Shown here: positions 1-64,000 of the stretch, in pieces
How positions within the stretch are numbered: the stretch's first letter is position 1
How the letters are laid out: each line of letters opens with the position of its first letter
Assembly: GCA_031277215.1 (NCBI GenBank)
Contig: JAITMR010000019.1
Span: 1-64,000, forward strand
From: Burkholderiales bacterium
GTDB taxonomy: Bacteria > Pseudomonadota > Gammaproteobacteria > Burkholderiales > Casimicrobiaceae
Direction: 5' to 3'
DNA length: 64,000 nt
The notes under the pieces: model-generated
Seen by the model: only the letters and a program-made list of their open reading frames with translations
Told to the model about the DNA's origin: nothing
The model's database searches: none
Translations under genes and position numbers: made by a program

Positions 1-12
1 GATGAGCCTCAC
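1..12 (-). CDS. yoeB: YoeB-family mRNA-cleaving toxin, first four codons only
   Basis: Only the 5' end is in the window. Directly after yefM the reverse strand reads GTG AGG CTC ATC, giving M-R-L-I, which fits the usual start of YoeB toxins (M-[KR]-L-I). The GTG overlaps the yefM TGA stop, the coupling typical of yefM-yoeB operons. YoeB is a ribosome-dependent endoribonuclease neutralised by YefM. The assignment rests on four residues plus the antitoxin next door, so another RelE/ParE-superfamily toxin remains possible. Confidence 0.5.
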
Positions 13-260
13 TCAGAGAGTCTCCGTTCTTTGCCCTTGCCCTTGTTCAGCGCGTCCACAGCACTAAGCAAACGTTTGGCGTTCTCCGGGCTACGCAGCA
101 GGTAGGCGGTTTCCTCAAGAGCCTTGTAGTCGTCCAGCGACATCATAACCACGGACTGTTGGCCGTTGCGCGTAATGATCAACGCCTCGTGATCCTGGCA
201 AACTCGGGTCATCGTGGTCGCAAGATTGGCTCTAGCTGCGGTGTAGGTGATGGCGTCCAT
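9..260 (-). CDS. yefM: YefM/Phd-family antitoxin
   Basis: This 83-residue protein is a type II antitoxin of the Phd/YefM family. The N-terminal half (MDAITYTAARANLATTM, then LIITRNGQQSVVMMSLDDY) carries the DNA-binding and dimerisation fold, and the charged C-terminal half (about residues 50-83) would wrap the toxin. The family represses its own operon. I chose the ATG at 260 rather than an upstream in-frame codon at 311 because AGGAG lies about 8 bases before it and the family normally begins here. The stop overlaps the start of the next reverse-strand gene, presumably yoeB. The module is oriented against the neighbouring cassette gene, as is common for toxin-antitoxin cassettes in integron arrays. 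Confidence 0.9.
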   Translation of the reverse strand: MDAITYTAARANLATTMTRVCQDHEALIITRNGQQSVVMMSLDDYKALEETAYLLRSPENAKRLLSAVDALNKGKGKERRLSE

Positions 261-387
261 GATAAAAACTCCTGCTCTAGTTATTATGTACTTTTTATTG
301 TACATGTACATAGAGGCTCTGACAAACGTAGGGGGTATTCTTTGCGGGTCGTGCGTTCGGTTGAGCTTGCGTTCGGTTTCGCCAGGC

Positions 388-467
388 GTCCTGACAACTT
401 GCTCAACTTTGCTTGCTGGACATCCTGAGGCTATGCTTTGGTTTGCCGAGAAACATAAACGTTAATC
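388..467 (+). other. attC-like recombination site A (degenerate)
   Basis: An R''-like box CCTGACAAC (about 390-398) is followed by GCTCAAC, and the far end closes with ACGTTAATC near 459-467. The arrangement matches the clearer site at 1780-1868 but both boxes have drifted. It separates the yefM/yoeB cassette from the UPF0158 gene. The preceding 60 bases (329-387) match the sequence before sites C and D2. Confidence 0.45.
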
Positions 468-479
468 ATCTGAAACCGC

Positions 480-926
480 ATGAATACACGCATTAACCTT
501 CAAGATTTGCTCGACGCTTTTGAGTGGGTCAGCTCAGGCGAAGTTACAGGCGTTGATTGTGCGGCATACGTGAGCAGGGCTACGGGAAGCATCCACTGGT
601 CGGGCGAAGGGATCGACGAAGAACTCCCGGATGACATTGACGACGGGAGCCAATACGTTGCAGTACCGGGCAAACACGAGTTGGGGCTTGGCCGCTCGCT
701 TGCGCTGCGCTTCGTTACAGAAAACATTCCCGATTTATATGAGCGCGTTCGTCAGTACTTCCGCAAGAAAGGAGCGTACTCTCATTTCAAGGCGGAACTC
801 GACCGCGCTGGTCAGCTTGAAGCATGGCGTGAATACGAACAGCGGGTGATTCAGGAAACTCTGCACGAATGGAGTGAAGAGCATGGTTTTTTACTCGAAT
901 GTCGGCCAGACTCCGAAATTGCCTGA
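480..926 (+). CDS. UPF0158 family protein, function unknown
   Basis: The 148-residue product matches the UPF0158 family over its whole length: an N-terminal LQDLLDAFEWVSSG segment, a central acidic stretch (ELPDDIDDGSQYVAVPGKHEL), then LGLGRSLALRFV and VRQYFRKKGAYSHFKAEL near residues 80-115. No biochemical role is established and there is no signal peptide or membrane segment, so it should be cytoplasmic. The TGA stop lies inside the R''-like box of an attC-like site, giving the compact gene-plus-recombination-site arrangement expected of an integron cassette. Family members are often found in mobile gene pools. Confidence 0.8.
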   Translation: MNTRINLQDLLDAFEWVSSGEVTGVDCAAYVSRATGSIHWSGEGIDEELPDDIDDGSQYVAVPGKHELGLGRSLALRFVTENIPDLYERVRQYFRKKGAYSHFKAELDRAGQLEAWREYEQRVIQETLHEWSEEHGFLLECRPDSEIA

Positions 927-978
927 TATTGCGCTCAACCTGGGCGGCTTCGTCGCCGGTTCATTCAGGTGTTGGTCG
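920..978 (+). other. attC-like recombination site B
   Basis: The order of boxes is GCCTGAT, GCTCAACC (932-939), a central GC-rich hairpin around GGCGGCTTCGTCGCC, GGTT and GTGTTGG. It closely parallels the site at 2610-2670, base for base through ATTGCGCTCAACC. It begins at the stop codon of the UPF0158 gene, as an attC should. Folding of the bottom strand and an attC covariance-model search (for example IntegronFinder) would test it. Confidence 0.6.
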
Positions 979-1000
979 CCACAGTCAAGCCAGCAAGCCG

Positions 1001-1327
1001 TCACATACTCAAAAGTCGTTTGAGCAGGTGCGTTCTGAAGTCTCGTTTTTCGTGAATAAACATGTGAACCAACACCTCTCTCTCGTCAAACGCATAAACA
1101 ATTTTTGTTTGTCGAACGAGTCGTGTTTTGAAGTTGTCTTGCCCCAGTTCTCCGAGTTCTTCAATCCTCTGGCCCGCTTCAGCATTCAATCCAATGTTCC
1201 TGATTGTGTTCTGGAACTCTTGATTGACTTCTTTCCAAACACTTTCACCAAACTGAGTTCTGACATAGCTCTTGATTTCTCTGAAATCTGATTTGGCGAC
1301 ATTCAGAATGAGGACTTTTCTGTTCAT
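1001..1327 (-). CDS. RelE/ParE-superfamily toxin
   Basis: This 108-residue basic protein has the RelE/ParE toxin pattern: an N-terminal strand (KVLILNVAKSDFREIKSYV), a helical hairpin with FGESVWKEVNQEF, and C-terminal strands (FKTRLVRQTKIVYAFDEREVLVHMFIHEKRDF). The family comprises ribosome-dependent mRNA interferases and gyrase poisons, and the sequence does not tell me which. Its ATG overlaps the TGA of the upstream antitoxin gene (TCAT at 1324-1327 on the plus strand), so the pair is translationally coupled. The module is oriented against the flanking cassette genes and probably has its own promoter upstream of 1590. Confidence 0.85.
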   Translation of the reverse strand: MNRKVLILNVAKSDFREIKSYVRTQFGESVWKEVNQEFQNTIRNIGLNAEAGQRIEELGELGQDNFKTRLVRQTKIVYAFDEREVLVHMFIHEKRDFRTHLLKRLLSM

Positions 1328-1590
1328 CCTTCCTTGTCCATTTCTTCAAAGAAAGTTTCAGCTTCAGTATAGTTGCCAGCCTGATATTCCTTACGGCCAA
1401 GAGCAATCAAGCGAAGAAGCGCGAGTTGTTCTTGTTGCTTCTCATACTGATTGATTTCAACGACGACCATTTTTGCTTCACCGTTTTGCGTAATGATGAG
1501 CGATTCAGGGTTGACGGCAAAATTCCTCACAATGTCAGCAGCGTTGGACTTGAGGTAAGAGATGGGTTTGATTTGGGTGGCAAGGCTCAT
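1324..1590 (-). CDS. Phd/YefM-family antitoxin
   Basis: The 88-residue product shows the Phd fold: MSLATQIKPISYLKSNAADIV, then SLIITQNGEAKMVVVEINQYEK, followed by a helical acidic tail (TEAETFFEEMDKEG) expected to bind the toxin. I start it at the ATG at 1590, which has GGAG about 6 bases upstream, rather than at a codon 30 bases earlier. It overlaps the toxin gene by four bases. Phd-type antitoxins are DNA-binding autorepressors. This is the second type II module within 1.3 kb, in line with a stabilising cassette array. Confidence 0.85.
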   Translation of the reverse strand: MSLATQIKPISYLKSNAADIVRNFAVNPESLIITQNGEAKMVVVEINQYEKQQEQLALLRLIALGRKEYQAGNYTEAETFFEEMDKEG

Positions 1591-1669
1591 GGTTTTCTCC
1601 GTGGTATGCGATACGGCCAAATATAGCCGAAATTTGGGCGCGCATCAACGGCACCCCGTTGACCTTGCG

Positions 1670-1800
1670 CTGCACCCGGCCAGTGTTCGGCCTCGCGGCT
1701 GCATCCCACTCCGGCAAGCGAAGGCGGTATACTTTGCGGATCGTGTGTTCGATTGAGCGTGTGTCCGGTTTCGCCAAGCGTCCTAACAACATGCTCAACC
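1670..1800 (+). repeat. Conserved cassette-end repeat, copy 2 of 3
   Basis: About 130 bases here align with 2797-2926, and the last 80 or so also with 329-407. The most conserved stretches are CTCCGGCAAGCGAAGG, CTTTGCGGATCGTG and TCGGTTTCGCCAAG, leading directly into the CCTAACAACATGCTCA box of an attC-like site. The repeat seems to be part of an extended recombination-site family, or a shared segment carried on cassette ends. Confidence 0.75.
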
Positions 1801-1868
1801 ACGCTCGCTCCGCTCGCTGGACACCCCAAGGCTGCGCCTTGTGATGCCGGTTAACATCAACGTTAGGT
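1780..1868 (+). other. attC-like recombination site C (best conserved)
   Basis: R'' TCCTAAC (1781-1787), L'' GCTCAACC (1793-1800), L' GGTTAAC (1849-1855) and R' CGTTAGG (1861-1867) form an imperfect inverted repeat around an internal segment of about 48 bases that contains further palindromes. The R' box ends in GTTAGG, close to the consensus GTTRRRY. It lies between the Phd/RelE module and the methyltransferase gene. Confidence 0.7.
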
Positions 1869-1906
1869 TGCATACTCGTCAGCGTGTGGTAATGGCAGAT
1901 GGTGCT

Positions 1907-2584
1907 ATGAAGAATCTCAACACAAAAGCATGGCTCAGCCTCACAGCTCTTCCGATCGTCATGGGTCTGCTGCTATTTGTCCCCGCCTGGACCGTTCACT
2001 ACTGGCAGGCATGGGTCTATCTGTCAATCTTCACTGGCGCATCGATCCTCACCACCCTCTATCTCATGAGACACGACCCGATGCTTCTTGCACGCCGCAT
2101 AAAGGCTGGGCCGACGGCGGAAAGGCAACCAGTGCAGAGGCTCATCATGCTGTGCACGTCAATCGGATTCACCGCCCTGCTTGTCGTGCCAGGGCTCGAC
2201 TTCCGCTTCGGATGGTCCGCCGTGCCACTGGGCGGCGTTGTGATCGGTGATGTGCTTGTCGTGATTGGGTTCTATTGCACATACCTGGTGTATCGAGAGA
2301 ACACCTTTGCGTCCGCAACCATCGAAGTCGCCGAAGATCAGAAGGTCATTTCTACCGGGCCGTATGCCATCGTCCGCCACCCAATGTATGCGAGCGCGTC
2401 ACTGTACCTTCTTGGCACGCCGCTGGCACTTGGCTCGTACTGGGGACTCGTCGTGCTCGGGGCGATGATACCGTCTCTGCTCTGGCGGCTCTTTGATGAA
2501 GAACGTTTCCTTGTGAAGACCCTGCCCGGATACACGGAATACCAAAAGCGGGTCAGGTATCGTTTTGTGCCATTCATTTGGTAG
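1907..2584 (+). CDS. Isoprenylcysteine carboxyl methyltransferase-family membrane protein
   Basis: The 225-residue product is a polytopic membrane protein of the ICMT/PEMT methyltransferase superfamily. Four to five hydrophobic segments can be seen (about residues 8-28, 35-55, 85-105, 115-135 and 175-195). The signature region reads VISTGPYAIVRHPMYAS, followed by LFDEERFLVKTLPGY and YQKRVRYRFVPF, the SAM-binding part of the family. The substrate in bacteria is usually unknown. I chose the ATG at 1907 (MKNLNTKAW) because upstream in-frame codons run into the attC-like site; ATG 1892 is an alternative. An attC-like site begins about 25 bases after the stop, so the gene reads as a cassette. Confidence 0.8.
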   Translation: MKNLNTKAWLSLTALPIVMGLLLFVPAWTVHYWQAWVYLSIFTGASILTTLYLMRHDPMLLARRIKAGPTAERQPVQRLIMLCTSIGFTALLVVPGLDFRFGWSAVPLGGVVIGDVLVVIGFYCTYLVYRENTFASATIEVAEDQKVISTGPYAIVRHPMYASASLYLLGTPLALGSYWGLVVLGAMIPSLLWRLFDEERFLVKTLPGYTEYQKRVRYRFVPFIW

Positions 2585-2609
2585 GACGATCATTGGCTTC
2601 GAGGAATGC

Positions 2610-2670
2610 AACCTGACATTGCGCTCAACCCAGACGACTTCGCCGCCGGTTAGCTTGGGCGTTAGAAAGC
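2610..2670 (+). other. attC-like recombination site D1
   Basis: The boxes are CCTGACA (2612-2618), GCTCAACC, a central hairpin around GACGACTTCGCCGCC, GGTTAGC (2649-2655) and GCGTTAG (2659-2665). The order R''-L''-L'-R' and a total length near 60 bases match short attC sites, and the sequence is nearly that of site B. It directly follows the methyltransferase gene. Confidence 0.7.
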
Positions 2671-2904
2671 GCGGACATCAGGGTGAAAGATGGCTGTTGC
2701 ACGAAGGGTCGGCGGAAATTCGTTGTTGCTGGTCGGACGTATCTCTGAGGGCTGGAGCTTCGCGCTCAGACACATGTCGCTTTCAGTCCCCTACCCTGCA
2801 TCCAGCCAGTATTCAGCTTCGCGGTCTCATCCCGCTCCGGCAAGCGAAGGTGCTACACTTTGCGGATCGTGCGCTCGGTTGGGCTTGCGTTCGGTTTCGC
2901 CAAG
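2671..2904 (+). other. Putative cassette with no recognisable gene
   Basis: Between two attC-like sites there is a stretch whose only open frame starts at 2690 (MAVARRVGGNSLLLVGRI) and runs on through the conserved cassette-end repeat, so the frame is unlikely to be real beyond about 2790. I recognise no family. It may be a non-coding or decayed cassette. Confidence 0.35.
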
Positions 2905-2985
2905 CCCCCTAACAACATGCTCAGTCGCGCTAAGCTCGCTTCGCGCGCCGGGCAGCCCAAAGTTACGCCTCGGGATTAAACCGAA
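2797..2985 (+). repeat. Cassette-end repeat copy 3 with degenerate attC-like site D2
   Basis: Bases 2797-2926 match 1670-1800 throughout and lead into CCCTAAC (2907-2913) and GCTCAGTC. The right half of the site is not evident; the best candidate ends near the ATTAAACCG around 2975-2983. This appears to be the last, partly decayed site of the array. Confidence 0.5.
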
Positions 2986-3046
2986 GGCTGTCAAGAAGTT
3001 CAATGTCGCCTATAGTCGGTCAGGTCATTTTTAGAAAGGTCTCCGA

Positions 3047-3316
3047 ATGCTGCGAAATGATTGCCCACTCAAAGGTCTTGCCAATATCGGCACTACGATT
3101 GCTGATCGGTTCAGCGAGGTTGGCATTTCGACTGTTGGTGATCTTCGTCGCGTTGGTGTAGTCCAGGCATATCAGATGGTTCGGTCCAACAATCCTGACA
3201 AGCACATTCCGGTTTGCTACTACCTCTATTCGCTGGAGGGCGCCTTGCGGGGTGTTCACTGGAATGCTTTGCCGGAGCAAACCAAGCTTAAGCTTAAAGT
3301 TGAGGCAGGTTTATGA
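3047..3316 (+). CDS. TfoX C-terminal domain protein
   Basis: This 89-residue protein consists only of the TfoX C-terminal domain, a helix-hairpin-helix-like fold. Characteristic stretches are LKGLANIGTTIADRFSEVGI, TVGDLRRVGVVQAYQMV and YSLEGALRGVHWNALPEQ. Full-length TfoX/Sxy regulates competence, but stand-alone C-terminal domains are common and their role is not established. The stop overlaps the start of ogt (ATGA at 3313-3316), so both are probably one transcription unit, which hints at a DNA-related role. It lies just after the cassette array and could be its last member or the first chromosomal gene. Confidence 0.8.
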   Translation: MLRNDCPLKGLANIGTTIADRFSEVGISTVGDLRRVGVVQAYQMVRSNNPDKHIPVCYYLYSLEGALRGVHWNALPEQTKLKLKVEAGL

Positions 3317-3855
3317 TGTTTTATACGACATTGTACGATTCTCCTTTGGGAGAGATCACTTTGGGCGGGGATGGCGACAACCTCGTGGGGCTCTGGATGA
3401 GCAAGCAAAAATATTTCGCGGAAACGCTGAAAGGCAGTATTGAGGAAAAATCTGACTTGCTGATTTTTACTAAAACAAAAAAATGGTTGGACACCTATTT
3501 CGCAGGCGGAAGGCCGCCTATTTCTGATGTGCCATTAGCCCCCATAGGTAGCGAATTCAGAAAAAGTGTTTGGGATATTCTCTGCGAAATTCCTTACGGT
3601 CAATGCACGACTTATGGAGAAATTGCCAAAAAAATGGCCTCCCGGATGAATAAAAAAAGCATGTCCAGTCAGGCAGTGGGCGGAGCTGTGGCTCATAATG
3701 GCATTTCCATCATCATTCCATGTCACCGGGTGGTTGGCTCCAACGGCAGTTTGACGGGATTTGCCGGGGGTATCGACAAAAAGATAAAGCTGCTTGAACT
3801 GGAAGGCGTGGACATGTCCAGCTTCTTTGTGCCAAACAAAGGAACCGCTTTGTGA
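3313..3855 (+). CDS. ogt: Methylated-DNA-protein cysteine methyltransferase
   Basis: The 180-residue product removes alkyl groups from O6-alkylguanine in DNA by irreversible transfer to its own cysteine. The active-site motif IPCHRVVGSNGSLTGFAGG (about residues 134-152) contains the acceptor Cys, and the wing/helix-turn-helix part reads FRKSVWDILCEIPYGQCTTYGEIAKKM. Length fits the Ogt/MGMT family without an Ada domain. The ATG at 3313 overlaps the stop of the TfoX-C gene; ATG 3316 is an in-frame alternative. A hairpin with a T-rich tail follows. Confidence 0.93.
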   Translation: MMFYTTLYDSPLGEITLGGDGDNLVGLWMSKQKYFAETLKGSIEEKSDLLIFTKTKKWLDTYFAGGRPPISDVPLAPIGSEFRKSVWDILCEIPYGQCTTYGEIAKKMASRMNKKSMSSQAVGGAVAHNGISIIIPCHRVVGSNGSLTGFAGGIDKKIKLLELEGVDMSSFFVPNKGTAL

Positions 3856-3867
3856 CAATCGAACAAT

Positions 3868-3907
3868 CGGGGGCAGACCACCAAACCCCCGTCGGTTTCG
3901 TTTTTTT
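3868..3907 (+). terminator. Putative rho-independent terminator after ogt
   Basis: CGGGGG (3868-3873) can pair with CCCCCG (3886-3891). A smaller alternative hairpin AAACC/GGTTT overlaps it and ends next to a run of seven T (3901-3907). Confidence 0.5.
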
Positions 3908-4094
3908 CCTGAAGTCCCCGGAATTCCGCGAAGAATCTTAAATTTGAATCCATTATTTCTCTTTTGCACGACCGCTAATGGAAAATCTGGGTTAAACAAA
4001 AGCCGCCAGTGCACGTTAAAGCCGAAGCCGTTCCAAGCAGTGTTGAGTATAATTTTAAGATACCCGAGCATCTTGGAAAGAGAAAGGAAGCATC

Positions 4095-5744
4095 ATGTTA
4101 GCCGTTATAAACCCCTTCCACATTTTGCGGACTTTTCTCATCGGAGTGCTAGCGCTGTTATCCATTTTCAGCGTGTCCGCATTTGCGGCAACGCCGCAAC
4201 CCATTCCAACTGACGGAAACATCATCGCCATCGGTGTGTACGATATGACCGGCTACACAGGCGCACAACCCGTCAATGTCACGGTAAACGGTGTGGCGCT
4301 CACCGGCATCCATAATGATCTCGCCGTTGTCATCGACACGGGCGTCACGCTGACGCTGAGAGATGCAAGCATCACCAACGCCGGAAGCGCCAGCCCCATC
4401 AGCGCGGGCGGCTTGGGCTGCGGTCTCGTGGTTGTCGGCGACAACAGCGCCATCGCTACGGGTTCTGCCTTTGCGGGCGTGAACGTACCGGACACCGCCG
4501 AACTTACCATTGAAGGCCCCGGCAAATTGACCGCCATCGGCGGCAGCAACGGGGCTTACGGCGGCGCAGGGATAGGCACACCTTCAGGCATCACAGGTGG
4601 TGCCAATGGGCCGATCACGATTCAGCACACCACGGTTGTTGCGACCGGCGGCACCAGTTCTGCGGGCATCGGCAGCGGCAATGCGTTGTCCGTAGTCTCC
4701 CATGGCCGCAATATCACGATCATCAACGCTTCGGTCACCGCGACCGGTGGCGCAGGTTATGACCGTGGGGGCACTCCGGGCGTGGGCGGCGGCGCGGGCG
4801 CGGGTATTGGCGGCGGCTTCAGTGGTGAAGGCAGCGATATCACGATCACCGGCTCTTCGGTGATCGCAACGGGCGGCGCTGGCATCGGCGATTTCGGCGG
4901 CGGCGGCGCGGGCATTGGTGGCGGAGGTTCCTTCTACCTAAGTGTTGATCTTGGCGGCGGCTTTATCATGACCGCCGAAGGGTCAGCGGGCGGAGGCCAC
5001 AATATCGTCATCGACGGCACATCGCTGGTTCAGGCGGTTGGAGGTAACGGCGCCGCCAATTCTGGCGGCGGCGCGGGCGTTGGTGGTGGCGGTAGTAACA
5101 GTACCCTCGGTAGCGGCGGCGCCACAAACATTACCCTTGCCAACAACACGCTGGCCTTGGGCAGCGCAGGGGGCGGTGGCGGTGACGGTGACGGCGCACT
5201 TTGCGGCGATGGCGGTGGTAGCGGCGTGAACGGAGCCGAGTTTGATTTGGGCGGCGGCGTGAACGCCAGCGTCGGAACCGTGCCGGTCAACCTCGCCGAC
5301 CATCCCGATCCGGCGCATGGGGACTATCCGGTACTTCCGCCAGCCACCAGCCCATCAGATCAATCCATTGCGCTTGGCGACAATACCAGTTTCTCGGTGG
5401 CGCTTCTCCCGGGTCACGCAGCGCCCCGGGAATACCAATGGCAGGTTTCCTCAAACAACGGCACTACATGGACGGATATCGTTGATGACGCCACATACTC
5501 CGGTGCCACAACCGATACGTTGACGCTGACAGGCGTTACGAGCGGGATGAATGGGCGGCTGTTCCGTTGCGTTGTGGCCGATTCGGTCTGGCGCGATGCC
5601 CCCACAAGCACGGCGAGTCTGAGCATTACCGGGATACCAGGCACGACAACCGCTCCGATTCCTGTGCTCAATCCAGCGACACTGGCGCTGCTGGCATTGG
5701 CGCTGGGAGGGCTGGCGCTCCGGCAGAGACGGCGCGGCGCGTAG
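4095..5744 (+). CDS. Secreted glycine-rich protein with IPTL-CTERM-like sorting tail
   Basis: The 549-residue product starts with a signal peptide (hydrophobic IGVLALLSIFSVSAFA, cleavage probably near residue 31). Residues of about 60-390 are glycine/alanine-rich with repeated GGAGIGGG-type stretches interspersed with short beta motifs (ITITGSSVIATGGA), which suggests a beta-helical surface or matrix protein. An Ig-like module follows at about 415-505 (REYQWQVSSNNGTTWTDI). The tail has PIPVLNP, a hydrophobic segment and RQRRRGA, the layout of IPTL/PEP-CTERM signals recognised by exosortase-like transpeptidases. No such enzyme is in the window. The function is unknown; adhesion or extracellular matrix is an inference. 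Confidence 0.75.
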   Translation: MLAVINPFHILRTFLIGVLALLSIFSVSAFAATPQPIPTDGNIIAIGVYDMTGYTGAQPVNVTVNGVALTGIHNDLAVVIDTGVTLTLRDASITNAGSASPISAGGLGCGLVVVGDNSAIATGSAFAGVNVPDTAELTIEGPGKLTAIGGSNGAYGGAGIGTPSGITGGANGPITIQHTTVVATGGTSSAGIGSGNALSVVSHGRNITIINASVTATGGAGYDRGGTPGVGGGAGAGIGGGFSGEGSDITITGSSVIATGGAGIGDFGGGGAGIGGGGSFYLSVDLGGGFIMTAEGSAGGGHNIVIDGTSLVQAVGGNGAANSGGGAGVGGGGSNSTLGSGGATNITLANNTLALGSAGGGGGDGDGALCGDGGGSGVNGAEFDLGGGVNASVGTVPVNLADHPDPAHGDYPVLPPATSPSDQSIALGDNTSFSVALLPGHAAPREYQWQVSSNNGTTWTDIVDDATYSGATTDTLTLTGVTSGMNGRLFRCVVADSVWRDAPTSTASLSITGIPGTTTAPIPVLNPATLALLALALGGLALRQRRRGA

Positions 5745-5757
5745 CATTACAAAACAA

Positions 5758-5787
5758 GGTGGGCAAAGGCCGTCAGGCCATGCCCAC
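5758..5787 (+). other. Hairpin downstream of the CTERM gene
   Basis: GGTGGGCA pairs with TGCCCACC around an inner GGCC-GTCA-GGCC stem. There is no T run, so intrinsic termination is doubtful; it could be a transcript-stabilising or rho-associated hairpin. Confidence 0.5.
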
Positions 5788-5892
5788 CGTTCGGGGATCA
5801 GGCGCCAGAAATCAGGCATTGCCTCACATCCCGGTAGTAAGAGTCATTTCTTATTCTTCATTTACCGGTTGTCCGCCGCCGGATGGTGTTTT

Positions 5893-6264
5893 TTACTCGC
5901 ACGAGTGGAGCCGCCAATCTCTGTCATGTCCATTCGCCAGAGAGCGAAGCACTAATTCAGATGGGCGGGCGCTGATGATAATAAAAGAAAGCGGCTTTCC
6001 GCTCACGTTCACATCGTGCCCAACCACGAACCCTCCCTCGAATGTGAGAACGTTGTCTTTTATAGAAACCTTATGTTGGCCCAAGAAATCGCCAAAATAA
6101 TGATCGTTCTTGATAACAAATTCCGCCGCCGGATTTTTGCAATCCGACCACCAGACGCCTTGTACATCTGCCAAAGAGTAGCGCCGTGATGATTCTGCGA
6201 CGCAACCGCCGCAATTTATAACGAGCATTGCGCCCAAAGAGACAGCTAGCGCAGCATTCTTCAT
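5893..6264 (-). CDS. Small predicted lipoprotein or secreted protein
   Basis: I do not recognise a family. The 123-residue product starts MKNAALAVSLGAMLVINCGGC, a short basic N terminus and hydrophobic core ending at two cysteines, either of which could be a lipidation site, although neither fits the lipobox perfectly. The mature part (SLADVQGVWWSDCKNPAAEFVI ... YFGDFLGQHKVSI ... LTFEGGFVVG) resembles small lipocalin-like or DUF-type beta-barrel proteins that begin with a QGVWW motif. I start it at ATG 6264, with GAGGAAAGG upstream, instead of a codon 66 bases earlier. It sits next to a broken IS3 element and is transcribed in the same direction. Confidence 0.65.
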   Translation of the reverse strand: MKNAALAVSLGAMLVINCGGCVAESSRRYSLADVQGVWWSDCKNPAAEFVIKNDHYFGDFLGQHKVSIKDNVLTFEGGFVVGHDVNVSGKPLSFIIISARPSELVLRSLANGHDRDWRLHSCE

Positions 6265-6307
6265 ATCTTGGCCTTTCCTCGTTTTTTCGCCTTCCATCCT
6301 GTTTGAA

Positions 6308-6519
6308 TCATGCGGCCTTCTCTTGCTCAAGCTGACGCTTACTCCAATTCTCCATGAATTTCATAGGGGAAGTGTATCCAAGCGCAGAGTGGCTGCGTTT
6401 GCGATTGTAGAACGGGTCAATGCAGTCGAACAAGTCGGCTTTTGCTTCTTCTATCGTGTGGTAACGAGTGCCATGCACCCTTTCATTCTTCAGGCTGTTA
6501 AAGAAGCGCTGAACAATTC
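6308..6519 (-). pseudogene. IS3-family transposase OrfB, C-terminal fragment
   Basis: The reverse strand encodes FFNSLKNERVHGTRYHTIEE, then AKADLFDCIDPFYNRKRSHS and ALGYTSPMKFMENW, ending at a TGA at 6308. This is the C-terminal end of an IS3-family OrfB integrase core. The expected catalytic Glu just before FFNSLK appears as Gln (IVQRFF), and everything upstream is missing. Its left border abuts a palindromic repeat of the ATTCCCGC type (about 6530-6562). Confidence 0.8.
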
Positions 6520-6529
6520 GCGAAGCGCC

Positions 6530-6562
6530 GTCATTCCCGCCAAAGGCATGCGGGGATGACGG
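6530..6562. repeat. Palindromic ATTCCCGC-type repeat inside the IS remnant
   Basis: GTCATTCCCGCC and GCGGGGATGACGG form an imperfect palindrome of the kind found at 14005, 14105, 14560 and 14813. It lies between the two IS3 fragments. Confidence 0.6.
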
Positions 6563-6583
6563 AATGACTTATTCAGAGGTTCC

Positions 6584-6648
6584 TTAGATGTCTACGTGCA
6601 TCTTCAACCGGACATTTTCCGCACGCAAGCGCGGCATCTTCATTTCTC
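6584..6648 (-). pseudogene. Possible IS3-family OrfA remnant
   Basis: The reverse strand reads LRAENVRLKMHVDI followed by a stop, resembling the C-terminal leucine-zipper end of IS3 OrfA proteins (usually ENARLKMENDILKKA-like). It lies on the same strand and upstream of the OrfB fragment, as expected for one element. The match is short. Confidence 0.4.
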
Positions 6649-6850
6649 TTCTCCTTCCATGTCGGTTAGATTGTCTCGCCCCGGCATGGAAGGCGAAATT
6701 TCGGGGGAGGGTCGCCTGCAGGCGAGACACCCGCACTCCCTGTTGCGGCGGATTAAGGGTTTCGCCCTTATCCGCCCGACGAGATTTGCAGAACCCTGAT
6801 AAAATCATGTCGCTGCGTTAAACTGTCACTCTTTCGGATGGAGAAAAACT

Positions 6851-7462
6851 GTGTGGGCAATTATTCAGGCTGCCGGGTGGCCGATCTGGTTTTTGATTCT
6901 GGCTTCGGTTATTGCGTTGCCGATTATCATTGAGCGTTTTTGGACGCTGCGCCGATCTAACATCATTCCCAACGATTTGGTGAATCAGGTGCTCGCTGAG
7001 TATCGGCAAAAAGGAATGAGTACTCAGTTGTTGACGCAGACGGCACAACGCGGTCCGCTCGGACAAATCATTGCTGCCGGATTGGCGAATGCTCAGGCGC
7101 CGCGGATTGTGATGAAGGAGGCGATCGAAGAAGTGGGGCGCGTGGTCACGCACCGTCTTGATCGCTTTCTGACAACGCTGGGAACGATTGCCGCGATGGC
7201 GCCGCTGATGGGGCTGTTCGGTACGGTGGTCGGAATGATCGAGATTTTCGGTTCGACTGATGCTGCCGGTAATACCAATCCGGCACAATTGGCGCACGGC
7301 ATCTCGATTGCGCTTTACAACACGGCGTTTGGGCTGATGATTGCGATTCCCTGCATGATTTTTTACCGGCATTTTCGGGCGCTGGTCGAGTCTTACATTG
7401 TCGAGATGGAACGCGAAGCGATCCGGCTGGTCGATGCGATTCATACCAGTTCTTCTCGCTAG
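6851..7462 (+). CDS. exbB: MotA/TolQ/ExbB proton channel family protein
   Basis: The 203-residue inner-membrane protein has three transmembrane segments (about residues 10-30, 108-135 and 150-175) and the family core TTLGTIAAMAPLMGLFGTV, where channel-lining Thr/Ser residues occur. With ExbD it uses the proton motive force to energise an outer-membrane partner through a TonB/TolA-like protein. The GTG start at 6851 has GGAG about nine bases upstream. exbD follows after 18 bases, and lpxK, the Trm112 gene and kdsB come next, an order common in betaproteobacteria. Calling it ExbB instead of TolQ rests on this context, as no tolA, tolB or pal is adjacent. Confidence 0.88.
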   Translation: MWAIIQAAGWPIWFLILASVIALPIIIERFWTLRRSNIIPNDLVNQVLAEYRQKGMSTQLLTQTAQRGPLGQIIAAGLANAQAPRIVMKEAIEEVGRVVTHRLDRFLTTLGTIAAMAPLMGLFGTVVGMIEIFGSTDAAGNTNPAQLAHGISIALYNTAFGLMIAIPCMIFYRHFRALVESYIVEMEREAIRLVDAIHTSSSR

Positions 7463-7480
7463 GAAAGCAGGAGCAGCTTC

Positions 7481-7900
7481 ATGAATTTACGTGGCTACCG
7501 GGTGCGCGATGAACCTGAGATCAACTTCATTCCGTTGATTGATGTATTGCTGGTGATTCTGATTTTTCTGATGGTCAGTACTACGTATCAGCGCATTCGG
7601 GAATTGCAGATCATGCTGCCCGAAGCCAACGCCGCGAAGCCGGAGGTGAAGCCGACCGAAATCAATATCGGCGTTGATGCGCAGGGCAATTACGTGGTCA
7701 ACAAACAAGTGTTTCGTTTTTCGACGGTCGAGGATTTTGCTGCGTTGCTGCAATCGGCAGCGCAGGACGGCAAAGACCCTGTGGTGATTATTAATGCCGA
7801 TGGTAGCGCTTCGCACCAATCGGTCATTCGGGTGATGGAGGCGGCGCGACTTGCCAACATGCCGAGGGTTACGTTTGCCACCCGAATTCCCAGCTCTTGA
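7481..7900 (+). CDS. exbD: ExbD/TolR family biopolymer transport protein
   Basis: The 139-residue product has one N-terminal membrane anchor containing the essential aspartate (EINFIPLIDVLLVILIFLMV, residues about 12-31; Asp in PLIDVLL) and a periplasmic domain ending in a conserved region (PVVIINADGSASHQSVIRVM). It pairs with ExbB in the proton-driven stator complex. It has a ribosome-binding site (GAAAGCAGGAG) and sits 18 bases after exbB. Co-transcription with the lipid A kinase gene is usual in this lineage. Confidence 0.9.
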   Translation: MNLRGYRVRDEPEINFIPLIDVLLVILIFLMVSTTYQRIRELQIMLPEANAAKPEVKPTEINIGVDAQGNYVVNKQVFRFSTVEDFAALLQSAAQDGKDPVVIINADGSASHQSVIRVMEAARLANMPRVTFATRIPSS

Positions 7901-7932
7901 TCCGCGCTATATACTGCGATCAAGGGCTGCTG

Positions 7933-9015
7933 ATGAATAACCTGTCGCAAACATTGTTGAAGACCTGGTACGCGCCACGGGTGACGTGGCTGGCGTGGTT
8001 GTTGTTGCCGTTGTCGCTGGTGTTTGGCGCGGTGGTCGCCCTTCGCGCTTCACTGTACCGGCATGGGCTGATTCGGAGTGTTACGCTGCCGGTGCCGGTG
8101 ATTGTCGTTGGAAATATCACCGTTGGCGGCACCGGCAAAACGCCGTTCGTGATCGCGCTGGCGCAAGCGTTGTCGGAGCGCGGGTTTCGTCCCGGGGTGA
8201 TTAGCCGTGGTTATGGCGGTGACGCCAGCGCCAGAGGTGATGTTGTTTGCGTCGACGCCGACAGCGATGTTCGGGAAGTCGGTGACGAAGCGGTGCAGGT
8301 AGCGCGTGCTGGTGTACCGATGGCGGTAGGTCGTGATCGCGTTGCTGCCGGAAGAGCGTTGTTGGAGACGCATCCCGATATCGACGTTCTTATTTCCGAT
8401 GATGGGCTGCAACATTACCGATTGGCGCGGACGCTGGAAATCGCCTTGCTCGACGGAACCCGACAACTCGGCAACAGGCTTTTGTTGCCTGCCGGGCCGT
8501 TGCGCGAACCGCCGCAGCGGTTGACGCGGGTCAATGCGGTGGTGCTCACGTCGATGGAAGACGAGAAAGAGCAGGCGCTTTGTGATGCCCTGAGTGTTTC
8601 AGCGTTTGCTCCTGTATTCCGGCAGACGTTAAAGGCGGAAGCGTGGCGTGGTGTCTTAAAACCCGACGAGCGGAGCGACATCGATTTTTTTGCGCAGGAA
8701 GAGGGCGTTCACGCAGTCGCTGGCATCGGTCACCCCGAACGTTTTTTTGCGACGTTGCAGCGGCTCGGTATTCACGCGATAACGCATGCGTTTGCCGACC
8801 ATCACCGTTTTTCGGCGGCTGACTTGGCGCTGTCGGCGGCGCGTTGGATTTTGATGACCGAGAAAGACGCGGTTAAGTGCGCGATGATTGCCGACGAACG
8901 TTGCTGGTATTTGCCGGTTACCGGCGCGATAGCGCCGACGTTGTTGCATCTTATTGAAGAAACATTGCACGGTGGCGACAAACCGCCACCGCAAAATTTT
9001 GGAGAAACGCCATGA
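7933..9015 (+). CDS. lpxK: Tetraacyldisaccharide 4'-kinase
   Basis: LpxK phosphorylates the 4' position of the lipid A disaccharide at the inner membrane. The 360-residue protein starts with a membrane-associated segment ([20 protein letters not shown]), followed by the Walker A motif VGGTGKTPF near residues 61-69, then VISRGYGG and the family motif [18 protein letters not shown] longer frame could begin at a TTG at 7897, overlapping the exbD stop, but ATG 7933 gives the usual N terminus. The stop overlaps the next ATG by four bases. Confidence 0.93.
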
Positions 9016-9227
9016 ATGAAAACACCGCTTCGCCAACACTCGATCCCAAATTGCTGGAGGTTCTGGTTTGTCCGGTGACTCGCGGGGCGTTGGTCTATAA
9101 CGCCGAGCGCAAGGAATTGATCTCAAAGAGCGCCAAGCTCGCGTATCCGATCCGCGGCGGCATTCCGGTGATGCTCGAAGATGAAGCGCGTAAACTTGAG
9201 CAGGCTGAAATCGACGCATTGCGTTAA
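9012..9227 (+). CDS. Trm112 family protein (YcaR-like)
   Basis: The 71-residue protein has the Trm112 fold signature: [17 protein letters not shown] and [20 protein letters not shown]. In eukaryotes Trm112 activates methyltransferases; the bacterial role is not defined. Of the usual zinc-ligand cysteines only the one in VCPVTRG remains, so zinc binding is unlikely. It overlaps lpxK by four bases and precedes kdsB, its standard position between lipid A and Kdo genes in proteobacteria. Confidence 0.88.
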
Positions 9228-9261
9228 TTAGCCATAGCAATAAGCTAAAATATCTCCCACC

Positions 9262-10047
9262 ATGTCATTCACCATCATCATTCCCGCCCGCTTCGCTTCG
9301 ACTCGCTTGCCGGGCAAACCGCTGGCCGATCTTGGCGGCGCGCCGATGGTGGTGCGTGTTGCCCAACAGGCGTCGCGGATTCGCAGTGCGCGGGTGATTG
9401 TGGCGACCGACGACGCACGCATTGCGAAGGCCGTGAGCGAGGCCGGAATTGAAACGCTGATGACACGCTCCGATCATCCGACCGGCACCGACCGGCTTTC
9501 CGAAGCAGTGGATGCACTGGGATTGTCCGATCACAGCATCGTTGTCAACGTTCAGGGCGACGAGCCTTTTCTGGCGCCGATGCTGATCGAGCGCGTTGCC
9601 GAAAAACTGATTCTGCACGAAGATGCGGCCATGGCGACCGCTTGCCATCCTCTGAGATCGCTTGCCGAAGCGCGCAATCCGAACGTTGTCAAAGCGGTGC
9701 TTGACCATCTTGGGTACGCGCTGTATTTCAGTCGGGCGCTGGTGCCGTTTGCGCGTGATGCGATGGCATCGCTTCCGGAAGAAGCCATTTTGTCGGCGTA
9801 CCCGGCGGAACATCCGCTCTACCGTCATTATGGGTTGTACGCCTACCGCGCGTCGTTCTTGCGCTTGTTCCCGACTTTGCCGATGGCGCCGATCGAAGCC
9901 ATTGAAAAACTGGAGCAACTGCGGGCGCTGTGGCACGGCTACCGGATTGTCGTCGAGATCGTCGGCGAAGCGCCCATGCCGGGGATTGATACCGAGGAAG
10001 ACTTGGCGGTTGCCCGTCAACTGTGGGCGCAAACATACGGGGCTTGA
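9262..10047 (+). CDS. kdsB: 3-deoxy-manno-octulosonate cytidylyltransferase
   Basis: KdsB activates Kdo as CMP-Kdo for addition to lipid A in the cytoplasm. The 261-residue protein has the nucleotide-binding start IIPARFASTRLPGKPLADLG, the motif VVNVQGDEPFL (about residues 93-103) and the C-terminal EAIEKLEQLRALWHGYRI plus PGIDTEEDL. Its length matches the family. It belongs to the lpxK-Trm112-kdsB group, separated by 34 bases; an AT-rich stretch (AAGCTAAAATATC) just before the start could hold a -10 element. Confidence 0.95.
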   Translation: MSFTIIIPARFASTRLPGKPLADLGGAPMVVRVAQQASRIRSARVIVATDDARIAKAVSEAGIETLMTRSDHPTGTDRLSEAVDALGLSDHSIVVNVQGDEPFLAPMLIERVAEKLILHEDAAMATACHPLRSLAEARNPNVVKAVLDHLGYALYFSRALVPFARDAMASLPEEAILSAYPAEHPLYRHYGLYAYRASFLRLFPTLPMAPIEAIEKLEQLRALWHGYRIVVEIVGEAPMPGIDTEEDLAVARQLWAQTYGA

Positions 10048-10100
10048 AGAGCGACTCCTCAAAATCGCGGCAATGGTTGACCTGCCGCGGCGCAACATAG

Positions 10101-10832
<732 letters not shown>

Positions 10833-10836
10833 GGTT

Positions 10837-11919
10837 ATGAAAATGAATCAACCCCGCGTTTCCGTTATCGTTCGCAGCATGGCGCGGGAAAGTCTCGCCA
10901 CAGCGCTGGCGTCGTTGGCCGCGCAAACCTGGCCGAACCTGGAAATTCTGGTCGTGGCTGCTTGTGGCGCTTCTCACCCGCCGCTGGAAGACCACGCCGG
11001 ACAGCATCCGTTGCAGTTGGTGGCTTCTAACACGCGGTTGTCACGACCGCTGGCAGCCAATGCAGGTTTGCAAGCGGCCACCGGCGACTGGATTACCTTT
11101 CTTGACGACGACGATGAATTTCTGCCGGAACACATCGCCCAACTGGTCGATGCGACGACACGCGCCAACGGTGCCGGAATCGTTCATACGCTGGCGCAGG
11201 CAGTGTTCAACGATGGTCGCCGCGACCCGTTCGGGCAGCCGTTCGCGTTGGTAGAACTGTATTCGCGCAACTTCATCCATTTGTCGGCAACATTGATTTC
11301 CAGATCGCTGATCGAGTCCGGTTGCCGTTTCGATCCGTCGCTCGACATTCACGAAGATTGGGACTTCTTCTTGCAATGTGCGCAATGCACGAAATTTTAT
11401 TTCGAGCCGATGCAAAGTTATCTATGGTACGTCGATGCCGGTTCATCAGGAACAGCGGGTGGTCGCAATCACGATCCCGAACGGTTTGTTCGTTTTCGTG
11501 ATCGGATTTACGAGAAATGGCAGACGAAACACGAAGCATTGATCGCGCAGGCCGAACCGTTGTTGCAGGAAGCGGCGGCAGCGGCGCAGAAAGAATATTG
11601 GAGCGAGGCGCTCGCCAAAATCGAGGAAGTGTTGGCGTTGAGTTTCAACGACCCGTGGGCGTTGAATCTGCGGGCGATGGTCGAGCGGATGCAAGGATAT
11701 ACGGCGGAAGCACTGGCAACGCAGGCATTGGCGACGCAGGTACGGTCTTACGATCCGGCCTTCCTTTGCAATCTGGGACAGTTGTATCTGGAGCAGGGCG
11801 ACCGGCAGCAAGCGCGTGCTTGCGCCGAACAGGCGCTGGCGTTGCAATCGGACTATGCGCCGGGGCGGCGCTTGCTGGGGCAAGTCAATCGGGCGTCGTT
11901 GCAGGATACGGCGGTGTAG
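10837..11919 (+). CDS. Family 2 glycosyltransferase with C-terminal TPR repeats
   Basis: The 360-residue protein begins with a GT-A fold (VSVIVRSMARESLATALASL, residues about 5-24) and has the metal/nucleotide-sugar motif FLDDDDEFL near residue 90. Residues of about 225-350 consist of tetratricopeptide-like helices (CNLGQLYLEQGDRQQARACA). It should transfer a sugar from a nucleotide donor; acceptor and product are unknown. It has no signal peptide. It begins four bases after adk, so it may share that transcript. A longer start at 10837 and a shorter one at 10843 are both possible. Confidence 0.8.
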   Translation: MKMNQPRVSVIVRSMARESLATALASLAAQTWPNLEILVVAACGASHPPLEDHAGQHPLQLVASNTRLSRPLAANAGLQAATGDWITFLDDDDEFLPEHIAQLVDATTRANGAGIVHTLAQAVFNDGRRDPFGQPFALVELYSRNFIHLSATLISRSLIESGCRFDPSLDIHEDWDFFLQCAQCTKFYFEPMQSYLWYVDAGSSGTAGGRNHDPERFVRFRDRIYEKWQTKHEALIAQAEPLLQEAAAAAQKEYWSEALAKIEEVLALSFNDPWALNLRAMVERMQGYTAEALATQALATQVRSYDPAFLCNLGQLYLEQGDRQQARACAEQALALQSDYAPGRRLLGQVNRASLQDTAV

Positions 11920-11966
11920 TCAGGGATCAGATGTCAGGTACAGCGCCTTCCCCTTCTGTTTACTTT

Positions 11967-11990
11967 CTCTCTCCCGCTTGCGGGAGAGAG
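11967..11990. repeat. R1 palindromic repeat
   Basis: CTCTCTCCCGC and GCGGGAGAGAG form a near-perfect palindrome in the gap between the glycosyltransferase gene and pfp. It belongs to the dispersed C/T-rich family. Confidence 0.75.
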
Positions 11991-12037
11991 AGGGCGAAGG
12001 CCGGGAAAGGGGATAAGGATTTTCCCATTTTAAATTT

Positions 12038-12099
12038 TTAACCACGAAAGACACGAAGGTTGCGGAAAAATTTGTGTTTTTCGTGCCTTTCGTGGTTAA
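12038..12099. repeat. R5 inverted repeat upstream of pfp
   Basis: TTAACCACGAAAGACACGAA at 12038-12057 is repeated inverted at 12080-12099 with 19 of 20 bases matching. A single arm recurs at about 45953-45972, and a relative (TTTAACCGCAAAGAACGCAA) at about 56001-56020. Confidence 0.85.
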
Positions 12100-12129
12100 A
12101 AAGGAAGTTGCTTTTCATTCGGATAATTT

Positions 12130-13401
12130 ATGAAAAAGACCACAAAACGCAATGCGTTCTACGCACAGTCCGGCGGCGTAACCGCCGTCATCAACGCCAG
12201 CGCAGCGGGTGTTATCGAAACGGCGCGTGCGCACAAAGACAAAATTGGCAACGTCTACGCCGGTCGCAATGGCATCCTCGGCGCGTTGACCGAAGACCTG
12301 ATCGACACCTCGCGCGAAAGCGCAAAAAGCATCGCGGCGTTGAAGCATACGCCATCGGGCGCTTTTGGTTCGTGTCGTTACAAGTTAAAAGGAATCGACG
12401 AATCGCGTGCGCAATACGAGCGGCTGATTGAAGTATTTCGCGCTCACGACATCGGTTATTTTTTCTACAACGGCGGCAACGATTCGGCAGACACCTGTCT
12501 CAAAGTCTCGCAAATCGCCGACAAGTTGGGCTATCCGTTGCAAGCGATTCATGTACCGAAAACGGTGGACAACGATCTTGTGCTAACCGACAACTGCCCC
12601 GGTTTTGGATCGGTTGCCAAGTATGTTGCGACATCGATGCGCGAAGCGGCGTTCGATGTGGCGTCGATGTCCAAAACCTCGACACAAGTCTTTGTGTTGG
12701 AAGTGATGGGGCGTCACGCCGGTTGGATCACGGCGGCTGTTGGCCTTGCGGACGACAAAGAGACGCCGATTCCGTTACTGCTTCTCTTTCCGGAAATTGC
12801 GTTCGACGAAGCAAAATTCCTCGCGGCGGTGCGCAACAAAGTCGATGCGTTCGGTTATTGCTGCATCGGTGTTTCGGAAGGATTGCGCGACGCCTCCGGC
12901 AAATTGATGGCCGATGCCGGAACCCGCGATGCGTTCGGCCATGTGCAACTGGGCGGCATCGGCCCGCAGATCGCGCAGCTTACCAGAGCGAAACTGGGCT
13001 ACAAATACCACTGGGCGGTTGCCGATTATTTACAACGAGCGGCGCGTCATCTGGCCTCGAAAACCGACCTCGAACAATCCTACGCCGTTGGTCGCGCTGC
13101 CGTGCAGTTGGCGCTGGCCGGACACAACGCAGTGATGCCTGCGATTGTGCGCGCCTCAGAGAAACCGTACCGCTGGAAAATTGAGCCGATGCCGCTGTCG
13201 AAAATCGCCAACCATGAAAAAATGCTGCCGAAAAACTTCATCACCCGCGACGGTTACGGGATCACCGACAAAGCACGCGCTTATTTGACGCCGCTGATTC
13301 GCGGCGAAGCGCCGCCGCCATTCAAAGATGGCGTGCCGCAATACGTACGGCTGAAAAATGTCGCGGCGCCGAAGAAACTGAAAACCGGTTTTGTGCCGTA
13401 G
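12130..13401 (+). CDS. pfp: Pyrophosphate-dependent 6-phosphofructokinase
   Basis: The 423-residue protein phosphorylates fructose-6-phosphate using pyrophosphate, a reversible step of glycolysis. Diagnostic features are the N-terminal SGGVTAVINASAAGVIETA, the GGNDSADTC motif (about residues 118-126), where Asp replaces the Gly of ATP-dependent enzymes, and PKTVDNDLVLTDNCPGFGS with the Lys linked to PPi use. Later motifs include MGRHAGW and GVSEG. The length agrees with the family. It stands alone, preceded by an inverted repeat. Use of PPi suggests an energy-sparing or reversible glycolysis in this organism. Confidence 0.93.
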   Translation: MKKTTKRNAFYAQSGGVTAVINASAAGVIETARAHKDKIGNVYAGRNGILGALTEDLIDTSRESAKSIAALKHTPSGAFGSCRYKLKGIDESRAQYERLIEVFRAHDIGYFFYNGGNDSADTCLKVSQIADKLGYPLQAIHVPKTVDNDLVLTDNCPGFGSVAKYVATSMREAAFDVASMSKTSTQVFVLEVMGRHAGWITAAVGLADDKETPIPLLLLFPEIAFDEAKFLAAVRNKVDAFGYCCIGVSEGLRDASGKLMADAGTRDAFGHVQLGGIGPQIAQLTRAKLGYKYHWAVADYLQRAARHLASKTDLEQSYAVGRAAVQLALAGHNAVMPAIVRASEKPYRWKIEPMPLSKIANHEKMLPKNFITRDGYGITDKARAYLTPLIRGEAPPPFKDGVPQYVRLKNVAAPKKLKTGFVP

Positions 13402-13447
13402 CGGTGTTCATTCACTTTCCTTCAAGAGATTGCCGGAAAGGGAAGAG

Positions 13448-13831
13448 ATGAGCGGGTTTGATCGGCATCGAAAAATTGTACGCAGAACATGGCCGATTTT
13501 GTTTCTGCCGTTTTTATTTGCCTTTGTGTCTGTTCAGACTTACGCCATGAGCGAAGAAGAGAAAATCACAGCGCTCATCGAGTCAGTCAAAGACACACCG
13601 GAAGGCACGCAATTCATACGAAACGGCAAGGCGCACAGCATTGCCGAGGCGATCTCTCATCTCAACCTCAAATACTCAAAGGCAAAATCAAGAATAAAAA
13701 CCGCTGAAGATTTTATCAAACACATCGCCTCCGGTTCTTCTATAACCGGAGAAGCGTATTTGATACGTTACCCCGACGGGGCTACCGTTACTGCGTCGGC
13801 GTTCTTTACGGAGCGGCTGCGAAAAATGTAG
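13448..13831 (+). CDS. DUF5329 family periplasmic protein
   Basis: The 127-residue product carries an N-terminal hydrophobic segment (WPILFLPFLFAFVSVQTYA), probably a signal peptide, followed by the DUF5329 pattern: EEEKITALIESVKD, TQFIRNGKAHSIAEAISHL, KTAEDFIKHIASGSSITG and YLIRYPDGATV. The family has no assigned function; it is a small secreted proteobacterial protein. I start it at ATG 13448, which has GGGAAGAG just upstream, instead of an earlier in-frame codon inside the end of pfp. A strong terminator follows directly. Confidence 0.8.
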   Translation: MSGFDRHRKIVRRTWPILFLPFLFAFVSVQTYAMSEEEKITALIESVKDTPEGTQFIRNGKAHSIAEAISHLNLKYSKAKSRIKTAEDFIKHIASGSSITGEAYLIRYPDGATVTASAFFTERLRKM

Positions 13832-13860
13832 GGGCGGGATCAAATCCGCCCTGTTTTTTT
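13832..13860 (+). terminator. Rho-independent terminator after the DUF5329 gene
   Basis: GGGCGG (13832-13837) pairs with CCGCCC (13846-13851) around an eight-base loop, followed by TG and seven T. Confidence 0.85.
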
Positions 13861-13946
13861 GAGAAGGCGCATTGCCTGCGTGACTTGGTGTCATTCTGCG
13901 CGAAGCGAAGTCGCAGAATCTATAAAAGCATCTCACAAATATATCT

Positions 13947-14039
13947 CACGCGAAGCCGCGGTGTGTGAATTCACGACTCCGTTGAAAAAGGTACGATGCA
14001 TCGTCATTCCCGCGTGCATTTGGCGGGAATCCAGCGTCG
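13947..14039 (+). repeat. R3 interspersed repeat, copy 1 (full)
   Basis: The unit runs from CACGCGAAGCCGCGGTGTG through GAATTCACGACT and GATGCATCGTCATTCCCGC to GCGGGAATCCAGCGTCG. The right third is an ATTCCCGC...GCGGGAAT palindrome. Other copies lie at 14049, 14656 (partial), 14764, 14858 (partial) and 40201 (partial). Confidence 0.85.
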
Positions 14040-14048
14040 TTTATTATT

Positions 14049-14175
14049 CACGCGAAAGCGTGGTGTTCGAATTCACGACTACCATTGTAAAAGGCACGAA
14101 GCATCGTCATTCCCGCGTGCTTCCCCGCCCAAAATCGCTGCGGGGACAAGCCTGGCGGGAATCCAGTGTCTTTTT
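14049..14175 (+). repeat. R3 interspersed repeat, copy 2, interrupted by an R2-like piece
   Basis: It has the same order as copy 1, but between CATTCCCGCGTGCTT and GGCGGGAATCCAG about 30 bases with CCCCGCCCAAAATCG and CGGGGACAAGC, the R2 hairpin core, have been inserted. Its right end is the left inverted repeat of the GIY-YIG unit. Confidence 0.8.
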
Positions 14176-14588
14176 GCCGAGTTTCGGTATGATCTACCCA
14201 GTCAACCCAGCCACACACACCACCAACTTTCGGATATGTCGACAAGAGACGAAAAACAACCTGCTGTTTACATCATTTTAAGCAAACGCAACGGCACGTT
14301 ATACATCGGAGTAACCAGTAATCTTGTGCAACGCGTATGGCAGCACCGTAATGACGCGGTTGAAGGGTTCAGTAAAAAGTACCAGACGCACATCTTGGCG
14401 TATTATGAACTTCACGACAACATGGAATCAGCGATTCTGCGGGAAAAACAACTCAAAAAATGGGAGCGGCAATGGAAAATTCGGCTAATCGAAAAATCAA
14501 ATCCGTATTGGCGTGACTTGTATTCCGAAATAGTTGGCTAATAAGGGAAAAAAGACACTGGATTCCCGCCAAAAACACGCGGGAATGA
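14105..14588 (+). mobile_element. Putative GIY-YIG unit bounded by inverted repeats
   Basis: The 22 bases at 14154-14175 (from GGCGGGAATCCAG to GTCTTTTT) recur as an exact inverted copy at 14549-14570. The homology continues outward, with CGTCATTCCCGCGTG on both ends (14105-14119 and inverted at 14574-14588). The only gene inside is a small GIY-YIG nuclease ending eight bases before the right repeat. Mobility is inferred; no target-site duplication was established. Confidence 0.5.
14236..14541 (+). CDS. Small GIY-YIG nuclease family protein
   Basis: The 101-residue protein consists of a single GIY-YIG domain: VYIILSKRNGTLYIGVTSNL (residues about 11-30, containing the two motif halves YII and YIG), the catalytic-type Arg in VQRVWQHRND, Glu in NMESAILREKQLKKW, and WKIRLIEKSNP. 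This is the small stand-alone type related to YhbQ/UPF0213. Substrate and role are unknown; the fold cleaves DNA in characterised relatives. The ATG at 14236 starts the recognisable domain although an open frame continues upstream through the repeat. Perfect inverted repeats flank it, so nuclease-assisted spread of the repeats is a possible role. Confidence 0.85.
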   Translation: MSTRDEKQPAVYIILSKRNGTLYIGVTSNLVQRVWQHRNDAVEGFSKKYQTHILAYYELHDNMESAILREKQLKKWERQWKIRLIEKSNPYWRDLYSEIVG

Positions 14589-14593
14589 CGGAG

Positions 14594-15156
14594 TACCTTC
14601 TCCCCAGTTCTCTCACACACCAATCGCAGGGGCACGGCATGCTGTGCCCCTACTTTACGCGAAGGCGCGGTGTATGAATTCACGACTACCATTGTAAAAG
14701 GCACCGTCAAGCTCCCCTCGCCCGCTTGCGGGAGAGGGGTGGGGGAGAGGGTGGTTCAAATTGGTGCGGTGTATGGATTCACGACTTCCGTAGAAAATGG
14801 CACGATGCATCGTCATTCCCGCATGCTTCTGGCGGGAATCCAGTGTCGTTTATTATTCACGCGAAGCCGCGGTGTGCGAATTCACGACTCCATTGAAAAA
14901 GGCACGGAGAAAGCTCATTTGTCCGCGCATCCGAAGCCCCCTTTTCAAAGGGGTGGACGCCGAAGGCGGACGGGGGTTTGTCTCTCCCGTCCAATCGCAC
15001 AGCGATTTTGGGCGGGGAGGCACGCGCAGAATGACGGAGTACCTTCTCCCCAGTTCTCTCTCACACCCACACTGATTTCTGATAACCACCCTCTCCCCCA
15101 GCCTTTCTCCCGCAAGCGGGCGAGGGGAGCTTGACTTACCAATGCACGAAAAATGA
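14594..15156. other. Gene-free repeat cluster
   Basis: No credible gene was found here. The stretch holds a partial R3 copy (14656-14705), an R1 palindrome (14714-14739), a nearly full R3 copy (14764-14849), another partial R3 copy (14858-14907), R2-like hairpins (about 14930-15020) and an R1 palindrome (15105-15127). Short open frames across it change family at each repeat border and encode no recognisable domain. Confidence 0.8.
14764..14849 (+). repeat. R3 interspersed repeat, copy 4
   Basis: It runs from GTGCGGTGTATGGATTCACG to GGCGGGAATCCAGTGTCG, closely matching copy 1, including GATGCATCGTCATTCCCGC. A fifth, partial copy starts nine bases later at 14858. Confidence 0.85.
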
Positions 15157-16389
15157 TCAATTCAACCGTTTGAAAATAAGCGACGTGTTGATGCCGCCGA
15201 ACGCAAAGTTATTGCTCATGGTGTATTCGCAATCAAGAACGTGCCCATCGCCTTGAATGTAGTCGAGCGGCATGCAGCGAGGGTCGACTTGATCCAGATT
15301 CAGCGTCGGTGCAAACCAGCCGGTTCGCATCATTTCGATCGTCATCCACGCCTCGATAGCGCCGGCAGCGCCCAGAGTGTGTCCGATATAACTCTTCAGT
15401 GATGAAAAGGGCATATTCTCGCCGAAAACAGTATGGGTAGCGATGCTTTCCGCAATGTCGCCCAGTTCGGTGGCGGTACCGTGCCCGTTGACGTAGCTGA
15501 TCGCACTGGGCGGAAGACCCGCATCGTCCAGCGCCAGCCGGATGGCAGTGGTCATGGTCTCAGCCTGCGGCTGAGTGACGTGGGCGCCATCGCAGTTGGT
15601 GGCAAAGCCAACGATTTCGGCAATTATCCGGGCGCCACGAGCGCGGGCATGTTCAAGCTCTTCGAGAATGAGCGTGCCGGCACCTTCACCGATCACCAAT
15701 CCGTCGCGGTCGCGGTCGTAAGGGCGTGGCGTCGTAGCGGGGGCATCGTTTCGGGTGCTGGTGGCAAACAGAGCGTCGAAAACCCCCGCTTCCGACGCAC
15801 ACAGTTCATCAGATCCCCCCGCGATCATTACGTCGGCGTAATGGTGACGGATGGCTTCGTACGCGTAGCCGATACCCTGGCTGCCGGAAGTACAGGCGCT
15901 CGATGTGGTGATGACCCGGCCGGTCAGTCCGAAAAAGACAGCAATATTGACCGGTGCGGTGTGCGACATCACCCGCAGGTAACTGTTGGCGGTAAGACTA
16001 TTGAGCGAGCGCCCTTCGATGAGCTGCGCGAAATCGGTGAGTGCGCCGGGTTCACCGAGCGAGGAGCCGTAGGATACGCCGGTGCGTCCCGATTTCAGCA
16101 CTGGATGGTTGAGCAAACCAGCATCGGCAAGCGCCCATTCGCTGGCCAGGCATGCTATCAGGGCAACGCGCCCCATGCTGCGGGTGCGCTTACGGGAATA
16201 GTGCTCCGGCAGTTCGAACGAAGCGGCGGGTGCGCCGAGACGGGTGTTGAGTCCGGCGATGTCGGCCCATTCGTCCATATAGCGGACAGCGTTCTGCCGG
16301 GCGCGCAAGGCACGTTCGACATCCGTCCAGTGGTGACCGATCGGGCTGATACCGGCCATGCCGGTGACGACAACACGGCGATGGCTCAC
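15157..16389 (-). CDS. Beta-ketoacyl-ACP synthase, ApeR/FabF-like
   Basis: This 410-residue condensing enzyme extends acyl-ACP with malonyl-ACP. The active-site Cys lies in TSSACTSGSQGIGYAYEAI (about residues 160-180), with His residues in NGHGTATELGD and IGHTLGAAGAIE, completing the Cys-His-His triad. The start VVVTGMAGISPIG is typical of the FabF/FabY branch found in aryl polyene clusters. It overlaps the upstream ketoreductase by four bases, and a dehydratase stump lies beyond that gene, giving the order apeP-apeQ-apeR. A role in aryl polyene pigment synthesis is inferred from this order; the rest of the cluster is absent. Confidence 0.85.
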   Translation of the reverse strand: MSHRRVVVTGMAGISPIGHHWTDVERALRARQNAVRYMDEWADIAGLNTRLGAPAASFELPEHYSRKRTRSMGRVALIACLASEWALADAGLLNHPVLKSGRTGVSYGSSLGEPGALTDFAQLIEGRSLNSLTANSYLRVMSHTAPVNIAVFFGLTGRVITTSSACTSGSQGIGYAYEAIRHHYADVMIAGGSDELCASEAGVFDALFATSTRNDAPATTPRPYDRDRDGLVIGEGAGTLILEELEHARARGARIIAEIVGFATNCDGAHVTQPQAETMTTAIRLALDDAGLPPSAISYVNGHGTATELGDIAESIATHTVFGENMPFSSLKSYIGHTLGAAGAIEAWMTIEMMRTGWFAPTLNLDQVDPRCMPLDYIQGDGHVLDCEYTMSNNFAFGGINTSLIFKRLN

Positions 16390-17123
16390 AGCATGCCTCC
16401 ATCGACAGCAATGACCTGCCGCGTGATGTAGGCGGCGTCATCGCGCATCAAAAAGGCGACGGCCGCTGCAACCTCCTCAGGTTGACCGGCTCGCCGCACA
16501 GGAATGGCGGGTAGGGCGTGTTCGAACACTTCCGGCGACATCATGTCGGTCTCGATCAGGCCGGGCGCTACGCAATTGACAGTGATTTTCCGTTTTGCCA
16601 GTTCCAGCGCCAGCGCTTTGGTGGCGCCGATGATGCCGGCTTTGGCAGCGCTGTAATTGACCTGTCCGCGGTTGCCGGAGATGCCCGAAACCGATGACAG
16701 CGTGACGATGCGGCCGGGACGGCGTGTCTGCACCATCGGCATGATCAGCGGATGAAGGACGTTATAAAAGCCGTCGAGATTGGTCTCGAGTACCCGATCC
16801 CAGTCGGTGGCGGGCATGGCCGGAAAGGCGTTGTCGGCGGATACGCCGGCGTTGCATACCACACCATAGTAAACGCCGTGGGCCGCAATATCGGCTTCCA
16901 GCGCGTGTCGTGTCGCTTCGCGGTCGGCGATGTCGAACATCAGTAACCGGGCTTGCCGTCCCTGCTGGGTGACGGCATCCATGACGGTTTCAGCTTGGGT
17001 GCGCTGGTTGCGGCAGTGGACGGCGATATCGAACCCGTCTTGTGCCAGGCGTAGAGCAATGGCGCGACCAATGCCCCGGCTGGCGCCGGTGACAAGCACA
17101 GTTCGGGAAGAAGATGAAGTCAT
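16386..17123 (-). CDS. 3-oxoacyl-ACP reductase, ApeQ/FabG-like
   Basis: The 245-residue short-chain dehydrogenase reduces 3-ketoacyl-ACP with NADPH. It shows the nucleotide-binding GASRGIGRAIALRLA (residues 13-27), the NAG motif (CNAGVSADN), the catalytic Ser (TLSSVSGISGN) and the YxxxK pair in NYSAAKAGIIG. It is translationally coupled to the ketosynthase gene downstream. Upstream lies a MITE-like element and then the stub of a hotdog-fold dehydratase, so this is probably the reductase of a former aryl polyene module; a general FabG role cannot be excluded. Confidence 0.88.
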   Translation of the reverse strand: MTSSSSRTVLVTGASRGIGRAIALRLAQDGFDIAVHCRNQRTQAETVMDAVTQQGRQARLLMFDIADREATRHALEADIAAHGVYYGVVCNAGVSADNAFPAMPATDWDRVLETNLDGFYNVLHPLIMPMVQTRRPGRIVTLSSVSGISGNRGQVNYSAAKAGIIGATKALALELAKRKITVNCVAPGLIETDMMSPEVFEHALPAIPVRRAGQPEEVAAAVAFLMRDDAAYITRQVIAVDGGML

Positions 17124-17153
17124 ACTATTTATGGATTGGAGAAGGCGTCATTG

Positions 17154-17272
17154 TATAGTGAATCACATCAATTTTTAGACGAGGCGGCCAGACAAAGCCA
17201 TGATGGCAGACAGCGCAAGTAGTGCGGCAAGGCAAAGTCAATAAAGTATAAAAAGTTGTGCGGTTCACTATA
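17154..17272. mobile_element. Correia-like miniature inverted-repeat element
   Basis: The 119-base element begins TATAGTGAA and ends TTCACTATA. The terminal inverted repeats extend for about 27 bases with 21 matches, including an internal TTTTTA block. The interior (GAGGCGGCC, GGCAGACAGCGCAAGTAGTG, CGGCAAGGC) resembles the Correia repeat enclosed elements of Neisseria, which have the same TATAGTG termini, length class and TA insertion preference. It lies between the apeQ-like gene and the apeP-like stump and supplies the stub's stop codon. It carries no gene. Confidence 0.75.
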
Positions 17273-17468
17273 ACGCCGAAGTGTTTTCGCGGACGGAAGC
17301 CGTGCGTTGCAGATAGGCCTCCAAATTGTTAGGCTGGAACACCAACAACGAGGCTTCGGCGAGCAAGGCGCCGTCAAGATGGCGGATCGTGCAGGACATG
17401 GCGATCAAGCCATCGTCAGCCATGAGGTCTTCATCTGACTCGCTGAGGCTCGCTGTGTTCACCACCAA
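17268..17468 (-). pseudogene. ApeP-like 3-hydroxyacyl-ACP dehydratase, C-terminal stump
   Basis: About 66 codons are open after an in-frame TAA. The recognisable part, GLIAMSCTIRHLDGALLAEA followed by SLLVFQPNNLEAYL, is the last strands of a hotdog-fold dehydratase of the ApeP type. The N-terminal two-thirds, including the catalytic region, are missing: argC begins nearby in the other direction. The TAG stop is formed by the terminus of the adjacent MITE-like element, so the C terminus may also be altered. With apeQ and apeR downstream it marks a decayed aryl polyene module. Confidence 0.6.
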
Positions 17469-17623
17469 TTACGCTCATCACGACATACGCACTGTCGGAA
17501 GCAAATGTTTCAAAAACGTCATAGCGAAAAAATTACCGGCATTTTTTATCATACTCCTTCTTTTCCGCGATAATACCGACTTGCAAATTCATCCAGAGCG
17601 GGGCTGTTGCCACCGTTTCGCCT

Positions 17624-18661
17624 ATGAAACTGAATGTGGGACTTGTCGGGGGAACCGGCTATACGGGCGTCGAATTGTTGCGATTGCTGGCGCAGCATCC
17701 GAATGCCGCGCTGCATTGCATCACGTCGCGCAAGGATGCGGGAGCGCCTGTCACCGATTTTTTTCCGAGTCTGCGCGGTCATCCTGCGCTCGATAAGCTG
17801 GTGTTTTGCACGCCCGATGAGGCGCGTCTGACAGAATGCGATGTGGTTTTCTTCGCCACGCCGCACGGTGTGGCGATGGGTCAGGCCGAAACGCTGCTCG
17901 CCGCCGGTGTCAAGATCATTGATCTTGCCGCCGATTTCCGTCTCCAGGATGCCGCCGAATTCGAGCGCTGGTACAAGATGCCGCACGCTTGCCCACACTT
18001 GCTGAAGGAAGCGGTGTACGGTTTGCCCGAAGTCAATCGCGAAGCCATTCGGAAAGCGCGCATTGTCGGCAATCCGGGGTGTTATCCGACTGCTGTGCAG
18101 CTAGGTTTTCTGCCCTTGCTCGAAGCGGGTATCGTCGCCACTAACACGCTGATTGCCGACTGCAAATCCGGCGTTTCGGGCGCCGGTCGCGTTGCTGAGT
18201 TGTCGAAAATCTTTCCGGAGGTGACAGACAATTTTATCGCTTACGGCGTCGCCGGGCATCGTCACCACCCTGAAACGGAACAAGGGCTGCGCCGCATCGC
18301 CGGACAGCCGGTGCAGTTGACGTTCACGCCGCATCTGGTGCCGATGATTCGCGGCATTTTTGCGACGCTGTACGCGACATTGACCGACGATTCCGTCGAT
18401 GTGCAAGCGCTGTTCGAGCAACGCTACGCCAACGAGCCGTTCGTTGATGTGCTGCCTGCCGGACGCTTGCCGGAGACTCGCTCGGTGCGCACGTCCAATA
18501 TGGTGCGCATTGCCGTTGTGCGGCGTCCAAGCGGCGTAACCGTGCTAGTGGTCGAGGACAATCTGGTCAAGGGCGCGGCAGGGCAGGCGGTGCAGAACAT
18601 GAATCTGATGTTCGGGCTGCCGGAAACTGTCGGGCTCACGGCGTTGCCTGTATCGCCATGA
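17624..18661 (+). CDS. argC: N-acetyl-gamma-glutamyl-phosphate reductase
   Basis: ArgC carries out the NADPH-dependent third step of arginine synthesis. The 345-residue protein has the nucleotide-binding start [18 protein letters not shown], the catalytic Cys in [15 protein letters not shown] (about residue 150) and the C-terminal [16 protein letters not shown], and has the family length. Its genomic neighbours DUF6776, bactofilin and erpA form a common betaproteobacterial series. The ATG at 17624 starts directly at the conserved N terminus. Confidence 0.96.
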
Positions 18662-18716
18662 ATGTACCTTTGTTCACACGATGCTTTTTCTCGTGCGAGA
18701 GTTACCCTCTCCTCTA

Positions 18717-18743
18717 CCCCTCTCCCGCCAGCGGGAGAGGGGG
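18717..18743. repeat. R1 palindromic repeat
   Basis: CCCCTCTCCCGCCAGCGGG continues into AGAGGGGG as a palindrome that ends 13 bases before the DUF6776 gene, so it lies in its leader. Confidence 0.75.
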
Positions 18744-18755
18744 TAATGGCGTTTT

Positions 18756-19544
18756 ATGAGAAAAACTTTCCGCCGCCGCCTGTCTTCGCCTTTCGCCGTC
18801 AGCGCTCGCCACAGCATCGCGATTCGTCGAGCCAGACCGCGCTGGTTGTCGTGCTTGCTCATGGCGGTTGTTTTTTTCGGCGCGATGGCGGCTACCTGGT
18901 GGACGGCGCGTTATCTCTTCTCACCGCCGCTTCCGCCGCTGACCGCCGAGCAAATCAACGCGCAGGAGCGCGAAGATTCCCTCAAGAAAGAACTGGCCGA
19001 TTTGCAGCGTCGCAGTGCTTCGCTCGAAAGTGAGCTGTCAATGCGCGAAGGCTCGCAGGCGACGTTGATCCAGCATGCCGAAGCGCTCGAACAAGAAAAC
19101 ACGCAGTTGAAGGAAGAATTGACCTACCTGCAAAAACTGGTGGCCGATGTGACCCGCGAGGCTGGCGCCAAAATTCAGGACGTGCGCCTTGAGTCGCTGG
19201 CCAACAACACGTACCGTTACCGGATTTTGTTGGTGCAGGGCGGTAATCCAAAAAATGATTTTGAAGGGACGGTCAAATTACAGGCCAGTACCGGCGCCAC
19301 GTCGAACGGTGTGTCGCAAGCGGTGTCGCTTGAGTCGGTTTCCGGCAGGAATGCCGACGGCGACGACAAGCCCCAAGGTATGCCCGACCTCGCTATGCCG
19401 CTGCCGGTAAAATTCAAGTATTATCAACGTTTGGAAGGTGTATTCCGGGTGCCCGACGGCATGAAGATTCAGCAGTTCACCGTGCAGGTACTCAAAAAGG
19501 GCGGCGGCACTTCGGCCATTACCCGTTCGATCAACGTCAAGTAA
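18756..19544 (+). CDS. DUF6776 family membrane-anchored coiled-coil protein
   Basis: The 262-residue product has a basic N terminus, one transmembrane segment (about residues 29-48, LSCLLMAVVFFGAMAATWW), a coiled coil at about 65-135 (ELADLQRRSASLESELSMRE, EALEQENTQLKEELTYLQ) and a beta-rich C-terminal domain with YRYRILLVQGGNPKNDFEGT. That matches DUF6776, which is regularly encoded just before bactofilin in betaproteobacteria. A scaffold or cell-envelope function in partnership with the bactofilin is inferred from adjacency. bactofilin starts five bases after the stop. Confidence 0.75.
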   Translation: MRKTFRRRLSSPFAVSARHSIAIRRARPRWLSCLLMAVVFFGAMAATWWTARYLFSPPLPPLTAEQINAQEREDSLKKELADLQRRSASLESELSMREGSQATLIQHAEALEQENTQLKEELTYLQKLVADVTREAGAKIQDVRLESLANNTYRYRILLVQGGNPKNDFEGTVKLQASTGATSNGVSQAVSLESVSGRNADGDDKPQGMPDLAMPLPVKFKYYQRLEGVFRVPDGMKIQQFTVQVLKKGGGTSAITRSINVK

Positions 19545-19549
19545 CCATT

Positions 19550-20104
19550 GTGCGAAACTTTTTTAATATTATGTTTTCAAAGAAAAAAAATACCCCTCAT
19601 CCGCATATCGACTGTTTGATCAACGCCGATACCGTGATCAATGGAGACGTCATATTTACAGGTGGTTTGCGCGTCGATGGAACCGTCAACGGCAACATCA
19701 TCACCCATGAAGGCAAAAGCGGGACGCTTATCATCAGCCAGCAGGCCAAAGTGGAAGGGCGGGTGGCGGTGACTCATGCCGTCATCAACGGCGAAATTCA
19801 GGGCGACATTATTACGCAAGAGTTTTTGGAGCTTGAAGCGCATGCCCGGGTGTCCGGTAACATTACCTATCACACGCTCGAAATGCACCACGGCGCCATT
19901 GTCAGCGGCAAGCTGACCCACGCGATCCGCGTTGAACAGAGCGAACCGAAAGAGATCATCTTTCCGTTCCAAGGCGTGCTCCAGGAAGAAACTCAGAAAA
20001 ACGCCCCGGAAATCCCTCTGGAGATTCCCACGGAAACCCTTTCGGAAAATCCTCAGGAAGAGCCTCGAAAAAAAATTCGCGTAAAGGCTTCTGGCAGCCT
20101 ATAG
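19550..20104 (+). CDS. Bactofilin (polymer-forming cytoskeletal protein)
   Basis: Bactofilins polymerise into filaments that position envelope enzymes. The 184-residue protein has the beta-helix core at about residues 20-135 (INADTVINGDVIFTGGLRVD, GNIITHEGKSGTLII, VEGRVAVTHAVINGEIQGDI) and a disordered charged tail. The start may be the GTG at 19550 or the ATG at 19571 (MFSKKK), which is closer to the usual N terminus; neither has a strong ribosome-binding site. The TAG stop is part of a TATAGCGAA motif that opens a half MITE, so the final residues may not be ancestral. Confidence 0.88.
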   Translation: MRNFFNIMFSKKKNTPHPHIDCLINADTVINGDVIFTGGLRVDGTVNGNIITHEGKSGTLIISQQAKVEGRVAVTHAVINGEIQGDIITQEFLELEAHARVSGNITYHTLEMHHGAIVSGKLTHAIRVEQSEPKEIIFPFQGVLQEETQKNAPEIPLEIPTETLSENPQEEPRKKIRVKASGSL

Positions 20105-20135
20105 CGAAATGCGTAAATTTTTAGGCGAGGCGGCA
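20100..20135 (+). mobile_element. Left half of a Correia-like element
   Basis: TATAGCGAA, then AAATTTTTAGGCGAGGCGGC, matches the left end of the element at 17154 with few differences. No inverted right end was found downstream, so it looks truncated. It starts inside the last codons of the bactofilin gene. Confidence 0.55.
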
Positions 20136-20254
20136 CAGATTTGGTTACAAACGGCTGCTCGATAGAGCCGTTCCGAAAGTCGCTTCGATTTTGCTTTTAC
20201 TCTACAATAATCCATCGCGTGGATATTCCGCGCCCTTCATTTCAGGAGTCCATC

Positions 20255-20629
20255 ATGTCTGTTTCTGCGCCTGCTTCCGCTTCTTCCAGCGGCATGTCGG
20301 CTGAGCCGCTGGTCTTTACCGACGCGGCGGCGGCCAAAGTGAAATCGTTGATCGAAGAAGAAGGCAATCCCGATCTCAAACTGCGCGTGTTCGTCAGCGG
20401 CGGCGGCTGCTCCGGCTTTCAATACGGCTTCACCTTCGATGAAGAGACCAACGAAGACGACACCGCGATGGAAAAAAACGGCGTCACCCTGCTGATCGAC
20501 CCAATGAGTTTTCAGTATCTGGTCGGCGCTGAGATCGATTACAAGGACGACATCTCCGGCGCTCAATTCGTCATCAAGAACCCGAACGCGGTCACGACCT
20601 GCGGTTGCGGCTCGTCGTTTTCAGCGTAA
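20255..20629 (+). CDS. erpA: A-type iron-sulfur carrier protein
   Basis: ErpA accepts Fe-S clusters and delivers them to apo-enzymes. The 124-residue protein has an Ala/Ser-rich N-terminal extension, [18 protein letters not shown], and the three cluster cysteines: one in [12 protein letters not shown] and two in [10 protein letters not shown] at the C terminus. I start it at ATG 20255, preceded by CAGGAGTC, instead of an in-frame codon 114 bases upstream that lies in repeat sequence. It is separated from bactofilin by the half MITE and probably has its own promoter. Confidence 0.95.
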
Positions 20630-20682
20630 CAGATAGCAGGGATCGGTTTTTTTTGAATCCTGCACCCTGATTCACCTCTGCC

Positions 20683-21555
20683 ATGAAACGAATTTTGACC
20701 ATTCAGTCCCATGTTGTTTATGGGCACGCCGGTAACAGTGCCGCCGTTTTTCCGATGCGTCGTCTGGGCGCCGAAGTGTGGCCGCTCAACACCGTGCAGT
20801 TTTCCAACCACACCCAGTATCCACAATACTTCGGCAGCGTGTTGCCGGCGGAACAAATCGTCGAGGTCGTCAAGGGTCTCGACAAAATCGGCCAGCTCAA
20901 GCGTTGCGATGCCGTGCTCTCCGGTTATCTCGGCGCACCGGCGCAAGGACAGGCGATCCTCGAGGCGCTAACCGTCATCAAAGCGGCCAACCCGAACGTG
21001 CTGTATTTTTGCGACCCGGTGATGGGACATCCTGAGAAGGGTTGTCTCGTTGCCTCCGGCGTTGCAGAATTTCTGATCGAAAAGGCACTGCCGGTCGCCG
21101 ACATCATCGCTCCCAACATTCTGGAACTCGCCAGTCTCGTCGGACGCAGCTTCGACAATCCGTTGCGCAATGTCGATGACGCCCTTGCCGCCGCCCGCAG
21201 TTTGCTCGACCGCGGCCCCGGGATCGTACTCGTCAAACATTTGGCGCAGGCTGGCCGCGATCCCAACGCGTTTGAAATGCTGCTTGTCGCCCACCATGAA
21301 GCCTGGCACATCAGCCGCCCGTTCTTCGACTTTAAAAAACAGCCGGTCGGCGTCGGCGATTTGACCAGCGGATTGCTGCTCGTCAACCTGCTGCACGGCA
21401 AAACACTGCGGGACGCGCTTGAACATACCACCGCCGCAGTTTACGAAGCCTTGCGCGTGACCTACGAGCGCGATGAATACGAACTGCAACTCGTCGCCGC
21501 GCAAGACCTGATCGAGCGACCTGACGTGCACTTCACCGCGCAACGGCTGGATTGA
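20683..21555 (+). CDS. pdxY: Pyridoxal kinase PdxY
   Basis: PdxY phosphorylates pyridoxal in vitamin B6 salvage. The 290-residue ribokinase-fold protein starts [20 protein letters not shown], carries the mid motif [16 protein letters not shown] (about residues 108-123), the anion-hole [19 protein letters not shown] near 222-240 and a C-terminal helix. The length matches PdxY rather than PdxK by the N-terminal pattern HVVYGHAGN. It is a single-gene unit, followed by a degraded fragment and mutS. Confidence 0.93.
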
Positions 21556-21602
21556 TCGGGGATCAGAAAAGCATTCTCACGCGAAGGCGGGGTTGGGGTG
21601 GC

Positions 21603-21785
21603 AATGGCGTGTTGCATCCCATTGAAATCAAGAAAACCGCATCGCCGCCTGTTGACCTTGCCGAGGCATTCAGGGTTTTGGAGAATGTCGGCTTGCCCTG
21701 CGACATGGGCGCCATCGTCTACACAAAACAGGAATTTTCTGCGATCGACCGCATGACCGCCATCGTTCCAGTATGGGCGTTATAA
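21603..21785 (+). pseudogene. DUF4143-type ATPase C-terminal fragment
   Basis: The open frame encodes VLHPIEIKKTASPPVDLAEA, then FRVLENVGL and TAIVPVWAL. These match the C-terminal nuclease-like part of the AAA+/DUF4143 family, which typically reads LHPIEIKKTASP and ends IPVW. The first 350 or so residues of that family are absent and the fragment borders repeat-like sequence (ACGCGAAGGCGGGG at about 21580). Confidence 0.6.
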
Positions 21786-21840
21786 ACGCTGACGACGCCT
21801 CGCTCAGCGGTTATACTTTCTTATCGTTGTATTTCTGTAA

Positions 21841-24468
21841 TTGAGACGTTCGTTGAAAAAGCCGCACATTGCCGTTGACTTATCGGCGCACACTCCCATG
21901 ATGGCGCAATATCTCGGCTTTAAGGCCGAGCACCCGGACAAGCTCGTCTTTTACCGGATGGGTGATTTTTACGAGCTTTTTTTCGAGGACGCCGAGCGGG
22001 CAGCTCGTTTGCTCGACATCACACTGACCACTCGCGGTAAATCGGCGGGTCATCCCATTCCGATGGCGGGTGTGCCGTTTCATTCGGTCGAACAATATTT
22101 GGCGCGGCTGATGCGACTCGGCGAAACGGTGGTGATTGTCGAGCAAATCGGCAATCCCGCTACTACCAGCAAAGGGCCGGTCGAACGCAAGATCATGCGC
22201 GTCGTCACGCCCGGCACGGTGACCGACGCCAGCCTGCTCGACGCACGTCGTGATCGCCCGCTGGCGGCTTGCGTGATCGACGGCCACCGCGCTGGTGTCG
22301 CCTGGCTCAATTTTGCCTCGGGACGCTTTACGCTGACCGAAGTGGCGACGCGCGAAGTGGAAACCTTGCTGGAGCGCATCGAACCGGCGGAATGGCTGAT
22401 CGCCGACGACGATAACGCCGCGTCGCGTCCGGCGTATGCGTTGCCGCCGCGTTTGCTACAGCCTTGGCACTTTGATCCCGAATCGGCGCGGCGTGCGCTG
22501 CTCAAGCAACTCGATGTTGCCAGTCTCGATGTGTTCGGCGTTGCCGACATGCCGACGGCAGTGTGTGCTGCCGGTGCGCTAATCGCTTACGCGAACACGA
22601 CGCAAACAACGCCGCTGGCGCACGTCACCGCGCTTTATGTCGAAGATCACCACCGTGCGCTGCAACTCGACAACGCCACGCGGCGCAGTCTCGAAATCAC
22701 CGCAACACTGAGTGGCGAAGCATCCCCGACACTATTGTCGATACTCGATACTTGCCGCACCGCTGCCGGCAGTCGTTTGTTGCGCGTATGGTTGACCCAG
22801 CCATTGCGTGATCCGTATGAAGCCATCGCACGCCATGACGCCACCGCCGCGCTGATGGCACAACTGCAAGTCACCCGCGATGCGGCGTTACTGTTCAAAC
22901 GCTGCTCCGATGTTGAGCGTATCGCTACCCGCATCGCGCTGAAATCTGCGCGACCCCGCGACCTTTCCGGTCTGCGCGATACGCTGGACCTGTTGCCGTC
23001 GTTTCGCCATCTCATAGCATCCTTTGAAACGCCGATGCTGGTCAACATCCATGCGACGCTCGACGTGAACCCTCAATGGCATGACTTGATCTCCAGCTCC
23101 ATCATGGCCGAACCGGCGACGAATTTACGCGATGGTGGTGTGATTGCCGACGGCTTCGATGCCGAGCTTGACGAATTGCGTTCCATCGACCGCGATTGCG
23201 GTTCCTTTTTACTCGATCTCGAACGACGTGAACGCGAACGCACCGGCATCAATACGCTGAAAGTTGAATACAACCGCGTGCATGGCTTCTACATCGAAGT
23301 TACCCACGCGCACAGCCGAAAAGTTCCTGGCGATTACCGCCGTCGGCAAACGCTCAAAAACGCCGAGCGCTACATCACGCAGGAACTCAAAGCGTTTGAA
23401 GACAAAGCCCTGTCGGCGCAAGACCGTGCGCTGGCGCGTGAAAAATGCTTGTTCGAGCAATTGATCGACACCCTCGCTGCCGCCGTGCCTGCTTTGCAAC
23501 AGGCGGCCGCTGCCCTTGCGCAGCTCGATGTGTTGTCAACGCTGTCGCAACGCGCCGAAGCGTTGAATCTGGTGCGCCCGCAGTTTTCCGAAACGCCCGG
23601 ACTTGCGATTGAAGCCGGTCGCCATCTCGTCGTTGAGCAGCAAGTCGACCACTTCATTCCCAACGATGTTGCGCTGGATTCCGAACGTCGGTTGCTGATC
23701 GTCACCGGCCCCAACATGGGCGGCAAATCAACCTACATGCGGCAAACAGCCGTCATTGCGTTGCTCGCTTACTGCGGCGTTTTCGTTCCGGCGCAATGCG
23801 CCGTACTCGGGCCACTTGATGCGATCTTCACGCGCATCGGCGCATCCGACGATCTTGCAGGCGGACGCTCGACCTTCATGGTGGAGATGACCGAAGCGGC
23901 ATTCATACTGAACCGCGCCACCGAAAAAAGTCTGGTGCTGATTGACGAAATCGGTCGCGGCACATCGACGTTCGATGGCTTGGCGCTGGCCTGGGCAATA
24001 GCGCACCGTTTGGCCGAACACAATCGCGCGTTGACCTTGTTCGCAACGCATTATTTTGAATTGACGGCACTGCCTTCCGAAATCGACGGCTGCGCCAATA
24101 TCCATTTCGATGCCGTCGAACACAAAGAAGGCATCGTGTTTTTGCACAGTGTCGCCGAAGGCCCGGCAAGCCAAAGCTACGGTTTGCAAGTCGCGCGTCT
24201 TGCCGGTGTGCCGCGTGAAACATTGAAACAAGCGCGCCACTTCCTTGCACGCCTCGAAAAAATGGGCGTGCGCGATTCGCGCCAAGGCGACCTTTTCGCG
24301 CCGCGCATGATGCCGACGCACGACGCGCCCTTACTTGCTGATACGGAAACGGGTGCCGCGTTATACAAAACCGAGTTGTACAAAGCCGTTGACGCGATTG
24401 ATCCCGACGCATTGACCCCACGCGAAGCGCTCGACCAGATTTATGCGTTGAAAAAAATACTGCAATGA
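21841..24468 (+). CDS. mutS: DNA mismatch repair protein MutS
   Basis: MutS recognises mismatches and, with MutL, starts repair. The protein of about 870 residues has the mismatch-binding domain with [17 protein letters not shown] (the Phe-x-Glu-type wedge region), the connector, lever and clamp domains, and the ATPase with Walker [20 protein letters not shown] (about residues 622-640), [20 protein letters not shown] and the FATHYFELT motif. The start is uncertain: TTG 21841, TTG 21853 or ATG 21898. The last would remove the conserved SAHTPM stretch, so an upstream TTG is more likely. Confidence 0.96.
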
Positions 24469-24481
24469 TGGCCAAGTCGGG

Positions 24482-24955
24482 ATGACAACGCATCAAGTGC
24501 ACTCCATATGGGGGGCGCCCGAATCGATCACAACAAACGCCAGCGCGGACGGCACGACAGAAAGCGGGTGGTACACAAAGCATGAAAGCCACCATTTGCT
24601 TACCATCAGAGACGACAAGGTGTCGCCAATGTCCAATCATGAGCCATTCGGAAGCAGAACGACATCAGAGCCGGAGGCAACGGCTTACAAACGAGAACCG
24701 ATTATCAGAGAGTGTGAGGCGCAGGAGCGCGAAGATAAAGCCAAAAACCGACGGTATCTTAGACAGAGCGCGACAAGAGAAAAGGTGCGCAGCGATCCAA
24801 GAGAGCCAGACAACAAAAACTTCCAGATTGGCCTTGAATGCTGGAACTATTCGCCAGAGTCAAACGATAGTCAATCACGAACAACGATTTGCTTTGACAA
24901 CAGCGGCAATGTTCACTCCATTGATCGTTTCGTCGAGCGGGGATGCAAAAAATGA
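24482..24955 (+). CDS. Hypothetical protein, charged
   Basis: I recognise no family with certainty. The 157-residue product opens with MTTHQVHSIWGAPESITTNA and ESGWYTKHESHHLLTIRD, which recalls the repeat of small SmpA/BamE-like outer-membrane proteins (V-x-S-x-W-G-x-P), but it lacks the signal peptide such proteins have. The remainder is very rich in Arg, Glu, Ser and Lys (IIRECEAQEREDKAKNRRYL) and ends with ICFDNSGNVHSIDRFVERGC, another BamE-like strand. It may be a rearranged or 5'-truncated derivative. The stop overlaps the start of the next gene (ATGA at 24952-24955). Confidence 0.45.
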   Translation: MTTHQVHSIWGAPESITTNASADGTTESGWYTKHESHHLLTIRDDKVSPMSNHEPFGSRTTSEPEATAYKREPIIRECEAQEREDKAKNRRYLRQSATREKVRSDPREPDNKNFQIGLECWNYSPESNDSQSRTTICFDNSGNVHSIDRFVERGCKK

Positions 24956-25431
24956 TGCGTTTTTTAACCTTCACAATCACCGTCCTGTTAATTGCTGCGC
25001 CAGCGTGGGCGGATGTTGAGCGTCAAGCCGTTGGCCTACTCTCAACAGTAACGGCCAGCGCAGGAGGTAGCCCGACGTTTGTAATCTCTGTCGGAGTTTT
25101 TCAGGGCGAGACAGTGCCAGATAAAGCACATGTCGCAACATACCTGCTTTTCGAAACAAAAAAAGCGCGTTTCGCTGAGTGTAAAGAAGCATTTTTCATC
25201 GTCGGCGAGAAAAGAAAAAAGCTCCCGATTCAAGAGCACGAGATCAAATATAAAAACGTCGAAATGCTGCACCTTGACGACGTGACGCTTGGCGACATCA
25301 AGCGCCTTTCGGCAAACATCGACACCGCCAGTGTCAAGATATGCGACGACACATTCAAGCTCGACAAGAAACATGGCGCGGACTTCCGTAAGTTTATCCG
25401 CGAAGCGAATGCAACCGCAGCGTCAAAGTGA
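24952..25431 (+). CDS. Hypothetical exported protein
   Basis: The 159-residue product has a clear signal peptide (MMRFLTFTITVLLIAAPAWA, cleavage after AWA) and a mature domain without a recognised family: VISVGVFQGETVPDKAHVAT, then KKARFAECKEAFFIVGEKRK, and CDDTFKLDKKHGADFRKFI. It should be periplasmic. Two cysteines in the mature part (in FAECKEA and KICDDTF) could form a disulfide. It is coupled by a four-base overlap to the preceding charged protein, so the pair may act together. Alternative start: 24943. Confidence 0.6.
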   Translation: MMRFLTFTITVLLIAAPAWADVERQAVGLLSTVTASAGGSPTFVISVGVFQGETVPDKAHVATYLLFETKKARFAECKEAFFIVGEKRKKLPIQEHEIKYKNVEMLHLDDVTLGDIKRLSANIDTASVKICDDTFKLDKKHGADFRKFIREANATAASK

Positions 25432-25817
25432 TTGGAGAAGGCAAGGCCGGAGATGTGGGAGAGGAAGTAGAAGAAAGCGCGGCAGGAAGCGACTAATCCT
25501 CAATAAGCCGCTGAGCCTTTTCTTTTATGTCCGAGCGCCCTCTTTCGTTTATTTTTCTACGTCATTTGTGACATGACGAAGGAGGTTCCTCGTCGATGAT
25601 GGAGGTTGTCCATGAAATTGTTTGACTACAACGATTCGTCTTTACCTCGACACAGCGACTGTTTCTTCGGCGCATCACGCTGCGTTCATGTCAAGCCTTC
25701 ACTTGACGTACGCTGTCTTCGTCGGCATTTACTGCTTTCAAAATAGTGCTCTAAAGTGAGCACGATTTGTTTCCTGTCCTGACGCAGATGGCGACCATTT
25801 CTGGCCGCCGGACGTTT
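25432..25817. other. Intergenic stretch with two tiny ORFs behind strong Shine-Dalgarno sequences
   Basis: No known gene or RNA was recognised. AAGGAGG at about 25579-25585 precedes ATG 25596 (nine codons: MMEVVHEIV), and GGAGG at about 25601-25605 inside that mini-ORF precedes ATG 25612. The rest shows no strong hairpin or family match. Confidence 0.5.
25612..25746 (+). CDS. Possible small protein, 44 residues
   Basis: The open frame MKLFDYNDSSLPRHSDCFFG, continuing to RHLLLSK, has a GGAGG ribosome-binding site at suitable spacing, overlapping a nine-codon ORF that also has one. It contains several Cys and His and no membrane segment. Nothing known resembles it. It may be a decayed fragment; only the spacing of the ribosome-binding sites supports it. 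Confidence 0.3.
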   Translation: MKLFDYNDSSLPRHSDCFFGASRCVHVKPSLDVRCLRRHLLLSK

Positions 25818-26012
25818 TCACATGAATAGTTTAGCTGCCGCGATCCCGGCACCAACCATCGCAATGATGCCGATCAGCGGATACCAGCGCACCTCTTGGT
25901 TGATCTTCGAGGTTTCCGCGATCAGTTTTGCAATCCCGGTTTCTATTTTTTGACTGTTCAGCATTTTGTCCATTTTACGCTTCCGCGTCGCGGCTGAAAA
26001 GATAGACTTCAC
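25818..26012 (-). CDS. Small single-span membrane protein
   Basis: The 64-residue product has an amphipathic N-terminal helix ([20 protein letters not shown]) and a C-terminal transmembrane segment ([20 protein letters not shown]). Similar short proteins with an ETxKxNxExRWYP motif are widespread near phage-type and housekeeping genes and have no known function. The GTG start overlaps the dut stop (GTGA), so it is probably cotranslated with dut; an internal ATG at MDKMLNSQ would give a shorter form of about 51 residues. Confidence 0.6.
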
Positions 26013-26458
26013 CGCCCGCTGCTGCCAAACCCGCCCTCACCGCGCACGCTTTCTTCGAATGTTTCAACAACAACGAATTCGGGTTGCAGCACCGGAACGA
26101 TGATGAGTTGCGCCAGCCGGTCGAGCGGTTGCAGGGTGAACGCGGTATCGCTGCGGTTCCAGCAACTTACCATCAACGGCCCCTGATAATCGGCGTCGAT
26201 CAGGCCGACCAGATTGCCGAGCACGATGCCGTGTTTGTGCCCCAACCCCGAGCGCGGCAGAATCATCGCTGCGTAGCGGGGATCGCCGATGTGCAACGAC
26301 AGGCCGGTCGAGATCAGGTGCGTTGATCCCGGCGATAACGTTAATGGCGCGTCGAGGCAGGCGCGTAAATCGACACCGGCAGAACCGGCGGTCGCCGTTG
26401 TTGGCACATGCGCACGCATCCGCGCATCGAGAATTTTGAGTTCGACTTTTAGTTTCAT
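26009..26458 (-). CDS. dut: dUTP diphosphatase
   Basis: Dut hydrolyses dUTP to dUMP and PPi, keeping uracil out of DNA and feeding thymidylate synthesis. The 149-residue protein has all five motifs: [37 protein letters not shown], the [10 protein letters not shown] region and a C-terminal [11 protein letters not shown] arm. It forms trimers in the family. A small membrane-protein gene overlaps its 3' end. coaBC, often adjacent to dut in proteobacteria, lies further upstream on the same strand with hdeD between them. Confidence 0.96.
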
Positions 26459-26589
26459 TTTTCTTTAACCGAAAAGAGCACAAAAATAGCAAATATCTTC
26501 CTGGATTGCTTCGCTTCGCTCGCAATGACACATTTCCGGCGCCTGATTCCTGAGCTCTGACGTTTGAATCTTGATAACTCCATCTCTAC

Positions 26590-26638
26590 CCCAGCCCCCG
26601 ATCAAAATTTCTTCGGGGGCAGGCTCTTGAAGGAGGGG
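26590..26638. repeat. R2 hairpin repeat
   Basis: CCCCCGATCAAAATTTCTTC is followed by GGGGGCAGGCTCTTGAAGG, the same core seen at 28657, 46452 and inside the uracil-DNA glycosylase gene. It lies between dut and hdeD. Confidence 0.75.
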
Positions 26639-26713
26639 ATTTTGCGCCTTCGCACCTTCGCGTGAAACAGGTTTTTCTGGATTTCCTGAGAGAGTTTCAA
26701 GCCCTCCCGATTT

Positions 26714-27247
26714 TCACTTCCCCCGCAATCGGAACGCGAAATACACCAGCGCGATTCCGGCGAAAATCGCCCACATGCCGAGGCACCACATGATTGCCAC
26801 CGCGCCGATGATAGGCGCGGTCAGCAGCAGTGCGCCGAATACGATGTAAGCGAGACTGTTCAGATACATTCCTAGAACGTCGCGCACCGCTCGTCGCATT
26901 TTGACTCCGACGAACAACCGCAACATGCCAGCCGCGACCGCCCACACGCCGATGGTAAGGATAAGTGCTACGCTGGTGAAGGCCGGTGCAAAAAGCGCGA
27001 ACCCGCCCACAAGCACACCGAGAGCGCCTTCCAGCAGCGACACCCACCAATGCGAGTTTTCGTCCTGCGTTTTCAACGCCGAAGCGATCGTGATAAAACC
27101 ATCGACCATCACAAATGCGCCGAAGATCAGCACCAGCGTCGTCAGCATCGTGTTGGGGAGCAGCAGCGCCACGGCGCCAAACGCAATGGCAAGGAAACCG
27201 CGCAACAAAAACGATTGCCAGGAATTTGAAAAAACATCGAAAGGCAT
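26714..27247 (-). CDS. HdeD family membrane protein
   Basis: The 177-residue protein has six hydrophobic segments (for example FLAIAFGAVALLLPNTM, VLIFGAFVMVDGFITIASAL, ALILTIGVWAVAAGMLRLFV) and fits the HdeD/DUF308 family of inner-membrane proteins. In E. coli HdeD is linked to acid resistance at high cell density; the molecular function is unknown. An SD-like GGAGAT lies upstream of the ATG. It stands between dut and coaBC on the same strand with repeat-filled gaps on both sides. Confidence 0.85.
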   Translation of the reverse strand: MPFDVFSNSWQSFLLRGFLAIAFGAVALLLPNTMLTTLVLIFGAFVMVDGFITIASALKTQDENSHWWVSLLEGALGVLVGGFALFAPAFTSVALILTIGVWAVAAGMLRLFVGVKMRRAVRDVLGMYLNSLAYIVFGALLLTAPIIGAVAIMWCLGMWAIFAGIALVYFAFRLRGK

Positions 27248-27341
27248 GATAAATCTCCGTGTTTGAAAACGAAACAGAATGCAAAGCTATAGAACATTAT
27301 AGCTAAGGAAAACTGATTTATTCCCGTTTTCCCCTCTTCCA

Positions 27342-27366
27342 CCCTCTTCCGCAAGCGGGAGAGGGG
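27342..27366. repeat. R1 palindromic repeat between hdeD and coaBC
   Basis: CCCTCTTCCGC and GCGGGAGAGGG form the palindrome, ten bases beyond the coaBC stop. It may act as a transcript-end hairpin there. Confidence 0.75.
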
Positions 27367-27375
27367 AGTTTGTAG

Positions 27376-28605
27376 TTAATTTTTTTGGCGCAAACGCTGC
27401 GCGATTTCTTTAATCAACCGTCGCGCCAGCAGCGACTTGTCCATACGCGGCAGCGGGTGTGCGCCGTTATCGTCAAGCAGAATCACTTCGTTGTCGTCGG
27501 CGTTGATGGCATCTTGCGCACGGTTGACGATCAACAGCGGTAAGTTTTTACGTTGGCGTTTGGCCTCGCCTAGCGTGGCGATGTCTTGTGCGAAGTTCTG
27601 TGTCTCGGCGGCGAATCCGACGCGGAAAACCTGCGGCGCTCGCTGCGCCAGTTCTGCCAGAATATCGATCGTGGGGCGCAGCGTCAGCGTCAATGTTTCG
27701 CTCGTTTCTTTTTTGATTTTTTGCTCGGCAGGCGCGGCAGGCGCATAGTCGGCCACCGCCGCAACGCCGATGAAAATATCGACGCGGGCAACGTGCGCGA
27801 ACACGGCATCGGCCATTTCTTGCGCATTAACCACATCTATGCGCGTCACGCCCGATGGTGTTGGCAACGCGACCGGTCCCGCGATGAGCGTCACTTCGGC
27901 ACCTGCTTGCGCCGCAGCCCGTGCCAGCGCAAATCCCATCTTGCCGGAACTGCGGTTGGTCAAACCGCGCACCGGATCAATCGCTTCGAACGTCGGCCCT
28001 GCCGTCAACATCACGCGACGACCTGCGAGCATTTTGCCGACTGCGGTGTCCTCGGCAAAATGTGCCGACACTGCCGCAACGATTTCCTCCGGCGGCAACA
28101 TTCGACCTTCGCCGATTTCGCCGCAGGCCAATTCGCCAGCGTTCGGCCCCAGCACATTCACGCCGTCGGTGCGCAGACGCGCCACATTGCGCTGCGTCGC
28201 CGGATGCGTCCACATCTGCACGTTCATCGCCGGAGCGACAAACATGGGACACTCACGCGCCAAACACAGCGTTGACAACACATCATCGGCGCGACCCTGC
28301 GCGGTGCGCGCCAGAAAATCGGCGGTGGCCGGAGCCACTACAATCGCCTGTGCGCCACGCGACAGCGCGACATGCTGTATGCCGTCCTGCGCTCCCTGCC
28401 ACATCTCCGTCCACACCGGCCTCCCCGACAACGCTTGCAAAGTCAGTGGCGCGATGAAGCGACACGCCGCCGCCGTCATCACCACATCCACTGTGATTCC
28501 CGCCTTTACCCACAGCCGCGCCAATTCCGCTGCCTTGTAAGCGGCCACGCTGCCGGTGATGCCGAGTACGATCCGTGGTTGTGCAACTTTATTTTGTTCA
28601 GCCAT
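27376..28605 (-). CDS. coaBC: Phosphopantothenoylcysteine decarboxylase/synthetase
   Basis: This bifunctional enzyme makes 4'-phosphopantetheine for coenzyme A: CoaB ligates cysteine to phosphopantothenate and CoaC decarboxylates the product. The 409-residue protein begins with the flavin-binding CoaC domain (VLGITGSVAAYKAAELARL), has the PAMN motif (FVAPAMNVQMW, about residues 115-125) and continues with the CoaB domain (MLTAGPTFEAIDPVRGLTNR and SSGKMGFALA). Length and domain order are standard. radC is divergent on the other side. Confidence 0.95.
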   Translation of the reverse strand: MAEQNKVAQPRIVLGITGSVAAYKAAELARLWVKAGITVDVVMTAAACRFIAPLTLQALSGRPVWTEMWQGAQDGIQHVALSRGAQAIVVAPATADFLARTAQGRADDVLSTLCLARECPMFVAPAMNVQMWTHPATQRNVARLRTDGVNVLGPNAGELACGEIGEGRMLPPEEIVAAVSAHFAEDTAVGKMLAGRRVMLTAGPTFEAIDPVRGLTNRSSGKMGFALARAAAQAGAEVTLIAGPVALPTPSGVTRIDVVNAQEMADAVFAHVARVDIFIGVAAVADYAPAAPAEQKIKKETSETLTLTLRPTIDILAELAQRAPQVFRVGFAAETQNFAQDIATLGEAKRQRKNLPLLIVNRAQDAINADDNEVILLDDNGAHPLPRMDKSLLARRLIKEIAQRLRQKN

Positions 28606-28656
28606 TTGTTATGGTCGTTCCTATAAATAGTGACCCTCTTCCGTCTTGTCTCTGCC

Positions 28657-28730
28657 TCGCCCCTTTTGAAAGGGGTGCCGCCGAAGAGCTTGTCCCCGAA
28701 ATGTTTTTGGTCGGGGGCGGACGGGGTTTG
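28657..28730. repeat. R2 hairpin repeat upstream of radC
   Basis: CCCCTTTTGAAAGGGG and GTCCCCGAAATG with a following GGGGGCGGACGGGG match the R2 family. It lies in the coaBC-radC divergent gap and is open in the radC frame, but no start codon use upstream of 28810 is needed. Confidence 0.7.
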
Positions 28731-28809
28731 CTTCCAATCAGGCTTTCCCGATTGGCATTTTCCAACGTTCCAGTTTACACTGCAAAACCGCTCTTTCAGA
28801 GAGAAACCG

Positions 28810-29496
28810 ATGTCTGCTTCGCATTGTTCTATTTCGCACTGGCCTGAGCAGGAACGCCCCCGCGAACGCCTTGCCGCGCTGGGGGCGGAGGCGCTGTCCG
28901 ACGCCGAACTGCTGGCGATTCTGCTGCGTACCGGCGTGCGCGGCAAAAATGCTGTCGATCTGGCGCGAGACATCCTCGTCAAACTCGGTGGCATTCGTGG
29001 CCTTCTCAACGCCCCCGACCAGGAGTGGCGAACCATCGTCGGACTCGGCACAGCCAAACGGGCGCAAGTGATGGCCGGTATTGAACTCGCCCGCCGACTG
29101 CTGCGCGAAACCCTTACCGAGCGCGACGCCTTCAATCGCCCCGAACAAGTCCGCGAATTCCTGATCCTGTCGCTGGCCGGACTGGCGTACGAATCCTTCC
29201 ACGCCCTGTGGCTCGACAATCAGAAACGGTTGCTCGTCAGCGAAGAGTTGTTCCGAGGCACCTTGGCCGAAGCCCAGGTTTATCCACGCGAAGTTGTTAA
29301 GCGAGCGCTCACACACAACGCCGCCGCCGTGATTTTCGCGCACAACCACCCGTCCGGTCACGCCGAACCGTCAGCCGCCGACCTGGTGCTGACCCGTCGG
29401 CTGGCTGAGGCGCTGGCACTGATCGACGTTCACGTCCTCGACCATTTTGTCATCGCCGGACACGAGGCGGTTCCGGTACCGGGGATCAGAGGTTAG
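28810..29496 (+). CDS. radC: RadC family JAMM-domain protein
   Basis: The 228-residue protein has an N-terminal helix-hairpin-helix region (PRERLAALGAEALSDAELLA) and a C-terminal JAMM/MPN+ metalloprotease-like domain with the zinc motif HNHPSGHAEPSAADLVLTRR (His-x-His, Ser, Asp). RadC was named for a supposed repair role that was later withdrawn; its activity is unresolved. I chose ATG 28810, which gives the family N terminus and has AGAGA upstream; a longer frame from 28630 would translate an R2 repeat. Confidence 0.93.
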   Translation: MSASHCSISHWPEQERPRERLAALGAEALSDAELLAILLRTGVRGKNAVDLARDILVKLGGIRGLLNAPDQEWRTIVGLGTAKRAQVMAGIELARRLLRETLTERDAFNRPEQVREFLILSLAGLAYESFHALWLDNQKRLLVSEELFRGTLAEAQVYPREVVKRALTHNAAAVIFAHNHPSGHAEPSAADLVLTRRLAEALALIDVHVLDHFVIAGHEAVPVPGIRG

Positions 29497-29575
29497 GGGG
29501 CAGAGGTCAGGGGCTAAGAATCAGGGGTCAGATCGCAGCTCACACGAAGGCACGAAGCCGCGAAGAAGAAAAGCT

Positions 29576-29598
29576 CCTTCCCCCGCTTGCGGGGAAGG
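29576..29598. repeat. R1 palindromic repeat downstream of radC
   Basis: CCTTCCCCCGC and GCGGGGAAGG form the stem, within a gap that also contains several GGTCAG-type R4 words (29487-29540 and 29705-29727). Confidence 0.7.
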
Positions 29599-29731
29599 AA
29601 GTTGGGATGGGGGCGTGCGTTAGAAATGCACGGCACACCCCTCGCTCGCTGCGGGAGGGGTTTGGAATCTTCGCGCTTTCGCGTGAAGATGCTTTTCCGG
29701 TTTTCGATTTCTGACTTCTGATCCCTGTAAA

Positions 29732-31066
29732 TCACCGCTCCCCGGTTTTGTACTCCACATAGGCGCGATCGCGCGTTTGCCGCAGGAAATCTTCAAAGGC
29801 TTCGTCGCTCTTGCGTTGCCGCAGTGCCTGACGCGCTTGTTCGTGCTGGTATTCTTCGGTGACATCTTGTTGACGGCGTTCGACCACTTCAATCAGGTGC
29901 CAACCGAACGGTGTGCGGAAGGGTTCCGATTTCTGTCCCGGTTTTAGCGTGGCCATCGCCCGCTCGAAATCGGGTACGGTATCGCCGGGATTGACCCAGC
30001 CCAGATCGCCACCGCGTGAGCTGGAGGCGTCTTCGGACATTAATCGTGCGACGGTTTCGAATGGCTCACCTGCTTCGATTCGTTGTGCGGCGCGTTCGAT
30101 TTTTTGTTTGGCGTCTTCTTCGGAGGCGGTTTCGGAGACACGCGCCAGAATGTGACGGGCGTGGGTTTGCTCGACGACTTTCGGTTCGTTGCGGCTGCGC
30201 GAATCGTGTAATTTCAGGATGTGAAAACCGGCCGGGCTGCGCAGGATGTCTGAGATTTGATCGTTTTTCATGGTGTGTACGGCTTCGGCGAATAGCGTCG
30301 GCAAGCGTGCCGGTGTTCGCCAGCCGAGCGAGCCACCGGTCAGGGCGTCGGAGGCGTCCGACATGGCGACGGCGGTTTGCGCGAAATCGGTGCCGTCGCG
30401 CAGTTTCTTGAGGATGTCTTCGGCACGCGCCTGGCGCTCGTTGATGAGGTCGGGGGTTGCCTGATCGGGGACGACGATGAGGATATGCGAGATCAGGTAT
30501 TCGGTTTCACCGCCGACCTGGGCGTTGACCAGTTTGAGGTAAGCGCCGACTTCGACATCGGTAACGATGATGTCTCTGTCAACGTCGCGCTCGCGCAACC
30601 GTTGCAGGGTGATTTGTTTGCGCAGTTCTTCGCGGTACAGCGGGAACGGGATGTTTTCTTGCGCCAGCGCCGCCCGCAATTCTTCGAGGGTCAAATTGTT
30701 TTCCTGAGCGACGCGAGCGATCGCGCGGTCGATCATCGTGTCGTCGGTGCGAATCCCCGTTTCTTTGGCAAATTGCATCAGTGCTTTTTCGGTGATCAAT
30801 CGCTCGATGATTTGGTGTTCGATTTCGCTGTCGGGGGGCGGGGTGACGTTGGCGGCTTGCATCCGTTTCAGGATGGAGCTTTTCTGTACATTGATGTCGT
30901 GCCGGGTGATGGCTTCTTCGTTGACGGTTAGCACGATGCGGTCGAGCATCACAGGTTTGGCGACGGTTGCCTGAGCGAAGGCGTGGCTACTGGGTAGCAA
31001 GGCGCCGACGGAAGCCGCGAACATGGCTATGAATGAAAGAGAAAGAATCGCGCTGTGTTGTTTCAT
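29732..31066 (-). CDS. surA: Periplasmic chaperone and peptidyl-prolyl isomerase SurA
   Basis: SurA escorts unfolded outer-membrane proteins, LptD among them, to the Bam complex. The 444-residue protein has a signal peptide (about residues 1-31, ending SSHAFA), an N-terminal chaperone domain with LDRIVLTVNEEAITRHDI, and two parvulin domains (about 180-280 with YLISHILIVVPD, and 290-390 with HARHILARVSE). It lies nine bases after lptD on the same strand, the usual coupling between the chaperone and its client. Confidence 0.95.
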   Translation of the reverse strand: MKQHSAILSLSFIAMFAASVGALLPSSHAFAQATVAKPVMLDRIVLTVNEEAITRHDINVQKSSILKRMQAANVTPPPDSEIEHQIIERLITEKALMQFAKETGIRTDDTMIDRAIARVAQENNLTLEELRAALAQENIPFPLYREELRKQITLQRLRERDVDRDIIVTDVEVGAYLKLVNAQVGGETEYLISHILIVVPDQATPDLINERQARAEDILKKLRDGTDFAQTAVAMSDASDALTGGSLGWRTPARLPTLFAEAVHTMKNDQISDILRSPAGFHILKLHDSRSRNEPKVVEQTHARHILARVSETASEEDAKQKIERAAQRIEAGEPFETVARLMSEDASSSRGGDLGWVNPGDTVPDFERAMATLKPGQKSEPFRTPFGWHLIEVVERRQQDVTEEYQHEQARQALRQRKSDEAFEDFLRQTRDRAYVEYKTGER

Positions 31067-31075
31067 GGGAAAACC

Positions 31076-33511
31076 TCAAAATTCAGGGTAAGTCGTGTAG
31101 CCGGGGGCGGTATCGCGTCGCGCCGGGTCGCCGGAGATGGTGTAACCGGGGACGCTGCGGCGCAGCACTTCAAGCGGCGATGGCCCGATGCGCCCAAGGC
31201 CGCCTAGCTCCAGTTGCAGGAAGAAAGAGGTATTGGTCTTCTCTACGGTCGTGGCCAGTCGGTGAATGGCGGCGCGGATAACCCAGCAACCGGCATTGTA
31301 TTCGACCCCGCCGATGGCTTCCAATACTTTTTTTGGATCGGCGAGCGAATAATTGAAGCGGCCTACTGCGCTCCAGCGGAACGACAGCGGCCACTGCGCG
31401 GCAATATCGAATTGCTTTACTTCGGTCAGACCTTTTTCCGGGTCTTGATATTGCCGCGTGTAACGCCAGGTTCCGGACAGCGCTTTCCCCGGCGCTGGCA
31501 TCCAGCGGACGCTGGCATTAAAGCGTTCGGCTCGGGAGGTGTCGAAATTGTATTGGGTGAGCATTGATGTCGACAGGGCGCGTGACAACTGCGCTTCTGC
31601 GCCCAGCAAAAAGTCGGAACTGCCTGCCGAGCGCGGCGCTTCACCGGGCAGAGTGACGCGCTGGTCGGCGAAGTAAAAACGTTGACCGGCCATCACGCGC
31701 AAAATTTCGGCGCCGTTGTCGGACAGGATGCGCGAGGTGAGCGCCGCCGTCAGTTGGTTGGCGTCGCCGAAGCGGTCGGAACCGATGTAACGGTTTTCGC
31801 TGAACAACTGGGGGAAATTGAAGTCGTCAATCGTGGTGTCGAATACCGGCAGGTTGTTTTGGTTGCGGTAGGGAACGTGAACGTAAAAGAGGCGCGGCTC
31901 CAGTGTTTGTACATAGCGAGAGCTAAAGAGCGAACTTTCGCGCTCGAAAATCAGGCCGCCATCAAGGCTCATGACCGGGATGTTGACGCCCAGCGTTTTG
32001 TCGGTCGTGGGCGCGGAAGCACTGGGATCAAGCCAGTAGTTGCGTTGCTGAATGCTGGCGCGGGCGGTGGCGAACCATCCCAATTCTTGTTTTTTCCAGG
32101 CGAGCGTCGGCTGGATCACGAAACGCTGCCCTTGCGTCAGATTGGTATGGCGGAAACGGGTGTATTCGGACGATCCTGAAAGACTGAGGTCGAAAGGGCG
32201 CAAACTCGGCGTCATCCAATCGCTCATGGTCACCAGCATTTGTGGCGAGCGGTTGTACGGTGGCTGGATGTACACTTTGTCGTCTTGCAGCGTCTGGAAA
32301 TTCTGCACGCGCGTCAATACGGAAAAAGGGCCCCGCCACATTCGGAGTCCAGCCTCGCGCGGTAGCGTGGTTTGCGAAGTGACGGACAAGCGATCGGCGA
32401 GATCGGCAAAGTAATTGTTGTCGGATACTTTGGTTGCGTCAACGTAAGCATTCATCCACGGCAGCAAACCTTGCTGATGCTTCCACGACATCAGATAACG
32501 CGAACGTCCGGCTTCGCGGTCGCCCGGCAGGTATTCGCCGTCGAATTCGCCGCGCATCGCTCGTGCGCCGTCGAACAGATAACGGAACTGACTGTTCAGT
32601 TGCAGTCCACGACGAGTCATCAGGCGGGGTGCCAGCGTCGCGTCGTAATTGGGCGCAAGGTTGAGATAATAAGGCGTTGTCAGTTCGAAACCGCGGGCGT
32701 TCGACGACCCAAGCGTCGGCGTCAGAAAACCGGACTGGCGATTATTGTTCAACGGAAATTCCAGCCAGGGCGAATAAAAAAGCGGTACGTTCATGAATCG
32801 AACCGACGCATTGTAAGCGGTGCCGACCGAACGTTGAGTGTCGATTTTCATTGTGCTGGCGTATAGAAACCAGTCGTTGCGCGGAGCTTGGCAAGTAGTG
32901 AAACGGCTGTCGCTCAACGTGTAACTGTCGGGGCCGTCGAAGGTCAGCGTTCGCGCATCGCCGCGACCGCCGACTTCATCAACGTAAAACGACGGCGATT
33001 GCAACGTTCCGGTTGACGTATCGCGCGCGTAATCGATCTCCGGGCCGGTGACCCAACTGCCGTAGCGACGCACTACCACGTTGCCGCGAGCGTGCAGCGT
33101 GTCGGTATCTTGATCGTAGCGCATCCAATCGGCGAGCACGGTTTCCCGATGTGCGCGTAATTCGACATGGCCGATGGCTTCGATTTGACGGTGTGTGCCT
33201 TCGGTGCGATCGGCGCGAAGGAAAACCGCGCCTTGTTCGCCTTTTTCGTGCGAGAAGGCGCGTAAATTGAGCTGTCCCGGTTGCTGTTCTTGCTGCGTTG
33301 TGATTTCAAACGACGATAGTTCGCGCGCATCGCGCAGCTTGAGCGCGGAAGGAGAGGTCGTCTCAGCGTCGGTGGGTTGCGCCAGTACAGCGGACGCCGA
33401 CAGTCCGAGCAACAACCCGGCACTTGCCGCGAGGGAAAGCGTTTGCTGGATTGTCCGTTGAACTGCCTGCTGTAATGCTTGTCGCAATGACATGAAGATC
33501 GACGCCGACAC
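31076..33511 (-). CDS. lptD: LPS-assembly protein LptD
   Basis: LptD is the outer-membrane beta-barrel that, with LptE, inserts LPS into the outer leaflet. The 811-residue precursor has a signal peptide (ending ASAVLAQ near residue 45), an OstA/jellyroll domain (about 75-190: VELRAHRETVLADWMRYDQD, LHARGNVVVRRYGSW) and a large C-terminal barrel. I see only two cysteines in the mature protein, in FTTCQAPRN and EYNAGCWVIRA; E. coli LptD has four. One disulfide linking the two domains is therefore possible. surA follows nine bases later; amgK diverges. Confidence 0.95.
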   Translation of the reverse strand: MSASIFMSLRQALQQAVQRTIQQTLSLAASAGLLLGLSASAVLAQPTDAETTSPSALKLRDARELSSFEITTQQEQQPGQLNLRAFSHEKGEQGAVFLRADRTEGTHRQIEAIGHVELRAHRETVLADWMRYDQDTDTLHARGNVVVRRYGSWVTGPEIDYARDTSTGTLQSPSFYVDEVGGRGDARTLTFDGPDSYTLSDSRFTTCQAPRNDWFLYASTMKIDTQRSVGTAYNASVRFMNVPLFYSPWLEFPLNNNRQSGFLTPTLGSSNARGFELTTPYYLNLAPNYDATLAPRLMTRRGLQLNSQFRYLFDGARAMRGEFDGEYLPGDREAGRSRYLMSWKHQQGLLPWMNAYVDATKVSDNNYFADLADRLSVTSQTTLPREAGLRMWRGPFSVLTRVQNFQTLQDDKVYIQPPYNRSPQMLVTMSDWMTPSLRPFDLSLSGSSEYTRFRHTNLTQGQRFVIQPTLAWKKQELGWFATARASIQQRNYWLDPSASAPTTDKTLGVNIPVMSLDGGLIFERESSLFSSRYVQTLEPRLFYVHVPYRNQNNLPVFDTTIDDFNFPQLFSENRYIGSDRFGDANQLTAALTSRILSDNGAEILRVMAGQRFYFADQRVTLPGEAPRSAGSSDFLLGAEAQLSRALSTSMLTQYNFDTSRAERFNASVRWMPAPGKALSGTWRYTRQYQDPEKGLTEVKQFDIAAQWPLSFRWSAVGRFNYSLADPKKVLEAIGGVEYNAGCWVIRAAIHRLATTVEKTNTSFFLQLELGGLGRIGPSPLEVLRRSVPGYTISGDPARRDTAPGYTTYPEF

Positions 33512-33627
33512 TTGGGTGAAAATGCGTTATTCTAGCCGACCGATGCTCTTATCAGGAATCAGGAATCAGGAAATAGGGATCAGACACCCCGAATCCGTCA
33601 CCCTCGTGAACCGTTTTTTGATTTTTT

Positions 33628-34662
33628 ATGCCGAAATCACCTCTTGCTACTGATTTTTCTCGCAAGGCGGCGCTGACTGCCTGGCTGGATGCGCAGTTCG
33701 GCGGCGCGACTTACATCATGGCGCCTGCTTCGGAAGACGCCAGTTTTCGCTGCTATTCCCGCGTCGTATTTCAGGCGTCGCCGCCGACGCCATATGCGGG
33801 GAAATCTTCGCTGATTGTGATGAACGCTCCGCCGGACAAAGAAGATTGCCGCCCGTTCGTCAAAGTTGCCGATTTGTTGCGCGGCTGCGGCGTCAATGCG
33901 CCGAAGGTTTACGCGCAGGATTTGGCGCAAGGATTTTTGCTGCTCGACGATTTGGGCGATACCACTTACCAGACCGCGCTGGAACGAGGCGCTGAGGCGA
34001 GGGTGCTGTATCTGGATGCGATCGCGGCGCTGGTGGCATGGCAGCGCGGCACCGAAACGCAGGCGTTGCCTGCTTACGATGAGGCGTTGCTGCGTCGTGA
34101 ACTCAATCTTTTTTCCGACTGGTTTGTTGAAAAACATTGTGGCCACGAATTGCGCGATACAGAACGAGCGATGCTGGAGCGCACGTTTGCATTGCTGATC
34201 GCCGCAGCGCGGGCGCAACCGCAGGTGTTTGTGCATCGTGATTACCACGTTCGCAATTTGATGGACGTGGCGGAAAACCGTCCCGGCGTACTCGACTTTC
34301 AGGATGCGGTCGTCGGGCCGATCACCTACGATCTCGTATCGCTGTTGCGCGATGCGTATGTGGCGTGGGACGAAGAGCAGCAACTCGATTGGGCGATCCG
34401 CTATTGGGAACGCGCTCGCGCTGCCGGTTTGCCGGTGGCGGCGCGATTCGATGATTTTTGGCGCGACTTCGAATGGATGGGTGTGCAGAGGCATCTGAAA
34501 GTCGTCGGGATTTTTGCGCGTTTGTGGCATCGAGATGGTAAAGACGCCTATCTTGCCGATATACCGCGTGTACTGGGCTATTTGCGGCACGCTTGTGCGC
34601 GTTATATCGAATTAACGCCGCTGTTGCATTTTCTTGACGGGCTTGAAAGGGGGCGAGAATGA
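33628..34662 (+). CDS. amgK: N-acetylmuramate/N-acetylglucosamine 1-kinase
   Basis: AmgK phosphorylates MurNAc at the anomeric position in the peptidoglycan-recycling route that bypasses de novo UDP-MurNAc synthesis. The 344-residue aminoglycoside phosphotransferase-fold protein shows LLLDDLGDTTY, the catalytic loop FVHRDYHVRNLMDV (about residues 203-216) and the metal-binding GVLDFQDAVVGPITYDLVSL. It overlaps murU by four bases, and this pair divergent from lptD is a recurrent arrangement. The preceding 60 bases contain R4 words. Confidence 0.9.
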   Translation: MPKSPLATDFSRKAALTAWLDAQFGGATYIMAPASEDASFRCYSRVVFQASPPTPYAGKSSLIVMNAPPDKEDCRPFVKVADLLRGCGVNAPKVYAQDLAQGFLLLDDLGDTTYQTALERGAEARVLYLDAIAALVAWQRGTETQALPAYDEALLRRELNLFSDWFVEKHCGHELRDTERAMLERTFALLIAAARAQPQVFVHRDYHVRNLMDVAENRPGVLDFQDAVVGPITYDLVSLLRDAYVAWDEEQQLDWAIRYWERARAAGLPVAARFDDFWRDFEWMGVQRHLKVVGIFARLWHRDGKDAYLADIPRVLGYLRHACARYIELTPLLHFLDGLERGRE

Positions 34663-35360
34663 AAGCACGCGCCATGATACTGGCGGCCGGTCGCGGAGAG
34701 CGGATGCGTCCATTGACGGACCACACGCCAAAGCCGATGTTGTTGGCGGGAGGTAAACCTTTGATCGTCTGGCAGATCGAAGCGCTGGCGCGTGCTGGTT
34801 TTTGCGAAGTGGTAGTCAATGTCGCCTGGAAAAGCGCACAGATCGAGGCGGCGCTCGGGGATGGCGCGGCATGGGGGGTTCGCCTTTTTTATTCGCGGGA
34901 AAATCCGGTGTTGGAAACAGCGGGCGGCATTGCGCGTGCGCTGCCGTTGCTTGAGCCAGGGCCGGTGCTGGTCGTCAGTGCCGATGTCTGGACGGCTTAC
35001 GATTATCGGGCGCTTTTGCCACGCATCGAAACCATGCGTGAAGGAAGGGACGCGGCATGTGCGCATTTGGTGATGGTGCCCAATCCGCCGTATCGCTCCC
35101 AGGGAGATTTCGCGTTGAACGAGCGCGGCATGTTGGGCGATTCTGGCGAACGGTTCACGTTCGGCAATATAGGGGTCTATCACACGCGGTTGTTTTCGGA
35201 CGTTGATCCTGATGTGCCGCAGAAGTTGGCGCCGCTTTTTCTGAAATGGATGGCACAGGGAATCGTTTCCGGCGAACGTTACGACGGGCTGTGGTTCAAT
35301 GTGGGCACACCGGAAGAACTGGCGGCACTGGATTCTCGTTTCCGGGAAAACGTGAAGTGA
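34659..35360 (+). CDS. murU: N-acetylmuramate alpha-1-phosphate uridylyltransferase
   Basis: MurU converts MurNAc-1-phosphate to UDP-MurNAc, the second recycling step after AmgK. The 233-residue nucleotidyltransferase begins with the signature MILAAGRGERMRPLTDHTPK (residues about 5-24) followed by PMLLAGGKPLIVWQIEAL; DVWTAYDY carries the metal aspartate region and FGNIGVYH the sugar-binding part. The ATGA overlap with amgK implies coupled translation. Distinguishing it from a glucose-1-phosphate thymidylyltransferase rests on length and on the partner gene. Confidence 0.9.
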   Translation: MKARAMILAAGRGERMRPLTDHTPKPMLLAGGKPLIVWQIEALARAGFCEVVVNVAWKSAQIEAALGDGAAWGVRLFYSRENPVLETAGGIARALPLLEPGPVLVVSADVWTAYDYRALLPRIETMREGRDAACAHLVMVPNPPYRSQGDFALNERGMLGDSGERFTFGNIGVYHTRLFSDVDPDVPQKLAPLFLKWMAQGIVSGERYDGLWFNVGTPEELAALDSRFRENVK

Positions 35361-35416
35361 ATGGCAGCGCGTAGCGAGGCCATCTTTGATTACATAAAAC
35401 TATTTGTTGATGCGCC

Positions 35417-37465
35417 ATGAACAATCCTTTACTGGTTTCATCGGGTCTTCCCTGTTTTTCCGATATTCGCCCCGAACATGTTGCGCCAGCATTGGCGCAA
35501 CGCTTGCAAGAAGCGCGTGACACGGTCGAATGCGTCGTTGCTTGCAACGAGCCGCCGACCTGGGAGAATCTGGCGGCGTCGCTCTCGGAATCGCTTGACC
35601 GTCTCGAACATATGTGGGGCGTCGTGTCGCACTTGAACGCTGTTGTCAGCACGCCAGAATTGCGCGATGCCTACAATACCGGCTTGCCGTTGTTGACGGC
35701 GTTTTATAGCGACGTGTCGCAGGATGCGCGGTTGTTTGCGCGGTACCGCGCTTTGCGCGAAGAATCGTTGTTCGCAACGCTTACGGAAGCGCAACAGAAA
35801 GCAATCGACAACGCGCTGCGCGATTTTCGCTTGGGCGGGGTTGATTTGCCGGAGCCGCAACGCGCACGCTTCAAAGCGTTGCAAGAGGAGAAAGCGCAGT
35901 TGTCGGCCACTTTCGATGATCATGTGCTTGACGCCACGCAGGATTTTTCACTTCTTGTGACCGATGAAAAAGAGCTTGCAGGTCTTCCGCCGGATGTGAT
36001 TTCTGAGGCGCGTGTGCAAGCGGAAAAGAACCAACAAACAGGTTGGCGGTTGACGTTGCTGGCGCCGTGCTACCGGCCTGTGATGCAATACGCTGAACAC
36101 CGGCCATTGCGGGCGGCGCTGCATCGCGCTTATGCGACACGCGCCTCCGAACTGGGTGCCGATCCGGCGCACGATAACGCGGCGCTGATTCGCTGCTTGC
36201 TGGCTTTGCGGGCTGAACAAGCGGCGTTGCTTGGCTATCCGCATTATGGCGCTGTTTCTCTGGTGCCGAAAATGGCGGGCAACGTTGATGAAGTGTTAGC
36301 GTTTCTCGTCGATTTGGCAAAGCGGGTGCGGCCCTTCGCCGAGCGCGATCTGGCGACGCTGAAAACGTTCGCCGAAGAAACGCTTGGCCTGGATGAATTA
36401 AAGCCGTGGGATGTGGCGTTTGCTTCGGAGAAAATGAAGCAGCGCGATTATGCGTTTTCTGATCAGGAGGTACGCACCTATTTTCCGGAAGAAAAGGTAT
36501 TGGGCGGCTTGTTTCGGGTCATTGAGGCGTTGTACGGCCTGACGGCTCACGTTACGCCAGCGCAAACATGGCATCCCGATGTCCGGCATTTCGAACTGTG
36601 CGATGAAACAAGCGGTGAGATGGTTGGGCGGTTTTATCTCGATCTTTATGCGCGTGAGAAAAAACAGGGCGGCGCTTGGATGAACAGCGCGTTGCCGTTG
36701 CGGGTAACGTGCAACGGGGTACAAAAGCCGGTCGTGTATTTGACGTGCAATTTTCCGGCGCCGGTAGATGGCAAACCGGCGACATTCACCCACGATGATG
36801 TGTTGACGCTGTTTCATGAGTTTGGTCACGGCTTGCATCAATTGCTGACGCGCGAACCGACGCCGGGTGTGTCCGGTCTTGAAGGCGTCGAATGGGACGC
36901 GGTGGAATTGCCCAGTCAGTTGATGGAAAATTTCTGCTGGGAGCGGGAAGTGGTCGAGGCGATGAGCGGGCATGTCGAAACGGGAGCGCTATTACCACGG
37001 GCGTTGTTCGACAAAATGCTGGCGGCGCGTCATTTTCAGGCAGGGTTGAAATTGCTTCGGCAGATTGAATTCGGGTTGTTCGACATGCGGCTGCACGCGA
37101 TGCCGCAAGTGCCTGATGTGCGTGCTGTGTTGAACAGCGTGCGCGGCGAAATCTCGGTGATGCCTTACGCGGACTATGATCGTTTTGAGAACAGCTTCGG
37201 GCATATTTTCGCGGGGGGCTATGCGGCCGGGTATTACAGCTATTTGTGGGCGGAAGTGCTGTCATCGGACGCCTACAGCCTGTTTGAGGAGGCGGGCGTG
37301 CTTTCGGCGGAGGTTGGTCGCCGGTTGCGCGACGAAATCCTCGGGCGCGGCAGTGTGCGAAATGCGCTACAGTCGTTCATTGCGTTCCGTGGACGCTCCC
37401 CCCAAATGGACGCATTTTTGCGGCATAATGGCATCATAGAGGCTGAGGTTGCTAAGGAGGTTTGA
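35417..37465 (+). CDS. prlC: M3 family oligopeptidase A
   Basis: Oligopeptidase A degrades cytoplasmic peptides, including cleaved signal peptides. The 682-residue zinc metallopeptidase has the HExxH motif in TLFHEFGHGLHQLLTREPTP (about residues 464-483) with the downstream Glu in LEGVEWDAVELPSQLMENFC and the catalytic-loop GYAAGYYSYLWAEVL. Length and motifs match the M3A family. A strong AAGGAGG at its end serves the next gene, which starts two bases after the stop. Confidence 0.95.
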   Translation: MNNPLLVSSGLPCFSDIRPEHVAPALAQRLQEARDTVECVVACNEPPTWENLAASLSESLDRLEHMWGVVSHLNAVVSTPELRDAYNTGLPLLTAFYSDVSQDARLFARYRALREESLFATLTEAQQKAIDNALRDFRLGGVDLPEPQRARFKALQEEKAQLSATFDDHVLDATQDFSLLVTDEKELAGLPPDVISEARVQAEKNQQTGWRLTLLAPCYRPVMQYAEHRPLRAALHRAYATRASELGADPAHDNAALIRCLLALRAEQAALLGYPHYGAVSLVPKMAGNVDEVLAFLVDLAKRVRPFAERDLATLKTFAEETLGLDELKPWDVAFASEKMKQRDYAFSDQEVRTYFPEEKVLGGLFRVIEALYGLTAHVTPAQTWHPDVRHFELCDETSGEMVGRFYLDLYAREKKQGGAWMNSALPLRVTCNGVQKPVVYLTCNFPAPVDGKPATFTHDDVLTLFHEFGHGLHQLLTREPTPGVSGLEGVEWDAVELPSQLMENFCWEREVVEAMSGHVETGALLPRALFDKMLAARHFQAGLKLLRQIEFGLFDMRLHAMPQVPDVRAVLNSVRGEISVMPYADYDRFENSFGHIFAGGYAAGYYSYLWAEVLSSDAYSLFEEAGVLSAEVGRRLRDEILGRGSVRNALQSFIAFRGRSPQMDAFLRHNGIIEAEVAKEV

Positions 37466-37467
37466 TC

Positions 37468-38085
37468 ATGTCTGCTTTCTCTTCGTCGTTCTTCTCGTTT
37501 CTGGGTCGTGCCATTACGGCGGCCATGATGCTGGCGCTGGCGTTCAATGTGCTTGCTCAGGGAACCCTTTACCGCTATGTCGATGCTGATGGTCGCGTCG
37601 TTTATACCGACAGGCCGCCGCCGCCTTCCGCCAAAGAGTCGCAGATCAAGCGTGCCGGAGGCAACTTCGTTGAAACCGACAAGATTTCGGCGGGCACGCG
37701 GCAGGCCATGGAGCGCTTTCCGGTAACGCTGTACGCGTTTCCGTGCGGGGTGTTATGCGAAGATGCCGAAGCCTTGCTGCAAAAGCGCGGCATTCCCTAT
37801 GCCTTCGTCGATACGCAGAGCGATGACGGGATTGAAAAACTGAAGAAACTGACCGGCGGACTTCAAGTGCCGGTGTTGCAGGTGGGGACGGACATCTCCA
37901 AAGGATTCAACGAAACCGCTTGGGAGCAATTGCTCGATCGGGGCGGCTATGCCAAAGATGCCGGCGTGAAAACCTCGGTGAAACACACGGCTGCGCCGCC
38001 ACCGTCATCAACACCGGAGCCGGTGCCTGGCTCCGCGCCACCACCGCCTGTCCTGCCGACGTCTTCTGACATCCCGAGAACTTGA
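37468..38085 (+). CDS. DUF4124 and glutaredoxin-domain exported protein
   Basis: The 205-residue protein has a signal peptide (about residues 1-30, AAMMLALAFNVLAQG), a DUF4124 module (GTLYRYVDADGRVVYTDRPP) and a glutaredoxin-like domain (about 75-155: VTLYAFPCGVLCEDAEALLQ, VPVLQVG). In the redox site the cysteines are three residues apart (CGVLC) and not in the CxxC spacing, so classical thiol-disulfide exchange is doubtful. A Pro-rich tail follows. Location is probably periplasmic. The ATG at 37468 has an excellent AAGGAGG and sits just after prlC; a terminator follows. Confidence 0.8.
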   Translation: MSAFSSSFFSFLGRAITAAMMLALAFNVLAQGTLYRYVDADGRVVYTDRPPPPSAKESQIKRAGGNFVETDKISAGTRQAMERFPVTLYAFPCGVLCEDAEALLQKRGIPYAFVDTQSDDGIEKLKKLTGGLQVPVLQVGTDISKGFNETAWEQLLDRGGYAKDAGVKTSVKHTAAPPPSSTPEPVPGSAPPPPVLPTSSDIPRT

Positions 38086-38104
38086 GCACGGATTTAGCAA
38101 ACAT

Positions 38105-38137
38105 CAAAGGCGGCGGCGAACCGCCTTTGTGTTTCTT
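38105..38137 (+). terminator. Rho-independent terminator after the DUF4124 gene
   Basis: CAAAGGCGG (38105-38113) pairs with CCGCCTTTG (38121-38129) around a seven-base loop, followed by TGTTTCTT. Confidence 0.75.
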
Positions 38138-38191
38138 AATGCCAAAGAAAATCTGGTGATCTTGTTTTCAGTGAGGTGACAACAAAAAATC

Positions 38192-38971
38192 ATGAAGCTT
38201 GCCGCCTGGAACGTCAATTCGCTGAACGTGCGCCTGCCGCGTTTGCTGGGCTGGCTGAAAAAGCAGACGCCGGACATCGTGTGTTTGCAGGAAACCAAAT
38301 GCGAGGACGTCCGTTTTCCGCAAGACGCTCTGCGTGAAGCCGGTTATCAAAGCTGTTTTTACGGGCAAAAAACCTACAACGGCGTAGCGATTCTGGCACG
38401 TCAGGGAATGCCGATGACGGAGGTTTGTTGCGGGGTTGAAGATTACAACGATCCGCAAGCGCGGGTGATTGCGGCAACCGTGGCGGGAATCAGGGTGGTT
38501 TGTGTTTACGTGCCGAACGGCCAGTCGATAGGCAGTGAAAAGTACGAATACAAAATGCAGTGGTGCCGTTATTTGAGGCGTTATTTACAAGAGACGTTGA
38601 TGCAGCACCCCAAGCTCATTGTCGCTGGCGATTTCAATATCGTGCCGGAGGATCGCGATGTGTACGATCCCGACGCATGGCGCGGCCAAATCCTGTGTTC
38701 CGACGAAGAACGCGCCGCCTTTCGCTCGTTTCTTTCGTTGGGGCTTGTCGATAGCTTTCGTTTGTTTGAACAGCCGCCGAATACGTTTAGCTGGTGGGAT
38801 TATCGGCAACTGGGATTTGCTAAAAACCGTGGCCTGCGCATCGACCATGTGCTGATTTCCGAAGCGCTACGATCTCAGTGTGTCGCCAGCACCATTGACC
38901 GCGATGAGCGCAAAGGGGAAAAACCGTCGGACCACGCGCCGGTGATGGCGGTGTTGTCGGGAGCGCCTTAA
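38192..38971 (+). CDS. xth: Exodeoxyribonuclease III / AP endonuclease
   Basis: This repair enzyme cleaves DNA 5' to abasic sites and trims 3' ends. The 259-residue protein has the EEP-fold motifs: AAWNVNSLNVRLPRLLGWL, IVCLQETKCED with the metal Glu, VAGDFNIVPEDRDVYDP (Asp and Asn), LRIDHVLIS and the catalytic SDHAPVMAVL. It fits the XthA group. It has its own start context (GTGAGGTGACAAC) and faces the convergent AI-2E transporter gene. Confidence 0.95.
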   Translation: MKLAAWNVNSLNVRLPRLLGWLKKQTPDIVCLQETKCEDVRFPQDALREAGYQSCFYGQKTYNGVAILARQGMPMTEVCCGVEDYNDPQARVIAATVAGIRVVCVYVPNGQSIGSEKYEYKMQWCRYLRRYLQETLMQHPKLIVAGDFNIVPEDRDVYDPDAWRGQILCSDEERAAFRSFLSLGLVDSFRLFEQPPNTFSWWDYRQLGFAKNRGLRIDHVLISEALRSQCVASTIDRDERKGEKPSDHAPVMAVLSGAP

Positions 38972-38987
38972 AAAACGGGAAGCGTTC

Positions 38988-40070
38988 TCAGGAGCTTGCG
39001 GGCGCTTCGTCTGCTTCGTCTTCCTCGGTCAACCATTCGCGCCAGATCGCGACCAGCAACGCCATGACCACCGGCCCGATGAACAGGCCGACCAGCCCCA
39101 TTGTCTTGACGCCGCCGACCAGACCGAACAAAGTCGGCAAAAACGGCAGTTTGGCCGGGCCGCCGACAAGTCGCGGGCGAATGGTTTTATCGACAACGAA
39201 CAGTTGAATCGCGCCCCATGTGAACAGCCCCAACCCGGCCAACGGATGACCGCTGCCGAGCAGATAGAGTGACACCAGCGTCATCGAAGTGGGTGCGCCG
39301 CCCGGGATCAACGCCATGAAACCTGTAAGGACGCCGAGCGTCAGCGGTGCTGGTGCGCCGAAAATCCAATAAGCGATTCCGAAAACAATGCCCTCACCGA
39401 TAGCGATGATCGTCATGCCAGTGACGGTGGAGCTGACCATCGTCGGCGCAACACGCGAAACGCGGAACCAGCGTTTCGGCAAAATGCGTTCACCGACTTT
39501 GTCGAGTTGTTGCGCGAGCAGATGCCCGTCCTTGTAAACGATAAACAACGTGATTAACATAAACACCAGCGCTAGCAAAACCGAAAACAACTGACCGCCG
39601 AACGTGATGACCACTCTGGAAATATTGGCGAGCTGTCCCAGGCCGACCAACTGCGTCAAGTCGCTGATAGCGTGCGGATGGTTCAGCGTTTCGTTCCACC
39701 ATTCCGTCAGAAAAGACCCGACACCGGGCAGTTGCGTCACCCAGACAGGCGCCTCGGCGCCGTGGCGGTTGACGAAGACCAGCCAGGTGACCCCATGCTG
39801 AACCTCACGGGTAATATAAATCGCCAGAGCGACCAGCGGCACGACGATAAGCAAAAACACCAGGGTCGTGGCAATGCTGGCGGATAGCCAGGTTTTTTCG
39901 CGGCAACACACCACCAGTTTTTTATACAGCGGCCAGGACGCAAAAACGATGATCAACGCTGCCAGAATCGGCACCAGAAAGCTGTGGAAGAAATACACGC
40001 CCACCGCAAGGATGATCAAAATCAGCCAGCGGGCAACCGGATGGGCGGCAATAGGGGCGTTGGTGCGCAT
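38988..40070 (-). CDS. AI-2E family transporter
   Basis: The 360-residue inner-membrane protein has about eight transmembrane segments, including LILIILAVGVYFFHSFLVPI at the N terminus and VGGVKTMGLVGLFIGPVVMA near the C terminus, plus the loop LMALIPGGAPTSM. The family (formerly PerM/UPF0118) contains TqsA, which exports autoinducer 2, and Na+/H+ antiporters, so the substrate cannot be named. I start it at ATG 40070 and not at an upstream TTG. The C terminus is acidic (TEEDEADEAP). Confidence 0.85.
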   Translation of the reverse strand: MRTNAPIAAHPVARWLILIILAVGVYFFHSFLVPILAALIIVFASWPLYKKLVVCCREKTWLSASIATTLVFLLIVVPLVALAIYITREVQHGVTWLVFVNRHGAEAPVWVTQLPGVGSFLTEWWNETLNHPHAISDLTQLVGLGQLANISRVVITFGGQLFSVLLALVFMLITLFIVYKDGHLLAQQLDKVGERILPKRWFRVSRVAPTMVSSTVTGMTIIAIGEGIVFGIAYWIFGAPAPLTLGVLTGFMALIPGGAPTSMTLVSLYLLGSGHPLAGLGLFTWGAIQLFVVDKTIRPRLVGGPAKLPFLPTLFGLVGGVKTMGLVGLFIGPVVMALLVAIWREWLTEEDEADEAPASS

Positions 40071-40200
40071 GGGCGGCGTGAGCAATCGGAGATCGACAAA
40101 GTGTCATCATAGCAAGTTTGTGGTCTTGCTGACAGGAATCGTATCTCGTAGGGGGTAGATCGGGGGAGGGGGAGCGTAATGAACCCCGCCGGTTAGATTT

Positions 40201-40234
40201 CACGCGAAGGCGCGGTGTGCGAATTCACGACTCT
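40201..40234 (+). repeat. R3 interspersed repeat, isolated partial copy
   Basis: CACGCGAAGGCGCGGTGTGC plus GAATTCACGACT matches the first third of the 13947 unit, about 26 kb away from the main cluster. Confidence 0.8.
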
Positions 40235-40320
40235 ATGCGGTCGTAGACAGAGCGCCACGGCTTTAGCCGGGGGAATCTATTGGCAGCCATTAGAAATCGT
40301 TTTCTAATGTATGGTCAAAT

Positions 40321-40348
40321 AAAACAAGGGGCTAAAGCCCCTCGTTTT
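40321..40348 (-). terminator. Terminator downstream of purC
   Basis: AGGGGC and GCCCCT enclose a four-base loop, flanked by AAAAC on one side and GTTTT on the other, so it could work in both directions. purC, ending at 40370, is the gene served. Confidence 0.8.
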
Positions 40349-40369
40349 CAATGCGATAACAATTCAGGC

Positions 40370-41092
40370 TCAGAGAGATACGCCGATTCGCGTTGCTACT
40401 TCGCGGTAATGTTCGATAACTTCGCCGAGATCGCGGCGGAAGCGGTCTTTATCCATTTTTTCGCCGGTTTTGGCGTCCCAAAGACGGCAACCGTCGGGGG
40501 TGAATTCGTCGCCCAGAAGCAGCGGCCCTTCGGGGTCGTCGATAGCACGTCCGAATTCGAGCTTGTAGTCAACGAGGTCAATGTCGGCGCTGGCGAACAG
40601 CGGTTGCAGGATTTTGTTGACGCGGCGGGTCAGAATCCGCATCCGCTGAACGTCATCCTCGCTGGCCCAGCCCAGTACGCGGATATGATCGTCATTGATC
40701 ATCGGGTCATGCAGCGCGTCACTTTTATAGAAATATTCGAAGACCGGCTCCGATAAACGGGTGCCTTCTTCAATGCCGAGGCGCTTGCTCATCGAACCAG
40801 CACAGACGTTACGCACAACGCATTCGACCGGCAGCATTTTCATCGCACGCACCAGCGATTCGCGCTCATTCAGCAGTTTGCCGAAATGGGTTTTGATACC
40901 GGCTTCTTCAAGTTTGCCCATGATGAAGGCGTTGATTTTGTTGTTGGTTTCGCCCTTCTTGTCGAGCTGCGCGAGCTTGGCGCCGTCGAAGGCGGAAACG
41001 TCATCGCGGTAGTGCATGATGACCCAGTTGGGATCGTCGGTGGCGTAAACGGTCTTGGCTTTACCGCGATAGAGTTCTTTGCCTTTCATCAT
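40370..41092 (-). CDS. purC: Phosphoribosylaminoimidazole-succinocarboxamide synthase
   Basis: PurC joins aspartate to CAIR in purine synthesis. The 240-residue protein has ELYRGKAKTVYATDDPNWVI at the N terminus, RNVCAGSMSKRLGIEEG (about residues 93-109), and VDYKLEFGRAIDDPEGPLLL near 175-195, all family signatures for SAICAR synthetase of the PurC short type. Two adjacent ATGs (41092 and 41089) are available, after AGAGG. A terminator lies 20 bases after the stop. An MBL gene lies upstream on the same strand. Confidence 0.96.
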   Translation of the reverse strand: MMKGKELYRGKAKTVYATDDPNWVIMHYRDDVSAFDGAKLAQLDKKGETNNKINAFIMGKLEEAGIKTHFGKLLNERESLVRAMKMLPVECVVRNVCAGSMSKRLGIEEGTRLSEPVFEYFYKSDALHDPMINDDHIRVLGWASEDDVQRMRILTRRVNKILQPLFASADIDLVDYKLEFGRAIDDPEGPLLLGDEFTPDGCRLWDAKTGEKMDKDRFRRDLGEVIEHYREVATRIGVSL

Positions 41093-41161
41093 GATGCGCC
41101 TCTTTCGTAAACCGGAAAATGATAATAATAGCAGGGATCAGACGTTAGTTTACGCAATTCA

Positions 41162-41929
41162 TTACAAGCTGCGCCAACCGAATCCATCGTCCTGATCGGC
41201 AACACCGATCCAGTCGGATGCGCAACCCAGAGCTTGCGCCAGCGCGGCGCGCGCTTTATCTGGATGGTTGTTATGCTGCGATAAATGCGCCGCGATGACA
41301 TGCCGGAGATGCGAATGGTCGATCGCTTTCAGTAACTCGGCGGCGGCTTCGTTATGCAAATGGCCGAGGCGACCGCTGATCCGTTGTTTGAGCGGGTATG
41401 GGTAGGAGTTGTTGTTGTACAGCAAGTCGAGGTCGTGGTTGCATTCAAGCACCAGCGCGTCGCAGCCGCTGATCTGTGCTTCGATGTGCGTGGTCGAGGA
41501 ACCGATATCGGTGAGCATCGCCAGACGATGAGCGCCGTTGCTGACGATGAATTGCACCGGTTCGCGCGCATCGTGCGGCACGGGCAACACCTGCACTTGC
41601 AGTCCACCGAGATCGAGCGTCGCGTGGCTGTCGAAGGTGTGCAGATGTTCGAGTTTGTCGAGTTTGCCATTCAGCGATGTGGAGGTGCCGTAACTCATCC
41701 ACACCGGAATTTGGAATTTCCCGGCGAACATGACAACGCCTCCAACGTGATCGGTATGTTCGTGGGTGATAAAAACGGCGTCAATCGTTTCTGGTTCGAT
41801 GTTGAGGCGCTGCAAGCGACGCACAGTATCGCGCAAGCCGAATCCGCAATCAATCATCAGGCGCGTGCCGCCCGCTTCGACGAGCAGGGCATTGCCTTTG
41901 CTGCCGGAGCCTAACGAAGCAAAGCGCAT
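41162..41929 (-). CDS. MBL-fold metallohydrolase (YycJ-like)
   Basis: The 255-residue protein is a metallo-beta-lactamase-fold hydrolase with MRFASLGSGSKGNALLVEAG at the start, the metal motif VFITHEHTDHVGG (about residues 54-66) and later His residues in LPVPHDAREPVQF and HVIAAHLSQHNN. Proteins beginning MRFASLGSGSxGN belong to the YycJ/WalJ type of exonuclease-like or phosphodiesterase enzymes; the substrate is not known here. It lies downstream of bamC in the common series dapA-bamC-MBL-purC. I start it at ATG 41929; an open frame upstream overlaps bamC and has no support. Confidence 0.87.
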   Translation of the reverse strand: MRFASLGSGSKGNALLVEAGGTRLMIDCGFGLRDTVRRLQRLNIEPETIDAVFITHEHTDHVGGVVMFAGKFQIPVWMSYGTSTSLNGKLDKLEHLHTFDSHATLDLGGLQVQVLPVPHDAREPVQFIVSNGAHRLAMLTDIGSSTTHIEAQISGCDALVLECNHDLDLLYNNNSYPYPLKQRISGRLGHLHNEAAAELLKAIDHSHLRHVIAAHLSQHNNHPDKARAALAQALGCASDWIGVADQDDGFGWRSL

Positions 41930-41961
41930 CGCGTTGTTTGTTCCTGAAAAACGTGCGACGA

Positions 41962-43086
41962 TTATTTCAACTGCTCCTGTAAAACTGTCAGGATTTGTTC
42001 GACATCGTTCGGCTGAACCGCGACGCCGACATCTCCGATAATGGTGACAGCGCTTTGTTCGCCGCTGGCTGCAATATGCACTTGATAATTTTCGGGACGC
42101 ACGCCTTCTTTGCTGCGCCAGAACGCCAGCTTGGAAAACCAGCCGTCGGAATCGGCTTTGGCGATGAGGGCGGGGTCGGCATAGCGCACGTAATAGATGC
42201 CTTGTGCGCGGTCGCGGTCGGTGACGGTGAAGCCGGTTCGGTCGAGCGCCAGACCGACGCGCCGCCATGCCCGGTCGAAGTCATCGGCCAGCATCAGCTT
42301 CGCTTCTCCGCCCTCTTTGAGCAGGTGGGCGCGTTGCGGATCGTCGCCGCCTTGCGCGACGATGGTTCTGGCTTGTTCTTCGGTTGCCCCGAAACGCGCC
42401 ATGATGCGGATCAGCATCTCCGCTTCCAGTTCGGGGTTGGGCGGCATCAACGCCCAAGCAAACGCGGCCGGCGAAGTGCCTTCTATCTTGGTGGTCGGCA
42501 CTTGCTCCATTCGGCGATGTGACAAATAGATTTCGACCGTGTCCGGCTCCTTGCCTTTTTCGATGCGGGAGCGGAATTTGTCGCGCCTGTAGGTCGTGTA
42601 GAAAAAGTCGAGATATTTGCCGAGGGTGCTACGTATAATATCCTGCGGGATTTCGGCGCGGTTTTCTGCCCAGTCAGTTTCCATGATGCCGAGCATCGGT
42701 TTTTCTTCGGCAAGGACGAAGCCGATGTCGATCCAGAATTTCCGCATGGTTTCCCAGGCATCGATCGGCGAGGTCTTGACTACCAGCCAGCGTTCGCTGC
42801 CGGCTCGTTCAATATGAGCAAGCGGAACTTCCGGCAGAAGCGCTTTTTGCCGGGCTTCGGCACGCACATCGCGGCTGGCGAGGGCGGAGGCCGAAGCGAC
42901 AGCATAGCGGTCTTCGTATTGCGGCGCGGAAAGGTCCGGCGGGATTTCCAGCGACGGCGTTGAGCGCGTCGATTTGTAATCGATACGTTTGCCGGTTGTA
43001 ATGTCCTTTATGGAGCTGCAACCGGTCAACACCCACAACGCTGTTGCGATTGCAATGACGACGCGCATTTCAAAACAACGAATCAT
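41962..43086 (-). CDS. bamC: Outer-membrane protein assembly factor BamC
   Basis: BamC is a lipoprotein of the Bam complex that inserts beta-barrel proteins. The 374-residue product has a lipoprotein signal peptide ending in LWVLTGCSS (lipidated Cys near residue 22), an unstructured linker with DYKSTRSTPSLEIPPDLSAP (the BamD-binding type segment), and two helix-grip domains (about 95-210 with RAGSERWLVVKTSPIDAWET, and 250-370). Start candidates are ATG 43086 and ATG 43068; I prefer 43086, which has GAAGG upstream. dapA ends 23 bases before it on the same strand. Confidence 0.9.
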   Translation of the reverse strand: MIRCFEMRVVIAIATALWVLTGCSSIKDITTGKRIDYKSTRSTPSLEIPPDLSAPQYEDRYAVASASALASRDVRAEARQKALLPEVPLAHIERAGSERWLVVKTSPIDAWETMRKFWIDIGFVLAEEKPMLGIMETDWAENRAEIPQDIIRSTLGKYLDFFYTTYRRDKFRSRIEKGKEPDTVEIYLSHRRMEQVPTTKIEGTSPAAFAWALMPPNPELEAEMLIRIMARFGATEEQARTIVAQGGDDPQRAHLLKEGGEAKLMLADDFDRAWRRVGLALDRTGFTVTDRDRAQGIYYVRYADPALIAKADSDGWFSKLAFWRSKEGVRPENYQVHIAASGEQSAVTIIGDVGVAVQPNDVEQILTVLQEQLK

Positions 43087-43109
43087 TTTATTAGCCTTCA
43101 AAACGGGAA

Positions 43110-44000
43110 TTAAGCAATACAACCAGCCGTGCGCAGCGCTTGCCGCAACGGTTTATGAAACGGTTCGGACAACGGCGCCAGCGGTAGCCGGATACCGGCG
43201 GAGATCAGGCCCATTTGCGCCATCGCCCATTTGACCGGCACCGGATTACCTTCGACAAACAGTTCCCGGTGCAACGGCAGCAACGTGTCGTTGAGCGCAC
43301 GCGCTTTGGCGATATCGCTGCACGCGGCAGCGCGACACATCGCGGCAATTTGCCTGGGCGCGACACACGAAGTTACCGAAATCACGCCGTGTCCGCCCAG
43401 CAACAGAAACGCCAGACTGGTGATGTCGTCGCCGCTGTACAGCGCGAAATCTTTTTTCCCGGCTTCGTTCAGCGCCTTGATGAGTTCAGTTGCGCGACCG
43501 ATATCGCCGGTCGCATCTTTCAATCCGATAATGCCTTGTACTTGCGACAGACGCAGCACCGTGTCGTTCGCCAGATCGGCGACAGTACGCCCCGGTACGT
43601 TGTAAAGGACCAGAGGCAGATCGACTTCCTCGGCAATCGCTTTGAAATGCCGATACAAACCTTCCTGCGACGGCTTGTTGTAATAGGGAACCACCGACAG
43701 ACAACTGTTGGCGCCGACTTTTTTGGCGTAGGCGGTTAACTCGATCGCTTCGGCGGTCGAGTTGCTGCCGGTGCCGGCCATTACATGAACGCGACCGGCG
43801 ACATGAGCAACCGTCGTTTTGATCAGCACTTGGTGTTCCTCGAAATTGATCGTCGGCGATTCGCCGGTAGTACCGGCGATGACGATTCCGGCCACGTCAT
43901 TGGCAATGTACCAGTCGATCAATTTTCTCAGTGTCGCAAGATCCAGCACGCCGTCAGGCGTCATCGGAGTGACAATCGGCACCAGACATCCGGTCAGCAT
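43110..44000 (-). CDS. dapA: 4-hydroxy-tetrahydrodipicolinate synthase
   Basis: DapA condenses pyruvate with aspartate semialdehyde, the first committed step to lysine and diaminopimelate. The 296-residue TIM-barrel protein shows LTGCLVPIVTPMTPDGVLDL, GTTGESPTI, the Tyr motif VVPYYNKPSQEGLYRHF and the Schiff-base Lys in IIGLKDATGDI (about residue 162). I chose ATG 44000 (MLTGCLVPIV), with AGGAAG upstream, over a codon 72 bases earlier. bamC follows closely, the conserved dapA-bamC pair. Confidence 0.96.
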   Translation of the reverse strand: MLTGCLVPIVTPMTPDGVLDLATLRKLIDWYIANDVAGIVIAGTTGESPTINFEEHQVLIKTTVAHVAGRVHVMAGTGSNSTAEAIELTAYAKKVGANSCLSVVPYYNKPSQEGLYRHFKAIAEEVDLPLVLYNVPGRTVADLANDTVLRLSQVQGIIGLKDATGDIGRATELIKALNEAGKKDFALYSGDDITSLAFLLLGGHGVISVTSCVAPRQIAAMCRAAACSDIAKARALNDTLLPLHRELFVEGNPVPVKWAMAQMGLISAGIRLPLAPLSEPFHKPLRQALRTAGCIA

Positions 44001-44162
44001 AGTGCTTCCTCGTGAGGACAATCTGCTTATTTTACCCGAATCTGTATGTGTCAGAGGCCAGAGGTCAGACACCCCGCCGTCATTGCGCCTTCGCGTGTAA
44101 GGGGTTCCTGATTCCTAATCCTGATGCCTGTTGTGTTATGTTAACGGCTTCCTGGAGGATGC

Positions 44163-45926
44163 ATGCACTATTCCTATTCTTCGACCGCACGCGATGTCGA
44201 TACGAAATACGATCCCGATACGGTGATGCTTGACTGGCGGGCACGTGATGCCGTATCGGCGCTGGTGGTCGGCGCGGCGCTGGGGGCGGCGCTGTTTTTC
44301 CTGTTGCTGCCGCCGATGGTGCTTCATCCGGCGAATTTTCAATGGCTGATGCAGGGCGACCCGATGCAAGCCTTTGTGGGCTGGCATTTTTTTCGTGGCG
44401 AGCCGTGGATGCTGCCGCTGGGCGCTAGTGGCTACGGGATGGAAATGAGCAGTTCCATTGTGTTCACCGATTCCATCCCCCTGTTCGCGCTGTTGTTCAA
44501 ATTGTTCGCTGCTTGGCTGCCTTCGACGTTTCAGTATTTCGGTATCTGGGTTTTGGCGTGCTTCGTCTTGCAGGGCGTGTTCGCCTGGCTTTTGGCGTGT
44601 TGCGTCACGAAGCGTTGGGAAGCGCAACTGCTGCTGACGCTGCTGTTGACCGCAAGCGCGGTGATGACGCTGAAAGTGGTCGGTCATTATGCGCTGGTCG
44701 GACACTGGCTGATTCTGGCAGCGTTGTTGTTTTATCTGCGGCCACCGACAGCAACGGTTTTCGCATGGTGTGTGCTCATCGGAGCAGCGGCACTGGCACA
44801 TGCGTATTTGTTGTATCTGGTATTGGCAATATGGGCGGCGAGTGTATTGCAACGTTACGGCTGGAGGGAGGTGCGCAAGGCGCTGATTGAAGTGGTCGTA
44901 GTGGCGCTCTGTTTGCTGGTAGTGATGTGGCTGGCAGGCTATTTTACGTTGCCGACACGATCATTCTCTGGCGGCGCTGAGTATTACGGCCGTTACGCCG
45001 CGAACCTCAACGCGTTCTGGAACCCGGACTGGGGATCGCGTTTTTTGCCGCCTCTCCCATCGACGCCGGAATCGACGTTCGAAGGGTATGCGTATTTGGG
45101 TGCTGGCGGTTTGCTGCTGGTAGTGTTGGCCGCGTTGTTTCTAATTTTCTCGAAAGCGGCACGAGCAAGTGCGATACAACATTGGCCGCTGATTTTGGTG
45201 GTGTTGGTGTTGTGGGTGATCGCGGTATCGAATCATGTGATGCTGGACGATCGAGTCGTGCTGGAAGTGGCGCTGCCGGAAACTGTTTTGAAGATACTGG
45301 CGATGGTACGGGCTTCGGGACGGTTGTTGTGGGTGCCGTATTACGCGCTGTTGCTGGGATGCGCGGCGCTGTTGCTGCAAAATACACGCGCGTGGCTTGG
45401 AACAACGCTATTGCTGGGAATCGTGGTTTTGCAATACGCGGATTTGTCGCCGCGTGCACTGGGGTTGCGCGATGTGCTCCACAAAAGCATTGCGACGCAA
45501 ACCGAAACCTGGAAAAGCCCGCTGGTATCGCCCTTCTGGAAAGAAGCTGCGCAGCGGTATCGGACGGTGCGCTTCGTTTCGGCGCGTCCTGCCGCAACCG
45601 GTTATGGCGCGTTTTCGCTCTATGCGGCCGATCATAAAATGGCGATCAACGTCGGGCAGTTTGCGCGTATTGACAATTCGCGTATCGGCAAGATGAACGC
45701 CGTACAAAACGAGAAGCTGGCAAACGGCGATCCTGAGACGGGAAGTCTTTACGTTTTCTGGAAAAGCACGGAAGAAGGGCCTTTTCCGGTGCGCGTCGGA
45801 CGACAGGATCGCGTCGAGATTATCGACGGCTTTCAGATATTGGCGCCTGATTGGTACGGCAGCTCAGGGAACGCGCAAATTCAATGGACAGACGACAAGC
45901 GTAGCAAGGACATTTTGTTGCCGTGA
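44163..45926 (+). CDS. DUF6311 family integral membrane protein
   Basis: The 587-residue protein contains about ten to twelve transmembrane segments over residues 30-445 (for example ALVVGAALGAALFFLLLPPM, FGIWVLACFVLQGVFAWLLA, LIEVVVVALCLLVVMWLAGY), followed by a C-terminal soluble domain of about 130 residues. The layout and the segment GWHFFRGEPWMLPLGASG fit DUF6311, whose members look like GT-C glycosyltransferase relatives, with a membrane domain and a periplasmic tail. Activity is unproven. GGAGG lies just before the ATG. The gtrA-like gene nearby suggests polysaccharide or glycolipid modification. Confidence 0.75.
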   Translation: MHYSYSSTARDVDTKYDPDTVMLDWRARDAVSALVVGAALGAALFFLLLPPMVLHPANFQWLMQGDPMQAFVGWHFFRGEPWMLPLGASGYGMEMSSSIVFTDSIPLFALLFKLFAAWLPSTFQYFGIWVLACFVLQGVFAWLLACCVTKRWEAQLLLTLLLTASAVMTLKVVGHYALVGHWLILAALLFYLRPPTATVFAWCVLIGAAALAHAYLLYLVLAIWAASVLQRYGWREVRKALIEVVVVALCLLVVMWLAGYFTLPTRSFSGGAEYYGRYAANLNAFWNPDWGSRFLPPLPSTPESTFEGYAYLGAGGLLLVVLAALFLIFSKAARASAIQHWPLILVVLVLWVIAVSNHVMLDDRVVLEVALPETVLKILAMVRASGRLLWVPYYALLLGCAALLLQNTRAWLGTTLLLGIVVLQYADLSPRALGLRDVLHKSIATQTETWKSPLVSPFWKEAAQRYRTVRFVSARPAATGYGAFSLYAADHKMAINVGQFARIDNSRIGKMNAVQNEKLANGDPETGSLYVFWKSTEEGPFPVRVGRQDRVEIIDGFQILAPDWYGSSGNAQIQWTDDKRSKDILLP

Positions 45927-46041
45927 TCTTCAGAGATCAGAAAGACTTATTAACCACGAAAGACACGAAAAGCGCGAAGCGAAATCGCAGAACCCATTCG
46001 CCTCTCCCACGAGGAGAGGTGGTTTGTTTTTCTGATCCCTG

Positions 46042-46425
46042 CTACCGGTACACCCAGAACTTTGAGAGCAAAAAACCGAGCACGGCAAGCAGCGCGTCGA
46101 AAAACGGTTTGACCAGCCAGGCGAAATAAAGTCCTTCCGCGCCTTCGGCCAGGGTGACGGTGGCGGTGCTGGCGGCGGCGGTGAGGCTCCACATCACAAC
46201 GAAACGCGCCAGATGGGTGGGGCGCAGTTTGCCTTGGGTGGTGACGCCGAAGGTATGTTTGCCGTTAAGCCAGAAACCGAGCAATGCGCCGCTGATACGA
46301 CCGATCAGGTTGGCGGGAATTGGCGACATTCCGAACCAGGTCAGCGCGACGAAGCACAAGCAGTCAACGGTGAGTTGCACCAAGCCGAAGATGAAATAAA
46401 GAACGCTTTGGCGGGCGAGGCTCAT
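46042..46425 (-). CDS. GtrA family membrane protein
   Basis: The 127-residue product has four hydrophobic segments, as in GtrA flippases and related small proteins ([79 protein letters not shown]). The C-terminal [10 protein letters not shown] is typical. GtrA moves lipid-linked glucose across the membrane in O-antigen glucosylation; the substrate here is unknown. Its ATG overlaps the rlmD stop by four bases, but that part of rlmD is repeat-derived, so the coupling looks recent. Confidence 0.85.
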
Positions 46426-47978
46426 GGGTTGTCGTTCTTTGTAGCGAACCCCATCTCCACCCCCGCCTCCTTTTGAAAGGGGGCGGCTGACGAAGAGCCT
46501 GCCCCCGAAATGCTTTTGGTTGGGGGCGGACAGGGGTTTGCCTCCCCTTGAAGAGCCTGCTCCCGAAGAGATTTTGATTGGAGGGGCGGGCTTTTTGAGA
46601 GGGAAACTGCAGTTGCGGCAGGCTCAAACACCGCTATTGATTCAACGTGCGCCGTGTGCGGGAACATGTTGACGATTCCGGCGGCGCGTAGTGCATAGCC
46701 GCGTTCGTGAACGAGTACCGACGCATCTCGCGCCAGTGTCGCCGGATTGCACGAAACATAAACAATGCGGCGCACGGCGGTGCTTTTTTCACTTGTATCG
46801 CTCGCGTGCGGCAAAGCCTTCACCAGTTCAAGCGCACCTTCGCGCGGGGGGTCGATCAGAATTTTGTTGAGCGGCAGCAACGGTGCCAGCGTTTCCGGCG
46901 TTGCGTTAAACAGGTTGGCGCAGAGGAAGGCGCAACGGCGGGCCAAACCGTTTCGCTGCGCACCTTGTTCGGCGCGACGTATCAGCGCCGGACTTCCTTC
47001 GATGCCGGTAACGTGAGCGCCGCTACGGGCAATCGGAAGTGTGAAATTGCCGAGGCCGCAGAAAAAATCGGCAACACGTTCGCCGGGTTGCGGGTCGAGC
47101 AGCGCCAAGGCGCGGCGCACCAGCACGCGGTTGATGTCGTGATTGACTTGAGTGAATTCGGTCGGAGCAAATGGTAGAGAAACGGCGAATTCAGGCAACG
47201 AATACGACAACGCCGAATCTTTTGGGTGAAACGGTTGGACGGTATCGGGTCCGCCGGTTTGCAGCCAGAACGCGATGCGGTGACGGTCGGCGAACGTGCG
47301 CAGCAGCTTCTCATCGTTGTCGTTTAACGCTTCGAGAATGCGTAGCACCAGAACACAGGTCAACGAATCGTCAGGAGCTTGCGAAGAAGCGTGCAGCGAC
47401 TCACCAACGGCGACTTCGATTTGCGGCAGCCGATCACGGATCGACAAAGATTCGACCAGTTCGCGCAAGGGCAGCAGCAGCGCCGATACCGGCGGCGGCA
47501 ACACGGGGCATTCGCGCATGTCGGCAACGTAGCTCGATTTGCGCTCATGAAATCCGACGAGCACACCGCCTTTTTTGAACACATGCCGCACCGACAAACG
47601 GGCGCGGTAACGGTAGCCCCAGGCTGGCCCGTGAATCGGCGGCAACAGTTGGTCGGCGCGCACGTTGCCGATGCGTTTCAACGCTTCTTCCAGGGTGCGC
47701 TGTTTGGCGGCAACCTGCAACGCGGGAGTTGCGTGCTGCAAGGAGCAGCCGCCGCAAATGCCGAAGTGTGGGCAACGCGGCGTCGTGCGGTCGGAATTGA
47801 CGGTAAGCACTTGCTCGGTGTGCGCCAGTTCCCACGAGGGTTTGCGTTTCAGGGTTTGCGCGATGACGGTTTCGCCCGTTAGCGCCCCTTCAACAAAGAC
47901 GGTTTTCCCGTCGAGACGGGCGATGCCGCGACCTTCCTGGTCGAGCGATTCGATGACAGCAGTAAACGAGGATGACAT
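46422..47978 (-). CDS. rlmD: 23S rRNA (uracil-1939-C5)-methyltransferase with repeat-derived tail
   Basis: RlmD methylates U1939 of 23S rRNA. The 518-residue protein has an N-terminal TRAM domain (about residues 1-60), the Fe-S cysteines in [15 protein letters not shown], the SAM-binding [20 protein letters not shown], the DPPREGA motif and the catalytic Cys in [12 protein letters not shown]. The family ends soon after [12 protein letters not shown]; here about 65 residues more follow (rich in Ser, Pro and Lys), encoded by R2 repeat DNA at about 46440-46600. The reading frame simply runs through the repeats until a stop that overlaps the gtrA-like gene. Confidence 0.93.
46452..46600. repeat. 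Tandem R2 hairpin repeats inside the 3' end of rlmD
   Basis: CCTCCTTTTGAAAGGGGGCG, GCCTGCCCCCGAAATGCTTT and TGGTTGGGGGCGGACAGGGG, then CCCCTTGAAGAGCCTGCTCC with AGATTTTGATTGGAGGGG, form two R2-type hairpin units. They are in frame with rlmD. Confidence 0.8.
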
Positions 47979-48052
47979 GGAGCAGGAGTCTGAGATTAAA
48001 TCAGGCGTAAGAGTATCAGGGATCAGGGGGCAATGCTTGCTAAAATAGCGGC

Positions 48053-48805
48053 ATGTCTATCCTCGCTCTGGAAACTTCCACGCATTGGTTGTCGGTCGCC
48101 GCCGGCGATGCGACGGGCTGGGTGACGCGCGACGTTGAGGTCGGCCCCGGACACTCCGGGCGAATTTTGCCGCTGATTCAGGAGGCGCTGGCAGAAGCGG
48201 GAATGTCGCTGAAACAGCTCGATGCCATTGCTTTCGGCGCAGGGCCGGGATCGTTTACCGGCGTGCGTATTGCCTGTAGTGTGGCGCAGGGCTTGGCGCT
48301 GGGCGCGAACCTGCCGCTGATTCCGATGTGCAGCTTGTTGGCGATTGCCGAGGCGGCGCGAATAAAACACGATGGGCACAATCTTGAGCGTGTCTGTACC
48401 GTGGCCGATGCGCGGATGCGGGAAGTGTATGCGGCGGCCTGGCATTATCGGGCGGGCGCGTGGCATGAAGTGATGGCGCCGATGGTGGCGCGTCCAGAAG
48501 AAGCCACGGCATGCTTTCGGAAAATCATCGAGACGGCGGAGAATAAAAAAACGGACAAAGAAACATGGAGCATCGCTGGTGACGGGCTTGCCGTTTATCC
48601 CGAATTGGGTTCGGCTTTGTATTTGACTTCACCTTGGAAGATCGTAGAGGCAAACCTGCGCCCTGCCGCGCAAGCTGTGGGCGTTCTGGCGCTGGCGGCA
48701 TGGGTGCGCGGCGATGTCGTCACGGCGGCTGAAGCGGCGCCGTTGTATGTGCGTCAGCGGGTCGCGTTGACCAGCGCCGAGCGGGCGGCGGGAGAAGTGC
48801 TATGA
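48053..48805 (+). CDS. tsaB: tRNA threonylcarbamoyladenosine biosynthesis protein TsaB
   Basis: TsaB is the scaffold partner of TsaD and TsaE in making t6A at position 37 of ANN-decoding tRNAs. The 250-residue protein has the ASKHA-like start [20 protein letters not shown], then [13 protein letters not shown] and the core [22 protein letters not shown] (about residues 62-83). No ATPase metal site is expected in TsaB. It overlaps rimI by four bases, the usual tsaB-rimI-udg order in betaproteobacteria. An R4 tract lies between rlmD and its start. Confidence 0.94.
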
Positions 48806-49305
48806 AAGTACTGGAACACGGCATGATCGCTTGCCCACCGGGATTCGTTTCACGGCCGATGCTGAAAAGCGATTTGCCGAAAGTTCTGGAGATTGAGCGC
48901 GAAGTGCATTTCACGCCTTGGGGAGGGCAGGCGTTTCTCGACGCGATGACGACAGGAGATGTGCTGCCGGTAGTCTTGGCGAATAAAGAAGTGGCGGGAT
49001 ACGGTGTACTCAAAATTCTCTGGCGCGAAGCCGAGTTGCTCAATGTTTCCGTCGCCGCACCGTGGCGGCGGCAAGGGCTGGGGCGTTTCCTGGTGGCGAC
49101 GTTGTTACAGGCGGCGTTGCGTCACGGCGCACCGCAAGTGTTTTTGGAAGTGCGAGAATCGAATACAGGAGCGCAGATATTGTATCGGCAAATGGGCTTT
49201 GAAATCATCGGATCGCGCAAAGCGTATTACGCCTGCCCTGAAGGAAAACGCGAAGACGCACAGTTGATGCGCTGGCAGGAAAAAGGAGGCGCAAGTGCGG
49301 CGTGA
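48802..49305 (+). CDS. rimI: Ribosomal protein S18-alanine N-acetyltransferase
   Basis: RimI acetylates the N-terminal alanine of ribosomal protein S18. The 167-residue GNAT protein has LPKVLEIEREVHFTPWGGQA, the acetyl-CoA loop VAAPWRRQGLGRFLVATLL (Q/R-x-x-G-x-G/A motif) and VRESNTGAQILYRQMGFEII, all standard. An N-terminal stretch of about 20 residues precedes the domain. It is coupled to tsaB (ATGA) and overlaps the next gene by 11 bases. Confidence 0.92.
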   Translation: MKVLEHGMIACPPGFVSRPMLKSDLPKVLEIEREVHFTPWGGQAFLDAMTTGDVLPVVLANKEVAGYGVLKILWREAELLNVSVAAPWRRQGLGRFLVATLLQAALRHGAPQVFLEVRESNTGAQILYRQMGFEIIGSRKAYYACPEGKREDAQLMRWQEKGGASAA

Positions 49306-50071
49306 TGAAATGCTGAACGCGCTGGAGCTGACCGCGTGGCGGTTACGAGGGGCTGAAAAAAACCCGCCTCCCCCGATCAAAATCGCTTCGGGGACAGGCT
49401 CTTTGGAAAGGGGGCTGGGTGGGGATGCGGTTTCGGTTTCCCCCTCTCCTCCAACCCCTCTCCAGCAAGGGGAGGGGGAAGCATCGCCAGACACGCGCGC
49501 GCAACGCATCGCGCAGTTGTCGTGGGACGATTTTGCTTCCGATGTTGCTTCCTGCACCGCTTGCGGTTTGTGCAAAACGCGAACCAAGTCAGTGCCCGGT
49601 GTCGGTGATGTTCGCGCACGCTGGCTATTCGTCGGCGAAGGGCCGGGTGCCGAAGAAGACAAAAAAGGCGAGCCGTTTGTCGGTCAAGCCGGCCTTTTGC
49701 TTGATCAAATGCTGGCGGCGCTCGGGATGAAGCGCGGCGACGACGTTTACATCGCCAATGTGCTCAAATGCCGACCGCCGAACAACCGTGCACCGGTGCC
49801 ACAGGAAGCCGACGCCTGTCGTCCTTATCTCGAGCGGCAGATCGCGCTGATTCAGCCGAAAATCATCGTGGCGCTGGGCAAGAGCGCGGCGATGTTATTG
49901 CTAAACACCGAAGCGAGCATCGCCAGCTTGCGCGGGCGCGTGCATGGTTATCGGGAAGCGTCGCTGGTGGTGACGTACCATCCGGCGTATCTGTTGCGCA
50001 GTCCGGCGGACAAAGCAAAATCGTGGGAAGATTTGGTGTTTTCGAAAAGACACCTGGAGTCGCTGGGGTGA
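49295..50071 (+). CDS. Uracil-DNA glycosylase, family 4 type, with repeat-derived insert
   Basis: The enzyme removes uracil from DNA. The 258-residue protein has the Fe-S Cys pair CTACGLCKTR (about residues 87-96), the catalytic motif FVGEGPGAEEDKKGEPFVG, a further CRPPNNRAPVPQEADAC pair and the C-terminal VVTYHPAYLLRSP. Family proteins have a short helical N terminus (here MRRDEMLNALELTAWRLRGA) joined directly to the Cys motif; here about 45 Pro/Gly/Ser-rich residues lie between, encoded by R2 and R1 repeats at 49367-49482. The reading frame is intact and the gene is coupled to rimI, so it is likely expressed. Confidence 0.9.
   Translation: MRRDEMLNALELTAWRLRGAEKNPPPPIKIASGTGSLERGLGGDAVSVSPSPPTPLQQGEGEASPDTRAQRIAQLSWDDFASDVASCTACGLCKTRTKSVPGVGDVRARWLFVGEGPGAEEDKKGEPFVGQAGLLLDQMLAALGMKRGDDVYIANVLKCRPPNNRAPVPQEADACRPYLERQIALIQPKIIVALGKSAAMLLLNTEASIASLRGRVHGYREASLVVTYHPAYLLRSPADKAKSWEDLVFSKRHLESLG
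49367..49482. repeat. R2 plus R1 repeats inside the uracil-DNA glycosylase gene
   Basis: CCCCCGATCAAAATCGCTTC, GGGGACAGGCTCTTTGGAAA and GGGGGCTGGGTGGGG constitute an R2 unit; CCCCTCTCCTCCAACCCCTC and TCCAGCAAGGGGAGGGGG an R1 unit. Both are translated in frame. Confidence 0.85.
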
Positions 50072-50176
50072 GAACGCGGCCACTCCATGTGTAGGCTTGG
50101 AAGAAGGCGCATCCTTGCCAGAAAGTATTACCCTTTGGCATGATGCTTGTCATAACGTAATGCTTGGAGCTTCGCC

Positions 50177-50362
50177 GTGAGAACCAGCCAAATGACGTCA
50201 AAAGGGCAAGTCACCATTCCTGTGAAAATTCGTTCCGCGTTGAGCTTGAAACAAGGAGATCGGGTGAGCTTTGTTGAAGTTGGAAAAGACAAGTTCGCCA
50301 TCGTTTCCGCCAACCTTCCGGTTCAAAAATTGAAAGGACTGGCATTCGTCAGTCGAATATAA
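50177..50362 (+). CDS. AbrB/MazE/SpoVT-type DNA-binding protein, no toxin partner
   Basis: The 61-residue protein has the swapped-hairpin AbrB fold: MTSKGQVTIPVKIRSALSLK (residues about 6-25) followed by GDRVSFVEVGKDKFAIVSA. Proteins of this sort are antitoxins (MazE, VapB) or transition-state regulators. No toxin ORF follows: the next gene is lplT on the other strand 78 bases on, so it is an orphan. The GTG at 50177 has GGAG upstream; ATG 50192 is an alternative. Confidence 0.75.
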   Translation: MRTSQMTSKGQVTIPVKIRSALSLKQGDRVSFVEVGKDKFAIVSANLPVQKLKGLAFVSRI

Positions 50363-50440
50363 GCAACGCTTCGCGTTGAGGGAAAACGGTGGATTGCGCC
50401 GCTTCGCGGCTTATCCGCCCTTGTACGGGCTACTCTCCGA

Positions 50441-51715
50441 TTACAACGGTGGCCGCACTTTCGGTTTTTCCATTCCGATCAGGTGTAGCGAATCGCCTCG
50501 TGCCTGATTGCGTACGTGTTTGACGATAATCAAACCTGTGGTGGCGGAGAGCAAACAGCCGAACATCACGATGGCGGCATTGATCGATAGGTCTGATTGG
50601 ATCATCAAAGCATACATCGACAACATTACCATGATGCCGATATTTTCGTTGAAGTTCTGCACGGCGATCGAGTGGCCTGCGCCCATCAATACGTGACCGC
50701 GATGTTGCAACAGCGCGTTCATCGGCACGACAAAGAAACCGGCGATCATGCCGATGATAACCAGCAAAACGATTGCGACGGCGATGTGCTGAACGAAGAT
50801 CATTGCAATCACCGCAAACCCAACCGCAACGCCGAGCGGCAGAACCTTGACCGAGTTTTGCAGCGATATCATTTTGGCGGCTAATATGGCGCCGAGGGCA
50901 ATGCCAATCGCCACGACTCCTTGTAAGGTCGTGGCTTGCGAAAGTGAATAACCCAGCGAACTTGCTGCCCAGTCGAGCACGATGAATTGCAGCGTGGCGC
51001 CAGCGCCCCAGAAAAGCGTTGTTGTCGCAAGCGAAATCTGTCCCAGGCGGTCGTTCCAGAGAAGAAGAAAGCAATGAGAAAATTCGCGCACAAGAAAGAG
51101 CGGATTTTTGTTCGGGATGCGGTGATCGACGCCGGTGTTGGGGATGAAGGCGTTGATCACGGCGGCGATGATGTAGCCGAACATGATGACGAACATTGCC
51201 GCTTCGGCGGCGGAGTGGATGAACGGTGGGGTTGCGCCGATCAGAACAGATGCGACGCGATCGCTGACCAAAGCACCGCCGATCAACACACCGAGAATGA
51301 TCGACGTTACCGTGGTGCCTTCAATCCAGCCGTTGGCAGCCACCAATTGTTTCGGCGGTAACAGCTCGGTCAGAATACCGTATTTGGCCGGAGAATAAGC
51401 GGCCGCGCCGAAACCGACGATCGCGTAAGCTGCCAATGGGTGCATGCCGAGAATAAGAAACAAGCAACCGACGAACTTGATCGTGTTGGTGATCAACATC
51501 ACCTGACCTTTGGGCATCGCATCGGCAAAAGCGCCGACAAACGCGGCAAACAACACATAAGACAGCACGAATGTCCACTTCAACATCGGCGACATCCATG
51601 AAGCGTCGCTCGACAACGTTTCGTACAGTAACGCGATGGTGGCGATCAGGAGCGCGTTATCGGCAAGCGATGAAAAAAACTGCGCTGCAATGATGGTGTA
51701 AAAGCCGGGTTTCAT
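50441..51715 (-). CDS. lplT: Lysophospholipid transporter LplT (MFS)
   Basis: LplT flips lysophospholipids inward across the inner membrane for reacylation. The 424-residue MFS protein has about 12 transmembrane segments and starts MKPGFYTIIAAQFFSSLADN, then ALLIATIALLYETL, typical of LplT. Further signatures are FAAFVGAFADAMPKGQVMLI and AAYSPAKYGILTELLPPKQL. In many bacteria it neighbours aas; no acyltransferase gene is seen here. It is monocistronic. Confidence 0.92.
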   Translation of the reverse strand: MKPGFYTIIAAQFFSSLADNALLIATIALLYETLSSDASWMSPMLKWTFVLSYVLFAAFVGAFADAMPKGQVMLITNTIKFVGCLFLILGMHPLAAYAIVGFGAAAYSPAKYGILTELLPPKQLVAANGWIEGTTVTSIILGVLIGGALVSDRVASVLIGATPPFIHSAAEAAMFVIMFGYIIAAVINAFIPNTGVDHRIPNKNPLFLVREFSHCFLLLWNDRLGQISLATTTLFWGAGATLQFIVLDWAASSLGYSLSQATTLQGVVAIGIALGAILAAKMISLQNSVKVLPLGVAVGFAVIAMIFVQHIAVAIVLLVIIGMIAGFFVVPMNALLQHRGHVLMGAGHSIAVQNFNENIGIMVMLSMYALMIQSDLSINAAIVMFGCLLSATTGLIIVKHVRNQARGDSLHLIGMEKPKVRPPL

Positions 51716-51802
51716 CGAAAAAACACATCAAGAAAAGAATCGGGGGAGAGAGGCGTCTGCCAATAATGATGATTCAAATTGTTCCGAGCCGGCCGCCGCA
51801 TC

Positions 51803-52234
51803 TTACTCCCACTGCAACCGGATTAATTTCCATTCCTTGTCAAGTAGCCGCCATTCGAGGTTGACCCGGTAATGCCGGGCGCTGTCGGGGATCAAGCCCT
51901 CGGCGCCGGTCAGCGCGACGCTGACGTTGGTGAAGGCGCGGCTCGATATCCGTGAATCAATCTGGCTGTCTTGCGACAATGCAATGATGTTGATGTTTTT
52001 GTACCGCAGAAACATCAGCGTCATCGTTTGTTTGGCCCAGTCTCGACCGTTTTCCGGTTGTTGCGCCGAAAAATCGGGATGGAGCAACGCCATCACGGCA
52101 CTGGTATCCTTTTTTTCCAAAGAGGTCTGAAGATTTTTGACGGCAGCGTCCAGCGCGGCTTGCGGGTCGGAGCGTCCGCAGGCAACAAGCAGGAGAAGGC
52201 ACAACAAAAAGGGAATAAGACGTTTCAGAATCAT
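51803..52234 (-). CDS. Predicted lipoprotein with NTF2-like domain
   Basis: The 143-residue product has a lipoprotein signal (LIPFLLCLLLLVACGRS, Cys about residue 19) and a mature domain beginning with helices DPQAALDAAVKNLQTSLEKK and DTSAVMALLHPDFSAQ, with strands that end HYRVNLEWRLLDKEWKLIRL. This is the pattern of NTF2-like/SnoaL-type folds. The function is unknown; an outer- or inner-membrane lipoprotein is likely. R4 words lie between it and the LysR gene. Confidence 0.75.
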   Translation of the reverse strand: MILKRLIPFLLCLLLLVACGRSDPQAALDAAVKNLQTSLEKKDTSAVMALLHPDFSAQQPENGRDWAKQTMTLMFLRYKNINIIALSQDSQIDSRISSRAFTNVSVALTGAEGLIPDSARHYRVNLEWRLLDKEWKLIRLQWE

Positions 52235-52358
52235 GTCGAGGGTTTCGGAAGCGGGGTAAATTCTTTTTGTATCATAAATCGGGGATCAGGTGTCGGGAAC
52301 CCGTTTACGCATGCCCCGTGAGGTTATACTTTTCTGATCCCTAATCCTTGACCTTTGG

Positions 52359-53219
52359 TCAGTGAAGTTGTGCCAACATCGTTCGCGCCGCGTTCGACAA
52401 GGTATGTCCGCTGTGACGGATGACGCCGAGCCGACGCTCGATGTGCAGCCCTGTCAAAAAGGGCGACGCCAGTGTGCGATCCAGCATCGAGGTCGGCAGC
52501 AACGACCAGCCGAGTCCGACAGACACCATCATCTTGATGGTTTCCAGATAGTTGGTTGACAGTACAACCTGCGGTTTGAGTTTGAGCGGCTCAAAGGCAT
52601 GTTCGATCAATGCGCGGGTAAAAGTACCGGCGTCCGGCAGGATCGCCGGATGTTCGATCAGCACGAACGGCGTGATTTTTTTTCGCGTGGCCAGCGGGTG
52701 TCGCGGGGCGACGGCGACGCGCAGCACATCGACCCACAACGGTTCGGCGAGCAGCGGCGGCGGGCATTTGAGCGGTAGCGTGATGATGCCCAGCTCGACT
52801 TCGCCCCGTAGGACGGCATCGCCTGCGGCTTCCGAAGCCATGAAACGCAGGTCGAGCTTTACCTGCGGCCAGGTTTCGGTGAAGGTGCGAAGTATCGGCG
52901 GCAGCCGGTGCAGGCCGACATGGTGGCTGGTGGCGACGCTTAGCGTACCGCCGACTTGACCACTCAGATTGGCAAGCGCACGGCGGCTGTCGCCGATATC
53001 GCGCAGCAGTTGTTGCGCACGCGGCAACAGAACGCGCCCGGCTTCGGTCAACACGACGGTGCGACCCAGCCGGTCGAACAGCTTGGCGCCGAGCGAAGAT
53101 TCCAGCGCCGAAATGCGCTTGCTGACGGTGGACTGGGACAAATACATCTGCTCGGCAGCCCGCGAGAAAGAGCAGTGTTCGGTGACGGCGAGAAAGGCGG
53201 CAAGCGCAGCGGCATCCAT
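52359..53219 (-). CDS. LysR family transcriptional regulator
   Basis: The 286-residue protein has the LysR winged helix-turn-helix at residues 1-60 (FLAVTEHCSFSRAAEQMYLS, QSTVSKRISALESSLGAKLF) and a periplasmic-binding-protein-like effector domain (about 90-286). It lies divergent from leuC with about 320 bases between, so it may regulate the leucine operon or itself; a small-molecule effector such as a branched-chain intermediate is a guess. It belongs to the CysB/CbbR-like broad family and cannot be named more precisely. Confidence 0.9.
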   Translation of the reverse strand: MDAAALAAFLAVTEHCSFSRAAEQMYLSQSTVSKRISALESSLGAKLFDRLGRTVVLTEAGRVLLPRAQQLLRDIGDSRRALANLSGQVGGTLSVATSHHVGLHRLPPILRTFTETWPQVKLDLRFMASEAAGDAVLRGEVELGIITLPLKCPPPLLAEPLWVDVLRVAVAPRHPLATRKKITPFVLIEHPAILPDAGTFTRALIEHAFEPLKLKPQVVLSTNYLETIKMMVSVGLGWSLLPTSMLDRTLASPFLTGLHIERRLGVIRHSGHTLSNAARTMLAQLH

Positions 53220-53540
53220 TTTTAGTCACTCCTGAAAACTGTGCAAAGCGGCAGAACCTCATCCGCACCGAAACCCTCTCCTTGAAGGCGTGGGTATCTG
53301 CACAAGCAGGGCGACATTCGCTCTGCTTTTCTCCCTTACTTGTGTAGCCCTGTGCTTTGAAGAGGAGGGCGTCAACCTTTCTTCGCGTCTCCGTGCGAGG
53401 GGGAAAACGTTAAGGTATTGTAGCCCTTTTTATTCCTTTAAGGAATTGATTTCATGAAAATTATTCGTTTGCGTCATGGTTATGATGCGCGTAAGCTGAC
53501 TTCATTTCCTCAAGAAAAATCAGTTCAGGAGCAAAAAGCT
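53220..53540. promoter_or_regulatory. Divergent control region between the LysR gene and leuC
   Basis: The 321 bases contain C/T-rich repeat remnants (about 53270-53420) and then an AT-rich part (TTGTAGCCCTTTTTATTCC, 53417-53435). AAGGAATTG precedes ATG 53454, which is in frame with leuC and would give 29 extra residues. LysR sites (T-N11-A) could not be singled out by eye. No leader peptide rich in leucine codons was found. Confidence 0.5.
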
Positions 53541-54974
53541 ATGGCAGGACAAACGCTTTACGAAAAATTGTGGCTCAGTCATGTTGTCCGCGAAGAAGAG
53601 GACGGCACCGCGTTGTTGTATATCGACCGCCATCTGGTGCATGAAGTCACCAGTCCGCAGGCCTTTGAGGGCTTGCGGCTGGCCGGGCGGCAGGTGTGGC
53701 GGGCGGATTCGATTGTCGCCACCGCCGATCACAACACGCCGACCGAGAACTGGAACGAGGGGTTGGACGGCATCAAAGACCCAACTTCGCGACAACAAGT
53801 GGAGACGCTCGATGCCAACATCCGCGCCAGTGGTGCGCGTGCGTATTTTCCGTTCCTTGATCCGCGGCAGGGCGTTGTCCATGTGGTCGGGCCTGAGCAG
53901 GGCGCGACGCTGCCGGGGATGACCGTCGTTTGCGGCGATTCACACACGTCAACGCACGGCGCGTTCGGTTGTCTGGCGCACGGTATCGGCACGTCCGAAG
54001 TCGAGCATGTGCTGGCGACGCAGTGCCTGGTTGCCAAGAAAGCAAAAACAATGCGGGTGTGGGTGGATGGCGCGTTGCGACCGGGCGTTTCGGCGAAGGA
54101 TTTGGCGTTGGCGGTCATCGGGAAAATCGGAACGGCGGGCGGTACGGGTTACGCCATCGAGTTCGCTGGACCTGCCGTGCGGGCGTTGTCGATGGAAGGC
54201 CGGATGACGCTGTGCAATCTGGCGATTGAAGCCGGTGCGCGTTCCGGATTGGTCGGCGTTGACACAACGACGCTGGCGTATCTGAAAGGCCGCCCATTGG
54301 TTCCGCAGGACGACGATTGGAGCATGGCCGTAACGGTGTGGCAGGCGCTGGTGTCGGACGCCGATGCTGTGTTTGATCATGAGATCACGCTGGACGCCGC
54401 GCAAATCGCGCCGCAGGTGACTTGGGGAACGTCGCCGGAAATGGTGACGGACATTCATGGTCGCGTGCCCGATCCGGCCAATGAAGCCGATCCGGTGAAA
54501 CGCGAAGGCATGCAGCGGGCGTTGACGTATATGGGGCTGACCGCCAACACGCCGATGACCGATATTGCGGTCGATGTGGTGTTCATCGGCTCTTGCACCA
54601 ACGGGCGAATCGAGGATTTGCGTTCTGCGGCGGCAGTGGCGCGTGGCAAGAAAAAGGCGGCGAACGTCAAGCGGGTGTTGGTGGTTCCGGGGTCGGGGTT
54701 GGTCAAGCAGGAAGCCGAGCGCGAAGGATTGGATCAGGTGTTCAGAAACGCCGGGTTTGAATGGCGTGAGCCGGGTTGCTCGATGTGTCTGGCGATGAAC
54801 GCGGATCGGCTTGAGTCAGGCGAGCGTTGCGCGTCAACCAGCAACCGCAATTTTGAAGGCCGTCAGGGCGCGGGCGGGCGCACGCATTTGGTCAGTCCCG
54901 CGATGGCTGCCGCTGCTGCTGTGCATGGTCATTTTGTTGATGTTTGCCAGCTTGTCGGAGGAGTTTCGCCATGA
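53541..54974 (+). CDS. leuC: 3-isopropylmalate dehydratase, large subunit
   Basis: LeuC with LeuD isomerises 2- to 3-isopropylmalate using a 4Fe-4S cluster. The 477-residue protein shows [20 protein letters not shown], the cluster Cys residues in [13 protein letters not shown] and GCSMCLAMN, and the final [23 protein letters not shown] 53541 ([16 protein letters not shown] upstream) gives the usual start; a 29-residue extension from ATG 53454 is open and also has a reasonable ribosome-binding site. The stop overlaps a VOC-protein gene, not leuD, which is unusual. Confidence 0.95.
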
Positions 54975-55360
54975 TCGACCACATCAGCCTTACCGTTGGC
55001 GATTTCGCACGCAGTAAAGCATTTTACGAAGCGGCGCTTGGCGCTATCGGTTATTGTGTGCTGAGAGAATTCGGCGGCGACGTTGTCGGCTTTGGCGTGC
55101 CGCCCAAGCCTGATTTCTGGATTCGTGCCGGTCAATCAAATACGCCGCCGGTTCATGTGGCTTTTGGTGTTGACAGCCGCGAGCAAGTCGAGGCTTTTTA
55201 CACAGCGGCGATGGCAGCCGGTGGCCGCGATAACGGTAAGCCGGGTCTGCGCTCACACTACCATCCTGATTACTATGGCGCTTTCGTGTTGGATCCGGAA
55301 GGCCACAACATTGAGGCGGTTTGCCGACAGTCGTCAGATTTCCCCGGAGAGAAAGAATGA
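54971..55360 (+). CDS. VOC family protein inserted between leuC and leuD
   Basis: The 129-residue protein has the vicinal-oxygen-chelate fold: [20 protein letters not shown] at the start (first metal His), [19 protein letters not shown] in the middle and [17 protein letters not shown] at the end (final Glu ligand). Such proteins include glyoxalase I, dioxygenases and antibiotic-binding proteins; the substrate is unknown. It overlaps leuC by four bases (ATGA) and leuD by four bases, so all three are translated in series. The position suggests a supportive role for the leucine pathway or a passenger gene. Confidence 0.88.
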
Positions 55361-55995
55361 AAGCATTTACCACATTGCAAGGGCTGGTGTGTCCGCTGGA
55401 TCGCGCCAACATTGATACCGACGCGATTATCCCGAAACAGTTTTTGAAGTCGATTCATCGCACCGGCTTTGGCCCTTATTTGTTTGACGAATGGCGTTAT
55501 CTCGATCACGGCGAGCCGGGAATGGATTGCAGTACACGTCCGAAGAATCCTGATTTCGCGCTGAATCAGCCGCGTTATCAGGGAGCGGAGATTTTGTTGG
55601 CGCGGGAAAATTTCGGTTGCGGCTCGTCACGCGAGCACGCACCTTGGGCGCTTGAAGGCGACGGCTTTCGCGTGGTGATCGCGCCAAGCTTTGCGGATAT
55701 ATTTTTCAACAACTGTTATAAGAACGGGTTGTTGCCGATTGTGTTGCCTGCTGCGGCGGTGGATCAGTTGTTTCAGGAAGTGGTGGCGCAGGAAGGGTAT
55801 CGGTTGACGGTTGATCTGGCGGCGCAAACAGTGACGACGCCTTCCGGGAAAGTGTTCGAGTTTGACATTACCGGACACCGCAAACACTGCTTGCTTAACG
55901 GGCTTGATGAAATCGGTTTGACGCTGGCGCACACCGATGATATTCGTGGGTATGAAGAATGGCGGCGGCAAACTGCGCCGTGGTTGTTTGCGTAG
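55357..55995 (+). CDS. leuD: 3-isopropylmalate dehydratase, small subunit
   Basis: LeuD completes the isopropylmalate isomerase. The 212-residue swivel-domain protein has [36 protein letters not shown] (about residues 83-98) and [18 protein letters not shown], all standard. ATG 55357 overlaps the VOC stop; GGAGAGAAAG lies before it. leuB follows after 183 bases of repeat-rich sequence (an R5 relative and an R1-like palindrome). Confidence 0.96.
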
Positions 55996-56178
55996 AGAGA
56001 TTTAACCGCAAAGAACGCAAAGAGAGCGCATAGAATTATCTCACGCGAAGAAAGAACAAACCCTTTCCCCTCGTGGGAGAGGGTGGCTGGAGGTCGGGAG
56101 AGGAGGATTTTCCCTCGCACCTTCGTGTGAAATATTTTTTGAGGTTAAAGTCAATTTAATGGAAGAAGAAGGTTCATC

Positions 56179-57264
56179 ATGGCAAAAGTGTTGATAATAC
56201 CGGGTGACGGCATCGGTCAGGAAATTGTTGCGGAGGCGGTGAAGGTGCTTTCCGCTCTACAAAAAGAGGGTGTGATTGCGTTGGAAATGGACACCGCTTT
56301 ATTGGGTGGTTGCGCTGTTGACGCCACCGGCGATCCGTATCCCGAAGAAACGCAGCGCAAGGCGCGTGCCGCCGATGCGGTATTGCTTGGTGCAGTCGGC
56401 GGGCCGAAGTGGGACAACTTGCCGCGCCCGCAACGTCCGGAGCGTGGATTGCTTGGCATTCGCAAGGATTTGAATCTGTTTGCCAACTTGCGGCCTGCCG
56501 TGGTGTATCCGCAACTGGCGAATGCCTCAACGCTGAAAGCGGAGGTTGTGGCGGGACTCGACATTCTGATCGTGCGTGAATTAACCGGCGATATTTATTT
56601 CGGCGAACCACGCGGAATCGAAACGCGCACGATCAACGGCAAGGAAGAGCGTGTCGGTTTCAACACCATGATGTATTCGGAGAGCGAAGTTCGGCGCATT
56701 GCAAAAGTTGCGTTCGAGGCGGCGAAGAAACGCGGCAAGCGGGTGTGCTCGATCGACAAAATGAATGTGCTCGAAACAACGCAGTTGTGGCGCGATGTCG
56801 TTATCGAAACGGCGAAGGATTATCCTGATGTGGCGTTGTCGCACATGCTGGTGGACAATGCGGCGATGCAATTGGTACGCTATCCGAAGCAGTTCGACGT
56901 GATCGTGACGGGCAACATGTTCGGCGACATTTTGTCGGACGAGGCGTCGATGTTGACCGGTTCCATCGGCATGCTGCCGTCGGCGTCACTGGATGAAAAC
57001 GGCAAGGGAATGTACGAACCCAGTCATGGTTCAGCGCCCGATATTGCAGGCAAAAACCTCGCCAACCCGTTGGCGACGATTTTGTCGGCGGCGATGATGC
57101 TTCGCTACAGTTTGAACAACGAAACAGCAGCGCAGCGGGTTGAAGCCGCCGTGTCCCGTGTGCTCGACGATGGTGTGCGAACCGCCGACATCTGGGAAGA
57201 AGGCATGAAAAAAATCGGGACGTGCGAAATGGGCGATGCTGTGGTGGCGGCGCTGAAACGGTAA
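56179..57264 (+). CDS. leuB: 3-isopropylmalate dehydrogenase
   Basis: LeuB oxidises and decarboxylates 3-isopropylmalate with NAD+. The 361-residue protein has [50 protein letters not shown] and the family signature [20 protein letters not shown] (about residues 251-270), then [20 protein letters not shown]. Length and order match. asd starts 23 bases after the stop, a standard leuB-asd pairing. Confidence 0.97.
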
Positions 57265-57287
57265 AAGGAAGCAAAGGAAAAGACATC

Positions 57288-58400
57288 ATGAAACGGATTG
57301 GATTTGTCGGTTGGCGCGGAATGGTGGGTTCGGTGTTAATGACCCGTATGCGCGAGGAGAACGATTTTGCCGGGCTGGAGCCGGTGTTTTTCACCACGTC
57401 GAATATCGGTGGCGCACCGCCGGATGTCGGCGTGACGGCGCCGCCGTTGAAGGACGCCTCCGATATCGCGGAGCTCTCGACAATGGACGCGATTGTGACC
57501 TGTCAGGGCGGCGATTACACCAATGAAATCTATCCGAAGTTGCGGGCTGCCGGTTGGCAGGGCTACTGGGTTGACGCAGCGTCGGCGTTGCGGATGAAAG
57601 AAGATGCGGTCGTTATTCTCGATCCGGTGAACCGTGATGTGATTGATGCGGCTTTGCACAAAGGCATCAAAGATTACATTGGCGGGAACTGCACGGTGAG
57701 TCTCATGTTGATGGCGCTGGGCGGGCTGTTCCGGCACGGATTGGTCGAATGGATTAGCGCAATGACGTACCAAGCGGCATCGGGCGCCGGTGCGCAAAAC
57801 ATGCGCGAACTGCTGTCGCAAATGGGTGTTTTGCATCAAACGGTGGCGAAAGAATTGGCCGATCCGGCGTCGGCGATTCTTGATATCGATCGTAAAGTGA
57901 CGCAAGCGCTTCGCGGCCAGACGCTGCCGACTGAGAACTTTGGCGTGCCGCTGGCGGGCAGCCTGATCCCGTGGATCGACAAAGAGATGGGCAACGGCCA
58001 GAGCCGCGAAGAGTGGAAAGGGCAGGCCGAGACCAACAAAATCCTCGGTCTCGAAAAAACACCGATTCCGGTGGACGGCATTTGCGTGCGGGTTGGCGCG
58101 ATGCGCTGTCATTCGCAAGGCTTGACCATCAAACTGAAGCGCGATGTGCCGCTGGATGAGATTGAGGGGCTGCTGGCGACGGGCAACGAATGGGCTAAAG
58201 TCGTTCCCAACCATAAAGAAGATACCGTGCGTGAACTGACACCGGCGGAGGTCAGTGGCAAGTTGACCGTGCCAGTTGGTCGGTTGCGCAAGCTCAACAT
58301 CGGCAACGAGTATTTATCGGCCTTTACCTGCGGCGACCAATTGCTGTGGGGAGCGGCGGAGCCGGTGCGGCGGATGCTGATGATTTTGAGGCAGCGGTAA
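57288..58400 (+). CDS. asd: Aspartate-semialdehyde dehydrogenase
   Basis: Asd reduces aspartyl phosphate to aspartate semialdehyde, the branch point to lysine, threonine and methionine. The 370-residue protein belongs to the gammaproteobacterial-type group: [19 protein letters not shown], the catalytic Cys in [16 protein letters not shown] (about residues 131-146) and His in [11 protein letters not shown] chose ATG 57288 rather than an upstream codon that overlaps leuB. An imperfect hairpin (CGGTTTTT/AAAAACCG, 58408-58431) follows. Confidence 0.96.
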
Positions 58401-58753
58401 CGGGTGGCGGTTTTTTGAGGCCGAAAAACCGGACAAATGCGGCGGTCGGGTTCCAGATCACCGCTGTTTTGGCGCTTTATACGATACGCAACCGCAAAAA
58501 CGGGAAAAGCTGCTTGCATGAATGCAACAGTCTGTGGAAAAAAGTGCTTTATGTTTAGGAATACTAGCTAATGGGCTTTGCGATGGGGGCTTCCGCAATT
58601 TATAGTAGTCATGCGAGGGAGTCGCATGGATATGACAGGGTGCGTCCAGAGGTATTCAGGAGTCCGGTAAAGCTCAACTAAAAGTTGAGCTTGCGAAGCT
58701 AAGTCCATGATGTTATGGTAGCTTCAGGAAATCAATTTCCCTAAGGGGCTGCA
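58401..58753. promoter_or_regulatory. fimV leader region with a perfect hairpin
   Basis: The gap between asd and fimV has no gene. Besides a hairpin at 58408-58431, AAGCTCAACT (58670-58679) pairs perfectly with AGTTGAGCTT (58683-58692) across a three-base loop, about 60 bases before the fimV ATG. It has no T run, so a 5'-UTR regulatory or stabilising role is more likely than termination. The promoter is not obvious; TATAGT near 58602 is a possible -10. Confidence 0.5.
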
Positions 58754-61507
58754 ATGCAGAAAAAAGATATCTTCAAGTTTGGCTTGCTGGTGACTGCGCT
58801 GGCACTTTCTCAAAGTGTTTTGGCCTTGGGTCTTGGAAGGCTGACGGTTCAATCGGCATTGGGGCAGGCGTTGAATGCGCAGATTGACTTGATGGGCACC
58901 AGAGAGGAATTCTCTGAGCTGACCGCCAAAATCGCTGCGCCATCGCTTTATCAGGAAAAGGACCTGGTGTATCAGGCCGTGTTAACGCGTACCAGGGTAA
59001 CGCTTGAGTACCGCGCCGACGGCAGCGCCTTCCTGAAAATCGTTTCATCACAACCGATAACTGAGCCGTACATCGACCTTCTGGTCGAGGCCAACTGGCC
59101 GGCCGGGCATGCCATACGTGAATACACGATATTGCTGGACCCACCGGCCGCCGGCCAGCCCGAACCGATCATGCCTGCGCAGCAGGCGACCGTCGCAGCT
59201 CGGGCGCAGGCACGGGCGGCAGAGGCGCCAGCGGCAACGGAAACGACAACTTCGGCAGCATCGCCGACGCCACGGGTGCGGCCGCGGCCAACACCCCCTT
59301 CTCGCGCAAGCGAAGCCTACGTCAGCGCGTCGGAAGACGGTTACACGGTGCAGCGCGGCGATACCCTGTCGGGAATCGCCCAAGCGTACAAGACCGATGA
59401 TATTACCTTGAACCAAGCGCTGGCCGCTTTGTACGAAGCCAACCCCAGCGCGTTTGCTGGCAGAAATATGAACCGGCTGCGCACTGGCGCGGTTCTGCAA
59501 ATCCCGAGCCACGAAGAAATGGCGGCGACGGATACGCGCGAGGCCGGTCGTGTTGTGCGTGTGCAGGTCGCTGAATGGCGCAATTACCTCGGAGAAGTGG
59601 CCAGCCAGCCGGTGCCGGTTCGTCCGGGATCGGGAGCCACGACGGCGGAAGGCGCGATCACACCGCAGCCAACGATAGTCGAAGGGGCTGAAAGAGACCG
59701 GGATCAACTGGTTGTTTCAGCCGGCAGCGGTACGCGGGGCGATCGTGGACAGGCCGGCGCTGCGGCTGCGCTTGCGGCCGCTAATGCAGCCGCTAACGCT
59801 TCTGCCGAAGAAAAGCTGGCGCTGGAAAAGGCGCTGAATGAGGAGAAATCGCGCGTCAGAGATCTCGAAGAAACCGTGAAGAAGCTGCAACAGGCGATGG
59901 ATCTCAAGAACGAGCAACTTGCCCGGATGCAGGCGCAGGCAGAACAGCTTGGCAAAGATCGTCAGGCAGCTCTCCAGCAACAAGAACGTGATGCCGCGCG
60001 CCAACAGCAAGAGCGCGATGATGCCGCACGCCAACAGCAAGAACGCGATGCCGCCGCACGTCAACAGCAAGAGCGCGATGCCGCCGCACGCCAGCAGCAA
60101 GAGCGTGATGATGCCGCACGTCAACAACAAGAGCGTGATGATGCCGCACGCCAGCAGCAAGAGCGCGATGCCGCCGCACGCCAACAGCAAGAGCAGCAGG
60201 AGGTGACCCCACCGCCGCCGCCGCCACGGCCACAGCCGCCGCAGAGACAACAGCCGCCACCGCCGCCACCGCCGCCGGAGAAGGGTTTCCTGGAAAATGT
60301 CCTTGAAGCGGCGTCGGAAAATATGATGTTGCTCCTTGCCGCCATAGGGTTGCTTGTGGCAGGTGGAGGGTTCTTTGCATACCGCCGTCGCCGTGCCGAA
60401 GAGGTTGCTGTTGACAGCTTGTTTGGTGCGACTACGACCAGCACAACGACGACCGGAGGAACGATGACGCCGCATTCGTCGCTCAGCTCGGTTGCCGGTA
60501 GTGGGACTGCTCGCGGCCCGTCGAATGCGATGGCCAGCAGCAACTCGATTTTGAGTGAATTCAGCCGCGAGGGCTTGGGGAGCATCGACACCGGTGAGGT
60601 TGACCCATTGGCTGAAGCCGACGTTTATCTGGCTTATGGCCGTGCTCAGCAGGCTGAGGAAATCCTGCAAGACGCGCTGAAGCGCGGGCCAGACCGTCAA
60701 GACGTTTTCCTGAAGTTGCTGGAAGTCTATGCCGACCAGAAGAAAACGACGGAATTTGAAGCAGCCGCCAAGCAACTGCAAGACCTGACACAGGGCAAAG
60801 GCGAATACTGGCAGAGAGCAGTTACGATCGGACAACGGTTGCTGCCGGGTAGCACGATTTTCGCTACCACCACCACCGAGTTGATGGAAGATGAGATTAC
60901 CAGCACCAACATCGCCACCGAGCCTTTGCAGGTAGGAGGGCAGGAGGTTGACCCGCGTGGCTTTGCGCCGATGGAAAGCAAATCGATTGCCGAACGGGCT
61001 GCCGATATTGCCAACCGTGCCGTTCAAGCGCGGGGGATTCCGACGCAGCCGCCGCCGAAAGATTTTACTTTCGGTATGGAGACTGCTTCGGCGCAAGAGG
61101 ATTTCGGGGTCGATCTTGATCTGGAAGAATTGAGCCGCTTTAAGAATTATGGCAAGGCGGAAGAGCAAGTGGACATAACGACGACGACCAAGACGCAACC
61201 GGATATTGAATTCAATTTGGATGAACTTGATTCGCCGCCGCAAATTGATGAGGAAAAAGAGCCGTTGCCTCGGGCGCCCAGTCTGGCCGATCTTGATTTC
61301 TCGGAAAACGACAGCATCGCAGAAGATATATCGCCGTCGATCATTGAAGGACAGTGGCACGACGCGGCGACCAAGCTCGATCTCGCCCGCGCTTACCAGG
61401 CGACCGGCGATGTCGAAGCCTGCCGCGAAATCCTGCAGGAAGTGTTGCAAGAGGGCGATGAACAGCAAAAAGCCGAAGCGAATGTGATTTTGCAAAGCCT
61501 GTCGTAA
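58754..61507 (+). CDS. fimV: FimV-type polar organising protein
   Basis: FimV-type proteins organise type IV pili and polar assemblies. The 917-residue product has a signal peptide (ending SQSVLALG), the FimV N-terminal domain (about 25-130), a LysM peptidoglycan-binding module (about 194-255: YTVQRGDTLSGIAQAYKTDD), a coiled-coil region with a ten-residue repeat (RQQQERDAAA, about 406-481), a Pro-rich linker, a transmembrane segment (about 519-545, MMLLLAAIGLLVAGGGFFAY), and a cytoplasmic TPR-like part with the conserved C-terminal FimV domain (KLDLARAYQATGDVEACREI). truA and accD follow, an arrangement frequent in proteobacteria. Confidence 0.92.
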   Translation: MQKKDIFKFGLLVTALALSQSVLALGLGRLTVQSALGQALNAQIDLMGTREEFSELTAKIAAPSLYQEKDLVYQAVLTRTRVTLEYRADGSAFLKIVSSQPITEPYIDLLVEANWPAGHAIREYTILLDPPAAGQPEPIMPAQQATVAARAQARAAEAPAATETTTSAASPTPRVRPRPTPPSRASEAYVSASEDGYTVQRGDTLSGIAQAYKTDDITLNQALAALYEANPSAFAGRNMNRLRTGAVLQIPSHEEMAATDTREAGRVVRVQVAEWRNYLGEVASQPVPVRPGSGATTAEGAITPQPTIVEGAERDRDQLVVSAGSGTRGDRGQAGAAAALAAANAAANASAEEKLALEKALNEEKSRVRDLEETVKKLQQAMDLKNEQLARMQAQAEQLGKDRQAALQQQERDAARQQQERDDAARQQQERDAAARQQQERDAAARQQQERDDAARQQQERDDAARQQQERDAAARQQQEQQEVTPPPPPPRPQPPQRQQPPPPPPPPEKGFLENVLEAASENMMLLLAAIGLLVAGGGFFAYRRRRAEEVAVDSLFGATTTSTTTTGGTMTPHSSLSSVAGSGTARGPSNAMASSNSILSEFSREGLGSIDTGEVDPLAEADVYLAYGRAQQAEEILQDALKRGPDRQDVFLKLLEVYADQKKTTEFEAAAKQLQDLTQGKGEYWQRAVTIGQRLLPGSTIFATTTTELMEDEITSTNIATEPLQVGGQEVDPRGFAPMESKSIAERAADIANRAVQARGIPTQPPPKDFTFGMETASAQEDFGVDLDLEELSRFKNYGKAEEQVDITTTTKTQPDIEFNLDELDSPPQIDEEKEPLPRAPSLADLDFSENDSIAEDISPSIIEGQWHDAATKLDLARAYQATGDVEACREILQEVLQEGDEQQKAEANVILQSLS
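59971..60195 (+). repeat. 30-bp coding tandem repeat in fimV
   Basis: Seven to eight copies of a 30-base unit, encoding RQQQERD plus two or three Ala/Asp residues, are nearly identical (CGCCAACAGCAAGAGCGCGA core). Copies differ mainly by GATGCC/GATGAT alternation. The high similarity suggests recent expansion and length variation. Confidence 0.95.
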
Positions 61508-61528
61508 TTGAAATGTTTTGAGAGCATC

Positions 61529-61559
61529 GCGCCGCGTTGAAAAACGCGGCGCTTTTTTT
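61529..61559 (+). terminator. Rho-independent terminator after fimV
   Basis: GCGCCGCGTT (61529-61538) and AACGCGGCGC (61543-61552) form a perfect ten-base stem with a GAAA loop, followed by seven T. Confidence 0.95.
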
Positions 61560-61599
61560 CAAAGGTGCTTATGAAATTCGTTCAAAGGGGGCTTTAGCG

Positions 61600-62499
61600 A
61601 TGAGCGCCGCGTTATCGCACTATCGGCTGGCGCTGTGCGTCGAATACGACGGCTCGGCGTTTTGCGGCTGGCAGCGGCAGGGAATGGAGAGTGGAAAAAA
61701 ACAGCCGTTTGTTCCCCTCCCTCCTCCCCAACTCTCCCCCGCAAGCGAGGGAGAAGGGGGGCGTATAGGCGTGCAGGAAGCGTTGGAATCGGCGCTGGCC
61801 GCCATTGCCGGAGTTCAGGTGCGCACGATCGCTGCTGGCCGCACCGATGCCGGTGTGCACGCCAGTGCGCAAGTGGTTCACTTCGATGCGCCGGTGGCGC
61901 GGCCTTTGACGGCGTGGGTGCGCGGGGTCAACACGCATCTGCCGCCGACGGTAGCAGTGCGTTGGGCGCAGCCAGTCGCTGCCGATTTTCACGCCCGTTT
62001 TTCGGCGACCGCTCGGCACTACACTTATTGGCTGCTCAATCGGTCGGAGCGCCCCGGATTGTGGGCGGGGCGTGTCGGCTGGTGCCACCGACCGCTCAAT
62101 GTTGAGGCGATGGCTGTGGCGGCGCAACACTTGCTCGGCACTCATGACTTTTCTTCATTTCGGGCGGCGCAATGTCAGGCGCAATCGCCGATCAAAAAAC
62201 TGGCGGCTTTTTCGGTTACACGGCACGGAGCGTTCATTCGCTTCGCGTGTTCGGGCAATGCGTTTCTGCATCACATGGTACGCAACATGGTGGGCGCATT
62301 GCTGTGGGTTGGCACCGGAAAGCAGTCGGTGGACTGGATCGCGGAATTATTGGCGATGCGCGACCGGGCGCAAGCGGCGCCAACCTTCATGGCGGATGGG
62401 TTGTATCTGAGCGGAATGGATTACGATGAGCGCTTCGGTTTGCCGCCGACGCGGCAGGATGTCTGCTTGTTTGATGAAGATAGAGGTGATTTGCTGTAA
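61600..62499 (+). CDS. truA: tRNA pseudouridine(38-40) synthase with repeat-derived insert
   Basis: TruA makes pseudouridine at positions 38-40 of the tRNA anticodon stem-loop. The 299-residue protein starts with the core LALCVEYDGSAFCGWQRQ, has the catalytic Asp in AAGRTDAGVHASAQVVHFD and ends GMDYDERFGLPP. In the family FCGWQRQ is followed after a few residues by SVQEALE; here about 30 extra residues (GMESGKKQPFVPLPPPQLSP and on to GGRIG) intervene, encoded by an R1 repeat. The frame is intact. ATG 61600 is preferred; an earlier TTG lies inside the fimV terminator. Confidence 0.93.
   Translation: MSAALSHYRLALCVEYDGSAFCGWQRQGMESGKKQPFVPLPPPQLSPASEGEGGRIGVQEALESALAAIAGVQVRTIAAGRTDAGVHASAQVVHFDAPVARPLTAWVRGVNTHLPPTVAVRWAQPVAADFHARFSATARHYTYWLLNRSERPGLWAGRVGWCHRPLNVEAMAVAAQHLLGTHDFSSFRAAQCQAQSPIKKLAAFSVTRHGAFIRFACSGNAFLHHMVRNMVGALLWVGTGKQSVDWIAELLAMRDRAQAAPTFMADGLYLSGMDYDERFGLPPTRQDVCLFDEDRGDLL
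61711..61760. repeat. R1 repeat inside truA
   Basis: CTCCTCCCCAACTCTCCCCC, then GCAAGCGAGGGAGAAGGGGG, is an R1 unit like the intergenic copy at 63734-63757 (CTCTCCCCCGCAAGCGGGGG). It is translated in frame as PPPQLSPASEGEGG. Confidence 0.9.
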
Positions 62500-62716
62500 A
62501 AAGCGCATGGTAGAGAACGCGGTGCGTGACGGGTAAATAACGCAAAAAGCATCGGCGTTCGCCCTGTCTCCAAGTGCCGACAACGAGTGCCGCTTTGAAA
62601 AGTCAGGGTGTAAAATACCAACCTCGGCAAGGGTGCCGATTTAGGCCGACAAGGCAGGATGAAATAATCACGCGAGGTCAGGCGCACAACGATGGCGATG
62701 GGCACAAGGAGATGAG

Positions 62717-63700
62717 ATGAGCTGGTTGCAAAAATTGCTTCCGCCGCGCATCAAGAGCACACAGGGGGAGCGCAAGGGTGTGCCTGAAGGGCTTTGGATG
62801 AAATGCCCGTCGTGCGAAACGGTGCTTTATAAAACGGACATCGAGAACAATCTCAATGTGTGTCCGAAGTGCCATCACCATGATCGGGTGGCGGCGCGCG
62901 AGCGCATCGATCAACTGCTGGACAAGAAAGATCGCGTCGAGATTGGTGGCGAAGTGCAGCCAGTGGACAGTCTGAAATTCAAGGACAGCAAAAAATACCC
63001 TGACCGCTTGGTGGCGGCACGCAAGGCGACGAGCGAAACCGATGCGTTGATCGTCGTCAAAGGCGCGATATTGGGGCAACCGCTGGTGCTGGCGGTTTTC
63101 GAATTCGATTTCATGGGTGGTTCGATGGGTGCGGTGGTCGGCGAGCGGTTTGTGCGCGGCGTTCATGCTGCGGTCGAGACGGGCGTGCCGTTCATTTGCG
63201 TGTCGGCGTCGGGTGGAGCGCGGATGCAGGAAGGCGTCGGGTCGCTGTTTCAAATGGCGAAAACGACGGCGGCGTTGCAGGAATTGTCGAAGAAAAAACT
63301 GCCGTTCATCTCGATATTGACCGACCCGACAATGGGCGGCGTGTCGGCGAGTTTTGCATTTGTAGCCGATCTCGTGCTGGCCGAGCCGGGCGCGTTGATT
63401 GGTTTTGCCGGGCCGCGCGTGATCGAGCAAACCGTGCGCGAAAAATTGCCGGAAGGTTTTCAGCGCGCCGAATTTCTGTTGGGAAAGGGCGCAGTTGATC
63501 GGATTGTCCCTCGGCAACAATTGCGCGATGAACTGGCGCATTTTTTGGCATTGCTGACTTGCGCACCGTTGCCTGCGGTAAGCGGCGCGACGAATCAACC
63601 TAAAGACCAACCCAAAGCAGCCAAATCCGAAGCAGGCAAGTCTGAAGCGGCCAAGCCCGAAGGGAAGGCTGCTGCGAAAGCGGTAAAGGCGGCGCATTGA
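62717..63700 (+). CDS. accD: Acetyl-CoA carboxylase carboxyltransferase, beta subunit
   Basis: AccD with AccA transfers the carboxyl group from biotin to acetyl-CoA to make malonyl-CoA. The 327-residue protein has an N-terminal Cys4 zinc ribbon ([18 protein letters not shown], then CPKCHHHD, about residues 32-57) and the crotonase-like core with [20 protein letters not shown] and [20 protein letters not shown]. The last 40 residues are a Lys/Ala/Glu-rich tail ([14 protein letters not shown]) longer than usual. Start context AGGAGATGAG. folC follows. Confidence 0.96.
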
Positions 63701-63733
63701 TTGGCGGAGATCGAAATTTTCTTCTTTCCTCAA

Positions 63734-63757
63734 CTCTCCCCCGCAAGCGGGGGAGGG
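63734..63757. repeat. R1 palindromic repeat between accD and folC
   Basis: CTCTCCCCCGC and GCGGGGGAGGG form a clean palindrome. The rest of the gap has R4 words (about 63863-63895). Confidence 0.8.
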
Positions 63758-63896
63758 TGTCTTGCGATAGCCCCTTGGAGAGGAGAGGACAAAGCAACGC
63801 GATGCAAAAGAGCGTGCAACGAAACCGAAAATGTTCCAGAGAAACGGCGAATTCTGCGCCTTTCTGATTCTTGATTTCTGACCTCTGATCCCTGCC

Positions 63897-64000
63897 ATGT
63901 CTTTCCCTGCGTCGCTCAATGCTTGGTTAGCCCTGCTTGAGCAGCGCCAACCGCCGCATCACATCGCGCTGGGACTCGAACGGGTGCGAACCGTGGCGGC
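63897..64000 (+). CDS. folC: Folylpolyglutamate/dihydrofolate synthase, 5' part
   Basis: FolC adds glutamate residues to folates and joins dihydropteroate with glutamate. Only about 34 codons are visible: MSFPASLNAWLALLEQRQPP and HHIALGLERVRTVAA. The last phrase (LGLERVRxVA) is the conserved start of betaproteobacterial FolC, and accD-folC is a standard pair. The gene runs beyond the window, so the ATP-binding and catalytic parts are not visible. Confidence 0.8.
   Translation, partial: MSFPASLNAWLALLEQRQPPHHIALGLERVRTVA

Follow-up and report, generated by a model that had tools for sequence, protein, structure and literature searches.

What is the short repeat at positions 17154–17272 of this stretch, and does it represent a relative of the Correia elements outside Neisseria? 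The window, by which we mean the whole 64-kb stretch of DNA analysed here, contains at this place, on the forward strand, a 119-bp element, counted with the duplicated TA at either end, which is a lengthened and degenerate version of a MITE whose main form has 107 bp. Its length, coordinates, TATAGTG/CACTATA termini and interior words are all as a sequence-only reading had given them. The left terminal inverted repeat (17154–17180, forward strand) is IS630-like and agrees with the right one (17246–17272, reverse strand) at 21 of 27 positions, which bears out the 27-bp imperfect repeats of that reading; outside these two termini, the window has no exact copy of the end sequence TATAGTGAA. The TTTTTA block that had been placed in the interior is present, but it belongs to the terminal repeat, as its inward-facing portion, and is not a separate feature of the interior. 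A structured core (P1, J1, P2, J2, P3) extends from 17174 to 17253 on the forward strand, where covariance model R1 gives 43.5 bits, the covariation having been measured on relatives. This core includes the two 6-base insertions that mark the longer variant (17190–17195 and 17200–17205, forward strand) and an inner hairpin (17206–17230, forward strand) made of the GCAGACA loop strand (17206–17212), the P3 stem GCGC/GTGC, and the GGCAA loop strand (17226–17230).

The element is a non-autonomous MITE of a family whose members measure 107–119 bp. As is characteristic of IS630 MITEs, it is shorter than 200 bp, lacks coding capacity, has terminal inverted repeats and is flanked by a TA target duplication. 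We searched the host genome (1.9 Mb in 73 contigs) for further copies with both ends, as the sequence-only reading had proposed, and found 13 distinct related copies using the 107-bp form as a query (E ≤ 0.001), a 14th listed match being one end read backwards and hence left out. The end pattern occurs at 41 sites in the host genome compared to 6 for the reversed control. The predominant length there is 107 bp, against 119 bp for the window copy. Furthermore, the genus comprises 11 species, and BLAST matches to the element were detected in 6 of them, counting that of the host. In five congeners, the joined flanks of the window locus align across the junction and reveal an empty site, CATTG-TA-GCGCCGAAG or a close variant, whereas the occupied site in the host reads CATTG-TATAGTG...CACTATA-ACGCCGAAG. 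Because the same site is empty and carries a single TA in these five congeners, the element was inserted at a TA, which was duplicated to give the copies at 17154–17155 and 17271–17272. The element is thus mobile, inserting at TA with target duplication, and its relatives are dispersed in the genome and the genus.

The insertion lies 31 bp upstream of a FabG-like reductase gene (16386–17123, reverse strand), measured from the start codon; if this gene is transcribed from upstream, its leader would contain the element. We found neither an outward sigma-70-like promoter nor a terminator at the 17154–17272 copy. On the other side, a gene remnant (17268–17435, reverse strand) matches congeners in its C-terminal part and takes its stop codon, TAG, from the element end. 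The 166 bp adjoining the element (window 17270–17435) have a 94% identical second copy at G000:C24:55348-55513. The presence of this copy elsewhere, together with the remnant state of the gene here, suggests that the gene cluster next to the element was duplicated or rearranged. Farther away, window positions 13946–15067 hold several dispersed direct-repeat families of 23–103 nt, one of them with CATTCCCGCGTGCTTCTGGCGGGAATCC.

The proposed likeness to Correia elements proved to be far above chance. Aligned to a real Neisseria gonorrhoeae Correia element, a 107-bp sibling of the window copy scored 79, compared to a maximum of 31 in 2000 shuffles, and shared a 53-bp core at 92% identity; the window copy itself scored 36 against a shuffle maximum of 30. 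Correia elements (CREE, NEMIS) also have the TATAGTG/CACTATA ends, the TA target, a main form of about 107 bp and the same predicted fold, and they too come without a transposase of their own. In contrast, the 26-bp Correia repeat (TATAGTGGATTAACAAAAATCAGGAC or AAATTTAAA type) is not present here: agreement is limited to its first 7–9 bases. The 107-bp siblings fall inside the Correia length classes (104–108 and 153–157 bp), and the window copy measures 119 bp.

The N. gonorrhoeae copies that could be named were supplied by two chromosomes filed as plasmids, one of which holds them at 80 places, with the published Correia ends. NZ_CP119140.1, NZ_CP119142.1, and NZ_CP077849.1 (2.2 and 3.7 Mb) are entries of the plasmid collection that, judged by size, look like whole chromosomes, which is a trap for plasmid statistics. 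The host of the window copy belongs to the GTDB order Burkholderiales, but not to the Neisseria family: it is labelled f1, whereas the copies that have Correia ends and are surrounded by Neisseria uptake sequences come from family f225. Between the host and N. gonorrhoeae, ArgC identity is only 53.6%. The idea of a relative outside Neisseria therefore stands. Correia elements have been published as confined to Neisseria (PMC2649163), and the copies found here contradict that description as far as the shared core goes. Another member of the family, G018, was recognised as the Burkholderiales MAG JANXNI01 from the sequence identity of loci L032 and L161.

Which enzyme could have moved the element? 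A transposase sharing the terminal repeats, which the sequence-only reading suggested looking for, was not found in the host: its genome has no DDE_3 match, so that the MITE looks orphaned here, like Correia in Neisseria. A candidate was found at the contig ends of the congener G037 (loci L084–L092), where at least 11 contigs stop some 100 bp into an insertion sequence that is repeated in this genome and has the ends TATAGTGGATCGCTTATACAAATAGAC and TATAGTTAACCGCACAAATAATTAGACG. Translation of these ends gives matches to HTH_Tnp_IS630 (E = 3e-4) and DDE_3 (E = 8e-4), which mark the insertion sequence as a member of the IS630 family present in high copy number (at least 11 copies); it is known from contig ends alone, its interior being missing from the assembly and its transposase not readable whole. 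The MITE consensus end agrees with TATAGTTAACCGCACAAATAATTAGACG at 24 of 28 bases, where chance would give about 1e-4 matches per genome. We infer that the MITE was moved in trans by an IS630 transposase of the G037 type, or by a relative now lost from the host. A REP/RAYT element was also considered and rejected: contigs C18 and C31 have TATAGTGAAT matches at their ends, but these seem to fall within the reading frame of a Y1 transposase and are due to chance.

The core is arranged in the order P1, internal loop NAGGC/AACNNN, P2, internal loop GCAGACA/GGCAA, P3 hairpin. One fold accounts for the 107-bp form and for the copies from Neisseria, Cupriavidus, Eleftheria, and Streptococcus suis, with a conserved G-C pair in the outer internal loop of all except the Neisseria copy. 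The window copy adopts a similar fold, to which its insertions add a local hairpin. A profile of the core was built as a covariance model, and the window copy, which was absent from the training set, matches it at E ~6e-12. Covariation was assessed on 66 diverse sequences aligned without structure. Paired cells made up 92.6%, compared to 72.4% in shuffles and 24–43% with the partner slid, and 279 cells were changed on both sides compared to 88 in shuffles; the shuffles keep relatedness, the structure was drawn from the same sequences and some copies were model-found. An artefact is unlikely in view of how far the slid controls lie from the observed value and of the free arms in copies found by pattern. 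The core is kept as a hairpin with two internal loops via compensatory change. The outer loop occurs with two sequence pairs, AGGC/AAC or CGAA/GAC, whose sides switch together (columns 11–15 and 59–64 of alignment A2), which suggests that it is a non-canonical paired motif.

How far does this core extend? By the sequence-only reading, a relative here would take the Correia family into another lineage or point to a common ancestor. It was right that the family leaves Neisseria, but the core proved to be much wider than that, and the termini are of another kind than the Correia repeat. The search that found the Neisseria copies also matched Cupriavidus metallidurans, Eleftheria terrae, and a S. 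suis plasmid. A pattern scan of species genomes yielded at least 118 stretches, in Accumulibacter, Acidovorax, Polaromonas, Rhodoferax, Herbaspirillum, Chitinibacter, Avibacterium, Cardiobacterium, Streptococcus mitis, and others; because the pattern was built to omit most Neisseria copies, the scan says nothing about relative abundance. The core covariance model matched 102 of 399 sampled Burkholderiales genomes (54 of 158 genera), 8 of 369 genomes of the class and 21 of 398 genomes of the phylum, where all except one weak match fall within the class. Phage records gave no match, and Rfam gave no overlapping match up to E = 5 and E = 3.

The streptococcal copies connect the core to BOX elements. 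With R1, which was built without them, the copies of S. mitis and Streptococcus sp. SPS1 scored 57–61 bits; they adopt the same or nearly the same fold, and an S. mitis copy retrieves a Diaphorobacter copy by blastn (E = 2e-4). Locus L167 contains TACGGCAAGGCGACGCTGAC, which is most of the BOX-PCR primer BOXA1R, and the primer lies in the core. Streptococcus BOX elements (boxA–boxC) thus have the same core and fold but differ in their terminal repeats, which are of the TATACTC type, the host element having TATAGTGAAYCGCAT; in pneumococcus, boxB modules separate A from C, and the hosts of BOX belong to another phylum. Judged by these comparisons, Correia and BOX appear to be branches of a wider family that has the structured core in common and takes in repeats of many other bacteria. 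BOX and Correia are handled as separate families in the literature examined, and we found no paper joining them in the open-licence literature, although an earlier report elsewhere is possible. By description, RUP of Streptococcus pneumoniae is similar in being small, with IS630-like ends and a TA target, and presumably moved in trans; we do not claim the core for RUP. Another betaproteobacterial repeat, the roughly 90-bp BRE of Bordetella, has one copy that, according to the description in PMC3110155, is transcribed as an 80-nt RNA. As described there (Hot et al., 2011), BRE overlaps in its taxa (Acidovorax, Polaromonas, and Rhodoferax) with the core family, which makes a link of BRE and its 80-nt RNA to this family plausible on taxonomic grounds.

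The ends of these repeats vary in kind. Three end families outside the genus duplicate TNA (6/6, 13/13, and 2/2, counted per end family), unlike the host genus, where TA is duplicated. We used family-wise counts, as the automatic target-duplication search over all copies was weak due to ill-defined arm ends. TNA duplication is the expectation for IS5-type transposases. Given the different duplications and the different ends, the same core module is probably carried by different transposases. No autonomous insertion sequence with TACGG-type ends and a size near 1 kb was seen among the listed matches, in which end pairs lie about 88 bp and in a few cases about 260 bp apart.

The explanation that best covers these observations, and that we hold to be probable, is that the MITEs are mobilised in trans by different DDE transposases while carrying one structured module that is probably selected as RNA. 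Independent MITE families might instead have converged on a similar hairpin, the Correia resemblance then being chance or convergence. Terminal repeats and target duplications that vary among families would fit such an origin, but 53 bp at 92% identity with Neisseria, unpaired loop sequences that are identical across phyla, the scores of the held-out streptococcal copies and the match from S. mitis to Diaphorobacter make it scarcely credible. Somewhat less remote, yet still improbable, is a core that is an inert hitchhiker. Gene conversion or template switching of inverted repeats can restore pairing in perfect palindromes and could in this way have kept the stems; neither process would hold the unpaired GCAGACA/GGCAA loops constant or make the two sides of the outer loop change together, and neither predicts an excess of G-U pairs.

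Such an excess was observed. Read on the GCAGACA strand, the arms of pattern-found copies contain 162 G-U pairs compared to 56 A-C mismatches, and 18 compared to 3 after grouping related ends. Among polarised changes, A>G outnumbered T>C (48 vs 25). Cytosine deamination as a source of the bias is argued against by the lack of a C>T excess among these changes (34 C>T, 36 G>A). The strand-specific excess also bears on the strongest competitor, in which the structure matters as DNA only and the palindromic core aids transposition, as a cruciform or by binding transposase, with no RNA role. The element is transposon-like, the Neisseria copies alone show no bias (G-U to A-C, 5:4), and no orientation bias relative to genes was seen with crude ORF calls in GC-rich DNA, all of which suits a role in DNA. 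Outside Neisseria, however, the G-U excess is specific to one strand, and elements that differ in ends and target duplication, and so probably in transposase, have kept the same loops. We therefore regard a role in DNA only as unlikely, and selection on the RNA of the GCAGACA...GGCAA strand as likely from these substitution patterns.

By the mechanism that we consider most likely, an IS630-family transposase, of the G037 type or a lost relative, would move the MITE in trans, and the element, when transcribed within a neighbouring mRNA, would fold into a long hairpin. RNase III could process this hairpin, as it processes Correia RNA (PMC2649163). The conserved loops may serve for binding or processing and thereby make insertions tolerable or useful; the module would then persist while transposase-specific ends turn over. 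A bolder proposal is that Correia, BOX, and the unnamed repeats share an RNA motif (loops NAGGC/AACNNN and GCAGACA/GGCAA) with real biochemical activity, whether it binds a protein, directs processing by RNase III or is even catalytic, and that this motif passes between MITEs of unrelated transposases and between phyla; we put it forward tentatively, as slightly easier to doubt than to accept. The motif combines strong covariation with the lack of an Rfam match and can be probed in tractable organisms. Correia elements have so far been without a known transposase and BOX has been treated as streptococcal; if both belong to one wide family, IS630-type transposases can be tested as the candidate enzymes that move Correia. 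The reach of BOX-PCR across bacteria has been credited to conserved boxA (Koeuth 1995, as cited in PMC7291552), and with one family it would rest, in some taxa, on a definite sequence.

Five of the eight class-level genomes scored just 27–35 bits with the core model. Two of these five, G384 and G168, have the outer stem in common with the family but a different inner part: loci L104, L109, L112, L115, L118, and L121 of G384 and L105 of G168 combine the same outer stem and an outer loop NAGGC/AACAAC with the inner part GGAGTGTATG...CATGA. Possibly these elements are a sister family of structured MITEs. Inspection of L115 ruled out an integron attC site, since the GTT and AAC boxes are in the opposite order. 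In G384, three such elements are arranged in tandem, one per 121 bp.
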